Below, in pieces: positions 1 to 64,000 of a stretch of DNA of 64,000 bases. Every line of letters starts with the position of its first letter. The first letter of the stretch is position 1. This stretch comes from Natrinema salifodinae (GTDB taxonomy: Archaea > Halobacteriota > Halobacteria > Halobacteriales > Natrialbaceae). The stretch spans positions 248,001 to 312,000 of the forward strand of contig NZ_FOIS01000002.1 in assembly GCF_900110455.1 (NCBI RefSeq), in the 5' to 3' direction. Under the pieces are notes generated by a model. That model was not told where the DNA came from. It ran no database searches and saw nothing but the letters and a program-made list of their open reading frames with translations. Position numbers and translations under genes: made by a program.

Positions 1-288
1 CTGGAGCTGTACCGCCCCGTCGAGGTCGGTGAGGAACTCGTTGTGCTGGAGCACGTACTGGCCGCCCTCCAGGTGCCACCAGCCGTACTCGTCGTTGGAA
101 TCCTCGAGTTCCGTCGGCACCGGCTCGAGGTCGGCGTCTTCGAGCTCGTCACCGCCGAAGTCGATTCGGCCGGGGGCGGCCACCTCGTAGACGGCGCCGA
201 CCGTCAGATCGATGCCGTGCTCGTGGACTTGAACCGGTTCGTACACGAGGTTATCGACGCAGTCGGCGAGCGGATGGTCGGCGGACAT
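1..288 (-). CDS. dCTP deaminase/dUTPase-like protein, truncated by window edge
   Basis: An ATG at 288 opens a minus-strand frame that stays open for 96 codons to the window edge, so only the N-terminal part is present. The start MSADHPLADCVDNLVYEP and the later EYGWWHLEGGQYVLQHNE resemble, from memory, a haloarchaeal family usually labelled dCTP deaminase or dUTPase-like, which acts on pyrimidine deoxynucleotides. The catalytic part would lie beyond the edge, so activity cannot be judged. The opposite-strand frame at 43-297 is a shadow of this gene. Confidence 0.55.
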   Translation of the reverse strand, partial: MSADHPLADCVDNLVYEPVQVHEHGIDLTVGAVYEVAAPGRIDFGGDELEDADLEPVPTELEDSNDEYGWWHLEGGQYVLQHNEFLTDLDGAVQLQ

Positions 289-460
289 GTCGGGTGATAC
301 GATGGTTCCGAGCGCAAAAAAGATACTGTCGCCGGCGCTCGGGCGGACAGGGCGAGTCTCGTCTCTCGGACTCGCAGTTCCGAACTTGGACTCGGATTTG
401 AGCCCGGCCCGGAATCGGAACTGGCCCTAGTCCTATAGGCTGGCGCGCGTATTTTCCCCT

Positions 461-1129
461 ATGACCGACGTCCTCACCGACGAGATCGCGCGCTTCGTCC
501 GCGCGGTCGGTCCGGACCCGGACGAGACCCTGATCGAGATGGACGAGTACGCCGCCGCGGAGGGGTTCCCCCACGTCGGCCCCGAAGTGGGCTCGTTCCT
601 CCGCGTCGTCGCCAGGCTGGCCGACGCCGAGCGGGTCTTCGAGTTCGGCTCGGGGTACGGCTACTCGGCCTACTGGTTCGCCGAGGCGCTCCCCGAAGCC
701 GGCGAGATCGTCCTCACGGAGGTCGACGAGGACGAACTCGACCTCGCCCGCGAGTACATGGCGGCGGGCGGCTACGACGGAATCGCGCGGTACGAACTCG
801 GCGACGCGATGGCGACGATCGACCGCTACGACGGGCTGTTCGACGTGGTCCTGATCGATCATCAGAAGGAGCGCTACGCGGACGCGTTCGAGGCGGTTCG
901 CGACGACGTGCCGGTCGGCGGCGTCGTCGTCGCCGACAACGCGATCACGGCCAGCGTCGTCGATTTCGAGGACTTACTCGAGTGGGCACAAGGCGGCTCG
1001 CCGGCCGATCCCAACGAGCACACGCGGGGCGTCATCGACTATCTCGAGACGGTCCGCGCCGATCCGGCCTTCGAGACGGTCGCCGTCCCGCTTGGCGAGG
1101 GGATCGCGGTGAGCTACCGCGTCGAGTAA
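461..1129 (+). CDS. SAM-dependent O-methyltransferase
   Basis: A 222-residue class I methyltransferase of the O-methyltransferase (caffeoyl-CoA/catechol OMT-like) family. The SAM-binding glycine loop is visible as FEFGSGYGYSAYWFA near residues 60-75, followed by the acidic strand end LTEVDEDELDLA and a second acidic patch DVVLIDHQKERY near 130. There is no membrane segment, so it is cytoplasmic; the substrate cannot be told. A TATA-like TCCTATAGG at 430-438 lies about 25 bases before the ATG, which fits a leaderless transcript and supports this start. The 3' end overlaps the convergent membrane gene by 16 bases. Confidence 0.85.
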   Translation: MTDVLTDEIARFVRAVGPDPDETLIEMDEYAAAEGFPHVGPEVGSFLRVVARLADAERVFEFGSGYGYSAYWFAEALPEAGEIVLTEVDEDELDLAREYMAAGGYDGIARYELGDAMATIDRYDGLFDVVLIDHQKERYADAFEAVRDDVPVGGVVVADNAITASVVDFEDLLEWAQGGSPADPNEHTRGVIDYLETVRADPAFETVAVPLGEGIAVSYRVE

Positions 1130-1569
1130 TCGGAGGCCTCGCCCTCGAGCATCTGCTCGTCGGGGCTTTCGGCCGGTGCTGGCGAGCCGTACTCCCGGAA
1201 CCCGAGGAAGATCGTCGTCGCCGCGGCGGACAGCAGCGCCGCCCACGTCACCGCGGTGAGCGCGACGACCGTCGCCGCGGTCGGACCGGGCGCGACCGAG
1301 CTGACCGTTTCGAGGCCGACGGCGTGGGTCCCGGCGATTCCGAGGAAGGCCAGCCAGAGCCCGAGCGCCGTGCGAGCGAGCGATCGTCGGGAGATCGACT
1401 GCGCGTAGCGAGCGAGACAGTAGCTCCCGCCGACGGCCAACGCCGTCGCTCCGATAGTGAAACCGACCGTACCGGCGGCGTTCGCGACGCCGGCGACGGC
1501 GAAACAGGCGAGCGAGGCGGCGAGCAGGTATCGATCCGAACCGCGTGTTTCCGGAATCACGTCGTGCAC
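1114..1569 (-). CDS. Small four-helix membrane protein (paralogue A)
   Basis: A 151-residue protein with about four hydrophobic segments (roughly residues 13-35, 37-55, 66-90, 95-120) and a short acidic tail. It starts at a GTG at 1569; a strong AT-rich box (ACTATATATCC on the minus strand, near 1591-1601) lies upstream. No enzyme motif is visible. Its size, helix layout and tail pattern (aromatic-x-YG, then Pro and PxE..L) match the gene at 5311-5763, so the two look like paralogues on either side of the large histidine kinase. Function unknown. Confidence 0.7.
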   Translation of the reverse strand: MHDVIPETRGSDRYLLAASLACFAVAGVANAAGTVGFTIGATALAVGGSYCLARYAQSISRRSLARTALGLWLAFLGIAGTHAVGLETVSSVAPGPTAATVVALTAVTWAALLSAAATTIFLGFREYGSPAPAESPDEQMLEGEASDYSTR

Positions 1570-1647
1570 CGCTTTGCCGGGTTGAGTAGGTGATCGGATA
1601 TATAGTTGTTGGCTGGCTCTCGCAGCGCGAACTGTCTCGGGGCCTGG

Positions 1648-4600
1648 CTAGTCGGCCGCCGGCAGGGTGAACGAGAACGTCGCGCCCTCGCCCGGTTCGG
1701 AATCGACCCGGATCTCGCCGTCGTGGCGCTCGACGATGCGGCGACAGAGCGCGAGTCCGATGCCGGTCCCGTCGTACTCCTCGCGGCCGTGCAGGCGCTG
1801 GAACACCTCGAAGATGCGGTCCTGCTGATCCGGATCGATGCCGATGCCCTCGTCCGCGACCGAGAGCTTCCAGGTCCGTCCCTGTCGTTCGGCGGTGACG
1901 CGTACGTGCGGCGGGTCGTCGCCGCAGTACTCGATCGCGTTCGACAGCAGGTTCTGGAACACCTGGCGAAATTGGCTCGGGTCGCCTTCGACGCGCGGCA
2001 GGTCGTCGATCGTCAGTTCGGCGTCGGTCTCCTCGATCCGGAACTGGAGGTCCTCGCGGACGTCGGCAACGATGTCGTCGAGGTCGACCGGTTCGAACGG
2101 CTCGCCCTGCGTTTCGATGCGGGAGTACGCGAGCAGGCCGTCGATCATCTCGCGCATCCGGTCGGCGCCGTCGACGGCGTACTCGATGAACTCCTCGCCG
2201 TCGTCGTCGAGGTCGTCGGCGTAGCGGCTCTCGATCAGGGAGAGGTAGCTCGAGATCATTCGCAAGGGTTCCTGGAGGTCGTGAGAGGCCGCGTACGCGA
2301 ACTGCTCTAAGCGCTCGTTCGATTCCTCGAGTCGCCGCTGGTACTCCGTTCGTTCGGTGATATCCTGAACGACGAGCATCCCCGCGCTAACCGCCTCCCC
2401 CGTGCGGATGGGGAGGGTGTGGGCGCGCAGCTCCCGATCGCAGTGGGTCACCTCGAAGGTGCGCTCCTCGCCGTCGATCGCGGCCCGGAAGTGGGGTTCG
2501 ATCTCCGAGAGCAGGTCGTCGGAGTACCGCTCGTGAATCGTCTGCCCGAGCACCGCATCTCGTTCGACGTCGAGGTCGTCGAGCAACTGGCCGCCGGCCG
2601 CGGTGTACCGCAACTCGTCGTCGAACAGGGCGACGATTCCGTCCGGGAAGTTCTCGGCGAGCGTCCGGTAGCGCTGCTCGCTTTCCTCGAGCCGGCGCTG
2701 GCGCTCCCGACGCTCGGTAACGTCCCGGACGACGCCGATCCGCTCGCGTTCCCCGCCGGGCGTCGACAGGGTCGTGACGGTCGTCTCGACGGGGACGCGG
2801 TCGCCGCCGTTCGTCCGGAGCTCCGTTTCGACCGTCGACACGTCGGTCTGGTCGGTCGCGAGCTCCCGTGCGAGTTCCATCGCCTCCTCGTCGACGACCA
2901 GGGAGGCGTGCGCGCCGAGCAGCTCCTCGCGGTCGTAGCCGGTCAGATCCGCGTACGCCCGGTTGACCGTCGTGAACCGACCGTCCGCGTCGAGCGCGTA
3001 GATCCCGTCCTCGATGGTCTCGACGAGCGCCTCGTACTTCGCGAGCGCCCGCTCGCGCTCCTTGCGCTCGGTGACGTCGCGGAAGTACACCGACAGGCCG
3101 GTCTCGGAGGGGTACGCGGTGAACTCGAGCCAGGCGTCGAGCGAGGCGGCGTCCGTCTCGACGGTGACCCCCTCCTGAGTCTCCATCGCTTCGTGGAACG
3201 CCGCTCTGACCCGGCCGTCCGAATCGTCCTCGTAGACGTCCCAGAAGGAGCGGCCGAGCAGCTCCGTTTCGGACCGCTGCATGATCTCGGCGGCGCGGTC
3301 GTTGACGTGGGTGAACCGCCACTCGTCGTCGAGCGCGTAGAACGCGTCCGAGACGCGCCCGAGGATCTCGCTCAGTTCGGTCTCGAGTTCGTGCTTGCGC
3401 CGCTCGAGGCGGCGTTCGTGCTCCTTGAGCGCCGTGACGTCCTCGCCGGCGGAGATGACCCGTTCGAGGCCGCCGTCGGGACCGAACACCGGGACAGCGG
3501 TGATTGAGAACCAGGTCCGCTCTCCGTCCAAGCCCTCGATCGCGAGTTCCTCGCCGTACACGGGCTCGCCGGTCGCCCTGACGCGCGCCGAGGGACCGTC
3601 CTCGGGGTCGAGGGAGTCGCCGTCGGCGTCGACGACGTCCAGTTCGGCGAGCAGTTCGGTCTCGCCGAGGGGCTCGCGGTCGCCGAGGCCGAGCGACGAC
3701 TGGGCGTGCCGGTTCGCCGAGACGGGCTCGCCGTCGGCGTTCTCGACCGAAATCGCGACCGGCGCGGTCTGGAGGAGCGCCTCGGTCTGTGTGCGCTCGC
3801 GTTCGAGGGTCCGCTCGTGGTGGAGGCGGTCGAACGTGGCTTCGAGGCTCGAGGCGACGATTCGGGCCAGCGAGCGATCCCCGTCGTCGAACGCGTTCCG
3901 CTCCTCGGAACCGATGAGGACGACGCCGTGGTCGCCAATCGGGAGGCAGATCTCGCTGCGGACCGGCGTGTCGGGGTTGTACACGTCCGCGGCGGTCGTC
4001 ACGTCGTCGTAGATCACCGGCTCCCCGGAGTCGAAGACGCGCCAGGCGACTCCCTCGTCGGAGCCGAACGTCGGGATGTCGTCGAACAGGGCCGCGGCCG
4101 GCTCGGACCAGGCGACCGGCTCGAGCGCGTCCGTCTCGGGGTCGTGGAGGAAGACGCCGTTGATCTCGAGGTCCAAGATGTCCGTGAGGTGTCGGCAGGC
4201 CTGGTCGGCGACCGCCTCGCGGCTGCCGGTGGTGAGCCACTCGCGGACGGCCTCGTTCAGGCGGCGAAGCTGGTAGGCCCGGTGGTGCTGGTCGGTAACG
4301 TCGTAGTAGAGTTCGACGCGGCCGCCCGCGTAGGGGCCGGATTCGATCGGCTTGCTCCGGTGTTCGAGCCGCCGCTCCGCGCGGCCGTCGCCCGACGTGA
4401 CGCGACACTCGAAGCGTTCGGCGCCGCTGTTGTCCTCGTAGGTCGCCGTGACGATATCGGCGAACCGGTCCGGCTCGGCGATCCGTTCGCCGATCGTTTC
4501 CTCTATCACCTGTCGATTGTCGCGGCCGACGACAGCCGTCCGATCGAGTCCGAAGTACCGCTCCGCGGCGTCGTTGATCCACGCGACGTCGAACGCGTCG

Positions 4601-5190
4601 TCGAGTACGAAGACGCCCACGTCGGCCTCCTCGAGCACTGCGGCGATGGATTCGAAGGAGGGCGTCGGCACCGCTTCTGGCTCCGCCTCCGCTCCTCCCG
4701 CTCTCTCCGATTCCGATTCGGTCGTCGGCCCCGATTCTCGGACGTCGAGATTTCGAACGATTCCGATCGACCCCCGTCGGCCGTCCGCGGTCGGGCCGGG
4801 GACGCGTTCGAGTCGCAGTTCGCAGGATCGATCGGTTCCGTTCGCCGTCCGAACCGTGCTCTCGATCGAGAGCGCGCCGACGCGGTCCGGGTGCGTCTCC
4901 GTTTCCGCATCCGACGCTGCGAGGCCGCGGCCGGCCGACGTGTCGGGCGCGAGCGCCTCGAGTGCGCCGTCTCCGACGAGCGCCGAAACGTGTTCGCCGC
5001 GGAGCGTCTCGCGGTCGTACCCCGTCGCCTCGAGGAGCGTCTCGTCGATCGCGACGACGCGGTCGTCGGCATCCAACTGGAAGACGCCGCCCGGAACGGT
5101 GTCGACGAGGGTTCGGAACCACCGGCGCGCGGCTCGCTCGTCGCCCACGCGCCAGGGCGTCGGCCCGGTCGACTCCGGCCGTTCAGTCAT
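1648..5190 (-). CDS. Multi-PAS/GAF sensor histidine kinase
   Basis: A soluble sensor kinase of about 1180 residues. In order, approximately: PAS at 23-150, PAS at 185-295, a GAF-like domain at 315-465, then four more PAS domains (485-600, 620-735, 745-855, 865-965), a HisKA dimerisation domain with the phosphate-accepting histidine in SHDLQEPLRM, and a C-terminal HATPase with NLLSNAIEY, DEGIGI and GTGIGLAL. No membrane helix is seen, so it probably senses cytoplasmic or redox/small-molecule cues. The frame is open to 5271, but the ATG at 5190 is preferred because CTTATGGG on the minus strand (5213-5220) sits where a TATA box for a leaderless start should be. No response regulator is adjacent, as is common for haloarchaeal kinases. 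Its membrane-protein neighbours may be functionally linked; that is inference. Confidence 0.93.
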   Translation of the reverse strand: MTERPESTGPTPWRVGDERAARRWFRTLVDTVPGGVFQLDADDRVVAIDETLLEATGYDRETLRGEHVSALVGDGALEALAPDTSAGRGLAASDAETETHPDRVGALSIESTVRTANGTDRSCELRLERVPGPTADGRRGSIGIVRNLDVRESGPTTESESERAGGAEAEPEAVPTPSFESIAAVLEEADVGVFVLDDAFDVAWINDAAERYFGLDRTAVVGRDNRQVIEETIGERIAEPDRFADIVTATYEDNSGAERFECRVTSGDGRAERRLEHRSKPIESGPYAGGRVELYYDVTDQHHRAYQLRRLNEAVREWLTTGSREAVADQACRHLTDILDLEINGVFLHDPETDALEPVAWSEPAAALFDDIPTFGSDEGVAWRVFDSGEPVIYDDVTTAADVYNPDTPVRSEICLPIGDHGVVLIGSEERNAFDDGDRSLARIVASSLEATFDRLHHERTLERERTQTEALLQTAPVAISVENADGEPVSANRHAQSSLGLGDREPLGETELLAELDVVDADGDSLDPEDGPSARVRATGEPVYGEELAIEGLDGERTWFSITAVPVFGPDGGLERVISAGEDVTALKEHERRLERRKHELETELSEILGRVSDAFYALDDEWRFTHVNDRAAEIMQRSETELLGRSFWDVYEDDSDGRVRAAFHEAMETQEGVTVETDAASLDAWLEFTAYPSETGLSVYFRDVTERKERERALAKYEALVETIEDGIYALDADGRFTTVNRAYADLTGYDREELLGAHASLVVDEEAMELARELATDQTDVSTVETELRTNGGDRVPVETTVTTLSTPGGERERIGVVRDVTERRERQRRLEESEQRYRTLAENFPDGIVALFDDELRYTAAGGQLLDDLDVERDAVLGQTIHERYSDDLLSEIEPHFRAAIDGEERTFEVTHCDRELRAHTLPIRTGEAVSAGMLVVQDITERTEYQRRLEESNERLEQFAYAASHDLQEPLRMISSYLSLIESRYADDLDDDGEEFIEYAVDGADRMREMIDGLLAYSRIETQGEPFEPVDLDDIVADVREDLQFRIEETDAELTIDDLPRVEGDPSQFRQVFQNLLSNAIEYCGDDPPHVRVTAERQGRTWKLSVADEGIGIDPDQQDRIFEVFQRLHGREEYDGTGIGLALCRRIVERHDGEIRVDSEPGEGATFSFTLPAAD

Positions 5191-5310
5191 TGGGCGAAAA
5201 AGGGTGCTCGAACCCATAAGTCCAGCGTTGACCGTCCTCGTCGGCGTGGCGGCTCTTAACGGTCGCGACACCCGCCGTCGCCGGACCGACCGTCGGCGAG
5301 TTGCAGCCGA

Positions 5311-5763
5311 TCAGTCGTCCGTTCCGTCCGTCAGAACCCGCTCTTCCGGCGTCGGTCGGCCGGGATGGATACCGTACCAGGCGAACCCGTAGAGGACGCT
5401 CATCGACGCGGCACAGAAGACGGTCGCGCCGGCGACGGCCTCGAGCGCGACGGCGGCGAGCGGCCCGGCGAGCGCATCGCCGACGGCCGCGGCGGCCTCG
5501 CTCTCGGGGGCCGCCACCAGCGCGTGCGGGAGGAAGGCCGCGACCGCGAGCAGCCACCAGCGCTTCGCGGTGCGTCGCAGTCGCGCGACCCCGTACTCGC
5601 GTGCGGTGCTCGTGACCCCGGCGACGCCGACCGTCACGAAGACGAGCGCGGGGACCAAGCGGAATGGAGAGTCAAATACGATATTACTTGCGACGCCGGC
5701 GGCGACGAGCGCGACGCCGCTGACCAGCGGGAGAATCGAGCGGAGCGACCCTGATCGAGACAT
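5311..5763 (-). CDS. Small four-helix membrane protein (paralogue B)
   Basis: A 150-residue protein with four hydrophobic stretches (about 9-30, 33-52, 68-84, 97-128) and a short acidic tail. It lies 120 bases upstream of the histidine kinase on the same strand and starts at the ATG at 5763. Length, helix order and the end motif WYGIHPGRPTPEERVL parallel the protein at 1114-1569 (REYGSPAPAESPDEQML). No catalytic motif is visible; function unknown. Confidence 0.7.
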   Translation of the reverse strand: MSRSGSLRSILPLVSGVALVAAGVASNIVFDSPFRLVPALVFVTVGVAGVTSTAREYGVARLRRTAKRWWLLAVAAFLPHALVAAPESEAAAAVGDALAGPLAAVALEAVAGATVFCAASMSVLYGFAWYGIHPGRPTPEERVLTDGTDD

Positions 5764-5901
5764 GCTGCCGTCGGTAGCGGCGGATTGTACAAAACTCCCG
5801 CGGACCGCCGGCGCCGGCGGTCGACGGCTCGCGCCGGACGCGCGCTTCGGCGGACAACAAAAGATGGATTACCGGGGCCACCGAGTCGACCGTGAGAACG
5901 A

Positions 5902-6456
5902 ATGGGGACACGCGATCGAGCGGAACGGGGGACGACCGCGGACGTTAGGGGGCGCATCTCGGAATCGGCGGCGTTCGTCGCCGACCGCGCGGCGCGCATC
6001 GCCTCGCGACTGCCCGGCCGCAGACTCGCGGCGGCCGGCCGCCGCTACTGGCAGCGACGGGTTCGGGAGCAGCCCGACCGGTACCAGGCGTCGATCACCT
6101 TTCCGACGGCGCCGGACCGCCCGACGGTCGCCGAGATCCACGACTGGATCGGTGACCTCGAGCGCGCGTTCGAGGGCCACCTCGACGTCTACGCCAGGCG
6201 CGGGAGCGTCGCGGTCGTTACGGATCCCGTTTCCGACGCACGATTCGACGCGGACGCGTTCGAGGCGGTCTGCGAGCGAATCGAAGACGGCTACGCCGGG
6301 ACGCACGCGATCTCGCACATCGAAAAATGGCGGCGGATCGACGGGCGGCTCGTCAGAGCGCACGTAATCGTCCCCGTCAAGCCGCTCTTTCCGCACGCCG
6401 CGGCGGACGACGACGCGGCGCAGGATCGCTCGGCAAGCGGGATCGAGGCCGACTGA
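5902..6456 (+). CDS. Conserved-looking hypothetical protein
   Basis: A 184-residue soluble protein with no family I recognise. The first 60 residues are Arg/Ala rich and probably helical; the core from about residue 60 to 160 (QASITFPTAPDRPTVAEI, then LERAFEGHLDVYARRGSVAVV) has a compact alternating alpha/beta look. It lies between the membrane protein at 5311 and the channel-like gene at 6511, and both neighbours read the other way, so it is its own unit. A GTG ten bases upstream (5892) is out of frame; the ATG at 5902 is the natural start. The coding bias fits its neighbours. Confidence 0.6.
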   Translation: MGTRDRAERGTTADVRGRISESAAFVADRAARIASRLPGRRLAAAGRRYWQRRVREQPDRYQASITFPTAPDRPTVAEIHDWIGDLERAFEGHLDVYARRGSVAVVTDPVSDARFDADAFEAVCERIEDGYAGTHAISHIEKWRRIDGRLVRAHVIVPVKPLFPHAAADDDAAQDRSASGIEAD

Positions 6457-6510
6457 AGCGGCAGATCGTCCGTTCCGAGTCGAACGGAACGGGGCCACTT
6501 GCGAGTCGCT

Positions 6511-7335
6511 TCAGTCGTCGTCGCCTGGCCCAGGGCCCGGTTCCGAGCCCGGTTCGCGATCGGCACCGGCGCCCGGGGATTGGCCGCTCCCCGTGCGATC
6601 GCCGCTTCGAGAGCGGCCGCTGGTCTCGCCCTCGCTTGGCGCGACCTCGCTCGTCCGGCTCATCCAGCGGTCGATGTTCTCGGCGACGTAGTCCTTGCCG
6701 CCCCAGCCGAAGGCGACGCCGGCGCCGATGGCGATGGCCGCACCGAGCCCCCACGCGAGCGCTCGCGCGAACACGTAGAGGATGCCGACGTCGATTCCCA
6801 TCGTGTCGAGACCGATGACGATCGCCGTAAAGTAGAGGAAGATCCGCGCGCCGTTGGCGAACCAACTGGTGTAGGCGGTCTCGGTCGCCGCCCTGGTTCG
6901 TTCGATGGCGTCGCCGATGAAGTCGGCGATGACGAACCCGAAGACGATGACCAACAGGCCGGCGACGAACGCCGGCAGGTACGAGACCGCGGTCGAGATC
7001 CACTGTGACAGCGTGGCGATCGCCAGCGCGTTCGCCGCGGCGAGGACCGCCAGGCCGTAGACGAACCACTTCGCGAGCTTGCCGAAGGCGTTCGAGACGG
7101 CTCGTTCAGTTCCGCCGAGTATGCGCCCCAGCGGCGTCTCGAGGACCATCCGGTCGAGTTCGACGCCGTCGGCGAGTCGGCGCACGACGCCGGCCGCGGC
7201 GCGGCCGATGATCCAGCCGATGAACAGGATCACCAGCGCGCCGATCAGCCGCGGGAGGAACGTGATGAGTTCCGCGACCGGGTCTTGCAGCCAGTCCGGG
7301 ACCTGTGCTTGTTGAGCGGGGTATAATCGCACCAT
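6511..7335 (-). CDS. Mechanosensitive ion channel-like membrane protein (TM_helix type)
   Basis: A 274-residue integral membrane protein. Its first helix LIGALVILFIGWIIGRAAAG and the later ALAIATLSQWIS plus FVAGLLVIVFGFVIADFIG follow the repeated pattern of the TM_helix/CmpX-type relatives of MscS, in which paired helices follow amphipathic stretches. Five hydrophobic segments fit (about 27-50, 87-108, 118-150, 175-193, 200-225). The C-terminal tail of 45 residues is charged and disordered. A typical MscS beta domain is absent, so a stress-linked membrane function is possible but gating is unproven. The frame extends upstream to 7656, but that part is Arg-rich and unlike a haloarchaeal protein; the ATG at 7335 is chosen. 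Confidence 0.8.
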   Translation of the reverse strand: MVRLYPAQQAQVPDWLQDPVAELITFLPRLIGALVILFIGWIIGRAAAGVVRRLADGVELDRMVLETPLGRILGGTERAVSNAFGKLAKWFVYGLAVLAAANALAIATLSQWISTAVSYLPAFVAGLLVIVFGFVIADFIGDAIERTRAATETAYTSWFANGARIFLYFTAIVIGLDTMGIDVGILYVFARALAWGLGAAIAIGAGVAFGWGGKDYVAENIDRWMSRTSEVAPSEGETSGRSRSGDRTGSGQSPGAGADREPGSEPGPGPGDDD

Positions 7336-8099
7336 GTGCGCCGATACTCGTCCGCGTGCGCCCTTCGTAATTGAGTGGCTATCAATTATCCGTGAAACCA
7401 ACTGTTCGCGACTGCGACGGGCGTCGCGATTGAAGTGTCTGTTACGGCGAATTGCGCGGCGACTGTACCGTGGCGGATCGATACGGGTCACGCACGGTTC
7501 GAGCGCCGAATCGCGATCGATCGCGGGCCGAATCTGTGCGCCGTCGAGCGATAAACGGATATTGCGGCTGACCCCAGATCGGGATCGGTTTCGCCCATCT
7601 CGCGACCGTAACTCGCATCCGCCACTGCCCGATCGAACGTGTCCAGTTTCATGCATAGCACGGGACCGGCGTCGCGGTGATCGAGACCGCGTCGAACGAG
7701 TGCGAACCGCTGATTGTTTCGTCGTGACGGAACTTAGCGATCCGCCGACCGCCCCGGTTCCAATTTCAGGCCAGATTGGGCGGAATAGTCGTCGAAGCGC
7801 CGATTTTCGGGGATAGAAATCGAATTTACCGATCGGGACGCCGTGATCGTGTCCGAATCAACGGTTCAGAACGCGACTCTCACCGTCGAAATCGGCCGTG
7901 AGATCCCGTATTCGGTAATAACTATTTACCACTGCCGCTGCAGTCGCGTCGACGGCAGCGTCGCTCAGTCGTCCGCTCGATATCGAGGACGATTTTTCGG
8001 CCCGGTCCGCCGCGAGCGCGGCCCCGTCGTCGGTCGTTCGTCGGTCGTACACCGTCGTTCTACGATACGCTATTGGTCGTCCGGCCACGACTGTGGGCC
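7336..8099. other. Long intergenic region between divergent genes
   Basis: 764 bases between two divergently read genes. It is richer in A/T than its flanks and holds several short palindromes, including CGCGATCGATCGCG at 7512-7525. The frames open here (7334-7816 plus, 7858-8088 minus) code for Arg-rich, non-acidic products and are not credible genes. I see no tRNA, no tandem repeat and no transposon end. It should contain the two divergent promoters; the rest is unexplained. Confidence 0.5.
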
Positions 8100-8870
8100 A
8101 TGTATCTCGGCGACGAAGCCTGGCCGGATCTCGAGTCGTACTTCGAGTCGGAATCGATCGCGCTCGTCCCGCTGGGGTCGACGGAACAGCACGGGCCGCA
8201 CCTGCCGGAGGCGACCGACCACCTGATCGCGGAGGCGTTCGCGCGGGCGGCCGCCGACCGGACCGGCTACCTCTGCACGCCGACGATCAACATCGGCGTC
8301 AGCGGTCACCACCGCCAGTTCCACGGGACGATGTGGGTTGATCCGCCGGAATTCCGGCAGTACGTGGAATCGATGACGCGCAACCTCACGTCCCACGGCA
8401 TCGACCGCGTGATCTACGTCAACGCCCACGGCGGGAACGTACCCCATCTGCGGGAGGTCGGCGCGCGGCTCCGCCAGGCCGAGGTTGCCTACGCAATCGA
8501 GTGGATGTGGGACGAGTCGATCCCGGAGCTGGTCGACGACCTCTTCGAACAGAATGGGCCCCACGGGGGGCCGAAGGAAACGTCGATGATTCAGTACCTC
8601 GAGTCGGATCTGGTCCACGATGACCGGCTTCGGGAGGCCAAGGAGGGCGGCGTCCCGAGCGTCGACGCGGCCGGAACGGTCAGACACGGCTCGCGGACGT
8701 TCTACGACGCGGCGGACAACACGGACAACGGCGTATTGGGCGACCAGACGGACGCGACGGCCGAGAAGGGGCGACAGCTGTTCGAGGCGGCGAGCGACCA
8801 GCTCGTCTACCTGTGCGAGTGGCTCGCCGACCAGCCGTTCGAGGCCTTGCTCCCGAAGGAGCACGTCTGA
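8100..8870 (+). CDS. Creatininase/ArfB-family amidohydrolase
   Basis: A 256-residue enzyme of the creatininase fold, a metal-dependent C-N hydrolase family. Family motifs are clear: [20 protein letters not shown] near the N-terminus (metal ligands E, H and D), [17 protein letters not shown] and [11 protein letters not shown]. In archaea this family includes ArfB, the formamide hydrolase of the riboflavin/F420 pathway, as well as creatininase and MftE-like members, so the substrate is open. The ATG at 8100 removes nine unlikely upstream residues. The next gene is nikR, but 110 bases separate them and nikR has its own promoter. Confidence 0.85.
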
Positions 8871-8980
8871 GTTCCGTCGACCGCCGACGGCCGCGTTTCG
8901 AGCCGAAGCGGCCGGGCTCGAGATATCGACGGACGGTTTCGATGATAAACCTTAATAGATTGTGCCGGCCGAGTTATTAT

Positions 8981-9406
8981 ATGGCAGTCGTCAGCGTCTC
9001 GATGCCCGACGAACTCCTCGAACGGCTCGATCAGTTCGCCGAGGAGCACGGGTACACCGGTCGGAGCGAAGTCGTCAGGGAAGCCTCGCGCAACCTTCTC
9101 GGGGAATTCGAGGACACCAGGCTCGAGGACCGGGACCTGATGGGAATCGTCACGGTGCTGTTCGACTACGAGACCACGAGCGTCGAGGAGCGGATGATGC
9201 ACCTGCGCCACGAACACGAGGACCTGGTCGCCTCGAACTTCCACAGTCACGTCGGTGACCACTATTGCATGGAACTGTTCGTGCTTGAGGGCGAACTCGA
9301 GGATATCTCGACGTTTGTCGGGAAGATCCGGGCGACCAAGGACGCGCTGACCGTCGACTACTCCGTCATCCCGGTCGATAGCTTCGATCCGCTCGCTCAG
9401 GGTTGA
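8981..9406 (+). CDS. nikR: Nickel-responsive transcriptional regulator NikR
   Basis: A 141-residue ribbon-helix-helix repressor. Residues 1-45 form the CopG-type DNA-binding part ([20 protein letters not shown], then RSEVVREA). The C-terminal ACT-like metal domain keeps the set of nickel ligands known from Escherichia coli NikR, each shifted by one: H77, H88, H90 and C96. CTTAATAG at 8951-8958 lies about 27 bases before the ATG, so the mRNA is probably leaderless; the upstream in-frame extension is rejected. Nickel uptake genes are not in the window, so its targets probably lie elsewhere. Confidence 0.93.
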
Positions 9407-9489
9407 GGTGACAGGTTTCGTACTAGAATCGCACTCGGAGACGGAAACGGAACGCGTAGTTTTACTGGTAGCCCGACCAATGTGGACGC

Positions 9490-9867
9490 ATGTCTTACCG
9501 GAAGGTCAACTACGAAGCCGTCGATCAGGTCTCGAGCGCGATGCACTTTCTCAGCGACCCGCTCGAAACGGAGCAGGTCGGGGTGACGGTCGCCCGCTGC
9601 GACCCGGGGTGGAAGAGCAAGCCCCACGACCACACCGACAACGACCACGAGGAGGTCTACGTCCTCATCGAGGGCGAGGCGACGGTCATCGTCGACGACG
9701 AACCGGTCGCGATGGAGACCGGCGACGCGCTGTGGCTCCCGCCCGAATCGACGCGTCAGATCCGTAACGGCGACCGCGAGAGCGCGTTCGTCCTCGTCAG
9801 CGCCCCCAGTATCGGCGACGAGGACGGCGACGACGGCGAGTGGTTGCTCTCGGGCTTCGCAGGATAG
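9490..9867 (+). CDS. Cupin-domain protein
   Basis: A 125-residue single-domain cupin. The first cupin motif reads CDPGWKSKPHDHTDNDHEE followed by VYVLIEGEATVIVDD, giving the two His and the Glu of a metal site. The second motif (GDALWLPPESTRQIRNGD) has lost the usual His, so metal binding may be altered. It is cytoplasmic, with no partner domain. An AT-rich box (TAGTTTTAC near 9456-9464) lies upstream of the ATG. Cupins this small have many roles, from isomerase and dioxygenase to sugar binding, and none can be chosen here. Confidence 0.85.
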   Translation: MSYRKVNYEAVDQVSSAMHFLSDPLETEQVGVTVARCDPGWKSKPHDHTDNDHEEVYVLIEGEATVIVDDEPVAMETGDALWLPPESTRQIRNGDRESAFVLVSAPSIGDEDGDDGEWLLSGFAG

Positions 9868-9964
9868 TCGCGGCTCGGAGCGCCCCGTCGTCGACGCGGA
9901 CCGCGGAACTCGGCCCGAAAATCGGCGGGACGATTTAGTGACCCCGCGTCGTCGTCCTCGATAG

Positions 9965-10445
9965 GTGAGTCGCGATTTACTCGAAACACCACGCAGCCGC
10001 GTCGCTCGTCGTCGCCGCCGCGCTCGCGTATCTCCTTCCGCCGGTCACGCTCGGCGGCGATCCGATCCCCGACGCGGCCGTCGTCGCCTCCGGCACCGCG
10101 GTCGGCGTCTTCATCGACCTCGATCACTTCCTCATCGCCCGCTTCAAGACCGGGACCTGGGACGCCGCCCGGTTCTGCCTGGCCAACCCGCGCGCGACAG
10201 TCGCCGATCAAGGAGAAATCTTCGAGCCTGGCGACGTCGGCGTCCTCTCGCGACTGTTGAGCCACGTCGTGATCGCCGGGATCGTGGTTCCGGCGCTCAC
10301 GCTGGTCAGCATCCCGCTCGCGATCGTGACTGGGGCCGTGCTCTACGCCCACCTGCTGGCCGACCTCGTCTGGGACATTTACCTGCTCGAGGACCACGCG
10401 AATGCGGCGGTCTCGATCGACGACCTCGTACAGACGCTTCGGTAG
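9965..10445 (+). pseudogene. Frameshifted small membrane protein gene
   Basis: From about 9987 to 10445 the frame reads a credible membrane protein (SLVVAAALAYLLPPVTLGG, IDLDHFLIARFKTG, ILSRLL-like helix, VVIAGIVVPALTLVS, LVWDIYLLEDHANAA) but has no ATG, GTG or TTG start before position 10254. A GTG at 9965 sits about 26 bases after a TATA-like GATTTAGTG (9932-9940) and reads VSRDLLE in another frame. Removing one A from the triple A at 9984-9986 joins the two into one protein of about 160 residues (VSRDLLE-HHAASLVV). I read this as one gene broken by a one-base insertion, or a sequencing error in the A run. No family name is offered beyond an uncharacterised haloarchaeal membrane protein. 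Confidence 0.7.
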
Positions 10446-10523
10446 GGAGCGGCTGCCCGGTTCCCGGTCCCTGGCGCACCTCCCTCCCTCGGTTATTTCC
10501 ACCGCGCAGCCGTGTGAGAGACC

Positions 10524-11732
10524 ATGGAACTGCTCGACGACAGCATCGTCCCGGAGCACGCACGCGACGTCAAACACGAGGCCCGCGAGTTCGCTCGCGA
10601 ACACATCGAACCGAACGCTCAGGAGTACTTCCAGTCGGGCGAGTACCCCGAGGAGATTCTCGCGGCGGGCCAGGACGCGAATCTGGTGGCTCAGGACATC
10701 CCCGAGGAGTGGGGCGGGCGAGGGCTGGACCTGGCGCAGTTGCTGGCGCTCACGGAGGAGTTCTACCGCGCCGACGCGGGAATCGCCCTCACCCTGCAAC
10801 TGGCGAGTTTCGGCTGCGAAATCACGTACGAGTACGGCTCCGACGAGCAGTGCGAGGAGTACATCCGCCCGGTCGCCGAGGGCGAGCAACGATCCGGCTT
10901 GGCGGTCTCGGAGCCGGAGACGGGCAGCGACCTGGCGGGGATGCAGACCCGCGCGGAGAAGGACGGCGACGAGTGGGTGATCAACGGCGAGAAGTACTGG
11001 ATCGGCAACGGCGTCGAGGCCGACTGGATCACCCTCTACGCGCGGACCGGCGACGTTCGAAAGACCTCTGGTCTTTCGAGCCAATCAGAATCTGAAACCG
11101 ATTCTGATGACGACGAGGACAACCGCTACGGCAACCACTCGATGTTCATCGTGCCGACCGATACCGAGGGGTACGAGGCCGAACACATCCCCGAGAAGAT
11201 GGCGATGCGCGCCTCGAAGCAGGCCCACATCGAGTTCGACGACTGCCGGATTCCCGAGGAGAACCTGATCGGTCAGGAGGGTGCCGGCTTCTGGATGCTC
11301 GCGGACTTCTTCAACCACGGTCGCGTGGCCGTCGCCGGCCACGGGCTCGGCATCGCCGCGGCCGCCATCGAGGAGGCCTGGGAATTCACCCACGATCGCG
11401 AGGAGTTCGGCCGGACGATCAGCGACTTCCAGGCGGTGCAACACGGCCTGGCCGACATGCTCCTCGAGTTTGAGAGCGCCCGGACGCTCACCTGGCGCGC
11501 ACAAGAGAACGTCCAGTCCGACGACGACGCGGGCTACTGGGCGGCCATGGCGAAGACGAAGGCGACCGAGGCGGCCGTCGACGTCTCGGAGCAGGCCATG
11601 CAGTTCCACGGCGGTCGCTCGATCCTAGACGAGCGCCGGATCGCCCGCGTCTTCCGCGACGCGCGGATCCCGGTCATCTACGAGGGAGCGAACGAGATCC
11701 AGCGCAACCTGATCTACGGCCAGGCGCCCTGA
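10524..11732 (+). CDS. Acyl-CoA dehydrogenase with inserted palindromic element
   Basis: A 402-residue FAD-dependent acyl-CoA dehydrogenase, which makes the trans-2-enoyl-CoA in beta-oxidation and passes electrons to an electron-transfer flavoprotein. Family signatures are present: AVSEPETGSDLAGMQTRAEKD for the FAD/acyl site, RTISDFQAVQHGLADM, and the C-terminal VIYEGANEIQRN whose Glu is in the catalytic-base position of this class. Compared with the sister enzyme at 14973 there is an extra stretch of roughly 16-20 residues after ARTGD (about residues 178-196), Ser/Glu/Asp rich, encoded by two DNA hairpins at 11057-11108. The reading frame is kept, so the enzyme may still work. Confidence 0.93.
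   Translation: MELLDDSIVPEHARDVKHEAREFAREHIEPNAQEYFQSGEYPEEILAAGQDANLVAQDIPEEWGGRGLDLAQLLALTEEFYRADAGIALTLQLASFGCEITYEYGSDEQCEEYIRPVAEGEQRSGLAVSEPETGSDLAGMQTRAEKDGDEWVINGEKYWIGNGVEADWITLYARTGDVRKTSGLSSQSESETDSDDDEDNRYGNHSMFIVPTDTEGYEAEHIPEKMAMRASKQAHIEFDDCRIPEENLIGQEGAGFWMLADFFNHGRVAVAGHGLGIAAAAIEEAWEFTHDREEFGRTISDFQAVQHGLADMLLEFESARTLTWRAQENVQSDDDAGYWAAMAKTKATEAAVDVSEQAMQFHGGRSILDERRIARVFRDARIPVIYEGANEIQRNLIYGQAP
11057..11108. repeat. Twin-hairpin palindromic element inside a coding gene
   Basis: Two perfect inverted repeats lie back to back. The first has ten-base arms TCGAAAGACC (11057-11066) and GGTCTTTCGA (11070-11079) around TCT. The second has nine-base arms ATCAGAATC (11084-11092) and GATTCTGAT (11100-11108) around a seven-base loop. 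They encode the extra residues of the acyl-CoA dehydrogenase that the sister enzyme lacks, which suggests an inserted mobile palindrome kept in frame. Confidence 0.7.
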
Positions 11733-12015
11733 GCCGACGGCCGACGCCGCGTCGCTCGAGCGCCGCTGCCGTCACTCGTTACCCGTCATCGCGAGGGCGT
11801 TGCGGTCGGTTCTCCGACGGGTGCGGTCTCGACGTCTCGGTCTCGGCCACGCGTTCGACGTAGGTTCACGCGACGGCGAAGTAGAATCGGGACGGGAATC
11901 GGATCGAACCGAGGCCGGCGGTGAGGCAGTAGAGAGGTCGCTGCCGAATACGCCTGGTCGTCGCGAGCGAACGTGAGGGCGGTGACGAGGTCGAGGGACG
12001 GATTCGGTTCGCCGG

Positions 12016-12621
12016 TCAGTTCTCGGACTGGAGGTCTTGGAAGGCGCCGACGAAGTCGTCGTGGGTCGTCATGCCGGAGACGGTCTCGTCGGTCCGCTGC
12101 TCGAGGTCGTCGACGCGCTCGCACAGCGTCCGATACTCCTCGTTGTCGGCGAGTTCGTGGTCGGCCTTCTCGGACTCGAGGAGCGCCTTCTTCGAGACGA
12201 GCGCGTAGTACTCCCGGAGGTCGGACTCGTAGTCCGACCGGCCGGCGACGTCGTCGACCGTCTCGACGAGTTCGTCCTTCGAGACCGGCTTGACGAGGTA
12301 GTCGTCGAAGCCCATCTCGATGATATCGAAATCCGGATCGACCGCAGTCACCATGATGACGCGGGACTCACACCCCGCATCGCGGATTCGCTCGAGGACT
12401 TCGTCACCGGACAGGCCGGGCATTCGCCGATCCAGCAGGACGACCTCGACGGACTCGGCCATCGCTTCGAGCGCCGCTTCTCCGTCGTAGGCCGTCTCGA
12501 CTACCCAGTCGTCTCGCAACCAGGTGGCGAACAGATCCGCCAGGCGCGCCTCGTCGTCGATGACGAGGATCTCGGGCGCCTCGCCCCCGTCACTCATTTG
12601 GAACCTCTCCGTTCGCGTCAT
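12016..12621 (-). CDS. HalX-domain response regulator
   Basis: A receiver domain with phosphoacceptor Asp in VVLLDRRMPG (about residue 64), an acidic pair in LVIDDEA, the switch Thr in VIMVTAVD and the conserved Lys in YLVKPVS. The C-terminal 70 residues (LREYYALVSKKALLESEKAD onward, helical, coiled-coil-like) match the HalX domain found in haloarchaea. There is no DNA-binding domain, so output is likely through protein contacts. A box TACTATT upstream supports the ATG at 12621; the ATG at 12597 (MSDGGEAPE) is an alternative. No cognate kinase is adjacent. Confidence 0.88.
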   Translation of the reverse strand: MTRTERFQMSDGGEAPEILVIDDEARLADLFATWLRDDWVVETAYDGEAALEAMAESVEVVLLDRRMPGLSGDEVLERIRDAGCESRVIMVTAVDPDFDIIEMGFDDYLVKPVSKDELVETVDDVAGRSDYESDLREYYALVSKKALLESEKADHELADNEEYRTLCERVDDLEQRTDETVSGMTTHDDFVGAFQDLQSEN

Positions 12622-12883
12622 CGATTACAGCCACGGCTCCCCAATAGTACCTCTCCATGATAAATCTCGCGACCATATATCACGTGTTTCTCATATAGGG
12701 TCGCTCGAACGCGCCGGTTCGTTCGGTTATTCATAGTGTCTATACACGCCTCGTCTCCTCGTTTTCCGCTGACCCAGTGACGCACTCTCGAAAAATAACA
12801 GTTGGACGAGTACTGTTCGCGGAGCGGGAAAGTGGGCGACCTTCGCGCTCCCGGGCCCCGGCCGATCGTCCGTCAGTCCGGTC

Positions 12884-14857
12884 TCACTTGCCTTCGAAGT
12901 CCGGCTCCTCGTCGCCCATGAAGGCCGTAATGCCCTCCATCAGGTCGTCAGTGGCCATCAGATGTCCGAACGCGGAGGCCTCGTACTCGAGGCCGGACTC
13001 GGTGTCGTCGCGGCCGGCGAGCATCGCGCGCTTGGTGAACTTCTGGGCGATCGGCGGTCCGCCGGCCAGGTCGGTCGCCAACTCGAGCGCGCGGTCCTCG
13101 AGTTCGTCGTTGTCGACGACGTCGTTGACGAAGCCGTACTCCGCCATCGTTTCGGCGTCGAAGCGGTCGGCGGTGAGGATGATCTCCTTCGCACGGCCCT
13201 CGCCGACGATGTGCTTGAGCCGCTGGGTGCCGCCCCAGCCGGGGATGAGCCCGAGGTTCAGTTCGGGCTGGCCGAACTCGGAGCGTTCGCTGGCGACGCG
13301 CAGGTCGGCGCAGGTCGCCAGCTCCATCCCGCCGCCGAGACAGAAGCCGTCGATTCCGGCGACGACGGGCAGGTCGCAGGCCTCCAATTTACCGAAGACG
13401 GCCTGGCCCTGCCGCGAGAGCTCTTGGCCCTCGATGGGGTCGGCGCCGCTGCCGGCCATGCTCTGGACGTCCGCACCTGCGGAGAAGGCCTTCTCGCCCT
13501 CGCCGGTGAGACAGATCGCGCGGACCTCGTCGTCGGCTTCGAGCTGCTCGATGGCCGCGGACAGTTCCTCGAGCAGGTCGTCGCTGATGGTGTTCATCCG
13601 GTGCGGTCGGTCGAGGACGACGTGCCCAACCATGTCGCCGGGGTACTCGATTCGGATCGTCTCGAAGTCGACGGCCTCGCCGCCTTCGTCGCGCTCGTAG
13701 AACCCGCCCTCGTCGGCGCGCTCGGCGAGGTAATCCGCGGGCGCGTACCGCTCGTGGCCGGTCTCCTCGTACGCGTCTTCGAGGGTCTCGTGGAGGGCCG
13801 CCAGGCCGTACTCGTCGACGAGTTTGACCGGGCCGTCGGGGAAGCCGGCGCCGAGCTGGACGGCCTCGTCGATCGACTCCGGCGGCGCGACGTCGCCGCC
13901 GATCAGCTTGGCTGCTTCGTTGGCTATCGTCGCGAGCAGCCGCTCCTTGACGAACTCGGACTGTTCGTCGGTCGGGATCTGGACGCCCTCGCCGTCCTCG
14001 TAGTCGTAGAAGCCCTTCCCGGTCTTCTTGCCGAGCTCCTCGTTCTCGACTTTCTCCTCGAGCAGCGGCGCCGGCTCGTAGGCCTCGCCCAGCACCTCGT
14101 ACATGTAGTCGAGGACGTGGTAGCTGACGTCGTTGCCGACCTGGTCGCCGAGTTCGAAGCTGCCCATCGGCAGGCCCATGTCGTACTTGGTCGTCGAGTC
14201 GACCTCGGCGACGGTCGCCTGGTCCTCGCTGACCAGCCAGCAGGCCTCGTTCATCAGGGGGACGAGGATGCGGTTGACGATGAAGCCGGGGGAGTCCTTG
14301 TGGACCCGGACCGGCGACTTCCCGAAGTCCTCGGCGAGGGCCTCGGTGAGTTCGAGGGTCTCCTCGGCGGTCTCGGCGCCGGAGATGACCTCGACCAGCT
14401 GCATCCGGACCGGCGGGTTGAAGAAGTGCATCCCGCAGAAGCGCTCGGGCCGTTCCGTAACCTCGGCGAGTTCGGTGATCGAGAGGCTCGAGGTGTTCGT
14501 CGCGAAGACCGCGTGGTCGGGCGCAGACGCCTCGAGTTCGGCGTAGACGTCCTTCTTGATCTCCATCTGCTCGGGGACGGCCTCGATGACGAAGTCAGCG
14601 TCGGCGACGGCCTCCTCCATGTCGACCAGCGGCGTCACCCGTTCGAGGGCGGCCTCGGCCTCGTCTTCGGTGAGCCGGTCGTTCTCCGCGAGCTTGTTCA
14701 GCGACCACTCGATTCCCTCGTAGCCGTTCTGGACGAACTCCTCTTTGATGTCCCGCATGTTCACGTCGTAGCCGGCCATCGCGGCGACCTCCGCGATGCC
14801 GTGACCCATGTTACCCGCGCCCAGAACTGCAACGGTGTTGATATCCTCCAGTTCCAT
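12884..14857 (-). CDS. Fused 3-hydroxyacyl-CoA dehydrogenase/enoyl-CoA hydratase
   Basis: A 657-residue bifunctional beta-oxidation enzyme. The N-terminal half is an NAD-dependent 3-hydroxyacyl-CoA dehydrogenase: AVLGAGNMGHGIAEVAAMAG for NAD binding, CGMHFFNPPVRMQLVEVI with the catalytic His, and DSPGFIVNRILVPLMNEA; residues 185-380 hold the C-terminal helical domains. The last 250 residues are a crotonase-fold hydratase: AFSAGADVQSMAG and DGFCLGGGMELA for the oxyanion hole, then LGLIPGWGGTQRL. This order (dehydrogenase then hydratase) is the reverse of bacterial FadB but is common in archaea. The ATG at 14857 is preferred to a TTG at 14887. It is divergent from the acyl-CoA dehydrogenase at 14973, so both steps may be co-regulated. 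Confidence 0.95.
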   Translation of the reverse strand: MELEDINTVAVLGAGNMGHGIAEVAAMAGYDVNMRDIKEEFVQNGYEGIEWSLNKLAENDRLTEDEAEAALERVTPLVDMEEAVADADFVIEAVPEQMEIKKDVYAELEASAPDHAVFATNTSSLSITELAEVTERPERFCGMHFFNPPVRMQLVEVISGAETAEETLELTEALAEDFGKSPVRVHKDSPGFIVNRILVPLMNEACWLVSEDQATVAEVDSTTKYDMGLPMGSFELGDQVGNDVSYHVLDYMYEVLGEAYEPAPLLEEKVENEELGKKTGKGFYDYEDGEGVQIPTDEQSEFVKERLLATIANEAAKLIGGDVAPPESIDEAVQLGAGFPDGPVKLVDEYGLAALHETLEDAYEETGHERYAPADYLAERADEGGFYERDEGGEAVDFETIRIEYPGDMVGHVVLDRPHRMNTISDDLLEELSAAIEQLEADDEVRAICLTGEGEKAFSAGADVQSMAGSGADPIEGQELSRQGQAVFGKLEACDLPVVAGIDGFCLGGGMELATCADLRVASERSEFGQPELNLGLIPGWGGTQRLKHIVGEGRAKEIILTADRFDAETMAEYGFVNDVVDNDELEDRALELATDLAGGPPIAQKFTKRAMLAGRDDTESGLEYEASAFGHLMATDDLMEGITAFMGDEEPDFEGK

Positions 14858-14972
14858 GGTCGAGAATCCAATGTGAACCCGTTTCAACGTTTCCCTCTCC
14901 CGAATTAGAAACTGTATTTCCGTTTACTCCCGGTTACAAAGGACTTTATCGGTCGGAAAGTAACGATCGTCC

Positions 14973-16115
14973 ATGGAATTCGGGCTCTCCGAAGAACAGC
15001 AGCAGATCCGCGACGAAGTCTGCCGGTTCGCCGAGAACGAGATCGTTCCCAACGCCGAGGAGTACGACACCGAGGAGAAGTTCCCTCACGAGATCGTCGA
15101 CGAAGCCGCCGAGATGGGCCTGGTCGGCTCCTCGATTCCGATCGAGTACGGCGGGGCCGGCTACTCGACGCTCGAGTCGGCGATCATCGCCGAGGAACTG
15201 TTCTCACACGATCCGGGCATCGCGCTCTCGATCATGGCCTGTTCGTTCGGGACCGAGGCCATCCGCGAGTTCGGGACCGACGACCAGAAAGAGCGGTTCC
15301 TAGAGCCCGTCGCGATGGGCGAGAAGATCTCCGGTGCCGCGATTTCGGAGCCGGACACCGGCTCGGACGTCTCCTCGGTCTCGACCCGCGCGGAGAAGGA
15401 CGGCGACGAGTGGGTGATCAACGGCAACAAGATGTGGATCACCAACGGCACCGTCGGCGACTTCTTCGTCGTCCTCTGTAAGACCGATCCCGACGCCGAG
15501 AGCCGCTACGACGGCTTCAGCCAGATCATCGTCGAATCCGACCGCGACGGCTTCTCGTCGGAGAAGATCACCGGGAAACTGGGAATTCGGGCCTCCGACA
15601 CCGCCGAACTCATCTTCGACGACGTCCGCGTCCCCGAGGAGAACCTCGTCGGCGATCGGGACGCCGCCTTCCTCCAGCAGATGCAGTTCTTCGACGCCAC
15701 CCGAACCGGCGTCGCCGCGCAGGGACTCGGCATCGCGAAGGGCGCGCTCGAGGCCGCCCTCGAGTACGCCCAGGACCGCGAGCAGTTCGGCAAGTCCATC
15801 TCGGAGTTCCAGGCCATTCAGCACAAGCTCGCCGACATGGCGACCCAGACCGAGGCCGCGCGCAACCTGACCTACAAGGCCGCCTGGAACGTCGATCAGG
15901 GCAACGACATCACGAAGCTCGCCTCGATGGCCAAGGAGTACGCCTCCCGCGTGGCCGTCGAGGTCTCCAACGAGGCCGTCCAGATCCACGGCGGGGCCGG
16001 CTACGTCAACGACTTCCCCGTCGAGCGGTTCTACCGCGACTCGAAGATCACCCAGATCTACGAGGGTACCACGGAGATTCAGAAGAACGTCATCGCGCGC
16101 GAACTACTCGAATAG
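14973..16115 (+). CDS. Acyl-CoA dehydrogenase
   Basis: A 380-residue enzyme at the standard length for short/medium-chain acyl-CoA dehydrogenases. Signatures: AAISEPDTGSDVSSVSTRAE, MWITNGTVGDFFVVLCKTD, FGKSISEFQAIQHKLADMAT, and the C-terminal QIYEGTTEIQKN with the catalytic Glu. CTTTATC near 14943 lies about 28 bases before the ATG, indicating a leaderless start. It diverges from the dehydrogenase/hydratase gene, and with it gives the first three reactions of beta-oxidation. Unlike the paralogue at 10524 it has no inserted stretch. Confidence 0.95.
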   Translation: MEFGLSEEQQQIRDEVCRFAENEIVPNAEEYDTEEKFPHEIVDEAAEMGLVGSSIPIEYGGAGYSTLESAIIAEELFSHDPGIALSIMACSFGTEAIREFGTDDQKERFLEPVAMGEKISGAAISEPDTGSDVSSVSTRAEKDGDEWVINGNKMWITNGTVGDFFVVLCKTDPDAESRYDGFSQIIVESDRDGFSSEKITGKLGIRASDTAELIFDDVRVPEENLVGDRDAAFLQQMQFFDATRTGVAAQGLGIAKGALEAALEYAQDREQFGKSISEFQAIQHKLADMATQTEAARNLTYKAAWNVDQGNDITKLASMAKEYASRVAVEVSNEAVQIHGGAGYVNDFPVERFYRDSKITQIYEGTTEIQKNVIARELLE

Positions 16116-16169
16116 GAACCGTCGGACGACGGGAGCGGACTGCCGGCTTGCGACGGTGACGCTCGGCGG

Positions 16170-16718
16170 TTATCCGTCGCTGTCACTATCGGTGTCTCCA
16201 TCGTCGGAATCCGAATCGGTATCGCCGTCGTCGCTGTCCGAATCGGTGTCACCATCATCGCTATCCGAGTCGGTATCGCCGTCGTCGGAGTCAGTGTCTG
16301 TATCGCCGTCGTCGCTATCTGTATCCGTATCCGTATCGCCGTCAGCGATTCGGTCGGCAGTACCGTTCGACGCCGATCGAACGGCCTGGCGATCGCGAGA
16401 TCGACCCCTGTCGCGCTGCCGACTCCGTTCCGTTCGAGCCTCGTCTCGACCCGCGGCTCCGCGACGTCCGGCGTCGGCGTCGACTTCGGTTTCGGTCTCG
16501 GTCTCGAGCACGCGGCCGGGTGCGAACGTGTACAGTGCGACCGGCGGCGCGACGTACGACCCGATCGCAAGCACCGCGAACAGAGGGTCGACGAACACGA
16601 GGATGCCGAAGATGGCAAGCGCCGCTGTCGCGGCCGCGTGGAGCGGCGTGTGCGTGTACTCGAGGTAGAACGCCCAGAGTCCCCTGAGCCGGTCCGCCGC
16701 TGGCACTGGCCCCGCCAT
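16170..16718 (-). CDS. Membrane protein with Asp/Ser nonapeptide-repeat tail
   Basis: A 182-residue protein in three parts: residues 1-70 with two hydrophobic helices (ATAALAIFGILVFVDPLF and VLAIGSYVAPPVALYTF), a basic/charged linker (RTERSRQRDRGRSRDRQ), and a 57-residue tail made only of Asp, Gly, Thr and Ser in nine-residue units DGDTDSDSD. The tail should be unfolded and strongly negative, able to bind cations. No enzyme motif is visible. The start at 16718 lies 59 bases from the divergent regulator gene. Function unknown. Confidence 0.7.
   Translation of the reverse strand: MAGPVPAADRLRGLWAFYLEYTHTPLHAAATAALAIFGILVFVDPLFAVLAIGSYVAPPVALYTFAPGRVLETETETEVDADAGRRGAAGRDEARTERSRQRDRGRSRDRQAVRSASNGTADRIADGDTDTDTDSDDGDTDTDSDDGDTDSDSDDGDTDSDSDDGDTDSDSDDGDTDSDSDG
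16173..16343 (-). repeat. 27-base tandem repeats encoding DGDTDSDSD units
   Basis: The 3' part of the gene consists of about six imperfect 27-base units, each coding for one nine-residue block. Third-position differences between units show that they are not fresh copies. Such arrays can change length by slippage. Confidence 0.75.
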
Positions 16719-16777
16719 GGTGGCTCGTACGCGGGGCAGCGAGAAACCATTTGTCGCGCCGGCACCTCACAGTAGGT

Positions 16778-17521
16778 ATGCGAGAGTTCGTTTTCGCCCT
16801 CGAGTACGACCCCGGGACAAACCCGGTCGCGGACGCCCTCGAGGCCCACGCGGACACGACAGTGCGGTCGCTGTCGTGTCACGTCACGCCGGAGAGCCTC
16901 TGGCGGGTCGATCACGCGACCGGCTCCGAAGCGGGGCTCGAAGCCCTCGAAGCGGCGTACCGCGAACCGGCCTTCTGTGCGGACTGTCTCGTCCGCGACG
17001 ACTGCGGGGCCGACTGCGAGACCCAGCTTCTCGATCGCTCCGCCGCCGAGCTCGTCGTCTACACCTACTGGAACCGGACGGACGTCTGCACGTCGGTCCC
17101 CCACCTGGCGCTCGAGTACCTCGGCGAGGGGCTGCTGTTCGAGACCTACCGGGAGGGGCGGCGCTACCGCTGGCGGATCGTCCTCGGGAGCGACGCGCCA
17201 ATCCACGACTTCTTCGACGCGCTGGGCGACGAGGTCGGCGAGTGTGCCGGGATGGAGATGCTGCGTCTGACCGATCTGAACCCCGACCGCGGTCGCGCCG
17301 ACTCGAGCGAGTCGCTTCCGTCGGAACAGCAGGAGGCGCTTCGGGCGGCCGTCGAACGCGGCTACTACGAGACGCCGCGTCGGACCGATCTCTCCGAACT
17401 CGCCGACGAACTGGACGTGCCGCGCTCGACCCTCTCCTATCGGCTCCGGCGCGCGGAGGCCGCGCTCGCGACCGCCTACGTCGACGAGGAGTCGCTCGAG
17501 ACGCTCGCGGCCGGCCGCTGA
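16778..17521 (+). CDS. Cys-rich HTH_10 (Bat-type) transcriptional regulator
   Basis: A 247-residue regulator. The C-terminal 55 residues form the haloarchaeal HTH_10 domain (LSELADELDVPRSTLSYRLR). The N-terminal part lacks GAF or PAS but holds a compact Cys cluster, C67-x2-C70-x5-C76-x3-C80, with further Cys at 34 and 104, a layout suited to binding a metal ion. The next gene, 124 bases downstream on the same strand, is a Zn/Cd-type P1B ATPase, so a metal-sensing role controlling that exporter is a reasonable inference. The ATG at 16778 is chosen over one at 16751 because homology-like sequence begins with MREFVFALEY. Confidence 0.88.
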   Translation: MREFVFALEYDPGTNPVADALEAHADTTVRSLSCHVTPESLWRVDHATGSEAGLEALEAAYREPAFCADCLVRDDCGADCETQLLDRSAAELVVYTYWNRTDVCTSVPHLALEYLGEGLLFETYREGRRYRWRIVLGSDAPIHDFFDALGDEVGECAGMEMLRLTDLNPDRGRADSSESLPSEQQEALRAAVERGYYETPRRTDLSELADELDVPRSTLSYRLRRAEAALATAYVDEESLETLAAGR

Positions 17522-17644
17522 TCCCCGCGAGAAGCGGCTCACCGGTCCACTTTCGATTCGATGAGCGCCGTTCGGCCCCATCCGACGAGCGAGTTGGCGT
17601 ACGCCGAATAACCCCTATCGGCCGCGGGCGAGTACTGACCGATA

Positions 17645-20224
17645 ATGAGTGAATCGACGCCGCCGACGCCGCCCGACGCGGATTCGGACGTACCTACGAC
17701 TGAGACTCGAACCCTCGAGCTCCGCGTCCCGGAGATGGACTGTCCCTCCTGCGCCGGAAAGGTGACCAACAGCGTCGAGCGTCTCGCGGGAATCGACGCC
17801 CTCGACGCGCGCGCGACCAGCGGTCGGCTCGTCGTCGAGTACGACCCGACGCAGACGAGCGACCAGGCGATCCGCGAGCGAGTCCGCGCGGCCGGCTACG
17901 GGATCGATTCCGGCGACGCGGAGCTCACGCTGTCGGTCCCCGACATGGACTGCGCCTCGTGTGCCACCAAGGTCGAGAACGCGCTTTCGGGCACCGAGGG
18001 GGTTCGTGAGATCGAGACCAGGCCGACGTCGGGACGCGTGACGGTGACGGTCGAAGCGGGGACCGACCCCGAGATGGTCACCGACGCGATCGGGGCCGCG
18101 GGCTACGACGCGACGCCGATCGGCGGGAGCGGCGAGCCGATCGGTGACGGCGATCCCATCTGGAAGAGCCGACGCGCGGGGATCACGGGGATCGGCGCCG
18201 TCGTCGTGGCGGTCGGCCTGGTCCTCGAGTTCGTCGCCTCGGGGGCGAACCCGACGCTGTTCGAGATCGCCGGCCGGAGTTACGAGGTCTCGACGGTGCT
18301 GTTCGTCGCGACCGCGGTCGTCGCCGGGGTGCCGATCTTCCGGAACGGCTACTACTCCGCGCGCAACCGGAGCCTCGACATCGACTTCCTGATGAGCGTC
18401 GGGATCGTCGCCGCGGTCGCGGCCCACCACCCCTTCGAGGGGGCGACCCTGGCGGTCCTCTTCAGCATCGCCGAGTTGCTCGAACAGTTCTCGATGGATC
18501 GCGCGCGGGACTCCCTGCGAGAGCTGATGGAGCTCTCGCCGGACACGGCCACTGTCAAGCGCGACGACGGCACCGAGGAGACCGTCCCCGCCGACGACCT
18601 CGACGTCGGCGACGTCGTCGCCGTCCGACCGGGCGAGAAGATCCCGGCCGACGGGATCGTTATCGAAGGCGAGAGCGCGGTCGACCAGTCGCCGATCACG
18701 GGCGAGAGCGTCCCCGAGGACAAGACCGCTGGCGACGATGTCTTCGCCGGTACCATCGCCGAATCCGGCTATCTGGAGGTCGAGGTCGAACGCGCCGCGG
18801 GCGACTCGACGCTCGCCCGAATCGTTCGCCTGGTCGAGGACGCCGAGCGCGAGCGGACGAACCGCGAGCAGTTCGTCGACCGGTTCGCGAGCGTCTACAC
18901 GCCGATCGTCGTCACGCTGGCGATCGCGGTCGCCGCGGGGCCGCCGCTGCTGGTCGGCGCGTCGTGGAGCACCTGGTTCCTGCGCGGGCTGACACTGCTG
19001 GTGATCGCCTGTCCCTGCGCGTTCGTCATCTCGACGCCGGTCAGCGTCGTCTCGGGGATCACCAGCGCGGCGCGCAACGGCGTGTTGATCAAGGGCGGGC
19101 GCCACCTCGAGGCGGTCGCCGAGAGCGACGTCCTCGCGATAGACAAGACCGGCACGCTCACCGCGGGCGACCTGTCCGTCACCGACGTCATCCCGCTCGA
19201 GGGCGCCGACGAAGCCGACGTACTGCGCCGCGCGAGCGCGGCCGAACGCCGGAGCGAACACCCGATCGGTCGGGCCGTCGTCGACTACGCCGCCGAGCGC
19301 GGGGTCGAGCCCGACGATCCGGACGTCTCGGACTTCGAGACCCTGACGGGGAAGGGCGTCCGCGCCAAAATCGACGGGACGACCCACTACGTCGGCAAGC
19401 CCGATCTCTTCGCGGGCCTGGCGAACCTCGAACACGTTCACGCCACGACCGACGGCGGGACGGTCCTCGAGTCGGTCGACGGCGACGACCGACCGGGTTG
19501 CGAGCGCGGGGACTGTCTCGACCTGCGCGAGATCGTTCCGCGGCTCGAGGCCGAGGGTAAGACCGTCGTGATCGTCGGGACCGAGGACGGGCCGCTGGGC
19601 GTCGTCGGCGTCGCCGACCACGTCCGGCCCGAGGCCGAGTGGGCCGTCTCGCGACTGCAAGACGCGGGCGTCCGGCCGGTAATGCTGACCGGCGACAACG
19701 AGGGCACCGCCCGCGCGATCGCCGAGGCGGTCGGCATCGACGAGTACCACGCCGAACTGCTGCCCGACGAGAAACTCGACTGGATAGAGCGACTCGGGGG
19801 AGCGGACGCCGACGAGAACGAGGGCAAGGGCGCCCGCGTCGCCATGGTCGGCGACGGCATCAACGATGCGCCCGCGCTCGCGACGGCCGACGTCGGAATC
19901 GCCATGGGCGCGGCGGGGACCGATACGGCCCTCGAGACGGCCGACGTCGCGCTCATGGGCGACGACCTCTCCCGCCTCCCCTACCTCTACCGGCTCTCGA
20001 GCGCGGCCAACGGCGTCATCCGGCAGAACATCTGGGCGAGCCTGACCGTGAAGGCGATTCTGGCCGCCGGCGCGCCGTTTGGCATCGTGACGGTGATCCA
20101 CGCGGTCGTCATCGGCGACATGGGGATGAGCCTCGGCGTCACCGGCAACGCGATGCGACTCGCGAGCGTCGAGCCCGAAACGCCCGGCGAGGACAACGGC
20201 GAGCGCGCGAGCGCCGAGCACTGA
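17645..20224 (+). CDS. Heavy-metal P1B-type ATPase, Zn/Cd-like, two HMA domains
   Basis: An 859-residue metal-exporting ATPase. Two N-terminal HMA domains carry MDCPSC (C33, C36) and MDCASC (C103, C106). Then come the membrane helices, the actuator motif ITGES, the transport motif C456-P-C458 in ACPCAFVISTPV, the phosphorylated Asp in D500-KTGTLT, SEHPIGRAV for nucleotide binding, and MVGDGINDAPAL. The text after CPC (VISTPV, then SGIT..AARNGVLIKGG) is the form seen in Zn/Cd/Pb pumps such as ZntA; copper pumps usually read CPCALGLATP. An extra CERGDC stretch lies inside the nucleotide domain (near residue 620) and may bind metal. Its neighbour regulator at 16778 is probably its controller. 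Confidence 0.93.
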   Translation: MSESTPPTPPDADSDVPTTETRTLELRVPEMDCPSCAGKVTNSVERLAGIDALDARATSGRLVVEYDPTQTSDQAIRERVRAAGYGIDSGDAELTLSVPDMDCASCATKVENALSGTEGVREIETRPTSGRVTVTVEAGTDPEMVTDAIGAAGYDATPIGGSGEPIGDGDPIWKSRRAGITGIGAVVVAVGLVLEFVASGANPTLFEIAGRSYEVSTVLFVATAVVAGVPIFRNGYYSARNRSLDIDFLMSVGIVAAVAAHHPFEGATLAVLFSIAELLEQFSMDRARDSLRELMELSPDTATVKRDDGTEETVPADDLDVGDVVAVRPGEKIPADGIVIEGESAVDQSPITGESVPEDKTAGDDVFAGTIAESGYLEVEVERAAGDSTLARIVRLVEDAERERTNREQFVDRFASVYTPIVVTLAIAVAAGPPLLVGASWSTWFLRGLTLLVIACPCAFVISTPVSVVSGITSAARNGVLIKGGRHLEAVAESDVLAIDKTGTLTAGDLSVTDVIPLEGADEADVLRRASAAERRSEHPIGRAVVDYAAERGVEPDDPDVSDFETLTGKGVRAKIDGTTHYVGKPDLFAGLANLEHVHATTDGGTVLESVDGDDRPGCERGDCLDLREIVPRLEAEGKTVVIVGTEDGPLGVVGVADHVRPEAEWAVSRLQDAGVRPVMLTGDNEGTARAIAEAVGIDEYHAELLPDEKLDWIERLGGADADENEGKGARVAMVGDGINDAPALATADVGIAMGAAGTDTALETADVALMGDDLSRLPYLYRLSSAANGVIRQNIWASLTVKAILAAGAPFGIVTVIHAVVIGDMGMSLGVTGNAMRLASVEPETPGEDNGERASAEH

Positions 20225-20257
20225 CGACCGCGGCTACGGGTGCGTCCGCGCTCGCGT

Positions 20258-20767
20258 TCATCCCGACTCGATACCGGGCCGGCCGTCGACCCACCAGAGC
20301 GCGACGCCGGCGGCGAAAACGATCGCTTCGAGCCACAGCGTCGTGATCTCGACGCCGCTGACGGCGGCCAGCGATTTCGTCCCGGCGTACGGCGCCATTG
20401 GCGTCAGCGGCCACAGGATGAAGCCGAGTTCGCGGTAGTCGCCCGCGAGGACGTGCCAGGGAACGTCGGCCGCGAGGTGCGAGCCGAGCCCGATCGCGAA
20501 CGCGACGCCCAGCGATCGCCGGTCGCGAGCGGCCGCGTACCACCAGGCGACGGCGAGCAGCGGGCCCGCGACCAGCAGGGTGTGACCGACCGTCCGGCCG
20601 ACGTCGGCCAGGCCGGCGAGCCAGATCGGTTTGTCGATCAGATCGGGCAGGAGCGCGCCGACGAGCGCCGCGGCGGTCGGGGTATCGGCGGGACGGCCGC
20701 GACGGCGTAGCCGGACGGACGCCGCGTAACAGAGGTAGCCGACGGCGAGGTGGACGATCGGCTGCAT
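20258..20767 (-). CDS. DUF457/YdjM-like membrane-bound metal-dependent hydrolase
   Basis: A 169-residue membrane protein. Short conserved clusters, ALLPDLIDKPIWLAG, GRTVGHTLLVAGPL and GLGSHLAADVPW, place Asp and His residues at helix ends, the pattern of the DUF457 (YdjM) family described as putative metal-dependent hydrolases; activity has not been shown. About four hydrophobic segments. The frame is open to 21115, but the ATG at 20767 begins where sequence of this family normally starts. It converges with the P1B ATPase. Confidence 0.75.
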   Translation of the reverse strand: MQPIVHLAVGYLCYAASVRLRRRGRPADTPTAAALVGALLPDLIDKPIWLAGLADVGRTVGHTLLVAGPLLAVAWWYAAARDRRSLGVAFAIGLGSHLAADVPWHVLAGDYRELGFILWPLTPMAPYAGTKSLAAVSGVEITTLWLEAIVFAAGVALWWVDGRPGIESG

Positions 20768-20990
20768 TCCGGATCCGGTCGGTCGTACGGTACGGCGGGC
20801 GAAAATAGTCGTCCCGACCGCGGTCGCTAATCCGCGGCCTGTCTCAGGTGACGAAGACCGACGCTTGCAGCGGGAGTCCCGTGTCGTTCGCCGTCCGTCG
20901 CCGACGCCTGGCCGAACGCACCCGCGCGAGCGCAGAGTCGTCGCCGACCGAGATACATATCCGCGCCTGGACCCTGATGATAGCACCCGA

Positions 20991-21581
20991 ATGCTGGACG
21001 ACGCGCACTCCGTACTGCGAGAAGACGCCGTGATGGCGGAGTTAATCGACCGACACGACCCGTACGTCGAACGAGACTGGGACGAATTCGAACGGCTCTG
21101 CATCTCGATTATCAATCAGCAACTCTCGACCGCATCGGCGATGGCCGTCCGAGAGCGAGTGTTCGAACTGTTCCGTGACGAGGTCACTCCCGAGGCCGTG
21201 TTAGAAGCGGAAGACGAAGCGCTCCTCGCGGCCGGACTGTCCCGGAGTAAGGTCGAGTATATGCGTAACGCCGCCCGTTCGTTCCGGAAGAACGATTTCA
21301 CGCGAGACGGCCTGGCCGACCACTCCAACGAGGAGGTGACCGATGCCCTCACCGACATCAAGGGCATCGGACCGTGGACGGCACGTATGTTCCTCTTATT
21401 CGTGCTCGAAAGACCGGACGTGTTACCGCTCGGAGACCTCGCGATCCGCCGGGCAATCGAGGCACTCTACGGCGACGGTGAAGAGATGACTCGCGCCGAG
21501 ATGCGGGAGGTCGCCGAGCCGTGGCGTCCGTACCGGAGCGTTGCCACTCGGTATCTCTGGGCCGAGTACGAGTCCGAGTAG
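20991..21581 (+). CDS. AlkA-like DNA-3-methyladenine glycosylase (HhH-GPD)
   Basis: A 196-residue base-excision repair glycosylase that removes alkylated purines. The helix-hairpin-helix is DIKGIGPWTARMFLLF, followed by VLPLGDLAIRRAIE, whose Asp in GDLA fits the catalytic Asp of AlkA-type enzymes. An early CISIINQQLSTASA matches the conserved QQ-x-S helix. The product is short for AlkA (about 280), because the N-terminal TBP-like domain is absent, as in many archaeal and bacterial forms. A box ATACATAT at 20952-20959 precedes the ATG. Codon use is slightly less GC-rich than its neighbours. Confidence 0.92.
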   Translation: MLDDAHSVLREDAVMAELIDRHDPYVERDWDEFERLCISIINQQLSTASAMAVRERVFELFRDEVTPEAVLEAEDEALLAAGLSRSKVEYMRNAARSFRKNDFTRDGLADHSNEEVTDALTDIKGIGPWTARMFLLFVLERPDVLPLGDLAIRRAIEALYGDGEEMTRAEMREVAEPWRPYRSVATRYLWAEYESE

Positions 21582-21938
21582 GGGTACTCTCTCGATCGGT
21601 CGACCCGCGTAGATCCTCTCAGAGGCGGCTTTCTGTCGTCACGACGGCGGATTCGGGGTCAGCTATCGTCGATGATGGGTGGGGTCGAGCGGGCAACACC
21701 TACTGCTCGTCAATGAGCGGCGCGTACCGGTCCCGTGGCGGTTCACCGACCGTCGCGCAGCACGAGTAATCGCGTACTGTCGCGACTCGTGCGAGCGAAA
21801 CTGTCCGTCACCGAGGAGATAACAGGGAGTTACGCCCCCGAAAATGCAGGCCGCGAGCAAGGGGGCGAGAAACGGAAAACTGTCCCGCGAGACGGCCCCG
21901 CCGACTCAAGTGCGAACCGGTCTCGAGGCCTAGTGACA
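21582..21938. other. Intergenic region upstream of the pentad-repeat gene
   Basis: 357 bases with no convincing gene. One frame joins the downstream gene (from 21735), but its product up to residue 68 is basic and low in acidic residues, so it is probably untranslated. No strong hairpin or repeat was found. The promoter of the next gene should lie near its 3' end. Confidence 0.5.
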
Positions 21939-23264
21939 ATGGCGAACGAGACACCTCCCACCGACCCCGACGCGCCCGATCAGCGACGGATGACGACCGA
22001 TCCCGAACGCATTAGAGAGTGGGCCGAGGCCCGCGACGCCGTGCCGGTCTCGATCCGCGGCGGCGGCAGCGGCGAGGGGCCGACCCACTCGTTCGCACGC
22101 CGCGACGAGATCAGCGAGGATCACGAGGAGTACACCTGGGACGAGTTCGTCGACCGGTTCCGTGACGAGGATCTGGTCTTTGTCTACCACGAGGAGGACG
22201 AACCGAGCGGCGAGGACCTGGGCTTCTTCGAGATGGTCGAGCGCGACCAGGCCTTCGACCGGGCCGATCTCGGCCGCGACGAACTCGAGGACGCGCTCCG
22301 GCGCGGCGAGACGGTGACGACGGAAGTCGTCGAGACGCAGGTGGTCGAGACCGAAATCGTCGAGCGGGACACGATCGAGAGCGAGGTAATCGACACGGAG
22401 TTAGCTGAACGCGAGGTTGTCGATTCCGAACTGCTGAGCCGCGACGTCGTCGAGACGGAGTTCGTCGCCGACGACCGGCTCGAGGTGACCGTCGACGAGA
22501 CGCGCCTAGACACGATCGAGGAGATCGAACGCTACATCGTCGAGAGCCGCGTCGTCGACGTCGACATCGAACAGGACGAGGCGATCGAGAGCGACGAGAT
22601 CGAGACGGACATCGAACTCGAGAGCGTCCAGCGCTCGATCCTCGAGAGCGACGTCGTCCGCTCGGAGGTGACGACCGACGAGGTGCTCGACCGGGAGGTC
22701 ATCCAGAGCCAGCGCACCGAAGGCGACGCCGTTCGGAGCGAACTCATCGAGCGGCGGATCGTCGAGGAAGAACTGAGCGATCGGTTGCGGATGACCTACC
22801 TCCTCGAGGAGTCCGAACTGATCGAATCCGAGCTCATCGGCAGCGACGTGATCGAGGGCGAGATCATCGACGCCGACGAGTACGGAGCCGCCGAGAGCAG
22901 CGAGATGGGTGCCGAAGCGACCGGTGCCGGCGACGACGCGATGGCGGACGCCGACGTCGGAACCGAACCCGGCGCCGGTGCCGGGGCCGAGACCGGCACC
23001 GAAGCGACCGGCGAGGCGGGCGCGTCGGCGATCGAACTCTCGCGGGACGATCAGGGGAAGGCCGTCCTCGACGAATCGGGCCAGCAGATCGGTATGGTCG
23101 CCGAGATCGAGGGGCAGACGGCCTACATCGATCCGGAGCCGGGGCTGACGGATCGGCTCAAAGCGCGCCTCGATTGGGGCGGCCACGGCGACGACGACTA
23201 TCCGGTCGACGCCTCACAGATCAAAGAGATCACGGACGACGAGGTCGTCGTCCGCAGCGAGTAA
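21939..23264 (+). CDS. Pentad-repeat acidic protein with PRC-barrel-like C-terminus
   Basis: A 441-residue soluble acidic protein that I do not recognise as a whole. Residues 1-75 include the module EYTWDEFVDRFRDEDLVFVY. Residues about 124-316 are nearly forty tandem five-residue units of the form [VIL]-[VI]-[ED]-[TSR]-[ED], for example VVETE IVERD TIESE VIDTE. An Ala/Gly/Thr-rich linker follows, then residues 365-441 (KAVLDESGQQIGMVAEIEG, AYIDPEPGLTDRLKARLDWG) look like a PRC-barrel. The pentads differ from classic A(D/N)Lxx repeats because two adjacent positions are hydrophobic. Some stress proteins (YsnF/DUF2382) pair a PRC-barrel with Val/Glu-rich strands, which is the nearest comparison I can make. 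Role unknown. Confidence 0.75.
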   Translation: MANETPPTDPDAPDQRRMTTDPERIREWAEARDAVPVSIRGGGSGEGPTHSFARRDEISEDHEEYTWDEFVDRFRDEDLVFVYHEEDEPSGEDLGFFEMVERDQAFDRADLGRDELEDALRRGETVTTEVVETQVVETEIVERDTIESEVIDTELAEREVVDSELLSRDVVETEFVADDRLEVTVDETRLDTIEEIERYIVESRVVDVDIEQDEAIESDEIETDIELESVQRSILESDVVRSEVTTDEVLDREVIQSQRTEGDAVRSELIERRIVEEELSDRLRMTYLLEESELIESELIGSDVIEGEIIDADEYGAAESSEMGAEATGAGDDAMADADVGTEPGAGAGAETGTEATGEAGASAIELSRDDQGKAVLDESGQQIGMVAEIEGQTAYIDPEPGLTDRLKARLDWGGHGDDDYPVDASQIKEITDDEVVVRSE

Positions 23265-23446
23265 CGCGAGCGCGGATCGGAGTCGAATCCGAGCGGAGTC
23301 CATGCTCGAACGGACGTCGCAAACGGGTGTCCGGTCGGGCGAGTAGCCGACCGGGCGATAAAACGGTCCCAGCGAAAGCGATCGGCGTTCGGGGACGGAC
23401 TATCCGACCGATACCGACGCCGGTGCCGGCGAGGGCGACCGCTCGA

Positions 23447-25747
<2,301 letters not shown>

Positions 25748-25913
25748 TTAACGATTTGCCCATATTGTTTCCGATACTGAAAACCGGTCCCACTGATACC
25801 GCTATCGACCGCCGCTCGAGCGAACCCTTTCCCGCGCAGTCATCGACCGTTCCGCCCCCATCGATGCCGGCAGGACGAGAAAAACCGCAACCGCGGACCG
25901 CTCGAGCAACTAC

Positions 25914-27278
25914 TCATTCGTCCGTCGCTTCTTCGGACTCCTCTTCCTCTTCCGGCGTGTCCGAGGTGTCGCTGTCGACCCGACGGCTGACGTCGACCTG
26001 GTAGTTCCCGAGAATATCGCGCCCGAGTAAGACGGGGTAATCCATGTGGCTGCGGTCCTCGACGCTCGCCGTGACGGTGTGTTGGTTGCCGCCGACGCCG
26101 ACCACGACGTCCACAACGGGCCGGCTCCTGGACTGCTTGCTGCTTCCCGACCGAATGCGGGTGATCGACTTGATCGGGCCGGCACCGATGTCAGCGGCCA
26201 GGCTCGTGTCGATGCTGGTCCGGGTCGCGCCCGTGTCGGACTTGGCGACCACCGACGTCGAACCGCTGGTCCCCGAAAGAACGATCTCCTCGGTGTAGCC
26301 GATCACCGCCGGCTCCACGTCCTGTGCCACCGCCTCGTGGGGCTGGGCCGTCGGCCGAGAGTCGTCGAGGACGTTCGCGAGGTCCTCGACGCGCTCGTCG
26401 TCGACCTCGCCGCCGGCGCGGTCGATCGCCAGGCGGGCGATGTAGGGCGCGGGGCTGACCTGGGTCGCCTGGTAGAGACCCTTGAACCCTGCTGTCGGGT
26501 TGACTTCGAGGACGAACCAGCCCTCGTCGCCCTCGACGAGGTCGACGCCGGCGTAGTCGAGGCCGATGACGTCGGTTGCCCGGCGGGCCATGTCGGCGGC
26601 CTCCTCGGGGAGGTCGTCGGTCGCGTTCTCGACGGAGCCGCCAAGCGCGACGTTGGTCCGCCAGTCGTTGTCCGGCGCGTAGCGGTACATCGCGCCGACG
26701 ATCTCGTCGCCGACGACGTAGACGCGCAGATCGCGGTTGCGGACGTTCTCCTGGCTGACGAGTTCCTGGAGGAAGGCGTACCGGTTGCCCACCTTCGCGT
26801 TGACGGGGTCGTCGGGGCCGACCTTCCAAGTCCCGCCGCCGTGGGTCCCGATCGCGGTCTTGTAGACGGCCTCGTCGCCGTATCGCTCCCGGACGGCGTT
26901 TAACTGGTCGCCGCTGAGCGCGAGCGTGACGTCGGGGACCCGGACGTCGTTCGACGCGAGCGCCGTCGCCGTCGAGAGCTTGTGGATGGCCGTCATCACC
27001 GCGCTCGGTTCGTTGAGCGTCGGCACGAGCCGCGAGAACGCGTTTACGAGCCCGAGCTCCTCGGCCGGCTGTTCGGTGTTCGACAACAGCATTCGGTTCG
27101 CGAGCACGTCGACCGACGGCTCGAGGACGGCGCTGCCGTCGTTGACGCTGATCGACGTGTTCTCGGTCCGGAGCCACTCGGTGTCGTGGCCGAGGTCTTC
27201 GACGGCGTTGAGGATCGCTTTCGTTTCCTTGCTCGTGTGAAGGCTCAGCACCCCGACGGTAACGGGATCGGCGGCCAT
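25914..27278 (-). CDS. RimK-type ATP-grasp ligase fused to retropepsin-like (RimB-type) domain
   Basis: A 454-residue two-domain protein. Residues 1-300 are an ATP-grasp amino-acid ligase of the RimK/LysX kind: THGGGTWKVG as nucleotide loop and FVLEVNPTAGFKG with metal ligands E258 and N260. Residues about 325-430 are an aspartyl-protease fold of the ATP-dependent zinc protease/RimB family: VAKSDTGATRTSI with D348, then DYPVLLGRDILGNY. The last 20 residues are nearly all Glu/Asp. In bacteria RimK adds glutamates to ribosomal protein S6 and RimB trims them, so one chain may hold both activities; that is inference. ATACTTATCA on the minus strand (27301-27310) gives a leaderless promoter. Confidence 0.85.
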   Translation of the reverse strand: MAADPVTVGVLSLHTSKETKAILNAVEDLGHDTEWLRTENTSISVNDGSAVLEPSVDVLANRMLLSNTEQPAEELGLVNAFSRLVPTLNEPSAVMTAIHKLSTATALASNDVRVPDVTLALSGDQLNAVRERYGDEAVYKTAIGTHGGGTWKVGPDDPVNAKVGNRYAFLQELVSQENVRNRDLRVYVVGDEIVGAMYRYAPDNDWRTNVALGGSVENATDDLPEEAADMARRATDVIGLDYAGVDLVEGDEGWFVLEVNPTAGFKGLYQATQVSPAPYIARLAIDRAGGEVDDERVEDLANVLDDSRPTAQPHEAVAQDVEPAVIGYTEEIVLSGTSGSTSVVAKSDTGATRTSIDTSLAADIGAGPIKSITRIRSGSSKQSRSRPVVDVVVGVGGNQHTVTASVEDRSHMDYPVLLGRDILGNYQVDVSRRVDSDTSDTPEEEEESEEATDE

Positions 27279-27401
27279 ACGGACTAGACATCGAGCCGTC
27301 TGATAAGTATTGGCCGGCGATTCACCGGCCGAAGGGGGTCCGAGGGGCTTACGACCGGGAACGCGGTTGTGGTCGCGATCGCGCCCCTCACGGGAGCCGG
27401 A

Positions 27402-28868
27402 TTAGCCGATGACCGACCGCACCTGATTGGGATCGACCAGGCCGCTGAGCACCGCGAGGACCCCCCAGGTGACGGCCCCGACGGCGATCGCCCCAAACAG
27501 CATGAGCAGGTTCGAGACCAGCGGCGTCACGAGCAACACGGCGATCGCCATCACACCCGTGATCCCGCAGACGAGTCCGGTCGTGCGGGCGAGTCGCCTG
27601 ACGTTCAGCCGCAACTCGGTGTGGACGATGTAGAGGTTCACCGCCACGTACACCGAGTGGGTCGCCACCGTCGCGGCGGCCGCGCCGATGACCCCGACCG
27701 TCGGGATCAGGATGATGTTCAGCACGAGGTTGGCGACGGCCGTCCCGCCTTTCGCGATGGCCCGCTCGCGGGCGCGACCGAGGTAATCGAGACTGTCGCT
27801 GGTCAGGTTCGTGATCGCCTGCAACACGACGAAGCCCGCGAGCACCTGCAGGACCGGAACGGCGCCCGCGTAGTCGGCCCCGAACACCATCGTCAGGAAC
27901 GGGCCCGCGACGATCGCGAGTCCGACCGCCGCCGGGATGTAGAGCAACAGGACGTTCGTCAGCGACGTCTCGTAGATCCGCCTGGCCTCGTCGAGTTGGC
28001 CGGCGGCCTTCTGCTCGCCGAAGTTCGGCGAGATGGTGAACCCGAGCGATTCGGCGGGCGCGAGTACGAAGTCCGTGACCTGCTTCCCGAGGGTGTAGAA
28101 CCCGACCGCGGCCGGGTTGAGGAAGACGCCGATGAGGACCGTGTCGATCTGCTTGTCGATGACGTTCGCGCTCCGGGTCGCGGTCAGCGGGAGACTGTAC
28201 TCCAGCAGCCGGCGAGAAAGTCCCTCCTCGTACTCCTCGGCCGCATCGTAGCGCTTGTAGAATCCCGTGTAGAGGATTCCGAGTCCGATGGCGCCGGCGA
28301 TGGCGTAGCCGATGATGTATCCGAAGAACGCGCCGAGCGCGCCCATTCCCAGGAGCACGAACGCGACGGAAAAGACCAGGCGACCTGCGCCGCTGATCGC
28401 CTGGACGATGGCGCTGTAGCCGAGGTGGTTGAACCCCTGAAACGACACCTGCGAGAACGTGCTCGCGGAGTAGACGACGAGGTAGAGCGCGCCGGCGGCG
28501 AGGAACGGGGCCGCTCCCGGATCACCGAGCGCGATCGCGATCCACTCGTGGAAGAGCACCAGAACGTAGGCGACGAACGCGAGCAAGACGAGTTTCGCCG
28601 TGATCGTCGTCTTGATGAGGTGGGGAATCTGACCCGCATCCGTCTCGCGATATTCGGAGATGTAGCGGGCGACGGACTTGCTGAGGCCGAGATCCGCGAA
28701 CAGCTGGACGACGGTCAACACCCCGATTGCCCAGTACAGCGCGCCGTACCCGTCCGGATTGAGGTACCGCGCTAACACGAACATTAACAGCGCGCTCGAC
28801 GCCATGTAGATGGCGCGCGCGACGAGCGTTGCCTTGAAGCCGCTGACGATGTGATCCTCCCTGTTCAT
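27402..28868 (-). CDS. Polysaccharide flippase (Wzx/MATE-like)
   Basis: A 488-residue polytopic protein with about 12-14 hydrophobic helices, beginning FKATLVARAIYMASSALLMF and ARYLNPDGYGALYWAIGVL, the usual opening of the polysaccharide-transport (MOP/Wzx) flippases. These move lipid-linked oligosaccharides across the membrane, for example in archaeal N-glycosylation or exopolysaccharide export. No glycosyltransferase is nearby, so the substrate is unknown. The gene is single, 123 bases from the RimK fusion, reading the same way; a shared transcript is possible. Confidence 0.9.
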   Translation of the reverse strand: MNREDHIVSGFKATLVARAIYMASSALLMFVLARYLNPDGYGALYWAIGVLTVVQLFADLGLSKSVARYISEYRETDAGQIPHLIKTTITAKLVLLAFVAYVLVLFHEWIAIALGDPGAAPFLAAGALYLVVYSASTFSQVSFQGFNHLGYSAIVQAISGAGRLVFSVAFVLLGMGALGAFFGYIIGYAIAGAIGLGILYTGFYKRYDAAEEYEEGLSRRLLEYSLPLTATRSANVIDKQIDTVLIGVFLNPAAVGFYTLGKQVTDFVLAPAESLGFTISPNFGEQKAAGQLDEARRIYETSLTNVLLLYIPAAVGLAIVAGPFLTMVFGADYAGAVPVLQVLAGFVVLQAITNLTSDSLDYLGRARERAIAKGGTAVANLVLNIILIPTVGVIGAAAATVATHSVYVAVNLYIVHTELRLNVRRLARTTGLVCGITGVMAIAVLLVTPLVSNLLMLFGAIAVGAVTWGVLAVLSGLVDPNQVRSVIG

Positions 28869-29188
28869 ACGTAGATGGACGTGCGAGACGCTCGTGGCCG
28901 ACTGAACGCCGAGAGCGACCGACTACGCGTGACGACCACGGATCGGTCAATTGTAATGCGGAGACAACAGACGGAAACCGGTCGCAACAGGAGCGGCGAC
29001 GCCGACGACCCGCGAGACGGCACTGATCCGGCTAGCCCCCGAAGCGACCGGCGAGAGCCGATTATAACGAGTCGTAAACGATCGAAGGACGTCCGTAACG
29101 ACGACCGGACGGAGCGTTACGATCGACCGATCGATTCGAATCGCGCTCCCGTTCGGCGATCGCCGAACGGGAACGTCGCCGATCTCGG
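28869..29188. other. Intergenic region between flippase and GNAT genes
   Basis: 320 bases. Two frames open here (28875-29192 plus, 28947-29210 minus) have Arg/Ser-rich products and no family resemblance. The notable content is the perfect palindrome at 29147-29172, immediately downstream of the GNAT gene, and GATCGA-rich sequence beside it. The flippase promoter should lie near 28890-28900. Confidence 0.5.
29147..29172. repeat. 26-base perfect palindrome
   Basis: Arms TCCCGTTCGGCGA and TCGCCGAACGGGA meet with no spacer, giving a 26-base perfect inverted repeat 17 bases after the stop of the GNAT gene. It has no T run behind it, so it is not a standard archaeal terminator, although it may act as a 3' stabiliser. 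A dimeric protein-binding site is the other choice. Confidence 0.6.
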
Positions 29189-29941
29189 CTAGAGGTACGA
29201 GGCGTCCCACCGCGTCGCCTTCCGCCGGTTGCCGCAGCTGTTACACTCGATCCGACCCATCGCGTCCATCGCGTTGTCGATCGAATCGCAGTTGCCGCAG
29301 AACCAAGCGTAGCGATCGTCGCGGTCCGCGCTCTTGTAGGCGGTGTAAAACAGCGACTTCGAACCGCGGGCAGCCTCGCCGTAGCTCACGTAGACCGTCT
29401 CGCCGTCGACCGAGACTTCGTCGATCGCGCCCCACTCGCCGTCGTCTTCGAGGTCGCTCTCGACGTAGACGTTCTCAGTGAAGGTCTCCGACCCGATCTC
29501 GACCTCGCGCTGACCGGCGTGCTCGAAGCCGTGATCCCGGTAGAACTGGTTGCCCCCTTCGTTGTCCTCCAAGACGAAACACTGGATCTGCTCTGCGCCC
29601 TCGTCGAGCAGACGCTCGCGAGTGTGGACCAGCAGGCGCACGCCCGTCCCCCCGCCGCGGTGGTCCGAGTGGACGTGCAGCCAGAGGAGTTGCCCGGTGT
29701 CGGCCCGCTGCCCGACCAGTTCGCTCTCGGAGAAGGCGACGACCTCGCCGTCGCGTTCGACGACGAGGAAGAGCGCTCGGTCGTCGTCGAGTTCGTCGGA
29801 GAACGAATCGCCGTACCACTGCTCGATCGCGTCGTCGATAGTGTCCTCGTCTAAGAAGTCCGTGTACGTAGAGTTCAGCGAGTCGCGAGCGATCGAGCGA
29901 ATCGCGTCGGTATCTGCATCGGTCGCCTCTCGAATCTCCAT
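29189..29941 (-). CDS. GNAT acetyltransferase with C-terminal zinc-ribbon domain
   Basis: A 250-residue protein. Residues 1-145 are a GNAT fold (MEIREATDADTDAIRSIA, then the acetyl-CoA loop HSDHRGGGTGVRLLVHTRE and FYRDHGFE). Residues 165-250 are a second domain ending in a four-Cys ribbon, CGNC...CNSC, which from memory matches a haloarchaeal DUF5816-type region. The acyl acceptor is unknown. The ATG at 29941 follows GATACAAAA (29962-29970), a TATA-like box about 25 bases upstream on the minus strand; the frame above it is rejected. Confidence 0.85.
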   Translation of the reverse strand: MEIREATDADTDAIRSIARDSLNSTYTDFLDEDTIDDAIEQWYGDSFSDELDDDRALFLVVERDGEVVAFSESELVGQRADTGQLLWLHVHSDHRGGGTGVRLLVHTRERLLDEGAEQIQCFVLEDNEGGNQFYRDHGFEHAGQREVEIGSETFTENVYVESDLEDDGEWGAIDEVSVDGETVYVSYGEAARGSKSLFYTAYKSADRDDRYAWFCGNCDSIDNAMDAMGRIECNSCGNRRKATRWDASYL

Positions 29942-30117
29942 GCATGTTAACACCATTCCCAGATACAAAACGTATGCCCACGGCCGCAGATTCTGCCGAT
30001 CAGTGTGGAGTCGAACGTCGCCTTTTGTCGTACAAAGCGGCACGGAACGGGCGCAAAGCGCGTGAAGGGGGAAGATTCACGTCGCTGCTCCCGGAGAACG
30101 TGAAATAAGAGACTGCC

Positions 30118-31215
30118 ATGAGCGACAACGCCGCGGAACCCGAACCGCCCGACGAGCCGCCCGAATCCGAGCCGATGGACCAGGCGTTTACGTACAACGG
30201 CGGTCGCGTCGACCCCGGCGAATCGGCGAACATCCGCTACGGCATCAGCGAAACGTATCTCGGCGACCCCGTCCGAATCCCCGTTACGGTGATCAACGGC
30301 GAACACCCCGGTCCGACGGTGTTCCTCTCGGCGGCGGCCCACGGCGACGAACTCAACGGGATCGAGGTCGTCCGCGAGGTGGCCCACGACTGGGACCACT
30401 CCGTGCTCCACGGTACCCTCGTCTGCCTGCCCGTGATGAACGTCCCCGGTTTCCTCGCTCAGGAGCGGTACCTACCGATCTACGACCGAGACCTGAACCG
30501 GTCGTTCCCCGGCCGCGAGGGTTCGACCAGCGCCAGGCGGATGGCCCACCGGATCTTCACGAACTTCATCGAGCCCTGCGACGTCGGCATCGACTTCCAC
30601 ACGTCGACCCGCGGCCGGACGAACATGCTCCACGTCCGGGCGAACACGGAGCGGTCGGACGTCGCCAGGCTCGCCAAGGCGTTCAGCTCCAACGTCATCA
30701 TCGCGGGCGAAGGGCCGTCGGGGACGCTCCGCCGGGAGGCGACCGAGGCCGGCATCCCAACGATCACCGTCGAGATGGGCGAGGCCCATCGGTTTCAGCG
30801 TCGCTTGATCGACCGCGCGCTCACCGGCGTCGCGAGCGTCCTCGCCGAGTTCGGTCTCCACCGGGAGTCGTCGGTCCACTGGCCGGGCTGGCGGACCGTC
30901 ATCGACGACGACGACGAGAAGACCTGGCTGCGCGCGGACGCCGGCGGCATCGTCGACATGAAACGCGGCCGCGGCGCGCTCGTCGAGGAGGGGGAGGTCA
31001 TCTGCACCATCACGAACCCGTTCAAGGAGGAAGACGACATCGTCACCGTCGAGGCCCCCTTTACCGGACTCATCGTCGGCGTCCTCGAGAATCCAGTCGT
31101 GTATCCGGGGAATCCGCTCTGTCACCTGGTCGGCCTGGCGCCGGACACGCTCACGGCGCTCGAGCGCGAGCGCACGCCGAAGAGTTCGCGGGCGGAACTC
31201 CGCGGAACCAACTGA
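30118..31215 (+). CDS. Succinylglutamate desuccinylase/aspartoacylase-family zinc hydrolase
   Basis: A 365-residue zinc carboxypeptidase-like hydrolase. The zinc site is H75-x2-E78 in AAAHGDELNGIE with H161 in GIDFHTSTRG; substrate Arg and Asn appear in YDRDLNRSFPG. The C-terminal 90 residues form a beta-rich, biotinyl-like domain (GGIVDMKRGRGALVEEGE). Related enzymes remove acyl groups from amino acids. In haloarchaea such genes often, to my memory, neighbour RimK-type ligases, and one lies about 3 kb away here, so a role on glutamate-tagged products is possible but unproven. Confidence 0.9.
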   Translation: MSDNAAEPEPPDEPPESEPMDQAFTYNGGRVDPGESANIRYGISETYLGDPVRIPVTVINGEHPGPTVFLSAAAHGDELNGIEVVREVAHDWDHSVLHGTLVCLPVMNVPGFLAQERYLPIYDRDLNRSFPGREGSTSARRMAHRIFTNFIEPCDVGIDFHTSTRGRTNMLHVRANTERSDVARLAKAFSSNVIIAGEGPSGTLRREATEAGIPTITVEMGEAHRFQRRLIDRALTGVASVLAEFGLHRESSVHWPGWRTVIDDDDEKTWLRADAGGIVDMKRGRGALVEEGEVICTITNPFKEEDDIVTVEAPFTGLIVGVLENPVVYPGNPLCHLVGLAPDTLTALERERTPKSSRAELRGTN

Positions 31216-31296
31216 GTCGCCGGCAGCGCCGGCGGAGTCGAACGTCCGAGAGGAGAACCCAGAACCGATTCGGGGATTCGCGAACGAAACGGATTC

Positions 31297-31302
31297 TTTT
31301 TT
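31297..31302 (+). terminator. T-run terminator candidate
   Basis: Six T residues 82 bases after the hydrolase stop and before the sdh promoter. Archaeal transcription often ends at such runs. Confidence 0.45.
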
Positions 31303-31352
31303 GACCGAGTAAAAATAAAGCGTCGGGGCGAGAAGAGCGATAAAAGTAACTT

Positions 31353-31391
31353 CTATACCCCCGCGGTCTAACCGTCCACATGAGCGTATGA
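31353..31391 (+). promoter_or_regulatory. sdh promoter and three-codon leader ORF
   Basis: CTATAC at 31353-31358 is a TATA-like box whose predicted start point falls at or next to the ATG at 31380. That ATG gives a three-codon frame, ATG AGC GTA TGA (31380-31391), whose stop overlaps the sdhC ATG at 31388. If transcription starts here, ribosomes on the leaderless end would first read MSV and then re-start on sdhC. Confidence 0.5.
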
Positions 31392-31816
31392 GTCAGTCTT
31401 ACAATCGCGGTCTCATCGAGGACTTCGGTCGCTGGAAGGAGTTCTCGGCCGGGATGTGGGCGTGGATCTTCCACAAGTTCACCGGGTGGATGCTGATCGG
31501 CTACCTGTTTACCCACATCGCCGTGCTGAGTAGCTCTATCGGCGCCGCCAGCGGCGATCCGGCGCTGATCCAGCAGGAAATGGACGTCTACACGACGACG
31601 ATTCAGGGGCTCGAGGAGCTGTTCATCATTCGGGTGCTCGAAGTCGGCCTGCTCGCGGTGGCCGTCTTCCACATCCTGAACGGGCTCCGCCTGCTGATGG
31701 TCGACCTCGGCGTCGGCCTGGAGGCACAGGACAAGAGCTTCTACGCCTCGCTGGTGCTGACGGGCGCGATCACCGTCGCCAGCGTGCCGACCTTCCTGAC
31801 GGGGGTGGGCATCTGA
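31388..31816 (+). CDS. sdhC: Succinate dehydrogenase cytochrome b subunit SdhC
   Basis: A 142-residue membrane anchor with three helices (about 25-47 after [18 protein letters not shown], 77-100, 113-138). Histidines in HKFTG and FHILNG fit haem b and quinone-site contacts of complex II. It is the first gene of sdhCDBA, an order known from other haloarchaea, and its stop overlaps the next ATG (TGATG). Succinate oxidation links the citric acid cycle to the quinone pool. Its start may be reached by re-initiation after the tiny leader ORF. Confidence 0.93.
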
Positions 31817-32181
31817 TGGCAGAGCGCTACTCCTCGTTCACGCCAGGCGGTACCGGCTGGTTCCTCCAGCGGATCACGGCGGCGTTTCTGGTCGTCGTTC
31901 TCGCCTTCCACTTCTTCCTCCTCCACTTCGTCAACCACGCCGCCGACGTTACCTTCTTGGCCACCCAAGAGCGCATGGCGAACGTCGGCTACTTCCTGAC
32001 GATGGTGTTGTTCCTGGTCACCGGCACCTTCCACGGTGTCAACGGCGTCTACAACGCCCTGCTCAACCAGGGACTCGAGGGCACCCAGAAGAAGGTCGTG
32101 CTGGCGGTGCTGGTCATCGCCGGCCTCGCACTCATCGCACAGGGAACCTACGTCGCACTCACCATGAACGGGATGATCTGA
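31816..32181 (+). CDS. sdhD: Succinate dehydrogenase membrane anchor SdhD
   Basis: A 121-residue anchor with three membrane helices (about 15-33, 52-74, 89-115). His-rich segment AFHFFLLHFVNHAAD and FHGVNGVYNAL provide possible haem/quinone contacts. It pairs with SdhC to hold the catalytic SdhA/SdhB on the cytoplasmic face. The ATG overlaps the sdhC stop by one base and sdhB begins two bases after the stop, so translation is probably coupled. Confidence 0.92.
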   Translation: MAERYSSFTPGGTGWFLQRITAAFLVVVLAFHFFLLHFVNHAADVTFLATQERMANVGYFLTMVLFLVTGTFHGVNGVYNALLNQGLEGTQKKVVLAVLVIAGLALIAQGTYVALTMNGMI

Positions 32182-32182
32182 T

Positions 32183-33055
32183 ATGAGCACGCAACAAGCC
32201 GAACCCGAGAGCCAGGAAGCACCGAAAGACCCGGAGATGCGAGGCGCGGAGTCGCCGGTCGACGAAAAGGAAAAAGAAGGCGGCATGATCGACCAGACGG
32301 CCGCCGACGAGTCGGAACTCGAGGGGGAGACGGTTCACATCAAAGTGTTCCGCTACGACCCCGAAGTCGAGGGCAAGCAGGAACCCCGCTTCGACGACTT
32401 CCACGTCCCCTTCGAGAAGGGGATGACCGTCCTCGACGCGGTCATGTACGCCCGCGACGAGTACGACTCCTCGCTGACCTTCCGTCACTCCTGTCGTCAG
32501 GCCGTCTGTGGCTCCGACGCCTTCTTCGTCAACGGCAAGCAGCGACTGGGCTGTAAGACCCAGATCGCCGACTTAGAGCAGCCGGTCCGCATCGAGCCGC
32601 TGCCCCACCAGGAGGTCGTCAAGGACCTGGTCGTCGATATGGACCACTTCTACGACCAGATGCACACGGTCGAGCCGTACTTCCAGGACGAGGACACGCC
32701 CGCCGCGGACGACCTAGAAGAGCAGCGCCAGAGCCCCGAGAACCGCGAGAAGATCAAGATGTCCTCGCGGTGTATCTGGTGTGGCGCCTGCATGTCCTCG
32801 TGTAACATCGCGGCCGGGGACAACGAGTACCTCGGCCCGGCGGCCATCAACAAGGCCTACAAGTTCGCGATGGACGACCGCGAGGGCGAGGAGATCAAGG
32901 AGCACCGACTCCGCATCTTGGAGCAGGAACACGGCGTCTGGCGGTGCCAGACCCAGTTCTCTTGTACCGAGGTGTGCCCGAAGGACATTCCGCTGACCGA
33001 GCACATTCAGGAGCTCAAGCGGGAAGCAGTCAAGAAGAACCTGAAGTTCTGGTAA
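32183..33055 (+). CDS. sdhB: Succinate dehydrogenase iron-sulfur subunit SdhB
   Basis: A 290-residue electron-transfer subunit. Three clusters are visible: a plant-type [2Fe-2S] site in SCRQAVCGSDAFFVNG plus GCKTQI (Asp replaces one Cys, as in other SdhB proteins), a [4Fe-4S] site CIWCGACMSSC, and a [3Fe-4S] site built from the Cys in NIAAGDN-adjacent sequence and CQTQFSCTEVCPK. The first 50 residues are an acidic extension absent from bacterial forms. It lies between sdhD and sdhA with gaps of one and six bases. Confidence 0.95.
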   Translation: MSTQQAEPESQEAPKDPEMRGAESPVDEKEKEGGMIDQTAADESELEGETVHIKVFRYDPEVEGKQEPRFDDFHVPFEKGMTVLDAVMYARDEYDSSLTFRHSCRQAVCGSDAFFVNGKQRLGCKTQIADLEQPVRIEPLPHQEVVKDLVVDMDHFYDQMHTVEPYFQDEDTPAADDLEEQRQSPENREKIKMSSRCIWCGACMSSCNIAAGDNEYLGPAAINKAYKFAMDDREGEEIKEHRLRILEQEHGVWRCQTQFSCTEVCPKDIPLTEHIQELKREAVKKNLKFW

Positions 33056-33061
33056 GTATCC

Positions 33062-34900
33062 ATGTACGAACACGACGTCATCGTGGTCGGCGCCGGCGGC
33101 GCCGGCCTCCGGGCCGCAATCGCAGCGCACGAGGCGGGCGCCGACACGGCGATCGTCTCGAAGCTCCACCCAGTCCGCAGCCACACCGGCGCGGCCGAGG
33201 GCGGCATCAACGCCGCCCTCCAGGAAGGCGACGACTGGGAGCTCCACGCCTACGACACCATGAAGGGGTCGGACTACCTCGGCGACGCGCCGGCGGTCGA
33301 GACCCTCGCCAAGAACGCCCCCGAGGAGACGATGAACCTCGAACACTGGGGGATGCCGTTCTCTCGCGAGGAGGACGGCCGCGTCTCCCAGCGGCCGTTC
33401 GGCGGCCTCTCGTACCCGCGGACCACCTACGCGGGCGCCGAGACGGGCCACCACCTGCTGCACACGATGTACGAGCAGGTCGTCAAGCGCGGCATCCAGG
33501 TCTACGACGAGTGGTACGTCATGGACCTGGCGACGACCGACGAATCCGACCCCAAGGACCGCGAGTGCCATGGAATCGTCGCCTACGACGTCCAGTCCGG
33601 CAAGGTTGAAGGCTTCAAGGCGAACAACGGCGTCGTCCTCGCGACCGGCGGCCCCGGCCAGGCCTTCGACCACACGACCAACGCCGTCTCCTGTACCGGC
33701 GACGGGCACGCGATGGCATATCGTGCAGGCGCGCCGCTGGAGGACATGGAGTTTATCCAGTTCCATCCGACCTCCCTCCCCTCGACCGGCGTCCTCATCT
33801 CTGAGGGCGTCCGCGGCGAGGGCGGCATCCTCTACAACAGCGAGGGCGAGCGGTTCATGTTCGAGCACGGCTACGCGAACAACTCCGGCGAGCTCGCCTC
33901 CCGCGACGTCGTCGCCCGTGCCGAACTGACCGAGGTTCAGGAAGGACGCGGCGTCGACGACGAGTACGTCCACCTCGACATGCGCCACTTAGGCGAGGAG
34001 CGCATCATGGACCGCCTCGAGAACATCCTCCACCTCGCCGAGGACTTCGAGGGCGTCGACGGCCTGGTCGAACCGATGCCGGTCAAGCCCGGTCAGCACT
34101 ACGCCATGGGCGGCATCGAGGTCGACGAGGACGGACAGACCTGCGTCAGCGGCCTCTACGCGGCTGGTGAGTGCGCTTGCGTCTCCGTCCACGGCGGCAA
34201 CCGTCTCGGCGGGAACGCGCTGCCCGAACTGATCGTCTTCGGCAAGCGCGCCGGTCGCCACGCCGCCGGCGAGGACCTCGGCGAGCCCGAGATCCGGACC
34301 GGCTACGGCGACGACGTCGAGGACGAGACCGAAACCGAGCTTCCGGTCCAGCCTGGCGAAGCCGGACTGGACACGACCGGCGGGGTCGCGGCGGACGGCG
34401 GCGTCACCGCCGACGCCGAGGGCCTCCTCGAGCGCGCCGTCGAACAGCAACGCGAGCGCGTCGACACGCTGATGGACCGGGACAGCGGCGTCCAGCACGC
34501 CGAGATCCGCCAGAAGCTCCAGAACGCGATGACCGACTACGTGAACGTCTTCCGGACGGAAGACGGCGTCAAGAAGGCCCTGGAGATCATCCGCGAGTGT
34601 CGCGAGGAGTACCAGAACGTCTACGTCGACGATCCGTCGCGGACGTTCAACACCGACCTCCAACAAACCATCGAGACGCGTAACCTGATCGACGTCGCCG
34701 AGTCGATCGCGCTCGGCGCGCTCGTCCGCGACGAGTTCCGCGGCGCCCACTGGCGTCAGGAACATCAGGAACGCAAGGACGAGGAGTGGCTCAAGCACAC
34801 GCTGATCTCCTGGAACAACGGTGATCCGGATATCTTCTACCGTCCGGTCATCCTCGAGGGCGAGAACAAGACCTACGAGCCGAAAGAGCGCAGTTACTAA
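33062..34900 (+). CDS. sdhA: Succinate dehydrogenase flavoprotein SdhA
   Basis: A 612-residue catalytic subunit that oxidises succinate to fumarate. The FAD dinucleotide fold is IVVGAGGAGLRAAIAAHEAG, H41 in RSHTGAAEGGIN is the residue that binds FAD covalently, and HPTSLPSTGVLISEGVRGEG plus YAAGECACVSVHGGNRLGGN are substrate/FAD motifs. The C-terminal helical domain is complete (HAEIRQKLQNAM). A run of six T at 34914-34919, just after the stop, is a probable terminator for the whole operon. Confidence 0.97.
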   Translation: MYEHDVIVVGAGGAGLRAAIAAHEAGADTAIVSKLHPVRSHTGAAEGGINAALQEGDDWELHAYDTMKGSDYLGDAPAVETLAKNAPEETMNLEHWGMPFSREEDGRVSQRPFGGLSYPRTTYAGAETGHHLLHTMYEQVVKRGIQVYDEWYVMDLATTDESDPKDRECHGIVAYDVQSGKVEGFKANNGVVLATGGPGQAFDHTTNAVSCTGDGHAMAYRAGAPLEDMEFIQFHPTSLPSTGVLISEGVRGEGGILYNSEGERFMFEHGYANNSGELASRDVVARAELTEVQEGRGVDDEYVHLDMRHLGEERIMDRLENILHLAEDFEGVDGLVEPMPVKPGQHYAMGGIEVDEDGQTCVSGLYAAGECACVSVHGGNRLGGNALPELIVFGKRAGRHAAGEDLGEPEIRTGYGDDVEDETETELPVQPGEAGLDTTGGVAADGGVTADAEGLLERAVEQQRERVDTLMDRDSGVQHAEIRQKLQNAMTDYVNVFRTEDGVKKALEIIRECREEYQNVYVDDPSRTFNTDLQQTIETRNLIDVAESIALGALVRDEFRGAHWRQEHQERKDEEWLKHTLISWNNGDPDIFYRPVILEGENKTYEPKERSY

Positions 34901-34913
34901 CGCCGTTCGTCGG

Positions 34914-34919
34914 TTTTTT
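34914..34919 (+). terminator. T-run terminator after sdhA
   Basis: Six T residues start 14 bases after the sdhA stop, the expected signal for ending archaeal transcription of the sdh operon. Confidence 0.55.
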
Positions 34920-35110
34920 CGGCAGTATCGATACCGTTCACCACCGAACGAGTGGCGACGGTTTCGTATAGCACATCTATTCGGAGTTGCCAATCATCGG
35001 CCTTCTGAGCTATGAACACGGGCCACCAATCGCCGTCCACGTCGCAGCGATGATTTTTGTCCCCGGTATCTTTCAAGCGGAGCCCGGACAAGCAGTCAGC
35101 GATCGCGATA

Positions 35111-35305
35111 CTACAGCCCGAGCGCGTCGAAGAGATCGATGCTGACGCCGGCGTACCCGATTACCTTGTAGCCGATGTAGATCCCGATAATCCCCATGAT
35201 ACCGGGGAGTTCGGGCGGCGCGGGAATCGGAATATTGAGAAACCGGAACAGAGCGCCAGTCAGCAACCCGGTCAACAACGCGAGAACGGTGATTGGCGTC
35301 GACAT
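35111..35305 (-). CDS. XapX-domain (DUF1427) small membrane protein
   Basis: A 64-residue two-helix protein. LALLTGLLTGALFRFLNIPI followed by PAPPELPGIMGIIGIYIGYK is the XapX/DUF1427 signature, named after a bacterial xanthosine-operon protein of unknown function. The ATG at 35305 is chosen because CACAAAAG at 35333-35340 gives a TATA-like box at the right distance on the minus strand; the longer frame to 35383 adds an unlikely N-terminus. Divergent from the winged-helix gene at 35575. Confidence 0.85.
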   Translation of the reverse strand: MSTPITVLALLTGLLTGALFRFLNIPIPAPPELPGIMGIIGIYIGYKVIGYAGVSIDLFDALGL

Positions 35306-35462
35306 TCGTCCGGTAGCATTCTCGAGCGGGGTCACAAAAGCGACACGCATGGGGTAGCGCCGCCTCGTCGATCCGCTCCCCAACAGCCCTTGAGACAGTC
35401 ACGACGATCGACTATATCGGAAAATCGGTTGCTCACCGGCGCGAGTGGCGACCACGTTTTGA

Positions 35463-35559
35463 TTTCGACGATCGACGCGGTCGCCTTCGACACCTGAAAC
35501 GCCCGCTTCGTCCCGTGGTTTTCGACGATTGTTGTAGCTGAGATTTATTATCGTCGAAA
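35463..35559. promoter_or_regulatory. Repeated operator-like sites around winged-helix promoter
   Basis: The ten-mer TTTCGACGAT occurs at 35463-35472 and 35520-35529, and its exact reverse complement ATCGTCGAAA at 35550-35559. The last two form an inverted repeat enclosing the TATA-like GATTTATTA (35542-35550) of the gene at 35575. A related CGACGATCGAC lies at 35402-35412. This looks like a binding site for a dimeric repressor, possibly the downstream protein itself. Confidence 0.55.
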
Positions 35560-35574
35560 TATTGTAGATCGAGT

Positions 35575-35799
35575 ATGACCGCATCTGCGACGACGGATCT
35601 CGACGTGTCGATGCCGACCGATCTCGACTCCGCGCGAGCGAAGTTGGTCTACCTCTATCTCGCCGCCGGCGGCGGTGCGACCGCCGACGATCTCTGCGCC
35701 GACCTGGCGATCAAGAAGGGAACGGTCCTCTCGATTACCGGCACGCTCCGTGATCGCGGCCTCCTGAAGCGCCGTGACGGGCGGTACGAACTCGCGTAA
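35575..35799 (+). CDS. Small winged-helix DNA-binding protein
   Basis: A 74-residue protein made of one winged helix-turn-helix: ARAKLVYLYLAAGGGATAD, recognition part LAIKKGTVLSITGTLRDRG, and wing LLKRRDGRYELA. It resembles MarR/TrmB-type wings without an effector domain. A strong TATA-like box is 28 bases upstream of the ATG and is flanked by an inverted repeat, suggesting that the protein may control its own gene and perhaps the divergent XapX gene. Confidence 0.85.
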   Translation: MTASATTDLDVSMPTDLDSARAKLVYLYLAAGGGATADDLCADLAIKKGTVLSITGTLRDRGLLKRRDGRYELA

Positions 35800-35936
35800 C
35801 GCTTGCAGTGTGCGAAACTGCGGGCTCTTACCCGTCAACGAGCGTATTTTCGGTCCGAGTCTCGCGTCCGTCGACGGCCGCGGCGTTCCGCGGCGAAGTC
35901 ACCGGCACGACAGTCCACACACGAGCCGGCGATCGA

Positions 35937-36752
35937 TCAGAGTTCGATCCGCTCGACCAGCTGTTCGCGGGTTTCGTTGGTGTTGACCGCGACGATTCGG
36001 ATCTCGTCTTCGAGCCCGGAGCCCTCGAGCTTCGCTTTCAGTAAGTTATCGACCTGGTAGACGCCGGCGGCGTTCGTCATAGCGATTTCGACCAAGACGG
36101 GGCTGCTGTCGCCCTGCTGGAGCGAGACGCGACTGATCGCCTGGCTCGAGAGCGTGTTGATGCCGCGACCGCCGTGCTCGTAGGGGATCCGCGAGCGCCC
36201 GCTCTCCATGTCGAGGGCGTCGGCGACGCGGATGACGCCGGCTTCGGTCGTCAGCGGCGTCTCGGACCGGTGGTGACAGAGGATCGCGTGGAGAATCTCG
36301 CCTTTCATCCGGACGGATTCGGCGACGTCGTAGAACTCGGGGAGGATCCGATCGAGGATGTCGGCGGCCAGCGGGATCGAGTAGTAGGCGTGTTGATCGC
36401 GGTGGACGACGTGGCCGACGTCGTGCAGGGTCGCGGCGAGCGCGATGATAACCGATTCGTCCGCCTCGTCCAAGCCCTGTTGGCGCGCGCCGTTGAAGTC
36501 GACGTTGCCGGCCTTCAGCAGGTCGTAGAGACACAGCGCCCGGTTGCGGACGATTTCGATGTGTTTCGAGCCGTGATCGTTGTACCGCATCCGATCGACC
36601 GCGTTGATGTTCTGGGCCTCGAGATAGGTGGTGATCTCCTCGTCCTCATCGATAAAGGCAAGAACGCGGTTCAGTTTCTCGTCGGGAAAGCTATGTTCCT
36701 CGTCGGGAGAGTAGACGCGGCGGGTCTCCTCTTCGGCGGCAGAATCGCTCAT
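35937..36752 (-). CDS. HD-domain metal-dependent phosphohydrolase
   Basis: A 271-residue cytoplasmic protein. The HD metal site is YNDHGSKHIE for the first His, then TLHDVGHVVHRDQHAYYS with the HD pair, and ADALDME for the distal Asp. Family members hydrolyse nucleotides or act on cyclic nucleotides; the substrate here is not known. The C-terminal 75 residues are a beta-rich add-on. On the minus strand the TTTTTTAGT box (36773-36780) lies about 25 bases before the ATG and serves as TATA. Confidence 0.88.
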   Translation of the reverse strand: MSDSAAEEETRRVYSPDEEHSFPDEKLNRVLAFIDEDEEITTYLEAQNINAVDRMRYNDHGSKHIEIVRNRALCLYDLLKAGNVDFNGARQQGLDEADESVIIALAATLHDVGHVVHRDQHAYYSIPLAADILDRILPEFYDVAESVRMKGEILHAILCHHRSETPLTTEAGVIRVADALDMESGRSRIPYEHGGRGINTLSSQAISRVSLQQGDSSPVLVEIAMTNAAGVYQVDNLLKAKLEGSGLEDEIRIVAVNTNETREQLVERIEL

Positions 36753-36863
36753 ACTGGAACGTCGATGGCGGACTAAAAAAGCCCTGTGGCGACGGGGTTG
36801 GTCAGTCGGACGACGATCCGAGCGGTGGTCGACGCCGACTGCGATTGCGCGTCCGATCGCGAT

Positions 36864-37343
36864 TCAAGCGAGTTCTTCGACGGCGGCCTCGACCTCGTCG
36901 TACTCGGGTTCGACGCCCGGGTCGTCGCTGACCCACGAGTAGGCGATCTCGCCGTCGCCGTCGACGACGAACACCGACCGCTTGGCGACGCCGTAGACGC
37001 CCAGATCGTCGAAGTCCATCTCGATGTCGTAGTCCTCGATGAGTTCCTTGTTGAGGTCGCTGATGAGACCGAACTCGAGGTCGTTCTGCGCGCGGAACTC
37101 GTTGAGCGTGAACGGCGAGTCGCGGCTGACGCCGTAGACCGTGGCGTCGAGGTCGTCGAAGGCGGCCAGGCGATCCTGGAACGTGCACATCTCTTCCGTA
37201 CAGACGCTGGTGAACGCGCCCGGGAAGAAGGCGAGGACGACCGGCGCCTCGTCGTCGAGGCGTTCCGAGAGGGTGAACTCCTCGATGTCGCCGTTTGCGA
37301 GCGGTGCGGTGAAGTCGGGTGCGGCGTCTCCGGTAGCTGCCAT
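36864..37343 (-). CDS. Peroxiredoxin (AhpC/TSA family)
   Basis: A 159-residue thioredoxin-fold peroxidase. The peroxidatic Cys is C48 in FFPGAFTSVCTEEMC, with a second Cys, C53, five residues on, as in PrxQ/AhpE-like enzymes. Conserved SRDSPFTLNEF and an Arg in KRSVFVVDGDGEIAY complete the site. It reduces hydrogen or organic peroxides, with reducing partner unknown. KatG lies 11 kb away, but the two are not co-transcribed. Confidence 0.93.
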   Translation of the reverse strand: MAATGDAAPDFTAPLANGDIEEFTLSERLDDEAPVVLAFFPGAFTSVCTEEMCTFQDRLAAFDDLDATVYGVSRDSPFTLNEFRAQNDLEFGLISDLNKELIEDYDIEMDFDDLGVYGVAKRSVFVVDGDGEIAYSWVSDDPGVEPEYDEVEAAVEELA

Positions 37344-37587
37344 CGTCGAAGCCTTACGTGCAAGCCGGAAAGACAGTTTCGTTCGCGGACGGAATTGGCG
37401 TGCGACTCCTCGCGAGCACTGCGTCCCCGAGTATTCCCCGAGTTCTCGGACGAATTACGTCGACCGGACGGTGAAATACCCCGGAATTTCGTGACGAATT
37501 TCGTTCTCAAACGGACTGTCGCGGCCGCTTGGTTACCTAAGTGGTCCAAAAAGGTTATAATTGCCAGCGGGTAAGCCACGCATAGAG

Positions 37588-37908
37588 ATGGCAATCGAAA
37601 CCGCACCGCTGTTCATCCCCGGCGGCATGGGGCCACCGGAGCTCGCGATTATCCTCATCATCGCGATTTTGCTCTTCGGAGCCAATAAGATCCCGAAGCT
37701 GGCTCGCTCGACCGGCGAGGCGATGGGTGAATTCCAGAAGGGGCGCGAAAAGGTCGAATCGGAACTCGAAGAGATGCGCGAATCCGGCGACTACGAGGGC
37801 GAAGAGGAGTTCAGTGAGGACGAGGACTTCGTCGACACGGAACCCGTCACCAATGAGGAGGACACGACCGCCGAAGCCGGCGCCGAAACCGAGACGGAAA
37901 CCAACTGA
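37588..37908 (+). CDS. tatA: Twin-arginine translocase subunit TatA
   Basis: A 106-residue protein with one membrane helix (GPPELAIILIIAILLFGANK) followed by the amphipathic helix KIPKLARSTGEAMGEFQKG and a long acidic tail, the TatA/TatE design. TatA subunits form the pore that exports folded proteins, the main export route in haloarchaea; the binding protein at 46032 carries a Tat signal. TTATAAT at 37556-37562 lies about 28 bases before the ATG at 37588, so the in-frame TTG at 37561 is not used. The tRNA-Arg gene starts 16 bases after the stop. Confidence 0.93.
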   Translation: MAIETAPLFIPGGMGPPELAIILIIAILLFGANKIPKLARSTGEAMGEFQKGREKVESELEEMRESGDYEGEEEFSEDEDFVDTEPVTNEEDTTAEAGAETETETN

Positions 37909-37923
37909 CATTCTTTTACGCCG

Positions 37924-37996
37924 GGGCGTGTGGCCTAGCGGATAGGGCAGGAGGTTCCTAACCTTCTGATCGCGGGTTCGAATCCCGCCACGCCCG
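37924..37996 (+). tRNA. tRNA-Arg (anticodon CCU)
   Basis: A complete 73-base cloverleaf: acceptor arms GGGCGTG and CACGCCC with discriminator G37996, D-stem GCCT/GGGC, anticodon stem GGAGG/CCTTC, loop TTCCTAA with anticodon CCT (CCU in RNA) at 37957-37959, and T-arm GCGGG/CCCGC around TTCGAAT. It reads the AGG arginine codon. No intron and no encoded CCA. Its 3' end is repeated at 38084-38104. Confidence 0.97.
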
Positions 37997-38029
37997 CTCG
38001 CGACGAACGGACGTGAGGAGCGAGCGGGC
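37992..38029. repeat. Inverted repeat spanning the tRNA 3' end
   Basis: GCCCGCTCGC (37992-38001) and GCGAGCGGGC (38020-38029) are perfect ten-base arms, so the tRNA 3' end can pair with the sequence that follows it. A second, seven-base pair of arms (GAAGACG 38048-38054, CGTCTTC 38073-38079) lies in the same short insert. Confidence 0.6.
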
Positions 38030-38083
38030 CCGGAGATTCGAAGTAGAGAAGACGCGCACAGCGGAGCGAGCACGTCTTCGCGT

Positions 38084-38104
38084 GGTTCGAATCCCGCCAC
38101 GCCC
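38084..38104 (+). repeat. Second copy of tRNA-Arg 3' end (att-site relic)
   Basis: These 21 bases exactly repeat 37975-37995, the T-arm and acceptor 3' half of the tRNA-Arg gene. The copies are 109 bases apart. A direct repeat of a tRNA 3' end is the usual trace of site-specific integration in archaea. No integrase gene is in the window, so this is probably a relic. Confidence 0.75.
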
Positions 38105-38165
38105 ATGTGGGAGATCCTAACCGACGTGCGACATCAACCCCCTACTTGACCGTCGACACGCCGCA

Positions 38166-38177
38166 CCAACATGTTGG
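38166..38177. promoter_or_regulatory. Palindrome upstream of membrane gene promoter
   Basis: CCAACATGTTGG is a perfect 12-base palindrome a few bases before an AAATACG box (38181-38187) that could serve the gene at 38215. A repressor or activator site is possible. Confidence 0.4.
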
Positions 38178-38214
38178 GGAAATACGTACGATAGTGAGAC
38201 ACGTCGGCTGAACC

Positions 38215-39045
38215 ATGAACGGTAGAGACGGTCTCCCAGTTGACACTGGACGTGAATCGTTCGTTCACGAACTGACGGTGCTACCGCGGGAACTCCAGCG
38301 CAGAAATCCGATTCTGTTCTGGACTGCGACAGGACATGCCGTCCTGTTACTGGGTTTTCTCGTCGGTCTCGCAGCGGATCCGAGAATCGTTAGTGGGGAT
38401 CCTGTGTGGCTTAAGCCAGCGAAGTTCGCCGCCTCGATCGGACTGTTTACCGGAGTACTCGCGTGGCTTACGCCTCACTTATCGGTTTCGAGGAAGTTCC
38501 GTCGGCTGATTTCGTGGGGGATTGCGATCGCTGCTGTCATCGAGATCACGGCGATCGCCGGGCAAGCCGCTCGTGGCACTAGATCGCATTTCAACTACTC
38601 GACAACCTTCGACACGGCCGTCTATCTGACGATGGGCCTGGTGATCATTACGATGACGCTATTAGTTGCGTGGCTGTTCATTCGCGCGGCCCGAAACGGG
38701 TTCGACGTGCACCCGGCGTTCGCACTCGGAATCACGCTCGGTGGTGGATTATTCGTCACCGGCGCATTCGAAGGCGGGGTGATGATCGCGCTGAATACGA
38801 ATACCGTCGGCACCGGATACACGCTACCGGTGGTGGGCTGGACGCTTGTCGGCGACTTCCGGGTGGCACACTTCGTCGGTCTTCACGCGTTGCAGGTGCT
38901 TCCGTTGGCTGGCTACCTGGCGGCGATCGCCGAGCAGCGGGGCCAAATCACCGATCCGAAACGGCTCGTTCGGCTCGTCGGGTGCATCTATGGAGGGACC
39001 TTGTTCGTGGCGTTCTTCCTCGCAATTGCGCCATTGGTCGCGTGA
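38215..39045 (+). CDS. Seven-helix integral membrane protein, uncharacterised
   Basis: A 276-residue protein with about seven membrane helices. Motifs VWLKPAKFAASIGLF and GQAARGTRSHFNYST resemble, from memory, an uncharacterised membrane family also present in bacteria; no catalytic function is established. Codon use is less GC-rich than in the surrounding chromosome, and the gene starts 110 bases after the tRNA 3' repeat, which suggests acquisition by transfer. The regulator at 39254 follows on the same strand. Confidence 0.75.
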   Translation: MNGRDGLPVDTGRESFVHELTVLPRELQRRNPILFWTATGHAVLLLGFLVGLAADPRIVSGDPVWLKPAKFAASIGLFTGVLAWLTPHLSVSRKFRRLISWGIAIAAVIEITAIAGQAARGTRSHFNYSTTFDTAVYLTMGLVIITMTLLVAWLFIRAARNGFDVHPAFALGITLGGGLFVTGAFEGGVMIALNTNTVGTGYTLPVVGWTLVGDFRVAHFVGLHALQVLPLAGYLAAIAEQRGQITDPKRLVRLVGCIYGGTLFVAFFLAIAPLVA

Positions 39046-39178
39046 TAGCGGGACACCCCCTGATTCAGCACCAATAGTCGGTTCCGAGAATAAATCCAGC
39101 GGACTGATGGCAGATACCGTCGGTGTGACGTTGCTATTGCAGGGCACTCGTATTCAGCGGTAGAACCGTACTGTGGGG

Positions 39179-39206
39179 ATAACTCCGCCGAGAGTGCGGT
39201 AGTTAT
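39179..39206. promoter_or_regulatory. Imperfect inverted repeat before HTH_10 gene
   Basis: ATAACTCCGC (39179-39188) and GCGGTAGTTAT (39196-39206) are inverted copies with one bulged T. The pair lies about 50 bases before the regulator ATG, a plausible operator. Confidence 0.4.
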
Positions 39207-39253
39207 TGTGTCCCGAGGCGTTCAAGAAGGGATCGTGATAGCGAGGCCTCCGA

Positions 39254-39883
39254 ATGATTAGCGCGAAGTTGCGGATACAACTCCCAGAAGGCCTCTGGGT
39301 CTCCCAGATTTCCAGAACGTTCCCTCGGGCGACGTTCAGACTCCTGTCAGGGTACCGGGTTGAGGACACGGCGCTGGAGCTCGGTGAAACGATCACCGAT
39401 CAGCCGAAAGACGTTGTCACGGAGATATACGATCACCCCTCGATAGAAACCTACGAACTGCTGGAATCGGACGAGCGGCGCGCGCTCGTGAAATACGAGA
39501 CGACGGATACTGCCCTGTACGACTTCGTTGAGACGTTATCGGTAACCATCGAGTTCCCGATTATCGTGCGTGACGGCTGGTACGAATTTGACCTGACGGG
39601 TACACGTGAAGAACTTGATCGACTCCAAGAGTTGCTGGACGCCTCACCGCTATCCTACGAACTCCTCTCACTCGTTCGGTCGCAGGAAGCGGACAACCTA
39701 TTGACCGACCGCCAGCGGGAAGTCCTCGAAACGGCGGTTCGAGCGGGATATTTCGAGATTCCTCGGGAATGTACACTCTCGGAACTGGCCGACTCGCTCG
39801 AGATCGACAAATCGACAGCGAGCACCATCCTTCGTCGAGGTGAAGCACGGCTCATCAAGTCGTTCGTCAGCGGTCCCGACTGA
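39254..39883 (+). CDS. HTH_10 (Bat-type) transcriptional regulator
   Basis: A 209-residue haloarchaeal regulator. The C-terminal part DRQREVLETAVRAGYFEIPR then CTLSELADSLEIDKSTAST is the HTH_10 DNA-binding domain. The N-terminal 145 residues are a beta-rich ligand- or partner-binding region without GAF or PAS signature. Codon use is slightly AT-rich like its upstream neighbour, so both may belong to one acquired segment. It may control the membrane gene before it. Confidence 0.88.
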   Translation: MISAKLRIQLPEGLWVSQISRTFPRATFRLLSGYRVEDTALELGETITDQPKDVVTEIYDHPSIETYELLESDERRALVKYETTDTALYDFVETLSVTIEFPIIVRDGWYEFDLTGTREELDRLQELLDASPLSYELLSLVRSQEADNLLTDRQREVLETAVRAGYFEIPRECTLSELADSLEIDKSTASTILRRGEARLIKSFVSGPD

Positions 39884-40017
39884 CCAGGTGACGTACGGCC
39901 CACCGCTTGGAACGTGTCGACTTGGCAGCGGTAAACCGATCGCTCTATCTCATACGGTAGTTGCATCATCCATATCGGGGACCGAACCTACGTGTGCAGG
40001 CAAAACGAGCGAGGGCC

Positions 40018-40045
40018 GACCCGGATCGACCCGGATCGACCCGGC
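40018..40045. repeat. Ten-base tandem repeat
   Basis: The unit CCGGATCGAC is repeated, giving about three copies of GACCCGGATC-type sequence, 20-50 bases after the stop of the minus-strand dehydrogenase. Too short for a functional claim. Confidence 0.55.
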
Positions 40046-40065
40046 TCGCGAACCGCGGTATCGCG

Positions 40066-40833
40066 TTATCGAGCCGTCCAGCCGCCGTCCGCCGCGAGCA
40101 CCGACCCGGTCACGTAGCTGGCAGCCTCGCTCGCCAGGAAGACGACGGGACCGGCGATTTCCTCGGGATCGGCGAACCGTTCTAACGGCGTGCGGTCGAT
40201 GATCGACTGACGGAGCCGGTCGTTGGTCTCGAGGTCTTCGGTCAGCTCCGTCGAGACGTAGCCGGGCGCGACGGCGTTGACCCGGACCTCGGGCGCCCAG
40301 TCCAGAGACATGCTCTTGGTGAGTCCGACCAGGCCGTGCTTCGAGGCGACGTAGGGGTGTTGGCGCGGCAAGCCGACCAGGCCGCCGACGCTCGCGACGT
40401 TGACGACGGCGCCGCCGTCGCTCTCGCGGAGGTGGCCCGCCGCGGTCCGTGTGACCTCGTACGCGCCGTTCAGGTTGACGTCGAGCACGCGGTCGAGGCT
40501 CTCGGTGTCAACATCTTCCGGCCGGCCGAGCGCGTCGTCGGGGTTGAATCCGGCGTTGTTGACGACGACGTCGACGCCGCCGAACTCGTCGGCGGCGCGG
40601 TCGATGACGTCGCTGACGGCGTCGGCGTTCGTCACGTCCGCGGGGACGGCGAGGGCATCGCCGCCCGCGTCTTCGACTGTTTCGGCGACGGCGTCGATTT
40701 CGTCCGTCGAGCGGGCGCTCGGGACGACCGCGGCGCCGGCGGCCGCCAGTTCGACGGCGATCGCGCGGCCGATCCCGCGGCCGCCGCCGGTGACCACTGC
40801 GACTCGGCCGTCAAGGTCGAACAGGTCGCTCAT
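40066..40833 (-). CDS. SDR-family NAD(P)-dependent oxidoreductase
   Basis: A 255-residue short-chain dehydrogenase. Cofactor loop TGGGRGIGRA, structural NNAG, active-site Ser in NVASVGG and catalytic Tyr-Lys in YVASKHG are all present, as is the C-terminal VTGSVLAADGGW. It looks like the FabG/3-oxoacyl reductase group, and could act on a 3-hydroxyacyl-CoA or an alcohol. It is the last gene of a seven-gene minus-strand operon and overlaps the acyl-CoA ligase by four bases, so the two probably work in sequence. Confidence 0.93.
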   Translation of the reverse strand: MSDLFDLDGRVAVVTGGGRGIGRAIAVELAAAGAAVVPSARSTDEIDAVAETVEDAGGDALAVPADVTNADAVSDVIDRAADEFGGVDVVVNNAGFNPDDALGRPEDVDTESLDRVLDVNLNGAYEVTRTAAGHLRESDGGAVVNVASVGGLVGLPRQHPYVASKHGLVGLTKSMSLDWAPEVRVNAVAPGYVSTELTEDLETNDRLRQSIIDRTPLERFADPEEIAGPVVFLASEAASYVTGSVLAADGGWTAR

Positions 40834-42449
40834 CGGTCCCCCGTTTCGACGTCGATCACGTCAAGCTTTTCGCGCAGTCCCTGCTTGTCGAACTTTCCGG
40901 TCGCCGTCTTCGGAATCCGCTCGACGACTCTAATCTCGTCGGGGAGCCACCAATCGGGCTGGTCGAGCGTCTTCTGCAGGTGATCCCGCAACTCCGCCTC
41001 GCCGGGATCGCCGTCCTCGGCGGTGACGACGGTCGCGAGGGGACGCTCCTGCCACTTCTCGTGGGGAACGGCGATCACGGCTGCCTCGACGACCTCGTCG
41101 TGGGCCATCAGGGCGTTCTCGAGCGCGATCGAGGAGATCCACTCGCCGCCGCTCTTAATGACGTCCTTCGCGCGGTCGACGATCTCGACGTAGCCGTCCT
41201 CGTCGACGGTGACGATGTCGCCGGTCTTGAGCCACTCCCCCTTGAAGTCCTCCTCGTTGGCCTCCGGCCGATTGTAGTACTCCGTGGCGACCGAGGGGCC
41301 GCGGACCCATAGCTCGCCGGCGGCGTCGCCGTCCCAGGGCACTTCTTCACCGGAATCGTCGACGACGCGCATCTCGAGTCCCGGCGAGAGCAGCCCCTGT
41401 TTCCGGCGCTTCTCGTACCTGCGGCTCCGGTCTCGGTCGGTCATCCGGGCCTTCGGTCGGGAGACCGAACCGATACTCATCGTCTCGGTCATCCCCCAGG
41501 CATGCTCGACGGTGACGTCGAACTCGTCCTCGTAGCGGCGCATCATCTTTTCGGGCGCGGCGCTGCCACCGACGACGATACGCTCGAGGCTCGAGAGGTC
41601 GCCGCCGTGCTCGTCGACGTGTTCGAGCAGGTCGATCCAGACCGTTGGGACGCCGGCGGTGAGGGTGACGTCCTCCCGCTCGATCAGTTCGAGCAGATCG
41701 GCCGCGTCCGGCGCGGGACCGGGATAGACCTGGGTCGCGCCGGCCATCGTCGCCGCGTAGGGGAACTCCCAGGAGTTGACGTGGAACATCGGTACGACCG
41801 GCATGACCACGTCGCGTTCGCTGATATCGAGGCCGGCAGGGGTCATCACCATCATCGCGTGAGCGTAGATCATCTTGTGGGTGTACTCGACGCCCTTCGG
41901 CCGGCCGGTGGTCCCCGACGTGTAGCACATCCCGGCGGGGTAGTCCTCCTCGAGTTCGGGTAGGTCGTCCTCCGCTATCGGATCGTACTCGGCGACGAGG
42001 GCCTCGTACGCCACCGCGTCGACCTCGGTCTCGGGGACCGTCTCGTCCATCACGACGACCTCCTCGACGGGCAGATCCGCCCATAGCCGCTCGATCGTCT
42101 CGAACGGCGCGCCGGGGTCGACGAACAGCACGTCGTCGTCGGCATCCTCAACGATGTAGACCACGTCGTTATCGCCCAGTTGGACGTTGATCGTGTGCAA
42201 CTGCGCGCCCGACAGCGGCGCGGCGTAGTACGTCTCAAGGTGCCGATGGTGGTTCCAGCCGAAGGTCCCGATCCGATCGCCAGGCCCGAAGCCGCGGTCG
42301 GCCAGTGCGGCGATCAGCGACCGAACTCGCTCACCGAACTCGGCGTACGAGGAATCGACGATCCCGTCGTGCGTCCGCGAGACCAGGCGCGTCTCCGGGA
42401 AAAGGTTCGTCGGCCGCCAGAAGAACGGCCGGATCGTCAGGCCCGTCAT
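40830..42449 (-). CDS. AMP-dependent acyl-CoA synthetase
   Basis: A 539-residue adenylate-forming ligase that activates a carboxylic acid to its CoA thioester. Signature [18 protein letters not shown] binds [15 protein letters not shown] is motif A5, [20 protein letters not shown] is motif A7-A8, and the C-terminal Lys in [11 protein letters not shown] is the catalytic lysine. By length it fits the medium/long-chain fatty acid group. It is joined to the ABC genes with a one-base gap, so the imported compound is probably the acid that it activates. Confidence 0.94.
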
Positions 42450-42450
42450 C

Positions 42451-43167
42451 TCAGGCCACCTCCTCGGGAGAGACGGCGAGGTACTGTTCGAGCAAGTCCT
42501 CCCGCTCTCGGATTTCCTCGATCGATCCCTCGAACACGATCGATCCCGTGTCGATGACGTAGCCCCGCGTCGCCAGGTCGAACGCGAAGGTGACGTTCTG
42601 CTCGGAGAGCAGGACGGTCACGTCCTGCTCGACGACGTCCTGGAGCATGGTCCGGAGGTCGTCGACGATGACGGGTGCCAGCCCTTCGGTCGGTTCGTCC
42701 AGCAACAGCAGCGACGGTCGCTGGACGAGCGCGCGGGCGACGGCGAGCATCTGTTGCTCGCCGCCGCTGAGGTTCTGCGCGTTGCTCCGCCGCAAGCCGT
42801 CGAGTACGGGAAACAGCTCGTACATCTCCTCGACCGGTCGCGGATCGGCCGCGAGTTTGTGCGCGAGGACGATGTTTTCGTGGACGGTCAGCGTCGGGAA
42901 TACCCGGCGATCCTCCGGAACCAGGTTGATCCCGCGCTCGTTGATCTCGTTCGGGGCCTTCCCGACGATGTCCTCGCCGCGGTAAGTGATCTCGCCCCGT
43001 CTCGGGGGTGTCACGCCCATAATCGAGCGCATGGTCGTCGTCTTGCCGGCGCCGTTGCGGCCCAGCAGGGCGACGACCTCTCCCTCCGCGAGCGTCAGCG
43101 AGACGTCGTGGAGGACGTGGCTGTTCCCGTAGTAGGTGTCGATGCCGTCGATGTCGAGTACGGTCAT
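42451..43167 (-). CDS. ABC transporter ATP-binding protein, LivF type
   Basis: A 238-residue ATPase. Walker A is GRNGAGKTTT, the signature is LSGGEQQML, Walker B is LLLLDEPTEGLAP and the switch His lies in LSEQN..-type sequence after it. It belongs to the second of the two paired ATPases of branched-chain amino-acid (HAAT) importers. It overlaps the other ATPase gene by four bases. Here the linked acyl-CoA ligase makes an organic acid a better guess for substrate than an amino acid. Confidence 0.93.
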   Translation of the reverse strand: MTVLDIDGIDTYYGNSHVLHDVSLTLAEGEVVALLGRNGAGKTTTMRSIMGVTPPRRGEITYRGEDIVGKAPNEINERGINLVPEDRRVFPTLTVHENIVLAHKLAADPRPVEEMYELFPVLDGLRRSNAQNLSGGEQQMLAVARALVQRPSLLLLDEPTEGLAPVIVDDLRTMLQDVVEQDVTVLLSEQNVTFAFDLATRGYVIDTGSIVFEGSIEEIREREDLLEQYLAVSPEEVA

Positions 43168-43931
43168 ACGGTCTCACTTCCGAGGTAGGCTTCGGTGACT
43201 CGTTCGTCGCGCAGTACCGTCTGGGGGTCGCCGTCGGCCAGCACCGCGCCCTCCGCGAGCACAACGATCCGATCGGAGATTCCGGTGACGACGTCCATGT
43301 CGTGCTCCGTGACGACGAACGTCGCGTCGATGTCCTCGTTCAGCTGCCGGATGAGCGAGACGATCTCTTCCGTCTCGGTCGGGTTCATCCCCGCGGTCGG
43401 CTCGTCCAGCAAGAACACCGTCGGTTCGATCGCCAGCGCGAGCGCGATCTCGACGTTGCGCTTCTCGCCGTGGCTCAGCTCGTCGCAGGGCGTCTCGGCG
43501 ATGGCCGTCAGGTTGGTGAGTTCGAGTAGTTCGTCGATGGCCGCGTTGAGTTCCTCGTCCGCTTCCGGGCGCGACCGCATGTCGAACGTTCGTCCCTCGT
43601 GGATAATCCGGGCGACCTGCAGGTTTTCGCGGACGGTCAACCTCTCGAATATATTCGTTATCTGGTAGGATCGCGAGAGGCCGCTGCGCGCGACCTTGTG
43701 GGGCGGCGCGTCGGTGATCTCTCGCAGTTCATCGTCCCTGCGGAGCCAGATCTCGCCGCCGGTCGGCTCCAGCACGCCCGTCAGCAGGTTGTAGAACGTG
43801 GTCTTGCCGGCCCCGTTGGGACCGATGATGCTGGTGATCTGCTCGTCGTCGAACGCGAGCGAGACGCCGCCGACGGCGACCAGGTCTCCGAACTGCTTGC
43901 GCAGGTCCTCGGTGCGGAGGACGGTCGTCAT
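43164..43931 (-). CDS. ABC transporter ATP-binding protein, LivG type
   Basis: A 255-residue ATPase of the HAAT importer family. Walker A IIGPNGAGKTTFYN, signature LSHGEKRNVEIALAL, Walker B VFLLDEPTAGMNP and the switch VVTEHDMDVV are present; the C-terminal NGD-like LADGDPQTVLRDE is typical of LivG. It pairs with the LivF-type ATPase next to it. Start and stop overlap both neighbours by four bases. Confidence 0.93.
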   Translation of the reverse strand: MTTVLRTEDLRKQFGDLVAVGGVSLAFDDEQITSIIGPNGAGKTTFYNLLTGVLEPTGGEIWLRRDDELREITDAPPHKVARSGLSRSYQITNIFERLTVRENLQVARIIHEGRTFDMRSRPEADEELNAAIDELLELTNLTAIAETPCDELSHGEKRNVEIALALAIEPTVFLLDEPTAGMNPTETEEIVSLIRQLNEDIDATFVVTEHDMDVVTGISDRIVVLAEGAVLADGDPQTVLRDERVTEAYLGSETV

Positions 43932-45118
43932 CGGTCGACACCCCCGTCGTCGGACCCGCCGGTCGGGGCGAGCCCGTTCGCGGCGGCGGTGACTTTCTCA
44001 CCGATCGACTCGCGGACGAACGCCGCGGCGGCGCTCGCCCCGCCGCGGTCGTAGGCCGCCCGCACGTCTCGCAGCCACGCGCCCAGCATGACCAGGCCGC
44101 CGGCGGCCCCCCGTTTGAAGTAGAGAACAACGACGATGAGCATGATCCCGAAGAACAGCTCCCAGTACGCCTCGAGCGCCGGGAAGCGGCTGATCAGCCA
44201 GCGGACGTAGTGGTAGACGAACGCGCCGACGATCGGCCCGCCGAAGTAAGTCGCGCCGCCGATGACGGTCGCGACGACCGGCGTCGCGCTCATCGTCCAG
44301 TGGGCTTCGTTCGGGGTGGCGACGCTCGCGAAGCCGGCGATCAACACGCCGGCGACGCCGACGAACAGCGCCGAGACGACGAAGGTCATCCAACGGTGGA
44401 CGGTGACGTTGACGCCCAGCGCCGTCGCGCGGTCCGGGCTTTCGCGGATCGCCTTGCAGACGGTGCCGAACGGCGAGTTGACGATCCGCCAGATGGCGTA
44501 GATAGACGCCACGACGACCGCCGCCGTCAGGTAGTAGTACGTCCGCCGCTCGCCCAGCCTGAACTCCGCCCCGCCGAGCTCGACGGTTCCGAGCAGGATG
44601 AAGATCCCGTCGGTCCCGTCGGTGAGCCCGTACGGGTCCTGGATCAGCAGCGAGTAGAACAGCATCCCGAACGCGAGAGTGATCAGCGCGAAGTAGATCT
44701 CCTCGAGTCGGACGCTGAGGTAGCCGACGGGAACGGCGAGGACGAGCGCCAGGAGGAGGCCGGCGAGCCCGCCGACGACGAACGTGGCCAGCGGTGCCAG
44801 GCCGCTGCCGACGGCGTCGCCGATCGCCGCCTGGTAGTCCCGCATCACGATCGCGAGCCCGTACGCGCCCGCGCCGAAGAACATCGCGTGACCGAACGAT
44901 AGCAACCCGGTGTAGCCGTACAGCAGGTTGAACGCGACGGCGAACAGCGCGATGATCAGGAACTCAGTGAACAGGTACACCTGGAACCGCGGTGCAAACG
45001 AGACCAGCACCAGCACCACCAGACTCACCAGGACGAACCGCTCTCTGGTCCAGCCGTCGGCCGCCTGACGGCCGAACGCGCCGATCCGATCGACGAGTCC
45101 GTCGCGCTGCGTGCTCAT
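43928..45118 (-). CDS. ABC transporter permease, LivM type
   Basis: A 396-residue permease with about ten membrane helices. Motif FNLLYGYTGLLSFGHAMFFG and AIRESPDRATALGVNV (the EAA-like loop that contacts the ATPase) match LivM. The C-terminal 50 residues form a soluble extension. The frame stays open to 45514, but the ATG at 45118 overlaps the stop of the next gene by four bases and begins a natural N-terminus (MSTQRDGL). Confidence 0.92.
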   Translation of the reverse strand: MSTQRDGLVDRIGAFGRQAADGWTRERFVLVSLVVLVLVSFAPRFQVYLFTEFLIIALFAVAFNLLYGYTGLLSFGHAMFFGAGAYGLAIVMRDYQAAIGDAVGSGLAPLATFVVGGLAGLLLALVLAVPVGYLSVRLEEIYFALITLAFGMLFYSLLIQDPYGLTDGTDGIFILLGTVELGGAEFRLGERRTYYYLTAAVVVASIYAIWRIVNSPFGTVCKAIRESPDRATALGVNVTVHRWMTFVVSALFVGVAGVLIAGFASVATPNEAHWTMSATPVVATVIGGATYFGGPIVGAFVYHYVRWLISRFPALEAYWELFFGIMLIVVVLYFKRGAAGGLVMLGAWLRDVRAAYDRGGASAAAAFVRESIGEKVTAAANGLAPTGGSDDGGVDR

Positions 45119-46008
45119 TCGCCGATCCCCCCGAACAGCCCCTCCGGTTTGACCAGTAACACGACGACCATCGCGAGGAACGGCACGGCGATGCTGCCGG
45201 CCTCGACGAACTGGGTGGCGACGCTCTGCATCAGTCCGACGAACATCGCTCCGACGAACGCGCCGGACAGCGAGCCGAGCCCGCCGATGACGACGATGAT
45301 GAACGCGTCGATGATGACCGACTCGCCCAAGCTGGGACCGATCGACTGCATCGGGGCCGCGAGGGCGCCGCCCAGCCCGGCAAGGACGCTCCCCGCGAAG
45401 AACACCGCGGTGTACAGCCGCGGGACGTCGACGCCGAGCATCGACGCCATCTCCCGATCGGACGAGGTCCCCCGGACGAGCGAACCGAAGTAGGTCTTCC
45501 TGATGAACAGCCACAGACTGATCATGACGACGACCGCCGCGACGATGACGAACAGCCGATAGGCGGTGAACCGACTGCCCGCGATCGACACGGAGAAATT
45601 GAGGAGCTCCGGGACGGGCGTCGGATAGGGCTGGGAGCCCCAGACGGACCGAACGGCCTCGTGAATTACGAGGACGAACCCGAACGTGACGATCAGCTGA
45701 TCGAGTTCGCTCTCCGGCCGCTCGTACAGCGGGCGGATCGTCGCCATCTCGATCGCCGCACCCACGACTCCGACCGCGAGCGCGCCGACAACGACGGAGA
45801 GCCAGAAATTACCGACCAGGTTCGTCGAGAGGGTCAGGGCGAAGTACGCGCCGAGCATGTAGAACGCGCCGTGGGCGAAGTTGAGTACGCCGAGCACGCC
45901 GAAGATCAGGCTCAGCCCGACCGCGATCAGGAACAGCCGGCTCCCGAGGCTCAGTCCGATGACGACGTCCCCGAACCCGACGAATTGAAACACGTTTATC
46001 AGATTCAT
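45115..46008 (-). CDS. ABC transporter permease, LivH type
   Basis: A 297-residue permease with eight or so helices. LIFGVLGVLNFAHGAFYMLG and REMASMLGVDVPRLY are the LivH family signatures. It forms a heterodimer with the LivM-type permease. The ATG at 46008 is chosen over the open frame to 46131, whose extra residues are Arg-rich. The binding-protein gene ends 23 bases upstream. Confidence 0.93.
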   Translation of the reverse strand: MNLINVFQFVGFGDVVIGLSLGSRLFLIAVGLSLIFGVLGVLNFAHGAFYMLGAYFALTLSTNLVGNFWLSVVVGALAVGVVGAAIEMATIRPLYERPESELDQLIVTFGFVLVIHEAVRSVWGSQPYPTPVPELLNFSVSIAGSRFTAYRLFVIVAAVVVMISLWLFIRKTYFGSLVRGTSSDREMASMLGVDVPRLYTAVFFAGSVLAGLGGALAAPMQSIGPSLGESVIIDAFIIVVIGGLGSLSGAFVGAMFVGLMQSVATQFVEAGSIAVPFLAMVVVLLVKPEGLFGGIGE

Positions 46009-46031
46009 GATGGTGATAGTGACGGTCAGGC

Positions 46032-47345
46032 TCAGATCCCGGCAGGGAGGTCGGATCCCTCCAGCGCGCCCCGGACATCCTCGGGCGCGGCGTCGAACCG
46101 GTCGACCGGTTCGAGTACGTTGCTCTCCCACTCGTCGGAGTAACTGACCTCGCCCCAGATGGACGCGACCGTCGCCTGGTTGGTCTCCTCGTTGAACGCG
46201 TACTCGCCGACCGGGCCCGAGTGGTCCATCCCGGTGAACTCGTCGACGAGGTCATCGGCGTCGGTGCCGCCGGTCGACTCGATGGCCTCCTTGTAGAGGT
46301 AGACCGCGCGGTAAGCGCCCTCGGCGTTGTACGTCGGCAACGTGTCGTACTCCTCGACGTAGGTCTCACGGAAGGTGGTGTTCTCCTCGCTGTCGGGAAC
46401 GAACGGATCGTAGCGGGTGGAGGCCCGCGCGCCCTCCGGAATCGGATCGCCGTCGGCCGGCAGGTCGGTCCCCATCCCGACGCTGATCAGCGTGTGATCG
46501 ATCTGGTCGAACCAGCCGGCGTTCTCCGCCTGACCGAGGAACGTCGTCAGGTCGGAGCCCCACAGCGGCGTGACCACGGCGTCGGGCTCGGCGTCGAGGA
46601 TCGAACTGATGTACGGCGCGTAGTCGTTCGTCTCGAGGGCGGGGAACTGCTCGGCCGTGAACTCGGCGTCGACGCCCAACCCCTCGGCGAACGCCTGGAA
46701 GTAGTCCCAGGTCTCATAGCCGAACGCGTAGTCTGGACCGATCGTCGCCCACTCGGTCGCGTCGAGTTCCGACGCCACCCGCGCGGCGCCGTACATGTCG
46801 TGGGCGACGGTGTTCGAACAGCGGAAGACGTAATCGTTCCCGACCGACTCCTCGTGTTCGCCCTCCGGCGACGTGACGAACGGCGTCGCCGCGTGCGTGA
46901 TCATCAGCGGCAACTGGTACTGGGCGACCCGGGGCGCGACGTTCTTCGCGATCCCGCTGCTGTCGAGTCCGAACAGACCGTCCACGTTTTCCTCCTCGAC
47001 CAGGCTCGTCATCTGCTGCATCGCCGTGTTGGAGTCGGCCTCCGTGTCGCGGACGATGATCTCGACGTCGTCGCCGTCGATCCCGCCGTTGTCGTTGATC
47101 TCGTCGACGGCGAGTTCGAATCCTCGTTCGGCCTCCTCGCCGTACAGCGAGGCGAATCCGGACCGAATGTACATCGCGCCCAGAGTGACGCCATCGCCGC
47201 CCCCACCGCCGAGACAGCCGGCGATCGACGCCAGGCCGGCGCCGGCGGTCGCCGTCTTCAGGAACGTTCGTCGATCGTAGTCGCGTCCGCGGTCCGCGTT
47301 GATACCGCTCGACCTTCCCTCTGCGTTATTGTCAACCACAGTCAA
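46032..47345 (-). CDS. ABC transporter substrate-binding lipoprotein (Tat-exported)
   Basis: A 437-residue solute-binding protein of the branched-chain amino-acid type (Periplasmic_binding_6). The N-terminus has a twin-arginine signal, DRRTFLKTATAG, then a lipobox LASIAGC whose Cys becomes the lipid anchor, so it is exported folded by Tat and held on the outside. The start is a TTG at 47345 or a GTG at 47339; a TATAAAT box at 47371-47393 suits a leaderless start here. It heads an operon with permeases, ATPases, an acyl-CoA ligase and an SDR. Confidence 0.92.
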   Translation of the reverse strand: MTVVDNNAEGRSSGINADRGRDYDRRTFLKTATAGAGLASIAGCLGGGGGDGVTLGAMYIRSGFASLYGEEAERGFELAVDEINDNGGIDGDDVEIIVRDTEADSNTAMQQMTSLVEEENVDGLFGLDSSGIAKNVAPRVAQYQLPLMITHAATPFVTSPEGEHEESVGNDYVFRCSNTVAHDMYGAARVASELDATEWATIGPDYAFGYETWDYFQAFAEGLGVDAEFTAEQFPALETNDYAPYISSILDAEPDAVVTPLWGSDLTTFLGQAENAGWFDQIDHTLISVGMGTDLPADGDPIPEGARASTRYDPFVPDSEENTTFRETYVEEYDTLPTYNAEGAYRAVYLYKEAIESTGGTDADDLVDEFTGMDHSGPVGEYAFNEETNQATVASIWGEVSYSDEWESNVLEPVDRFDAAPEDVRGALEGSDLPAGI

Positions 47346-47711
47346 CCACGGGCAGTACTGTGTAATGCGAATTTATAAACATGATGTATAAATTCCGATA
47401 TATATCTGGCTGACTAACTCGGTGTCGTCCTGATACCGACCTGAAGTCACGGAACGTAGCTATTGCGGATACGCCTGCCCAAAGTCCCGTTCTAGCTCGG
47501 AATTTCCGCGCGGACGGCGAGAGCCGTTCCGACGTTTCGATCGCGGTCCGATGGGGTAGCCCGGTAGAAACGGCGACGAAGGCTGTCAGATAACCAATCG
47601 GAATCCGGGAGAGATAGCGTCGGAACCGACCGGTTTCGGACGGTCTATGAATTATCAGAAATGGTAATCGGCGGATGAATTTTTTGAGGGGTGAGAGTCA
47701 GGGTGAGTGCA
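47346..47711. other. Divergent intergenic region between ABC operon and pilus operon
   Basis: 366 bases that carry both promoters. At the left end is the inverted AT-rich motif for the ABC operon (47371-47393) with TATATATC just after. The rest is ordinary GC sequence until GAATTTTTTGAG (47677-47688) before the pilus ATPase gene. No coding frame or RNA is convincing. Confidence 0.55.
47371..47393 (-). promoter_or_regulatory. Promoter of ABC operon with inverted repeat
   Basis: ATTTATA (47371-47377) and TATAAAT (47387-47393) are exact inverted copies with nine bases between them. The proximal one is 26-32 bases before the start codon of the binding-protein gene, the right place for its TATA box; the distal one may be part of an operator. 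Confidence 0.6.
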
Positions 47712-50700
47712 ATGGCTATTGACGAGGCCGACCAGTCGGATGCCGGGGACTTCTCTGAGGGGGAGGCATCCGACGCTGCGTCGGAGGACGAGCGGTCCCA
47801 CGAGTCGGGCGCGGACCCGGGTCCGGTATTGAACGCCGGCGCCCGCGTCGGCGAGTACACGTGGGAGGAGTTCATGGACGAGTACGGGCACGGGGACGAA
47901 GTGTCCGTCCTCTACCCCGACGAGGAACGCACCGACGCGGACGACCAGCTCGGACTCGACACCGACGAAGATGTCGGTCCGACGGTCCCGAGCGGCGACG
48001 ACTGGGACCGGGTCGAGTTCGATCCGGAAGCGTATCTCGGCCACCACCCGGACGATCTCACGGAGGACGTGCTGCCGACCGCCGGCGACAACGCCGAGAC
48101 GCTCTGGGACACCTTCCTCGAGTACGTCGACCCCGAGACGACCCCGGTCGTCAAGGACACCTGGACCTGGGAGCACTACAAGTGGGAATACTACTACGAG
48201 GACGACGGCAGCCGCCCGCGCGATTCTGACGGCGAGATCGTCCGCCACGACGAGGAGGAGGCGCTGGGGTTCGATCCCGACACGCTCGAACAGCGGCTCG
48301 CGGCGGGCAACGACGCGGCCCTCGAACTCGACGAGATCGTCGAGGAACGAACCGTCAATGTCCAGGACGACATCGACGAGGACGAGTTCTTCTCGACGGC
48401 CGCCGGAAACACCACCGTCTCCAACCGCTACGACCTCGAGAAAGCAGTGCCCCTCGAGAAGAAGACCCACTTCCGCGAGGTCGAGCGCTACTGGGTCAAC
48501 AAGCCCTACGCCTACGTCGTCATCTTCCACTCCGAGAAGGAAAACGAGAAGAAGTACTACCTGATCGAGCCCTACCAGAACGAGATCGAGACGGAACTTC
48601 AGGAGTTCCTCTCGGGGAAACTCAGGACCGCGATCAAGTACTCCGAGGACGGCATCAAGGAGAAAGCGACCGAGGACGGCCGACGGTCGGTCATCGAAGA
48701 CGAGACCCGCAAGCTACTCCGACGGTACGATCTCTTCGAGGCGACCGCCGCCGACGAATCCGAGAGCATCGTCGAACGCCTCCGGGGACTCCTCGACGAC
48801 GAGGACGTCGACCTCGAGGACGCCGGCCCGAGTCAACTCGAGGGGATCGAGGTCCGTCCGGAACCGGCTATCCTCGAAGACGATCCGGACACGCTGAGCG
48901 AGTATCAGGTCGAGAAGCTCCTCTATGCGCTCAAACGCAACTTCATCGGCTACGAGCGTATCGACGGCATCAAACACGACATCAACGTCGAGGACATCTC
49001 CTGTGACGGGTACAACTCGCCGGTCTTCGTCTACCACTCCGAGTACGAACAGATCATCTCGAACGTCTACCACGGCGAGGACGAACTCGACGACTTCGTC
49101 GTCAAACTCGCCCAGCGCTCCGGGAAAGGGATCAGTAAACGGCTCCCGCAGGTCGACGCGACGCTGCCCGACGGCTCGCGCGCACAGCTCACCCTCGGCG
49201 AGGAAGTCTCCGACCACGGGACCAACTACACGATCCGCCAGTTCAAGGACGTCCCCTTCACCCCGATCGACCTCATCAACTGGAACACCTTCAGCCTGGA
49301 CGAGATGGCGTTCCTCTGGCTCGCCATCGAGAACCACAAGAGCCTGATCTTCGCCGGGGGTACCGCGTCCGGGAAGACGACCTCGCTGAACGCCGTCTCG
49401 CTGTTCATCCCCTCGAGCGCGAAGATCGTCTCGATCGAGGACACCCGCGAGGTCGAACTCCCCCAGCGCAACTGGATCGCCAGCGTTACGCGCCCCTCGT
49501 TCTCCGACGACGAACAGGGCGACGTCGACGAGTTCGACCTGCTCGAGGCCGCGCTCCGCCAGCGACCCGACTACATCGTGATGGGCGAGATCCGCGGCGA
49601 GGAAGGTCGGACGCTGTTCCAGGTCATGTCGACCGGTCACACTACCTACACGACCTTCCACGCCGACTCCGTCGACGAGGTTCTCAAACGGTTCACCACG
49701 GACCCGATCAATGTCTCGAAGACGATGTTCACGGCGCTGGACCTGGTCTCGATCCAGACCCAGACGCGGGTTCAGGGCCGGAAGGTCCGCCGGAACAAGT
49801 CCCTGACCGAAATCAACCACTACGAGGCCGAACACGACGAGATCAACGTTCAGGACGTCTACCAGTGGCAGGCCGAGACCGACGAGTACCTCAAGATGGG
49901 GGACTCGAACACCTTAGAGGAGATCCAGTTCGACCGCGGGTGGAGCAAGGAGAAGCTCGAAGAGGAGCTGTTCAAGCGCGAGGTCATCCTCGCCTACCTC
50001 ATTAAGAACGGGCTGAACACGTACACCCAGGTCGCCGCGACGATCCAGGCCTTCATCAACGACCCCGACACCATCCTTACGCTCATCGCGAACGGACAGC
50101 TCGAGGACAGCCTCGAGGACCTCCGCGAGATGGAGAGCGTCCTGATCGATGTCGATCAGGAGAAAGAGGAACTCGTCCCCCGCCCCGAGGCGACCGACGA
50201 GACGTACAACCTCTCGATGGACCTCTTGGAGCGGGCCGAGGAGTCGCTGTTCGAGGAGTACCGCGGCAAGGTTCCCAGCGGCCTGGCGAGCGTGCTCAGC
50301 GGCGTCGAAGAAGCGACGAACAAAATCGAAGTCGACGGCACGGACGCCGAGGAGTTCGACTTCGCCGGCGATCTCGACCAGGCGGTCGAGGAGACGGAGT
50401 GGGAACTCGGCGACGGCGCGACCGAGTTCGCGGCCGACGACGGGTCCGGAGCCGCCGGTGACGACGCGGAACCGGCGTGGCTCAACGACGACACCGGGTT
50501 CGATATCGATGGCGATAACGCGGACACCGCCGACGCGGCGACCGCGGAGGCCGGCTCCGGAGCGAGCGCCGAGACGGCCGCGTCCCCGGACGCGGATTCG
50601 GAGCTTCCGGTAGCCGTCGACTCGGATGCTGACGCCGCGGACGCCGCGAACGCCGCGAACTCCAATTCCGCTGACGGCGGGAGTGGTGTGTCGTCGACCA

Positions 50701-51767
50701 CGAGTACGGAGTCGAGCGAGAGCCGGTCCGTCGACGCAGAGGACGAGAGTGAGAGCCCTGAACGGTCCGCACAGTCTACACGGTCCGCGGATTCGACCGC
50801 GACCGCAGCCGGGTCCGAATCCGAACCAACCGGATCGACGGTCTTCCCCGGCGACGACACCGAGGACGAGGATCTGGGTGGCCTGTTCGACGATATGGGC
50901 GAGACGATCGACGAGCTCGAGGAGCCGACCCAGCCCGACCAGGCGGACGGCGACGGGGCGGCGACCGATTCCGATCCCGACGCGGTGTTCGCGCAGGACG
51001 ATCTCGATTCGATCTTCGACCCGGATTCCGACGGGTCCGAGTCCGCGGCCGATTCCGGTGACGAAGTCGACGACGGCGAGTCGACGACCGTAAGCGAGCG
51101 GGACCAGGCGCCGACGATCGAACTCGACGACGAGTCGGTGTCGGAGTCGACGGCTGCAGCCGCGGAGTCGACCGCGGACGCCGACGAGCCGGAATCGGGT
51201 GCGGACGAGCCGGAGTCGAGCGCTGACGTGGACGAGTCCGAGACGGACGCGACTGCGGAAACCGGAGCCGGTCGGTCGGAGAAGACGATCAGTATCGACG
51301 TCCCGGACGTCGAAAACGAGAGCGAGGACGCGGACGTGGACGGCGACCAGGCGACGGGCGAGACGACGACGGAACCGACGGAGAACACCGACGACGACCC
51401 TGAATCCCCCACGATCGAACTCGACAACGGTGCCGGTTCGACGGATCCGCCGGACGCTTCCGACGGCGGATCAGCGGCTGGGAGCGAGTCTCCGAGCGGT
51501 AACGAACCAACACCCGAAGCGTCGTCGACGGCCGACGAGGACGAGACCGAACTCGAGACCGACGATTCGATATTCGGCGACGAATCGGGGACGGTCTTCA
51601 GCGACGATGACGAAGACGATGCGGCCGACGATGATGGGTCGCTGTTCGACGAGCGTGACGCGGACGACGAGGAATCGATCTTCAGAGACGACGGTGACGC
51701 CGAACGAACGGACGGCAACACCGGCATCTTCGACACCGACGGGGACGACGAGGGCGACGACGCATGA
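47712..51767 (+). CDS. pilB3: Type IV pilus assembly ATPase, PilB3-like, with long acidic tail
   Basis: A 1351-residue secretion ATPase. Residues 1-330 are an acidic N-terminal region including EYTWEEFMDEYGHGDEVSVL (about residues 47-66), then a helical N1 domain. The RecA-like motor is at about 480-800: Walker A GGTASGKTT (near 548), Walker B PDYIVMGEIRGEE (near 618) and the His box STGHTTYTTFHADS. From about 890 to the end lies a low-complexity Asp/Glu/Ser/Ala tail of some 460 residues that should be disordered. It is followed at a four-base overlap by the PilC-like platform and five pilin-like genes, which fits a PilB3-PilC3 pilus rather than an archaellum. The ATG at 47712 has a purine-rich stretch before it. 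Confidence 0.87.
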   Translation: MAIDEADQSDAGDFSEGEASDAASEDERSHESGADPGPVLNAGARVGEYTWEEFMDEYGHGDEVSVLYPDEERTDADDQLGLDTDEDVGPTVPSGDDWDRVEFDPEAYLGHHPDDLTEDVLPTAGDNAETLWDTFLEYVDPETTPVVKDTWTWEHYKWEYYYEDDGSRPRDSDGEIVRHDEEEALGFDPDTLEQRLAAGNDAALELDEIVEERTVNVQDDIDEDEFFSTAAGNTTVSNRYDLEKAVPLEKKTHFREVERYWVNKPYAYVVIFHSEKENEKKYYLIEPYQNEIETELQEFLSGKLRTAIKYSEDGIKEKATEDGRRSVIEDETRKLLRRYDLFEATAADESESIVERLRGLLDDEDVDLEDAGPSQLEGIEVRPEPAILEDDPDTLSEYQVEKLLYALKRNFIGYERIDGIKHDINVEDISCDGYNSPVFVYHSEYEQIISNVYHGEDELDDFVVKLAQRSGKGISKRLPQVDATLPDGSRAQLTLGEEVSDHGTNYTIRQFKDVPFTPIDLINWNTFSLDEMAFLWLAIENHKSLIFAGGTASGKTTSLNAVSLFIPSSAKIVSIEDTREVELPQRNWIASVTRPSFSDDEQGDVDEFDLLEAALRQRPDYIVMGEIRGEEGRTLFQVMSTGHTTYTTFHADSVDEVLKRFTTDPINVSKTMFTALDLVSIQTQTRVQGRKVRRNKSLTEINHYEAEHDEINVQDVYQWQAETDEYLKMGDSNTLEEIQFDRGWSKEKLEEELFKREVILAYLIKNGLNTYTQVAATIQAFINDPDTILTLIANGQLEDSLEDLREMESVLIDVDQEKEELVPRPEATDETYNLSMDLLERAEESLFEEYRGKVPSGLASVLSGVEEATNKIEVDGTDAEEFDFAGDLDQAVEETEWELGDGATEFAADDGSGAAGDDAEPAWLNDDTGFDIDGDNADTADAATAEAGSGASAETAASPDADSELPVAVDSDADAADAANAANSNSADGGSGVSSTTSTESSESRSVDAEDESESPERSAQSTRSADSTATAAGSESEPTGSTVFPGDDTEDEDLGGLFDDMGETIDELEEPTQPDQADGDGAATDSDPDAVFAQDDLDSIFDPDSDGSESAADSGDEVDDGESTTVSERDQAPTIELDDESVSESTAAAAESTADADEPESGADEPESSADVDESETDATAETGAGRSEKTISIDVPDVENESEDADVDGDQATGETTTEPTENTDDDPESPTIELDNGAGSTDPPDASDGGSAAGSESPSGNEPTPEASSTADEDETELETDDSIFGDESGTVFSDDDEDDAADDDGSLFDERDADDEESIFRDDGDAERTDGNTGIFDTDGDDEGDDA

Positions 51768-53845
51768 GCCTGCAAACTGACGACGGCGGTTCGGGAATGT
51801 CGGCCAGCTCCGATGCGCTGGGCGACCGATTCTATCCCCTATACGATCGGCTGTTCAGTGAGGACAGCGAGTTCGTCGCCGACGTCGAGACCAAGCTCGC
51901 CCAGGGTCGGATGACCGACACGGTCGAACTCTACCTCTCCCGGGCGATCGGTGTCGGCTTCATCAGCGGGCTGTGTCTCTGGCTGCTCGGATTGATGCTC
52001 GGGTACGGGCTCTTCGCGCTCGGCATCCTCGAGAACGACACGTTGATCGGCATCCCGGTCGGCCACGGGTTGCTTCTCGAGATCGTCGAACTGCTGCGCG
52101 TTCCGGCGATCGTTCTCTTCACCGGACTCATATTCGGTTCGATCGGCTTCGCGATCGGCTTCGGCTCGCTGGTCGCGATTCCCTACTCGCGCGCGTCCAC
52201 CCGCAAGCGTGAGATCAACATGCTGTTGACCGACTCGGTCTCGTTCATGTACGCCCTGTCGGTCGGCGGCCTGAACCAACTCGAGATCATCGAGGCGATG
52301 GCCCAGGCCGACGATACCTACGGCGAGGTGGCCAAGGAGTTCCAGAGCATCGTCAAGGAGACCGAGTACTTCGACATCGACTACCGGACGGCTATCCGAA
52401 AACAAGCTCTCGAGACGCCCAGCGACGACCTCTCGCAGTTTCTGACCGACATGCTCTCGATCGTTAACAGCGGCGGTGACATGGAGAGTTTCCTCGAGGA
52501 TAAGAAGGAAAAGCACATGCGGACTGCGAAGCAGGAACAGGAACTCACCCTCGAGACGCTCGAGTTGTTCGGCGAGATGTACATGACGCTGTCGCTGTTC
52601 CCCCTGCTTTTGATCATCATCATGGTCATCATGCAGATGATTCCGAACGCCGGCGTCGATGACCAGATGCTCTACATGACCGTCTACGCGCTGATCCCGA
52701 TGATCGGCGTGGGCTTCATCGTGATGGTCTCGACGGTCAAGCACGACGAACCGGGCGACGGCTATCTTTCGATGGGCGATGGCGACGGTGACGAGCGCCA
52801 GAGCGGAAACAGCCAGAAACAGGGACTACTGAGTCTCGGTCTCGTCGAGCAGTTCACCGGCGATCGAAGCGTCTTCGACCGAATCAAAAAGCGCGAGGGG
52901 ACCTACGAGACGGTACAGGTACTAACGAAGCCGCACATCTTCTTCCGTGATCACCCGCTGATCACGTTCGCGGTGACGGTCCCCCTGGCACTGGTCATCG
53001 TCGTAACGGCCATGGTCAACGGCGCGGCCCCAACGTCGTGGGACCAACTCCTCGACCGGCCGATCTGGGGGACGTTCGTCTACGTCTACCTCCCGCTGTA
53101 CGTCACGGGGATCCCCCTGTCCATCTTCCGCGAGTGGAACGTCCGCCACAGGAACGCCGTGCTCAACAACCTCTCGGAGAACCTGCGCAAACTTTCGAGT
53201 TCGAACGATACTGGGCTGACGCTGCTCGAATCGCTTAAAGCGGTGTCCGATACTACGAACGGGACGTTACCGCGCGAATTCGAGATGATGTACACGAAGG
53301 TCAACTACGGGATGAGCCTGAAGGAGGCGCTCATCGAGTTTAATAACAAGTACCATATTCCGCGACTCGCCCGGACGACGCGCCTGATCACGGAGGCCCA
53401 GGAGGCCTCGAACCAGATCTCGAGCGTGCTGCGGACGGCCGCTCACGCCAGCGAGAATCACGACGACATCGAGCGCGAACGCAAGTCCCGAACCCGAATG
53501 CAGATCGTGATCATCATCATGACCTTCATGACGGTCCTGGCGGTGATTGCGATCCTCAAGACGCAGTTCATCGATACGATGGCCGGCCTCGAGACCAGCG
53601 GTGGCTCCAAGGCCGGCGGTGGCGGCGCCGGCGGCGGTGGCGCAGGCGGTCTCGACGGTGCCAACCTCAGCGAGAACATCGACGTCGACATGCTGTCGGT
53701 GTTGTTCTTCCACGCGGTGACGCTGCAGGGGATCATCTCCGGATTCATCTGCGGCTACATCCGCGACGCCGACCTGTTGAGCGGGTTGAAGTACGCGGTC
53801 GGACTGGCCTCGGTCGCGCTTATCGGCTGGACGCTGGTGGCCTGA
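51764..53845 (+). CDS. pilC3: Type IV pilus membrane platform protein, PilC3-like
   Basis: A 693-residue T2SSF/FlaJ-family protein with about nine membrane helices in two groups. Two GspF-like cytoplasmic domains (near 150-270, MLLTDSVSFMYALSVGGLNQ, and near 460-580, NLRKLSSSNDTGLTLLESLK) suggest the duplicated fold. A Gly-rich loop (SGGSKAGGGGAGGGGAGG, near residues 612-630) separates the last two helices. It is the inner-membrane core on which the ATPase drives pilin assembly. Starts within the ATPase stop codon region (ATGA). Confidence 0.87.
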   Translation: MSLQTDDGGSGMSASSDALGDRFYPLYDRLFSEDSEFVADVETKLAQGRMTDTVELYLSRAIGVGFISGLCLWLLGLMLGYGLFALGILENDTLIGIPVGHGLLLEIVELLRVPAIVLFTGLIFGSIGFAIGFGSLVAIPYSRASTRKREINMLLTDSVSFMYALSVGGLNQLEIIEAMAQADDTYGEVAKEFQSIVKETEYFDIDYRTAIRKQALETPSDDLSQFLTDMLSIVNSGGDMESFLEDKKEKHMRTAKQEQELTLETLELFGEMYMTLSLFPLLLIIIMVIMQMIPNAGVDDQMLYMTVYALIPMIGVGFIVMVSTVKHDEPGDGYLSMGDGDGDERQSGNSQKQGLLSLGLVEQFTGDRSVFDRIKKREGTYETVQVLTKPHIFFRDHPLITFAVTVPLALVIVVTAMVNGAAPTSWDQLLDRPIWGTFVYVYLPLYVTGIPLSIFREWNVRHRNAVLNNLSENLRKLSSSNDTGLTLLESLKAVSDTTNGTLPREFEMMYTKVNYGMSLKEALIEFNNKYHIPRLARTTRLITEAQEASNQISSVLRTAAHASENHDDIERERKSRTRMQIVIIIMTFMTVLAVIAILKTQFIDTMAGLETSGGSKAGGGGAGGGGAGGLDGANLSENIDVDMLSVLFFHAVTLQGIISGFICGYIRDADLLSGLKYAVGLASVALIGWTLVA

Positions 53846-53846
53846 C

Positions 53847-54425
53847 ATGACCCGACAACGCACCGACGACGGAAGGCGAGTCGGAACCGGAACGCGCGCT
53901 CAGCGACCGCGGACGATCTCCGTCTCGCTGCGCGACCGGGGACAGACCACTCAGGACTTCGCCGTTGGCATCGGCGTCTTCCTGCTGGCGATCGCCTTCG
54001 TCTTCTCGTTTCTCCCGTCGCTCATCACACCGTTCGATTCCTCGGTCGGCGGAGCCGAGACGGCCCAGGCGGATCGGATCGCAGACCGGGTCGTTCACGA
54101 TCTCGAGACCGAGACGCAAAACGAGGTCAGCGTCAGCCGATTTGAAGACAACTACGTCAACGCTTCGGACTCGGACCTGATCGAACGGCTCGGTATTCGC
54201 GGCGATATCGACGAGGAACTCACATACGACCGTGTCAACGTTCGGATCGAGTCGATCAACGGCTCGGATACTGTCGCGAAGACCGACGGTCAAAAATTGG
54301 CTGCGGGATCCGAGTACGACAATCAATCGGCAGCGAGCGCGGCTCGTATCGTCACGCTCGACGATAAAAGCGATCTCGAGCCCGATGACCGGCCCGCATA
54401 TCGGCTCGTAGTGAGGGCCTGGTGA
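53847..54425 (+). CDS. Pilus-operon single-helix protein 1 (DUF7287-like)
   Basis: A 192-residue protein starting one base after the pilC3 stop. The Gly-Gln-rich junction RDRGQTTQDFAVGIGVFLLA then AFVFSFLPSL is a pilin-like membrane helix with few charges; the remainder is an extracytoplasmic, acidic domain. From memory it matches the haloarchaeal DUF7287 group always found beside PilB3/PilC3. Probably a minor pilin or assembly factor. No clear class III prepilin cleavage motif, so processing is uncertain. Confidence 0.75.
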   Translation: MTRQRTDDGRRVGTGTRAQRPRTISVSLRDRGQTTQDFAVGIGVFLLAIAFVFSFLPSLITPFDSSVGGAETAQADRIADRVVHDLETETQNEVSVSRFEDNYVNASDSDLIERLGIRGDIDEELTYDRVNVRIESINGSDTVAKTDGQKLAAGSEYDNQSAASAARIVTLDDKSDLEPDDRPAYRLVVRAW

Positions 54426-54429
54426 GACC

Positions 54430-55059
54430 ATGAAAGGAAATAAAGACCGCGGCCAGGCCTACACGCTCGAGGGTTTCATCGGGGCGATGGTCGTTCTGAT
54501 GGCCGTCCTGTTCGCGTTGCAGTCGGTCGTGATCACGCCGACGACGGGTGGCCTGGCCGACCGAACAGTGCAGACGCAGATCCAACAGGAAGCACAGGAC
54601 GCGCTGATCGTTTCGAACCAAGCGAACGGAAACCTCTCCAAAACGCTCCGGAACTGGAACGAGAGCACCGGATTCGAGGGCGCGGACCAACCGCCGGCAC
54701 CCGATGAGGGGAACGACGAGGAGAATCAAACCTACTCCGTGGACCGGTTTGCGAACGAATCCAAACTCGGATACGTCCTGAAGGAGCGGTTCGCTGAAAA
54801 CGGATGGAGCTACAACGTCGAACTCCACCCGGAAAAGGGTGAGAACCGAACGCTCGTCTATCAGGGTAGCCCGCCGTCGAGCGCGTTGACGGCGAGTTAT
54901 ACCGTTACGCTGTACGACAATCAGACGGTGACATCGGAGTGGTCAGATGAGCAGATCCAGAACGTGAGTGAGGAAAACCAGGCTATTCCCCGCGGATATG
55001 AGGATGAAACAGAGACACCACTGTACAACGTCGTTGAGGTTCGGGTGATCGTATGGTAG
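54430..55059 (+). CDS. Pilus-operon single-helix protein 2 (DUF7288-like)
   Basis: A 209-residue protein with an N-terminal anchor helix, RGQAYTLEGFIGAMVVLMAV then LFALQSVV, followed by a soluble acidic domain with Asn/Gln-rich parts (NRTLVYQGS, VTLYDNQTV). The pattern of RGQ followed by a helix recurs in three neighbours. I recall it as DUF7288. It begins five bases after the previous stop, so co-translation is likely. Confidence 0.72.
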   Translation: MKGNKDRGQAYTLEGFIGAMVVLMAVLFALQSVVITPTTGGLADRTVQTQIQQEAQDALIVSNQANGNLSKTLRNWNESTGFEGADQPPAPDEGNDEENQTYSVDRFANESKLGYVLKERFAENGWSYNVELHPEKGENRTLVYQGSPPSSALTASYTVTLYDNQTVTSEWSDEQIQNVSEENQAIPRGYEDETETPLYNVVEVRVIVW

Positions 55060-55502
55060 CTGATCGCAGCGAGCGCGGCCAGGTGATCCTCATCGGTGCG
55101 ATTGCACTCGCGTTCCTCATCCTCGGCGTCGTCGTCGTCTTCAACGGAGCCCTGTATACCGAGACGCTGGCGTCCGGTAGCACGAGCCAGAGCGCGAGTT
55201 CAGCGGATGTCGTGGAAAACGAGGTCGAGCAGAGCATCGGCTGTTTGCTCGAACAGATCAATCGTGAAACCGACGACAGTAACGCCGCGGGGTACGCCGC
55301 GGACAATATCTCGGTGTTCGACGATGCGTATCGAAATACGACGGCACAGTCGGCGCCTGTCGTCGTAACCATCACTGAAACCGATACAGAAGTGAACGAG
55401 GAGTCGAACATAACGCACTCTAACGTCACGATCACGTACGACTCGACCGAGCTCAGCTACGAGCAAACCCGAACCATCGAACCCGAACCGGGGTGTCCCT
55501 GA
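55053..55502 (+). CDS. Pilus-operon single-helix protein 3 (DUF7261-like)
   Basis: A 149-residue protein with anchor RSERGQVILIGAIALAFLIL then GVVVVFNGALYTETLAS and an external domain with a conserved Cys in EQSIGCLLEQIN. The gene overlaps the previous one by seven bases. It resembles DUF7261 from memory. Likely minor pilin-like subunit; function unproven. Confidence 0.72.
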   Translation: MVADRSERGQVILIGAIALAFLILGVVVVFNGALYTETLASGSTSQSASSADVVENEVEQSIGCLLEQINRETDDSNAAGYAADNISVFDDAYRNTTAQSAPVVVTITETDTEVNEESNITHSNVTITYDSTELSYEQTRTIEPEPGCP

Positions 55503-55993
55503 CAGTGTCGCCGATCGGACGACATGATCAACGGGATCGCGCGGTGTCGATTTCGATCACGCACGTCCTGACCATCGGGATCACGACGATCCTCATCGCG
55601 ATGGTGTTGACGAGCGCCGGAACCATGGTGGACACGGAGACCGATCGCAGCGCGGAATCGTCCCTCGAGACGGTCGGCGAGCGCCTGGCCGATGAGATCG
55701 GAAACGTCGATCAAATCGCAACCGGGACGACCGACGACGTTACCGTCGTGGCCGAGCATCCGCAGACGGTCGCGAGTACGCGGTACACGGTCGAGTTGAC
55801 CGAGGATTGTGGGCCGCTGATCGCCGATTCGACTGCGTGTCTGAAATTGACGGCACACGACGCCGATGCGATCGCGTACGTTCCGGTCAAGACCGATGCG
55901 GGGATCGACGAGAGTTCGGCGAGCGGCGGGACGATCGAGATCAGCTACGATGGAGCTGTGGACGAAATTTCGATCACGGAGGGACGCCGATGA
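55493..55993 (+). CDS. Pilus-operon single-helix protein 4 (DUF7266-like)
   Basis: A 166-residue protein whose helix RAVSISITHVLTIGITTILI then AMVLTSAGTMV follows a short basic stretch, the layout of archaeal pilins. A pair of Cys (CGPLIADSTAC) probably forms a disulfide in the outer domain. Start is a GTG at 55493 (overlap with the previous gene) or at 55505. It overlaps the next gene by four bases. Confidence 0.7.
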   Translation: MSLTVSPIGRHDQRDRAVSISITHVLTIGITTILIAMVLTSAGTMVDTETDRSAESSLETVGERLADEIGNVDQIATGTTDDVTVVAEHPQTVASTRYTVELTEDCGPLIADSTACLKLTAHDADAIAYVPVKTDAGIDESSASGGTIEISYDGAVDEISITEGRR

Positions 55994-56793
55994 GACGATC
56001 ACGACCCTGGAAGACGACGCGAGCGCGGAGCGACGACCGCGCAGTCTCCGACGTGCTCGCGTTCATCCTCGTGTTCGCGATCATCCTCGGGTCGGTCGCA
56101 CTGTTATCGACGACCGGCTTTCAGGCGATGAACGACTATCAGGAGGGGGAACAGCTTCGAAACGCCGAGCGAGCGATGGAGGCTCTCGCTGTAAACTTCA
56201 ACGACGTCATTCGGTACAACGGCGTCGAACAGCGCTACGGTGAGCTCTCACTTCGGGACGGAACGGTCTCGACCGGCGATACCGGAACGGAGCTAAATAT
56301 TACGATCACCGATAGTGGGACGTCAGAGACCATCGGTATCACCGACGATCGGTTCACTGGCTACGGTGACGAAACGACGGCCGATCTCGGCGAATTCACG
56401 TACACGACGAACGGAAATCGAATCGCGTACGAAGGCGGTGGCCTCGCGCGGGGAGACGAGTCGGAATCCTGGAGTACCGCCCTCAAACGGCCACAAATTC
56501 GCTGTGGTGACGACGTAGCGGTCATCTCGCTCGTAACGATCTCCGCGGATGACCGCTCGATACAGAGCAGCGGCGGACTCGGGGTTACGATGACCGTCGA
56601 AAATCGCAGTAGCAAGGTGTACACCGGCGCTGATGACGTTTCGATAACGGTCGAGAACTCCACGTACGAGGATGCCTGGAACGCGACGCTCGAAAGCGGC
56701 ACCTGGGGGAGCGACACTCCGGGAACGTGTGAATTCGAGCACGACTCTGGACGAGTCGTCGTGACCCTCGTCGACGCCGATCTCGAGTACTGA
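55990..56793 (+). CDS. Pilus-operon single-helix protein 5 (DUF7289-like pilin)
   Basis: A 267-residue protein with DRAVSDVLAFILVFAIILGS near its start, close to the RAVS-x-VIG pattern of archaeal type IV pilins, followed by a large beta-rich acidic outer domain (ENRSSKVYTGADDVSITVE). Two Cys residues (IRCGDD, TCEFEH) may form a disulfide. It is the last gene of the pilus run, and the ATGA overlap with the previous gene supports one operon. Recalled as DUF7289. Confidence 0.75.
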   Translation: MRRSRPWKTTRARSDDRAVSDVLAFILVFAIILGSVALLSTTGFQAMNDYQEGEQLRNAERAMEALAVNFNDVIRYNGVEQRYGELSLRDGTVSTGDTGTELNITITDSGTSETIGITDDRFTGYGDETTADLGEFTYTTNGNRIAYEGGGLARGDESESWSTALKRPQIRCGDDVAVISLVTISADDRSIQSSGGLGVTMTVENRSSKVYTGADDVSITVENSTYEDAWNATLESGTWGSDTPGTCEFEHDSGRVVVTLVDADLEY

Positions 56794-56810
56794 TCGGCAA
56801 CTCGCTTCCC

Positions 56811-58085
56811 CTATATCGTTTTCCAGTCCCCAGTAAGCATTGCTCGCAGCCCGGCCCGATCAGCCAGGGCCTCGACGCGAGCGGCCTGGTCGTCCACGTC
56901 ACCGGCAGTTTCGAGAGCCAGCCCGTTCGAGAGCCGTTTCGGCGCGTCCATCGGTGAGCCGTCCGCGCGGGTCGGCTCGTCGTTCAGGACCGTTCGGTCG
57001 GCGTCATCCGGACTCCAGGGGACGGAGACGCCGGCGAGCCCGCGTCCGAGCAGGTATTCGGCGGTCCCGACCAGCGCCCCCTCGGGCGTCGAGTGGCCGA
57101 TCGCCCCGATCGATCCCCGCTCGTTGAAGAACCGGACGACGTATTCGCCACTTCCGGTCGGATCCGTTTCGGCGCCGCCGGAGTCGTCGCGCGCGTCCCC
57201 GTCGGTCGCCTGGTCCGCCGCGCTCGCCGTTGGATTCGTGCTGGTCCCGGTCCCGTTCTCAGACCCGGTCTCGGTTTCGGTTTCGGTGGTCTCGTCCTCT
57301 CGCCCGATACTGCTCGACTCGGATCCAGCAGCCGAGGACGCTGAAGCGGAGGGATCAGTGGACGATAACCGATCGCGTCCGTCGTCCGTGATCGCCGATT
57401 CGCTGAATCGGACCGAGACGTCCTCCGCGATGTCGGTATCGGCACCTGGCCGAACGGAGTCGCCGTCGGCGAAGGCGACGAGCAGCCGATCGAGGAACCG
57501 GTCGGTCGCGGACGCGAACTCGTCGGCGTAGACTTCGCCCTGGACCGTGGCCTCAGTGAGCCGATCGACGATGTCGTCGACCAGGCGCGACCGCTCGACG
57601 GCGAGTTGGCGGGCGATGTGGGGCCGCGAGTGTTGTTCGAGGCGGCGACCGACGGCGTCGCGCGAGTAGGTCGCGATCGCCGCCTCCTCGTTCGGCAGGT
57701 CGGAGAGTTCGAACGCGCGGTATTCAATGTCCGTTCGGCCGGCCAGGAAGAGGTAGGCACGACCGTTCGTGTAGATCGCGCGGTCGACGCCCGTCCAGGC
57801 CATCGCCTGGCGGAGGTCGTTCGCCCGCGATTCGTCGAGCGACTCGTCGGAGGGTTCGACGGCGACGAACAGGGCCGGAACCGAGTCGATCGTCGGGACG
57901 TACTCGAGGCGTGTCTCGTCGACGGCACGGTCCGTCACGCACGAGGCGTCTCGGAGGTCCCAGCCGAGGGTCTCGAGGAAGGGTTCGACGAGCCAGCGAC
58001 GAGTTTCCCGGAGAGTCGTCGGCGGCGAGGCGTCGACCAGCGCCGCGGTGCGGGCGACGAACGAGCGGAGGTCGAGCGAAGGCAT
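56811..58085 (-). CDS. Type I restriction HsdR N-terminus-like protein, degenerate
   Basis: A 424-residue protein. The first 190 residues (TTLRETRRWLVEPFLETLGWD, then ALFVAVEPSDESLDESRAND, RAIYTNGRAYLFLAGR) resemble the HSDR_N nuclease-like domain, but the expected EAK catalytic strand is replaced by FVAVEPSD, so nuclease activity is doubtful. A Ser/Thr/Glu-rich unfolded linker (residues about 235-315) separates it from an alpha/beta C-terminal region (VVRFFNERGSIGAIGHST). It sits between the pilus and che operons, convergent with the first. Role unknown. Confidence 0.65.
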   Translation of the reverse strand: MPSLDLRSFVARTAALVDASPPTTLRETRRWLVEPFLETLGWDLRDASCVTDRAVDETRLEYVPTIDSVPALFVAVEPSDESLDESRANDLRQAMAWTGVDRAIYTNGRAYLFLAGRTDIEYRAFELSDLPNEEAAIATYSRDAVGRRLEQHSRPHIARQLAVERSRLVDDIVDRLTEATVQGEVYADEFASATDRFLDRLLVAFADGDSVRPGADTDIAEDVSVRFSESAITDDGRDRLSSTDPSASASSAAGSESSSIGREDETTETETETGSENGTGTSTNPTASAADQATDGDARDDSGGAETDPTGSGEYVVRFFNERGSIGAIGHSTPEGALVGTAEYLLGRGLAGVSVPWSPDDADRTVLNDEPTRADGSPMDAPKRLSNGLALETAGDVDDQAARVEALADRAGLRAMLTGDWKTI

Positions 58086-58169
58086 CTGTCGAGGATATTC
58101 GGTAGACCGTCATGTAACGTCCGGTCGCCTTCCAGCCCGCGAAGAAGTCGCTAGAACACGCAGCGGTCG

Positions 58170-59096
58170 TCAGATTTCGGAACCCGAGTTCGCGCGGCGG
58201 TCGGGCTGCCCGACGTTCGTGTCGCCCGCTTCCCGCTGGTAGATGCGCAGACGAGCCTCGCGGACGGCGAAGGCCGACTGAAGGGTGGGCGGGATCGTCT
58301 CGGCCTTGCCGATGACGAGGTAACCGTCCGGACGCATCGACTGGGCGATCGTCCCCAGCATCGACTGTTTGTGCGCGTTGTCGATGTAGATAAAGAGATT
58401 GCGACAGACGACGAGATCGAAGCCGGCCTTCGGCTCGTCGTTGATCAGGTCGTGGCGCTGAAACGTAACGGCCCGCTGAATCTCGTTTCGGATTCGGTAG
58501 GTCCGGCCGTCCACGTCGACGTAGCGGCGGTAGTCGTCGAGAAAGGACAGCTGGTCGTCTAAGTCGACGGTTCGGGATTCCTCGTAGACCCCTTTTCGGG
58601 CCGTCTCGAGCGCCGGGGTACTGATGTCGGTCCCGAGGACGTGGATTGTCGACTCGTCGATCTGGGGATCGTCGTGAGCAAGCATCGCCAGCGAGTACGG
58701 CTCCCGGCCGTCGGCACAGGCGGTGCTCCAGATGCGAACGGTGTCGGTGTTCGCGGAGAGTCGCCGGAGAACCGTCCGGATCCCCGACCAGACATCGGGG
58801 TTGCGGAAGAAACCCGTGACGTTGATACTCAACGCTTCGAGCAGCGCCTTCTGCTCGTCCGGATCGGCGCGCAGCTTCTCGAAGTACGCGCCATACGTCT
58901 CGTTTTGGGTCCGGCGCATCCGCGAGGAGACGCGCCGGTCGAGGTAGCTATCGTTGTAGTGGCTCGTCGCGAAAGCCAGTTCGTCCTCGACGAACGCAAG
59001 GAGGTCGGCGAACGCCTCGTCCCCGTCGGCGTTATCGTCACCGTTCCTGCCGTCGTTGTTCGAGCCGCTGTCGCTCGTCCTGTCGTTTCCGATCAC
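58170..59096 (-). CDS. cheR: Chemotaxis protein methyltransferase CheR
   Basis: A 308-residue CheR that transfers methyl groups from SAM to glutamates of transducers. Residues 30-110 form the N-terminal helical domain (SHYNDSYLDRRVSSRMRRT), and the SAM-binding motif is WSTACADGREPYSLAML (residues about 130-146) followed by LGTDISTPALETARKG. The C-terminal part holds DLVVCRNLFIYI. The start is a GTG at 59096, overlapping the cheD stop (GTGA), so the longer frame to 59498 is not the gene. Last gene of a che operon. Confidence 0.94.
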   Translation of the reverse strand: MIGNDRTSDSGSNNDGRNGDDNADGDEAFADLLAFVEDELAFATSHYNDSYLDRRVSSRMRRTQNETYGAYFEKLRADPDEQKALLEALSINVTGFFRNPDVWSGIRTVLRRLSANTDTVRIWSTACADGREPYSLAMLAHDDPQIDESTIHVLGTDISTPALETARKGVYEESRTVDLDDQLSFLDDYRRYVDVDGRTYRIRNEIQRAVTFQRHDLINDEPKAGFDLVVCRNLFIYIDNAHKQSMLGTIAQSMRPDGYLVIGKAETIPPTLQSAFAVREARLRIYQREAGDTNVGQPDRRANSGSEI

Positions 59097-59608
59097 AGTT
59101 CTTTCACTTCGTTGTCTCCGTTCGAGGTCTTCACGACGAGCGTTCCGGAACCGGGCGTGAACTCGACGGTCCGTCCGTGCTCGCCGCCGACGTCCTCGGC
59201 CTCGAGCGGCACGCCGAGTTTCTCGAGTTCCTCCTTCGCGGCGGCGATGTTTCGCTGACCGACGCCATCGCCGAAGCTCTCGAACTCGAACATGTCGCTG
59301 CCGCCGGCGATCTTCGCTTCGACGTCCGTGTAGCTGGCTCCCTGCTCGACCATCCGGCGCAACAGCGCGCGGATCGCCGTGTCGGCGTACTTCCCGGGTT
59401 TGCGGTCGCTGTTGTCCGCGGTGTCGCCGTCGGGTAACATGACGTGTGCCAATCCGCCGATCTCCGTCTGGGAATCGTACAGCGCGATGGCCAAACACGA
59501 TCCAAGCCCGTAGGATTTGAGCGTGTCGTCACCGTCGCTGACGATCAGTTCGGAGATGCCGACCTGGACCGGCGTCGGTGCGCCTGGTTCGGTCCCGTAG
59601 GTCTTCAT
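59093..59608 (-). CDS. cheD: Chemoreceptor glutamine deamidase CheD
   Basis: A 171-residue CheD that deamidates receptor glutamines. The catalytic Cys is C38 in KSYGLGSCLAI and the partner His is H55 in GGLAHVMLP. The family's GG-x-DMFEF motif (AGGSDMFEFESFG) and GQRNIAAAKEEL are intact. CheD binds CheC in archaea and bacteria, and the two CheC genes lie directly upstream. It starts four bases inside the preceding cheC gene (ATGA). Confidence 0.95.
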   Translation of the reverse strand: MKTYGTEPGAPTPVQVGISELIVSDGDDTLKSYGLGSCLAIALYDSQTEIGGLAHVMLPDGDTADNSDRKPGKYADTAIRALLRRMVEQGASYTDVEAKIAGGSDMFEFESFGDGVGQRNIAAAKEELEKLGVPLEAEDVGGEHGRTVEFTPGSGTLVVKTSNGDNEVKEL

Positions 59609-60873
59609 GCGTTATCGACTTCCTGGAACTCCGCCGTCGTCGGTGCCTCCTCGATCCGATCGACGTCGAGGTTGTTCAGCGCCCGTTCGAGGTCCGATTC
59701 GTCGGGGATGGTGTACACCTCGCAGTCGAATTCGCGGCCGTCGGCGACGACGACCGTGTCGAAGACGAACGCGAAGTCTTGGTTCTCTCCGAGCTGGATG
59801 ATGACGGGATCGACGGCCGCGGCGCCGATGTCGTGGATGAACTCCGGCGTCGAGTGGTCGATCGTCGTGTCGAGGACGTTAGCCCAGCCGTCCAGAAATC
59901 CGCTGGCCATGATGTTGCCCAGTTCCTTGATAGCGCTCGTGCCCATCTCGCCGAAGCCGTCTTCTTCGACCTCCATAGGGACCATCGCGTCGACGACCTC
60001 GTGGGCCGACTCCTCGTCGAACAGGAAAAGGAGGTAGCCACTGGGCATGCCGTCGAACTCGAATGCGACGCCGACGAGCTTCTCGTTGGCCACCTGTTCA
60101 GGGATCGCCTCGAGCGAGACGAAGTTTAGTCGGCGGATCTCGACGCTGGTGTCGATTCCGGTCAGTGTGGTTGCGGTCTCGGCGACTTCCTCCGCGCCGC
60201 GTTCGGCCATCCGGTCGAACCCGTCTAACTTGTCGTACGCGATTCCCTCGCTGGCGCGCAACCGTTCGAGGAGCTTCGCCATCGACTCCCGTTTCGGGAA
60301 GAGATAGTGGCTGAATCCGACCTCGGTACCGACGGTCTCGATCCGACTCTGAAAGAGCAAGGCGAGGTCGTCGTCGGCCGGCGCTTCGTCGATCTCACCG
60401 AAGAACGGATCGGCGGACTGGCCCTCGACGAGCTCGGGTGTCGAGACGTCGATGACCGCCTCGAGGACGTCGGCCCAGCCGTCGATGAAGCCGCTGTTCA
60501 TGATGTGGCCGACCTCGGTCGCGGCACTCTCGGTCATCGCATCGAACTCGTCGGGATCGCTCACGTCGGTGTCGATATCCGCGTCAGGACCGGCCTCCGC
60601 GAGCAGTGTTTCGACGATCTGGAAGGCGTTCTCGCGCTCGAAGACGACGACCGAGTAGCCCTCGATCGCGCCGGTCAGCTTGACGCGAACGCCGACCTTC
60701 TCCGTCGAGTTCTCGAAGTCGCGCTGGATCTCGCGGCCGCGCATGAAGTTGAGTTTCGTCACGCCCACCTGGGTCTCGACGCCCATCATGTGGGTCAGCC
60801 GGCCCGCCGCGAGCCCGGCGCCTTCGCGAGCCATCTCGTAGAACGTACCGAGTGCGTTGACGTCGAGTTTCAT
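59605..60873 (-). CDS. cheC: Double-module CheC phosphatase-like protein
   Basis: A 422-residue protein with two CheC modules in tandem (about 1-190 and 200-415), twice the usual length. CheC dephosphorylates CheY-P using E-x2-N...P sites. Here module 1 has E13..R16 and E120-V-G-H123 where Asn is expected, module 2 has a degenerate first site near 222-230, and only E317-L-G-N320 matches the active form with its distal Pro. So one of four possible sites looks active. It overlaps cheD and the shorter cheC gene by four bases. Confidence 0.92.
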   Translation of the reverse strand: MKLDVNALGTFYEMAREGAGLAAGRLTHMMGVETQVGVTKLNFMRGREIQRDFENSTEKVGVRVKLTGAIEGYSVVVFERENAFQIVETLLAEAGPDADIDTDVSDPDEFDAMTESAATEVGHIMNSGFIDGWADVLEAVIDVSTPELVEGQSADPFFGEIDEAPADDDLALLFQSRIETVGTEVGFSHYLFPKRESMAKLLERLRASEGIAYDKLDGFDRMAERGAEEVAETATTLTGIDTSVEIRRLNFVSLEAIPEQVANEKLVGVAFEFDGMPSGYLLFLFDEESAHEVVDAMVPMEVEEDGFGEMGTSAIKELGNIMASGFLDGWANVLDTTIDHSTPEFIHDIGAAAVDPVIIQLGENQDFAFVFDTVVVADGREFDCEVYTIPDESDLERALNNLDVDRIEEAPTTAEFQEVDNA

Positions 60874-61475
60874 GCAGTCTGGACTTCGATACCGTTGACC
60901 ATTTCCACGAACTCCGCTAAGTCTGGGAAGGCGTAGATCTCGGCCTCGATCTGGTAGCTCGGCACGGCCAGATCCGAATCGAAGAACAACGCGAGGTCGT
61001 CACCGCCGAGGTTGGCCGTCCGGGTGACGATGTCTCCGGTCGGCGCGTAGACGAGTTGGGGCGCGGCGATGTCGATCGCGCGTCCGAGCACGTCGGCCCA
61101 GCCGTCGATGAAGCCGCTGGCCATCATGTTGCCCATCTCTTCGACGGCGCTACGGGCCATCTTGCCCGAGACGTCGCCCATGTCGTCGACGACGTCGCGG
61201 AGCATGATCGCCGTGATTTTCTTCGCGCTCGCCTCGGGGAAGAGGATGAGGATGTGCCCGTGGGGTTCGTCCAGCAGTCGGACGCGGACGCCGACCCGCT
61301 TCCCGCCGTCGACCTGCGACTCGATGTCGTCGACGTCGATGAAGTTGGTCTTGGTCACCTCCATCTGGGCGTCCTCGCCGGTCAGTTTGCCCATGTTGTC
61401 GGCGACGCCGTTCGTCCCGACCTTCGCCATCTCGTTTATGAAACTCAGCTTCCGAATATCAACCATCATCGTCAT
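60870..61475 (-). CDS. cheC: CheC phosphatase, single module
   Basis: A 201-residue CheC. The second site, E113-M-G-N116 in SAVEEMGNMMASGF with a Pro in IDIAAPQL, is intact; the first site has Lys at residue 18 where Asn is expected (FINEMAKVG). It should dephosphorylate CheY-P and, with CheD, help set adaptation. The start at 61475 is MTMMVDIRKLS; a second ATG two codons later is an alternative. It lies 34 bases after the cheA stop. Confidence 0.92.
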   Translation of the reverse strand: MTMMVDIRKLSFINEMAKVGTNGVADNMGKLTGEDAQMEVTKTNFIDVDDIESQVDGGKRVGVRVRLLDEPHGHILILFPEASAKKITAIMLRDVVDDMGDVSGKMARSAVEEMGNMMASGFIDGWADVLGRAIDIAAPQLVYAPTGDIVTRTANLGGDDLALFFDSDLAVPSYQIEAEIYAFPDLAEFVEMVNGIEVQTA

Positions 61476-61509
61476 AGGTTTCTCCGTAGGATTGGGTGTT
61501 CGCGTTCGT

Positions 61510-64000
61510 TCATAGTGTCGTCACGTCCAGAATGTTGACTACCTCTCCCCGTCCTCGAACCGTCGCACCGCTGAGTCCCGGAATACCGCTCATGAAGCCC
61601 TCGAAGGGCTTGACAACGACTTCCTGCTGCCCGCGGACGTGATCGCAGCGGAGGGCGACCTCGCGAACCTCGTCACGGATGCGGACGACCATTCCGTTGT
61701 CGTCGGCGGCGGGGGCCGGCGTCTCGAGGACGTCGGCCAGCGAGATTACGGGGTAGTCGCCGTCCTCGCTCGGGAGGACGGACTCGCCGTCGACCGTCTC
61801 GATCGCGTCCGCGGACTCGACGTCGAGGATGGCTTTCGTCGGTAGGCCGAACTCCTCGCCGCCGCACTCGACGAACAGGATCTCGTCGATCGCGACCGTC
61901 ACGGGGAGTTCCATCGTGACGGTCGTTCCCTCGTCCGGGTCGCTGTCGATCGCGACCGTTCCGTCTAAGTCCTCGATCGTCCGCTTGACGACGTCCATCC
62001 CGACGCCGCGACCGCTGACGTCGGTCACCTCCTCGGCCGTCGAGAACCCGGGGTGGAAGATGAGTTCGTACGCCTCCTCGTCGGCCAGCGCGGCCGCCTC
62101 GTCCTCGTCGAGGACGTCGGCCGCGACCGCCTCGGACCGGAGCTGATCGGCGTCGAGTCCGTTCCCGTCGTCTTCGACCGTGATCGTCACGCGGTCGCGC
62201 GAGCGGTCGGCGCGGACCTCGACGGCCCCCTCGCGGGGCTTGCCGGCCGCCTCGCGCGCGTCCGGCGATTCGATCCCGTGGTCGACCGCGTTCCGGACCA
62301 AGTGAATCAGCGGATCGCCGATCCGATCGAGGATACTCCGGTCGAGTTCGACGTCCTCGCCGGTCATCTCGAAGGCGACCTCCTTGTCCTGATCGCGGGC
62401 GATGTCGCGGACGACCCGCGGTAGGCGGTTGGTCACCGTCTGGAGCGGCACCAGGCGGATGTCCATGACCGTCTCCTGGAGGTCGGTCGTCAGGTCCGAC
62501 AGCGCGTCGATCTCCTCGTCGAGGGCCGACCCGGTTCCGTCGTCGTCGGCCGCGTGGCGGAGCCGAACGCGGCTCGTCACCAGGCCCTCAACGAGGGTCA
62601 GCAGCGAGTCGATCTGTTCGACGTCGACACGGACCGACTGGATCTCATCGGTCTCGGCGTCGGCGTCCGGCTGATCGGGCGTTGCTGGGATGGTGGCGTC
62701 GGGAATCTCGAAGTCGGGTTCGTCGACGATCCGGACGACGTCGGCGTCCGTCTCCGACGCCGACCCGGCTGACTCGTCGTCGAACGACGCTGCAGACGAC
62801 ATCTCCGAGTCTGGATCGGTCGCGTCGGCGACCGCGTCCGTCTCGGCAGACGTATCGAAGCCGGCATCGGCGGTATCGAACTCGGCCGTATCGGCGAACG
62901 CCTCGTCGTCGAGGCCGTAGTCCGAGTCGTTGAACTCGTCCTCGTCGGTCACATCTGCGTCGAGATCCGTCGTGACGTCATCGAACGACGTCTCGTCGAA
63001 CTGCTCGTCGAACGGGTCCTCGTCGTCGGCCGATCCGAGGTCGTCGTCGAACGACGCCGTCGAATCGAAGTCGGCCGCGACGTCCTCGCCGAACGAGTCG
63101 TCGTCGACGTCGTCGGCCTGGTCCGGTGACTCGGACTCGGTTAGCTCGTCGGTTTCATCGCGGTTGTCCGGGTCATCAGACTCGTCCGGTTCGTCGGCTT
63201 CAACGCGGTCGTCCGGTTCGTCGGATTCGGACGGTTCGTCTGTCTCAACGTCGTCGCCTGGTTCGTCGGGCTCGGCCGGTTCGTCGGCTTCAACGCGGCC
63301 GTCTGATTCATCAGATTCGTCCAGTTGGTCGGTCTCGACGGGTTCGTCGGCTTCAACGCGGTTATCCGGTTCGCCGGACTCGTCCGGTTCGTCGGCGTCA
63401 CCAGGCTGGTCAGCTTCGCGGGCCGTCTCCGCATCGTCAGCGGTATCGATCCCAGTCTCGGCGTCATCGGATGCAGTATCGCTCGCTGCGCTCGCGGACG
63501 TGTCGTCGATTGCGTCCGCGTCAGCGGCGTCGGCGACTGCTCCGTCAGTGGACGCCTCGTCTCCGGCGGGAGTCGTACCGACGGAATCGTCATTCGGCGC
63601 TGTAGACGACGCGTCGACCGGGGTCGCGTCGGGTTCCGGTCCGTCCTCGTCGGTCGAGATAGTGTCGTCCCCGTCCTCGTCGATCGAAGCGGTATCGTCC
63701 CCGTTCGAGTGATCGGCGGCGGCTGCGTCTCCGGTCGCCTGGTCCCGATCCTGTTCCTGGGCACGGTCCGCATCCGTATCGGACTCCGAGTCTGAGTCCG
63801 CGTCGACCAGCATGTCGTCGATCTCGTCGTCGGACGGGTCCTCGCTTTCGAGGAACGACTCGTCCGCGAACTCCTCGGCGTCGTCGCCGAGGAGTTCGTC
63901 CATTCCGACTTCCTCCTCGTCGTCGAACTCGTCGAACTCGAGTTCCGCCAGTTCGTCCTGGAGCTCGTCGAAGCCGACCATTTCGACCTCGTCTTTGAGC
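61510..64000 (-). CDS. cheA: Chemotaxis histidine kinase CheA, N-terminus outside window
   Basis: The frame runs off the window, with seven or more codons before the first visible Met (LKDEVE-M), so the phosphotransfer (Hpt, P1) domain is not seen. About 430 residues of acidic, repetitive linker follow. Then come the P3 dimer helix (VDVEQIDSLLTLVEGLVTS), the P4 ATPase (LVRNAVDHGIESPDAREA, VEDDGNG, GRGVGMDVVKR) and the P5 CheW-like domain ending VVNILDVTTL. It drives the CheY switch of the archaellum. The extent of the linker is unusual. First visible gene of the cheA-cheC-cheC-cheD-cheR operon. Confidence 0.95.
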   Translation of the reverse strand, partial: LKDEVEMVGFDELQDELAELEFDEFDDEEEVGMDELLGDDAEEFADESFLESEDPSDDEIDDMLVDADSDSESDTDADRAQEQDRDQATGDAAAADHSNGDDTASIDEDGDDTISTDEDGPEPDATPVDASSTAPNDDSVGTTPAGDEASTDGAVADAADADAIDDTSASAASDTASDDAETGIDTADDAETAREADQPGDADEPDESGEPDNRVEADEPVETDQLDESDESDGRVEADEPAEPDEPGDDVETDEPSESDEPDDRVEADEPDESDDPDNRDETDELTESESPDQADDVDDDSFGEDVAADFDSTASFDDDLGSADDEDPFDEQFDETSFDDVTTDLDADVTDEDEFNDSDYGLDDEAFADTAEFDTADAGFDTSAETDAVADATDPDSEMSSAASFDDESAGSASETDADVVRIVDEPDFEIPDATIPATPDQPDADAETDEIQSVRVDVEQIDSLLTLVEGLVTSRVRLRHAADDDGTGSALDEEIDALSDLTTDLQETVMDIRLVPLQTVTNRLPRVVRDIARDQDKEVAFEMTGEDVELDRSILDRIGDPLIHLVRNAVDHGIESPDAREAAGKPREGAVEVRADRSRDRVTITVEDDGNGLDADQLRSEAVAADVLDEDEAAALADEEAYELIFHPGFSTAEEVTDVSGRGVGMDVVKRTIEDLDGTVAIDSDPDEGTTVTMELPVTVAIDEILFVECGGEEFGLPTKAILDVESADAIETVDGESVLPSEDGDYPVISLADVLETPAPAADDNGMVVRIRDEVREVALRCDHVRGQQEVVVKPFEGFMSGIPGLSGATVRGRGEVVNILDVTTL
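63140..63370 (-). repeat. 45-base tandem repeats in CheA linker
   Basis: About five units of 15 residues of the form D-x-R-V-E-A-D-E-P-x-E-x-D-E-P occur in a row. The DNA shows a recurring GGTTCGTCGGCTTCAACG stretch on the plus strand, starting near 63189, 63279 and 63341. The array can probably vary in length. Confidence 0.65.

Follow-up and report, generated by a model that had tools for sequence, protein, structure and literature searches.

A conserved haloarchaeal protein family built around an undescribed array of acidic five-residue repeats

One gene of the window, the 64,000-nucleotide stretch of Natrinema salifodinae DNA analysed here, encodes a member of an undescribed, conserved haloarchaeal domain family, and the five-residue code of its repeats violates the rule of the best-known solenoid with this period. 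Judged from alignments of its relatives, the pentad array is a fixed domain that is neither expanding nor homogenising, and it is not drifting low-complexity sequence. In public records the protein is annotated as hypothetical. We suggest, with a probability of about 0.4, that it serves as a cytosolic tether or scaffold in which the pentads provide an acidic, probably beta-rich spacer between two interaction domains.

Table 1. Features of the pentad-repeat gene and its surroundings, in window positions.
Feature	Position	Strand	Basis
Upstream element GAGAAA...GACTCAAGT, conserved in relatives	21867..21911	+	Alignment of 21 relatives
Complete gene, 441 aa plus stop	21939..23264	+	ORF, orthologs with the same start, codon-position pattern
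N-terminal domain, residues 17-118, invariant Trp28 and Trp67	21987..22292	+	Homology, AlphaFold
Pentad block 1 with 11 in-register units, residues 125-179	22311..22475	+	Family alignment
Irregular joint, residues 180-199; variable-length insertions nearby in relatives	22476..22535	+	Gap columns
Pentad block 2, residues 200-228, ~5-6 units	22536..22622	+	Family alignment
Register break SVQRS, residues 229-233	22623..22637	+	Translation read directly
Pentad block 3 with 16 in-register units, residues 234-313	22638..22877	+	Family alignment
Gly/Ala/Glu-rich linker, residues 314-364, length varies among relatives	22878..23030	+	Alignments
C-terminal PRC-barrel-like domain, residues 365-441	23031..23261	+	Weak PF05239 matches
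katG, convergent with the pentad gene	23447-25624	-	Same facing arrangement in 17 of 19 loci from Natrialbaceae

The gene lies on the strand, in the reading frame and at the coordinates given by the original prediction. Its ATG start at 21939 is conserved among relatives, while the longer, GTG-started form in the list of open reading frames is not. Orthologs from named Natrinema and Haloterrigena genomes are 73-76% identical and share this start. When the repeat region is compared with closer orthologs, third codon positions change ~ 2-5 times as often as second positions, which identifies the plus frame as the coding one.

The five-residue period that was first read from the translation is far above chance. 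The power of the hydrophobicity signal reaches 22.9 at period 5, against 6.5 for the best of 2,000 shuffles, and shows no excess at periods 3.5, 3.6, 6 or 7. Because the hydrophobic period is 5, a heptad or hendecad coiled coil is disfavoured. The unit had been described as two adjacent aliphatic residues followed by D/E, T/S/R and D/E, and it holds over 127 family members as [VLIT][VIT][ED][TSR][ED], with V, I and T accounting for 61-66% of residues at its two hydrophobic positions. Residues 125-313 contain no proline and three glycines, and the net charge of the pentad region is -48 over 189 residues. The first count of almost forty units is too high: residues 180-199 and 229-233 interrupt the register, leaving ~ 32 in-register pentads in three blocks (Table 1).

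Block 1 is gap-free across residues 125-171 in all 127 relatives, and block 3 is gap-free across residues 252-311 in 116 of the 127; within block 2, residues 218-221 are absent from about a quarter of relatives. Among relatives that are < 45% identical, block 1 has an in-register identity of 0.45, which drops to 0.28 after a shift of one unit, and for block 3 the corresponding values are 0.295 and 0.159. The higher in-register identity, together with the lack of insertions and deletions in block 1, indicates that each unit has its own place. It is this combination, of a block without indels and units that are closer to their own counterparts than to their neighbours, that supports a fixed domain.

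Could the pentads belong to a known repeat family? Profile searches of Pfam, NCBIfam and the PDB returned no family match, in line with the earlier view that the repeat is undescribed, and no PDB entry matched the pentads at E values up to 10. The pentapeptide-repeat proteins (PF00805) are the obvious point of comparison, since they share the five-residue period and long uninterrupted arrays and also occur in haloarchaea. If the pentads were a diverged form of the classical right-handed quadrilateral (Rfr) beta-helix of these proteins, the identical period would follow, and the register T-E-V-V-E does resemble [STAV][DN][LF]xx in order. With 11 tandem five-residue units in block 1 and 16 in block 3, the array also exceeds the at least 8 that define PF00805. 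However, PF00805 arrays carry an uncharged residue at i-2 and a Leu/Phe-like residue at i, and the pentads do not: in their best Rfr register, the inward-facing i-2 is charged in 31% of units, i is Leu or Phe in just 21%, and i+1 is hydrophobic in 79%. Genuine haloarchaeal PF00805 arrays (ten loci, 200 units) are charged at i-2 in 2% and hydrophobic at i+1 in 11% of units; these controls were chosen by Leu/Phe at i, so that only their other positions serve as an independent control. A charged residue at i-2 has never been observed in Rfr proteins (PMC7337050), and the haloarchaeal controls indicate that salt adaptation does not relax this rule. Moreover, PF00805 matched none of 25 family members at E values up to 1. 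The distinction from the classic A(D/N)Lxx pentapeptide that was drawn at the outset is thus borne out; no register fits, Rfr membership was rejected, and a diverged Rfr helix is very improbable. Genuine PF00805 arrays are themselves common in haloarchaea, occurring in 36 of 79 genomes, and their longest runs reach 45 units.

The suggested kinship with YsnF/DUF2382 proteins (PF09557), proposed for a supposedly similar layout of a PRC-barrel with a repetitive region, found no support. None of 25 family members matched PF09557 at E values up to 1, and the family was over its cut-off in 0 of 146 Halobacteriales genomes. A single weak DUF2382 match, attributed to chance, shows only a helicase-like reading frame.

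The N-terminal domain, which the original prediction left undescribed, is a recognisable conserved module. It is 37% identical (E 1e-14) to a stand-alone 87-residue Rhizobium protein and also similar to a small Xanthomonas protein; these bacterial homologs, 87-90 residues long, have neither the pentads nor the C-terminal domain. AlphaFold pLDDT values for the N-terminal domain are 43-78 per 10-residue block. The proposed PRC-barrel-like nature of the C-terminus is supported by PF05239, which matches 16 of the 22 members compared at E values up to 1, although even the best match (3.1e-4) falls under the curated cut-off and the domain in the window itself scores 13.9 bits against a cut-off of 21.2. 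There is also a weak match to 1pm3 (MTH1895), and AlphaFold models residues 375-438 as strands and one helix, with pLDDT ~ 50-63 for most. Compared with established PRC-barrel proteins, the domain is distinguished by these sub-cut-off scores and by its terminal placement in a long protein of several domains. In Haloferax, the PRC-barrel proteins CdpB1 and CdpB2 belong to the divisome (PMC12186497), so that binding to other proteins is a plausible role.

The same genome contains nine additional matches to the C-terminal domain, none of them with pentads according to the repeat profile. Elsewhere in this genome, two copies of the domain are encoded close together, at 302415-302947 of contig C3. 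Conversely, two relatives of 261 and 263 residues (L173 and L178) retain both end domains, with short Gly-rich linkers replacing the pentads, and the array is therefore a separable module.

Searching haloarchaeal genomes for the repeat, as had been proposed, placed the full-length, repeat-bearing protein in 117 of 392 Halobacteriales genomes, or about a third (matches with E ≤ 1e-60, tallied by hand). The gene is usually single-copy, with a second copy listed in 7 of the 117. By a BLAST-type search with residues 1-324, the count was 132. Among 295 genomes sampled from the phylum, the full-length protein was not found outside Halobacteriales; the sole match outside the order is weak (E 1.5e-6) and lacks the end domains. 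A search of viral contigs found no relative. Two weak repeat-profile matches look compositional, and both end domains are missing from them.

The beta-branched hydrophobic positions, the absence of proline, the scarcity of glycine and the odd period suggest that the pentads are probably beta-rich. Tentatively, they may represent a new, non-Rfr beta-architecture with five-residue faces, whose adjacent hydrophobic residues pack on opposite sides, possibly between chains. Similarly speculative is a different beta architecture with five-residue faces: the coil might have another size or span two pentads (10 residues), or chains might intertwine as a dimer or trimer in which the neighbouring hydrophobic residues of a pentad face opposite ways. 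The beta-branched units, poor in proline and glycine, are consistent with this, and similarity within block 1 is slightly higher at a shift of 10 than at 5 or 15, a weak hint that comes from one related set of sequences. No such architecture appears in the AlphaFold models, which are of single chains. This proposal concerns the fold and is compatible with a tethering function.

Alternatively, the pentads may be an acidic stretch that is intrinsically disordered, or ordered only under certain conditions, and that takes up a fold when it meets a partner or self-assembles. AlphaFold confidence is very low: pLDDT is 24-33 over the repeats in the full protein (five-sequence alignment), and block 1 alone, with an internal-repeat alignment, gives pLDDT 62, pTM 0.12 and no strand or helix. 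Nearly all pentads have no secondary structure in these single-chain, shallow-alignment models, and a Foldseek search with the low-confidence full model returned nothing below an E value of 0.001. The strong net charge also favours disorder, and the pentads fall on the disordered side of the charge-hydropathy line. However, KatG from the same window, which by its family we take to be a folded enzyme, falls on the same side at a similar distance, and the index is thus non-discriminating in this halophile. Hydrophobics fixed at two of every five positions, a block 1 of invariant length and individually conserved units also argue against disorder, given that drifting disordered repeats do not show such fixed length and unit-by-unit conservation. 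We consider disorder unlikely.

So, what might the protein do? We infer an elongated beta-stack of pentads, end domains that bind proteins, and spacing as the function. As a tether, the ~ 32-pentad array and flexible linker would join an N-terminal domain of bacterial stand-alone type to the PRC-barrel-like domain, and would keep both, with their bound partners, a defined distance apart within the salt-rich cytoplasm. Established are the domain order, conservation, the fixed number and order of units, the homology of the N-terminal domain and the absence of the pentads from some relatives that keep both ends. The tether is favoured by the pentad-less L173 and L178, the occurrence of the C-terminal domain elsewhere without pentads, the free-standing bacterial versions of the N-terminal domain, a period of 5 without a helical period, and a protein start at which direct reading of the translation reveals no hydrophobic signal segment. 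Against it stand the near absence of secondary structure from the pentads in the AlphaFold models and the lack of any lag signal in mean-field DCA (127 sequences, effective 60). The gene neighbourhood suggests no partner either: it is only within Natrialbaceae that a putative AlkA-type glycosylase gene, katG and a RimK-like gene are retained next to the pentad gene, no neighbour is conserved across families, and a partner by neighbourhood was rejected. Nor is an operon supported, as katG is convergent and 4 of 19 loci have the glycosylase gene on the other strand. Being usually single-copy and outside any conserved operon, the gene should be simple to knock out. A structure would reveal if there is a second beta fold with a five-residue repeat, and could provide a salt-adapted repeat scaffold.

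Upstream of the gene, positions 21827-21911 are strongly conserved in relatives and comprise TTACG...TGCAGGCC followed by GAGAAA...GACTCAAGT; an AT-rich TATA box is not obvious there. The latter element, 28-72 bases ahead of the start codon, has a single occurrence in the genome and is possibly a promoter or leader element.

Follow-up and report, generated by a model that had tools for sequence, protein, structure and literature searches.

The window, as the whole 64,000-nucleotide stretch of DNA analysed here is called, carries on its reverse strand a 454-aa open reading frame free of internal stop codons (25914-27278), in which a RimK-type ligase is fused to a C-terminal retropepsin domain. 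The name RIMKB is used for it here and its features are collected in Table 1. The preliminary description of this DNA had reported a complete N-terminal ATP-grasp ligase and a complete C-terminal DTGA domain, a RimK-like and a RimB-like enzyme in a single chain, and this observation is real: both halves pass family cut-offs, E258, N260 and D348 lie at the positions given for them and are invariant in a 20-sequence alignment, and the pairing of ligase and retropepsin is supported by the domain scores and active-site residues. A chance fusion or an assembly join was excluded, because the single chain is conserved across the Halobacteria. By manual reading of the search table, the fusion is present in 268 of the 292 genomes of this class (matches of 1.3e-111 or better, with 265 of the 268 at 2.6e-177 or better), and the 24 genomes taken to be without it, also by hand, have a best E-value worse than 1e-100. 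It is thus a core gene of the Halobacteria that has been repeatedly lost. Across the phylum, 196 genomes were sampled, of which 32 belong to the Halobacteria by manual reading; the matches listed from outside the class (E limit 1e-15) cover ligase positions only.

Table 1. Features of the RIMKB locus in the window, and of related copies and remnants in other genomes.
Feature	Position	Strand	Basis or remark
RIMKB, RimK-type ligase fused to C-terminal retropepsin domain, 454 aa	25914..27278	-	Pfam, TIGR00768
ATP-grasp RimK-family ligase domain, residues 6-290	26409..27263	-	TIGR00768; Z 28.3 to RimK 7qyr
E258-V-N260, equivalent to E. coli RimK E260/N262	26499..26507	-	Alignment to E. coli RimK; invariant in 20 sequences
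Inter-domain linker, residues 291-321	26316..26408	-	Residues 316-320 pLDDT <50; variable in 20-sequence alignment
Retropepsin-fold protease domain, residues 322-433	25980..26315	-	PF05618; profile matches RloA2 9g59, RloA 9g58; fold
D348-T-G-A active-site motif of protease domain	26226..26237	-	D348, T349 invariant in 20 sequences; DTG in 52/52 of panel
Flap-like loop, residues 369-384	26127..26174	-	pLDDT <50; deleted in three DTA copies
Disordered acidic tail, residues 434-454, Glu-ended	25917..25979	-	pLDDT <50 from 436; terminal Glu in 50/52 panel genomes
Flippase-like gene, context outside the module	27402..28868	-	Polysacc_synt; between the pair in the window's family
GNAT + DUF5816 gene, context outside the module, start uncertain	29189..29950	-	Between the pair in the window's family
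Partner, AstE/AspA-type zinc hydrolase, 365 aa	30118..31215	+	PF24827 8.1e-49; co-occurrence, adjacency
DTA copy	L063:1236-2528		No flap, no terminal Glu
DTA copy	L064:8983-10272		No flap, no terminal Glu
DTA copy of L176			No flap, no terminal Glu
Fusion remnant	G110:C1:472815-473018		Adjoins AstE
Fusion remnant	G167:C44:204641-204766		Adjoins AstE
Fusion remnant	G183:C2:243987-244112		Adjoins AstE

Membership of the ligase half in the RimK family is given by TIGR00768, which matches residues 9-281 with 154.3 bits against a cut-off of 143.4, and the Pfam RimK family PF08443 matches residues 99-275 (7.6e-23). Scores against the equivalog models all fall below their cut-offs, with 68.7 against 331 bits for the S6--L-glutamate ligase RimK (NF007764), 124.2 against 350 for MptN and 123.4 against 275.6 for LysX, and F420 CofF is likewise not reached. 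Alignment to E. coli RimK (L155) pairs R64, K100, K141, R189, R211, D248, E260 and N262 of that enzyme with R62 and the ATP-grasp catalytic residues K100, K140, R185, R207, D246, E258 and N260 of the fusion, respectively, and S7 with S12. The bound glutamate chain of P. aeruginosa RimK is touched by S7, R8, R64, S14, R189 and N262 (PMC10092738). Two of these residues near the chain in the E. coli and Pseudomonas enzymes, R8 and S14, are replaced in the fusion by L13 and E18, and part of the glutamate-chain pocket therefore differs from that of RimK. Structure prediction had been put forward as a check on both active sites. A full-length, single-chain AlphaFold2 model built from the 20-sequence alignment (mean pLDDT 79.7, pTM 0.72, with the flap at 369-384 and the tail at 436-454 below a pLDDT of 50) gives the ligase half (6-290) a RimK fold, which superposes on P. 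aeruginosa RimK 7qyr with a Z-score of 28.3 and an rmsd of 2.4 over 275 residues; ArgX 3vpb (Z 28.1), RimK 7qys (Z 28.0) and LysX 3vpd (Z 27.9) are nearly tied with it.

A small-molecule substrate is possible, since the next-best ligase scores are those of MptN and LysX, neither of which reaches its cut-off. The ligase would then make or lengthen a small molecule, for instance the glutamate chain of a coenzyme or an amino acid held on a carrier protein, and the role of the retropepsin domain would be to process that carrier or to regulate the ligase. Such an activity would agree with the second-best NCBIfam scores, with the fit of ArgX and LysX, which is like that of RimK (Z 28.1 and 27.9 against 28.3), and with the existence of a RimK-like polyglutamate side chain for methylofuran (PMC8141765). 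The archaeal ligases LysX/ArgX and MptN do have the fold of the fusion's ligase with similar fold scores, but the MptN, LysX and CofF equivalog cut-offs are all missed, the matches listed outside the class include no protease domain, and neither a flap-bearing DTG retropepsin nor a conserved Glu end would be expected in such an enzyme, which makes this role improbable.

The protease half is matched by PF05618 over residues 368-433 (41.6 bits against a gathering threshold of 27). When a profile of the domain was compared with solved structures, RloA2 9g59, Lpg0085 2pma and RloA 9g58 were among the matches, and in the alignments shown the DTGA of the fusion aligns with the DTGA of these proteins. 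The equivalog model of RimB (NF052261) gives 16.3 bits against a cut-off of 200, and the NCBIfam RloA models also stay below theirs. As the VIA-align comparison of the full-length model listed ligase-domain matches only, the protease domain was folded alone, as a single chain. The best matches of the resulting moderate model (mean pLDDT 71.2) are retropepsins, namely Ddi1 2i1a (Z 10.6) and RloA2 9g59 (Z 10.5), with retroviral proteases lower and Foldseek matches at E 2e-4 and weaker, so that the prediction returns a retropepsin fold for this half. The DTG motif is kept in 52 of 52 further genomes from 51 genera, D348 and T349 being invariant in the 20-sequence alignment, and the domain thus has both the motif and the fold of the RimB/RloA retropepsins. 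The name carried by PF05618, "ATP-dependent zinc protease", was set aside because the fold and the DTG are those of a retropepsin.

Transcribed divergently from the fusion is a gene for an AstE/AspA-type zinc hydrolase, which scores 166.2 bits against PF24827 (gathering threshold 25) and whose zinc ligands H75, E78 and H161 (HxxE...H) are kept in 33 of 33 orthologues. It has PF24827 in common with the AstE/AspA/DoeB deacylases but falls below the equivalog cut-offs of DoeB (TIGR02994, 95.4 against 402.7 bits), AstE and aspartoacylase. A search with this protein covered 76 genomes, 52 with the fusion (49 canonical, 3 divergent) and 24 without. An orthologue (4.5e-147 or better) was found in all 52 of the former and in 3 of the 24 latter, the other 21 having only a distant AstE paralogue (2.4e-41 or weaker). 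The three exceptions (G110, G167, G183) each have an intact AstE orthologue with a short leftover piece of the fusion next to it, an arrangement which suggests that the fusion was lost first, and recently. Spacing was read in 49 genomes outside the window's family for which a fusion position was printed, which are not a random draw: the two genes are divergent and head-to-head at less than 400 bp in 41, divergent at approximately 1.4 kb in two, in tandem at 2.5-3.1 kb in three, divergent at 37 kb in one and on different contigs in two. The AstE/AspA-type gene is a co-inherited partner of the fusion, and we infer for its product a biochemical role in glutamate chains. The flippase-like gene does not lie between the two in L050, L052, L054 and L055, where AstE is directly head-to-head with the fusion. 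A Salinarchaeum-like genome (G260:C1, also L053) has both genes, 37 kb apart.

Several genomes hold a second copy, approximately 50-60% identical. In a small, unweighted comparison of 21 aligned sequences that included the divergent copies, R62, K140, R185 and R207 are kept throughout, and D246, E258 and N260 in all except the broken L183. Three copies (L063 and L064, both from Haloferax, and L176) have DTA instead of DTG and lack both the flap and the terminal Glu; both Haloferax genomes also hold a canonical copy, which lies head-to-head with AstE at a distance of 133-158 bp. Judging by their sequences, the DTA copies are probably natural variants in which the protease is dead and the ligase intact. 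Copies with DTG or DSG are mostly Glu-ended, the exceptions being L082, L172 and L180. Stretches that match the protease half only and end in Glu-Glu occur in L188 (140 aa) and L080 (245 aa) and are possible stand-alone retropepsins. The divergent copies with a degenerate protease and the AstE/AspA neighbour are both absent from the preliminary description.

It had also been suggested that the Glu-rich tail of the enzyme could be a substrate, and the tail does stand as a candidate, with a terminal Glu conserved at the end of a variable segment. In a panel of 52 genomes from 51 genera (L082-L133, with g41 represented twice by G041 and G137), 50 proteins have Glu and none has Asp at the final position, and 39 end in Glu-Glu; the two with other ends are L082 and L085. 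Past the last strand, the panel tails comprise 9-27 residues, with 299 Glu and 144 Asp in total, and are hypervariable in sequence, the terminal Glu being their conserved element. An earlier, Natrialbaceae-heavy set has Glu-Glu ends in 59 of 66 distinct proteins. A background of mechanical ORF calls (at least 120 aa, high GC3, taken from the window and L031-L066 with the fusion and duplicates removed) gave 87 Glu-ended, 28 Asp-ended and 4 Glu-Glu-ended proteins among 398. By hand arithmetic assuming independence, which kinship weakens, drawing 50 Glu out of 50 from the Glu/Asp mix of the tails has a chance of about 3e-9. The window's own tail (25914-25980, reverse strand) ends in SEEATDE, in which ATDE extends past the Glu run where relatives and congeners stop.

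Acidic proteins are typical of haloarchaea, and this acidity could by itself account for the terminal Glu, which would then be a salt adaptation, a chance product or a stability signal and would be uninformative on the chemistry. The 87 Glu-ended proteins of the background are in line with that, as is KatG in the same loci, Glu-ended in 22 of 23 cases, yet in KatG the whole DRFDLE end is conserved. Such an origin would sit poorly with the absence of Asp ends from the panel despite the abundance of Asp in the tails, and with Glu-Glu ends in 39 of 52 proteins against 4 of 398 in the background, counts which kinship within the panel keeps from being fully independent; we consider it unlikely.

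The S6 protein of E. coli, the known acceptor of RimK, ends in GDSEE, RimB leaves 4-5 Glu (PMC7343187) and five contiguous Glu suffice for RimB cleavage (PMC11957791). On this analogy, a tail whose encoded sequence already supplies one to five Glu would be a plausible primer for a glutamate chain. In three divergent copies (L076, L175, L184), however, the tail has only a few residues, although it still ends in Glu-Glu, and its reach in cis is doubtful for that reason. Tails this short are better suited to docking near the protease than to extending as far as the ligase site. This would be expected if both activities were directed at some other protein, whether ribosomal or not, and the enzyme's Glu end were a pseudo-substrate that occupies the site of the protease or of the ligase and inhibits it until a real chain competes. 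Bacterial RimK and RimB do act in trans, on S6 (PMC7343187). A search for bS6 (PF01250) had no match in the window genome, while being positive in 10 of 14 control genomes, and S6 was accordingly rejected as the target in this genome. Against the pseudo-substrate explanation stand this absence of the bacterial target and the fact that docking does not itself require Glu at the last position; we regard the explanation as possible but rather doubtful.

On balance, we lean towards a module that writes, cuts and trims C-terminal glutamate chains, for which the Glu of the enzyme's own tail is the best candidate acceptor. RIMKB would be a two-domain enzyme, a RimK-family ATP-grasp alpha-L-glutamate ligase followed by a RimB/RloA-type retropepsin. 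The ligase would add Glu onto a C-terminal Glu at the expense of ATP, the retropepsin would act as a dimer of two chains to cut Glu chains that are sufficiently long, and the divergently transcribed hydrolase would trim or salvage the products. The acceptor would be the Glu of the flexible tail, in cis or on a neighbouring chain, alone or besides other protein targets. This module is favoured by the RimK score, fold and residues, by the retropepsin DTG, flap region and fold, by the published poly-Glu cleavage of bacterial relatives, by the Glu ends and their likeness to that of E. coli S6, by the absence of bS6 from the window genome and by the co-occurrence and head-to-head position of AstE; counting against it are a bacterial fusion that cut poly-Glu but did not glutamylate RpsF, the replacement of R8 and S14, the MptN and LysX scores, the two non-Glu tails, the very short tails of some divergent copies, the Glu ends of KatG and the two Flavobacterium RimBK loci that have no AstE nearby. 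If it is correct, C-terminal glutamylation, so far seen on one bacterial ribosomal protein, would be near-universal in an archaeal class, where a single chain would bring along its own candidate acceptor and be inherited together with a third enzyme, and it would give a role to RimK and retropepsins where bS6 is absent, a point raised in PMC11957791. A more tentative extension, to which we assign a distinctly lower probability, is a self-priming poly-alpha-glutamate machine in which the ligase extends its own Glu, the retropepsin clips the chain when its length suffices and the AstE-type partner degrades the oligo-Glu thus released. That would amount to a closed cycle of writer, cutter and eraser, independent of any other protein, through which a salt-in cell could adjust its glutamate or charge. 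An earlier proposal that an ATP-grasp enzyme modifies itself concerns CDC123 (PMC4431377).

The fusion as such is not new, since bacterial RimB-RimK hybrids have been published. These RimBK proteins were reported in 2025 in a survey of 5959 bacterial accessions, mostly from Flavobacteriales and Rhodobacterales and with Desulfotalea psychrophila DP2392 as an example; the text of that article nowhere contains the word archaea (PMC11957791). The preliminary description therefore needs correction where it treats RimK and RimB as separate in bacteria, which holds for Pseudomonas, but its ligase-retropepsin chain and Glu-rich tail stand. Poly-Glu is cleaved by bacterial RimB, RloA and a RimBK hybrid (PMC11957791, PMC12239564), and no glutamylation of the tested RpsF by the bacterial RimBK was observed (PMC11957791). 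Ligase and retropepsin share one chain in both groups, but the protease is N-terminal in bacterial RimBK (also in Flavobacterium L067) and C-terminal in the haloarchaeal protein. In a FastTree phylogeny of about 30 ligase sequences, indicative only as E. coli RimK and RimBK are represented by a single sequence each, the Flavobacterium ligase groups with E. coli RimK, whereas those of the haloarchaea fall into a separate clade with full support. Neither the domain order nor this small tree supports a shared origin, and given the reversed protease position and the separate ligase clade the haloarchaeal protein looks like the product of its own fusion event, with the domains joined the other way round. 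No AstE lies within approximately 9 kb of two Flavobacterium RimBK loci, in contrast to the haloarchaeal fusions with their AstE partner, and the sole Flavobacterium copy inspected is not Glu-ended, unlike 50 of the 52 panel proteins.

Pseudomonas RimK and RimB belong to the same two domain families as the fusion and have its catalytic residues, but are two proteins that work with RimA on the target RpsF (PMC7343187, PMC11957791), whereas the window genome is without a bS6 match. The RloA/RloC locus of Pseudomonas likewise pairs a retropepsin with an ATP-grasp protein, and RloA cuts poly-Glu (PMC12239564); RloA is, however, secreted and separate, and the retropepsin of the fusion scores below the RloA cut-offs. 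Glutamate-modification genes, KEGG K05844 included, are commoner in brackish genomes (PMC10219603), and PMC3403918 touches on glutamylation in a reference only. A haloarchaeal RimK-retropepsin was not found in the literature searched, in which coverage of subscription journals was thin. Work by Iyer and colleagues from 2009 probably discusses such neighbourhoods, and an earlier mention of the fusion is possible. Elsewhere in the window, upstream of KatG, the forward-strand ORF at 21735-23264 contains an extended tract of acidic repeats resembling VVETE/VVESE.
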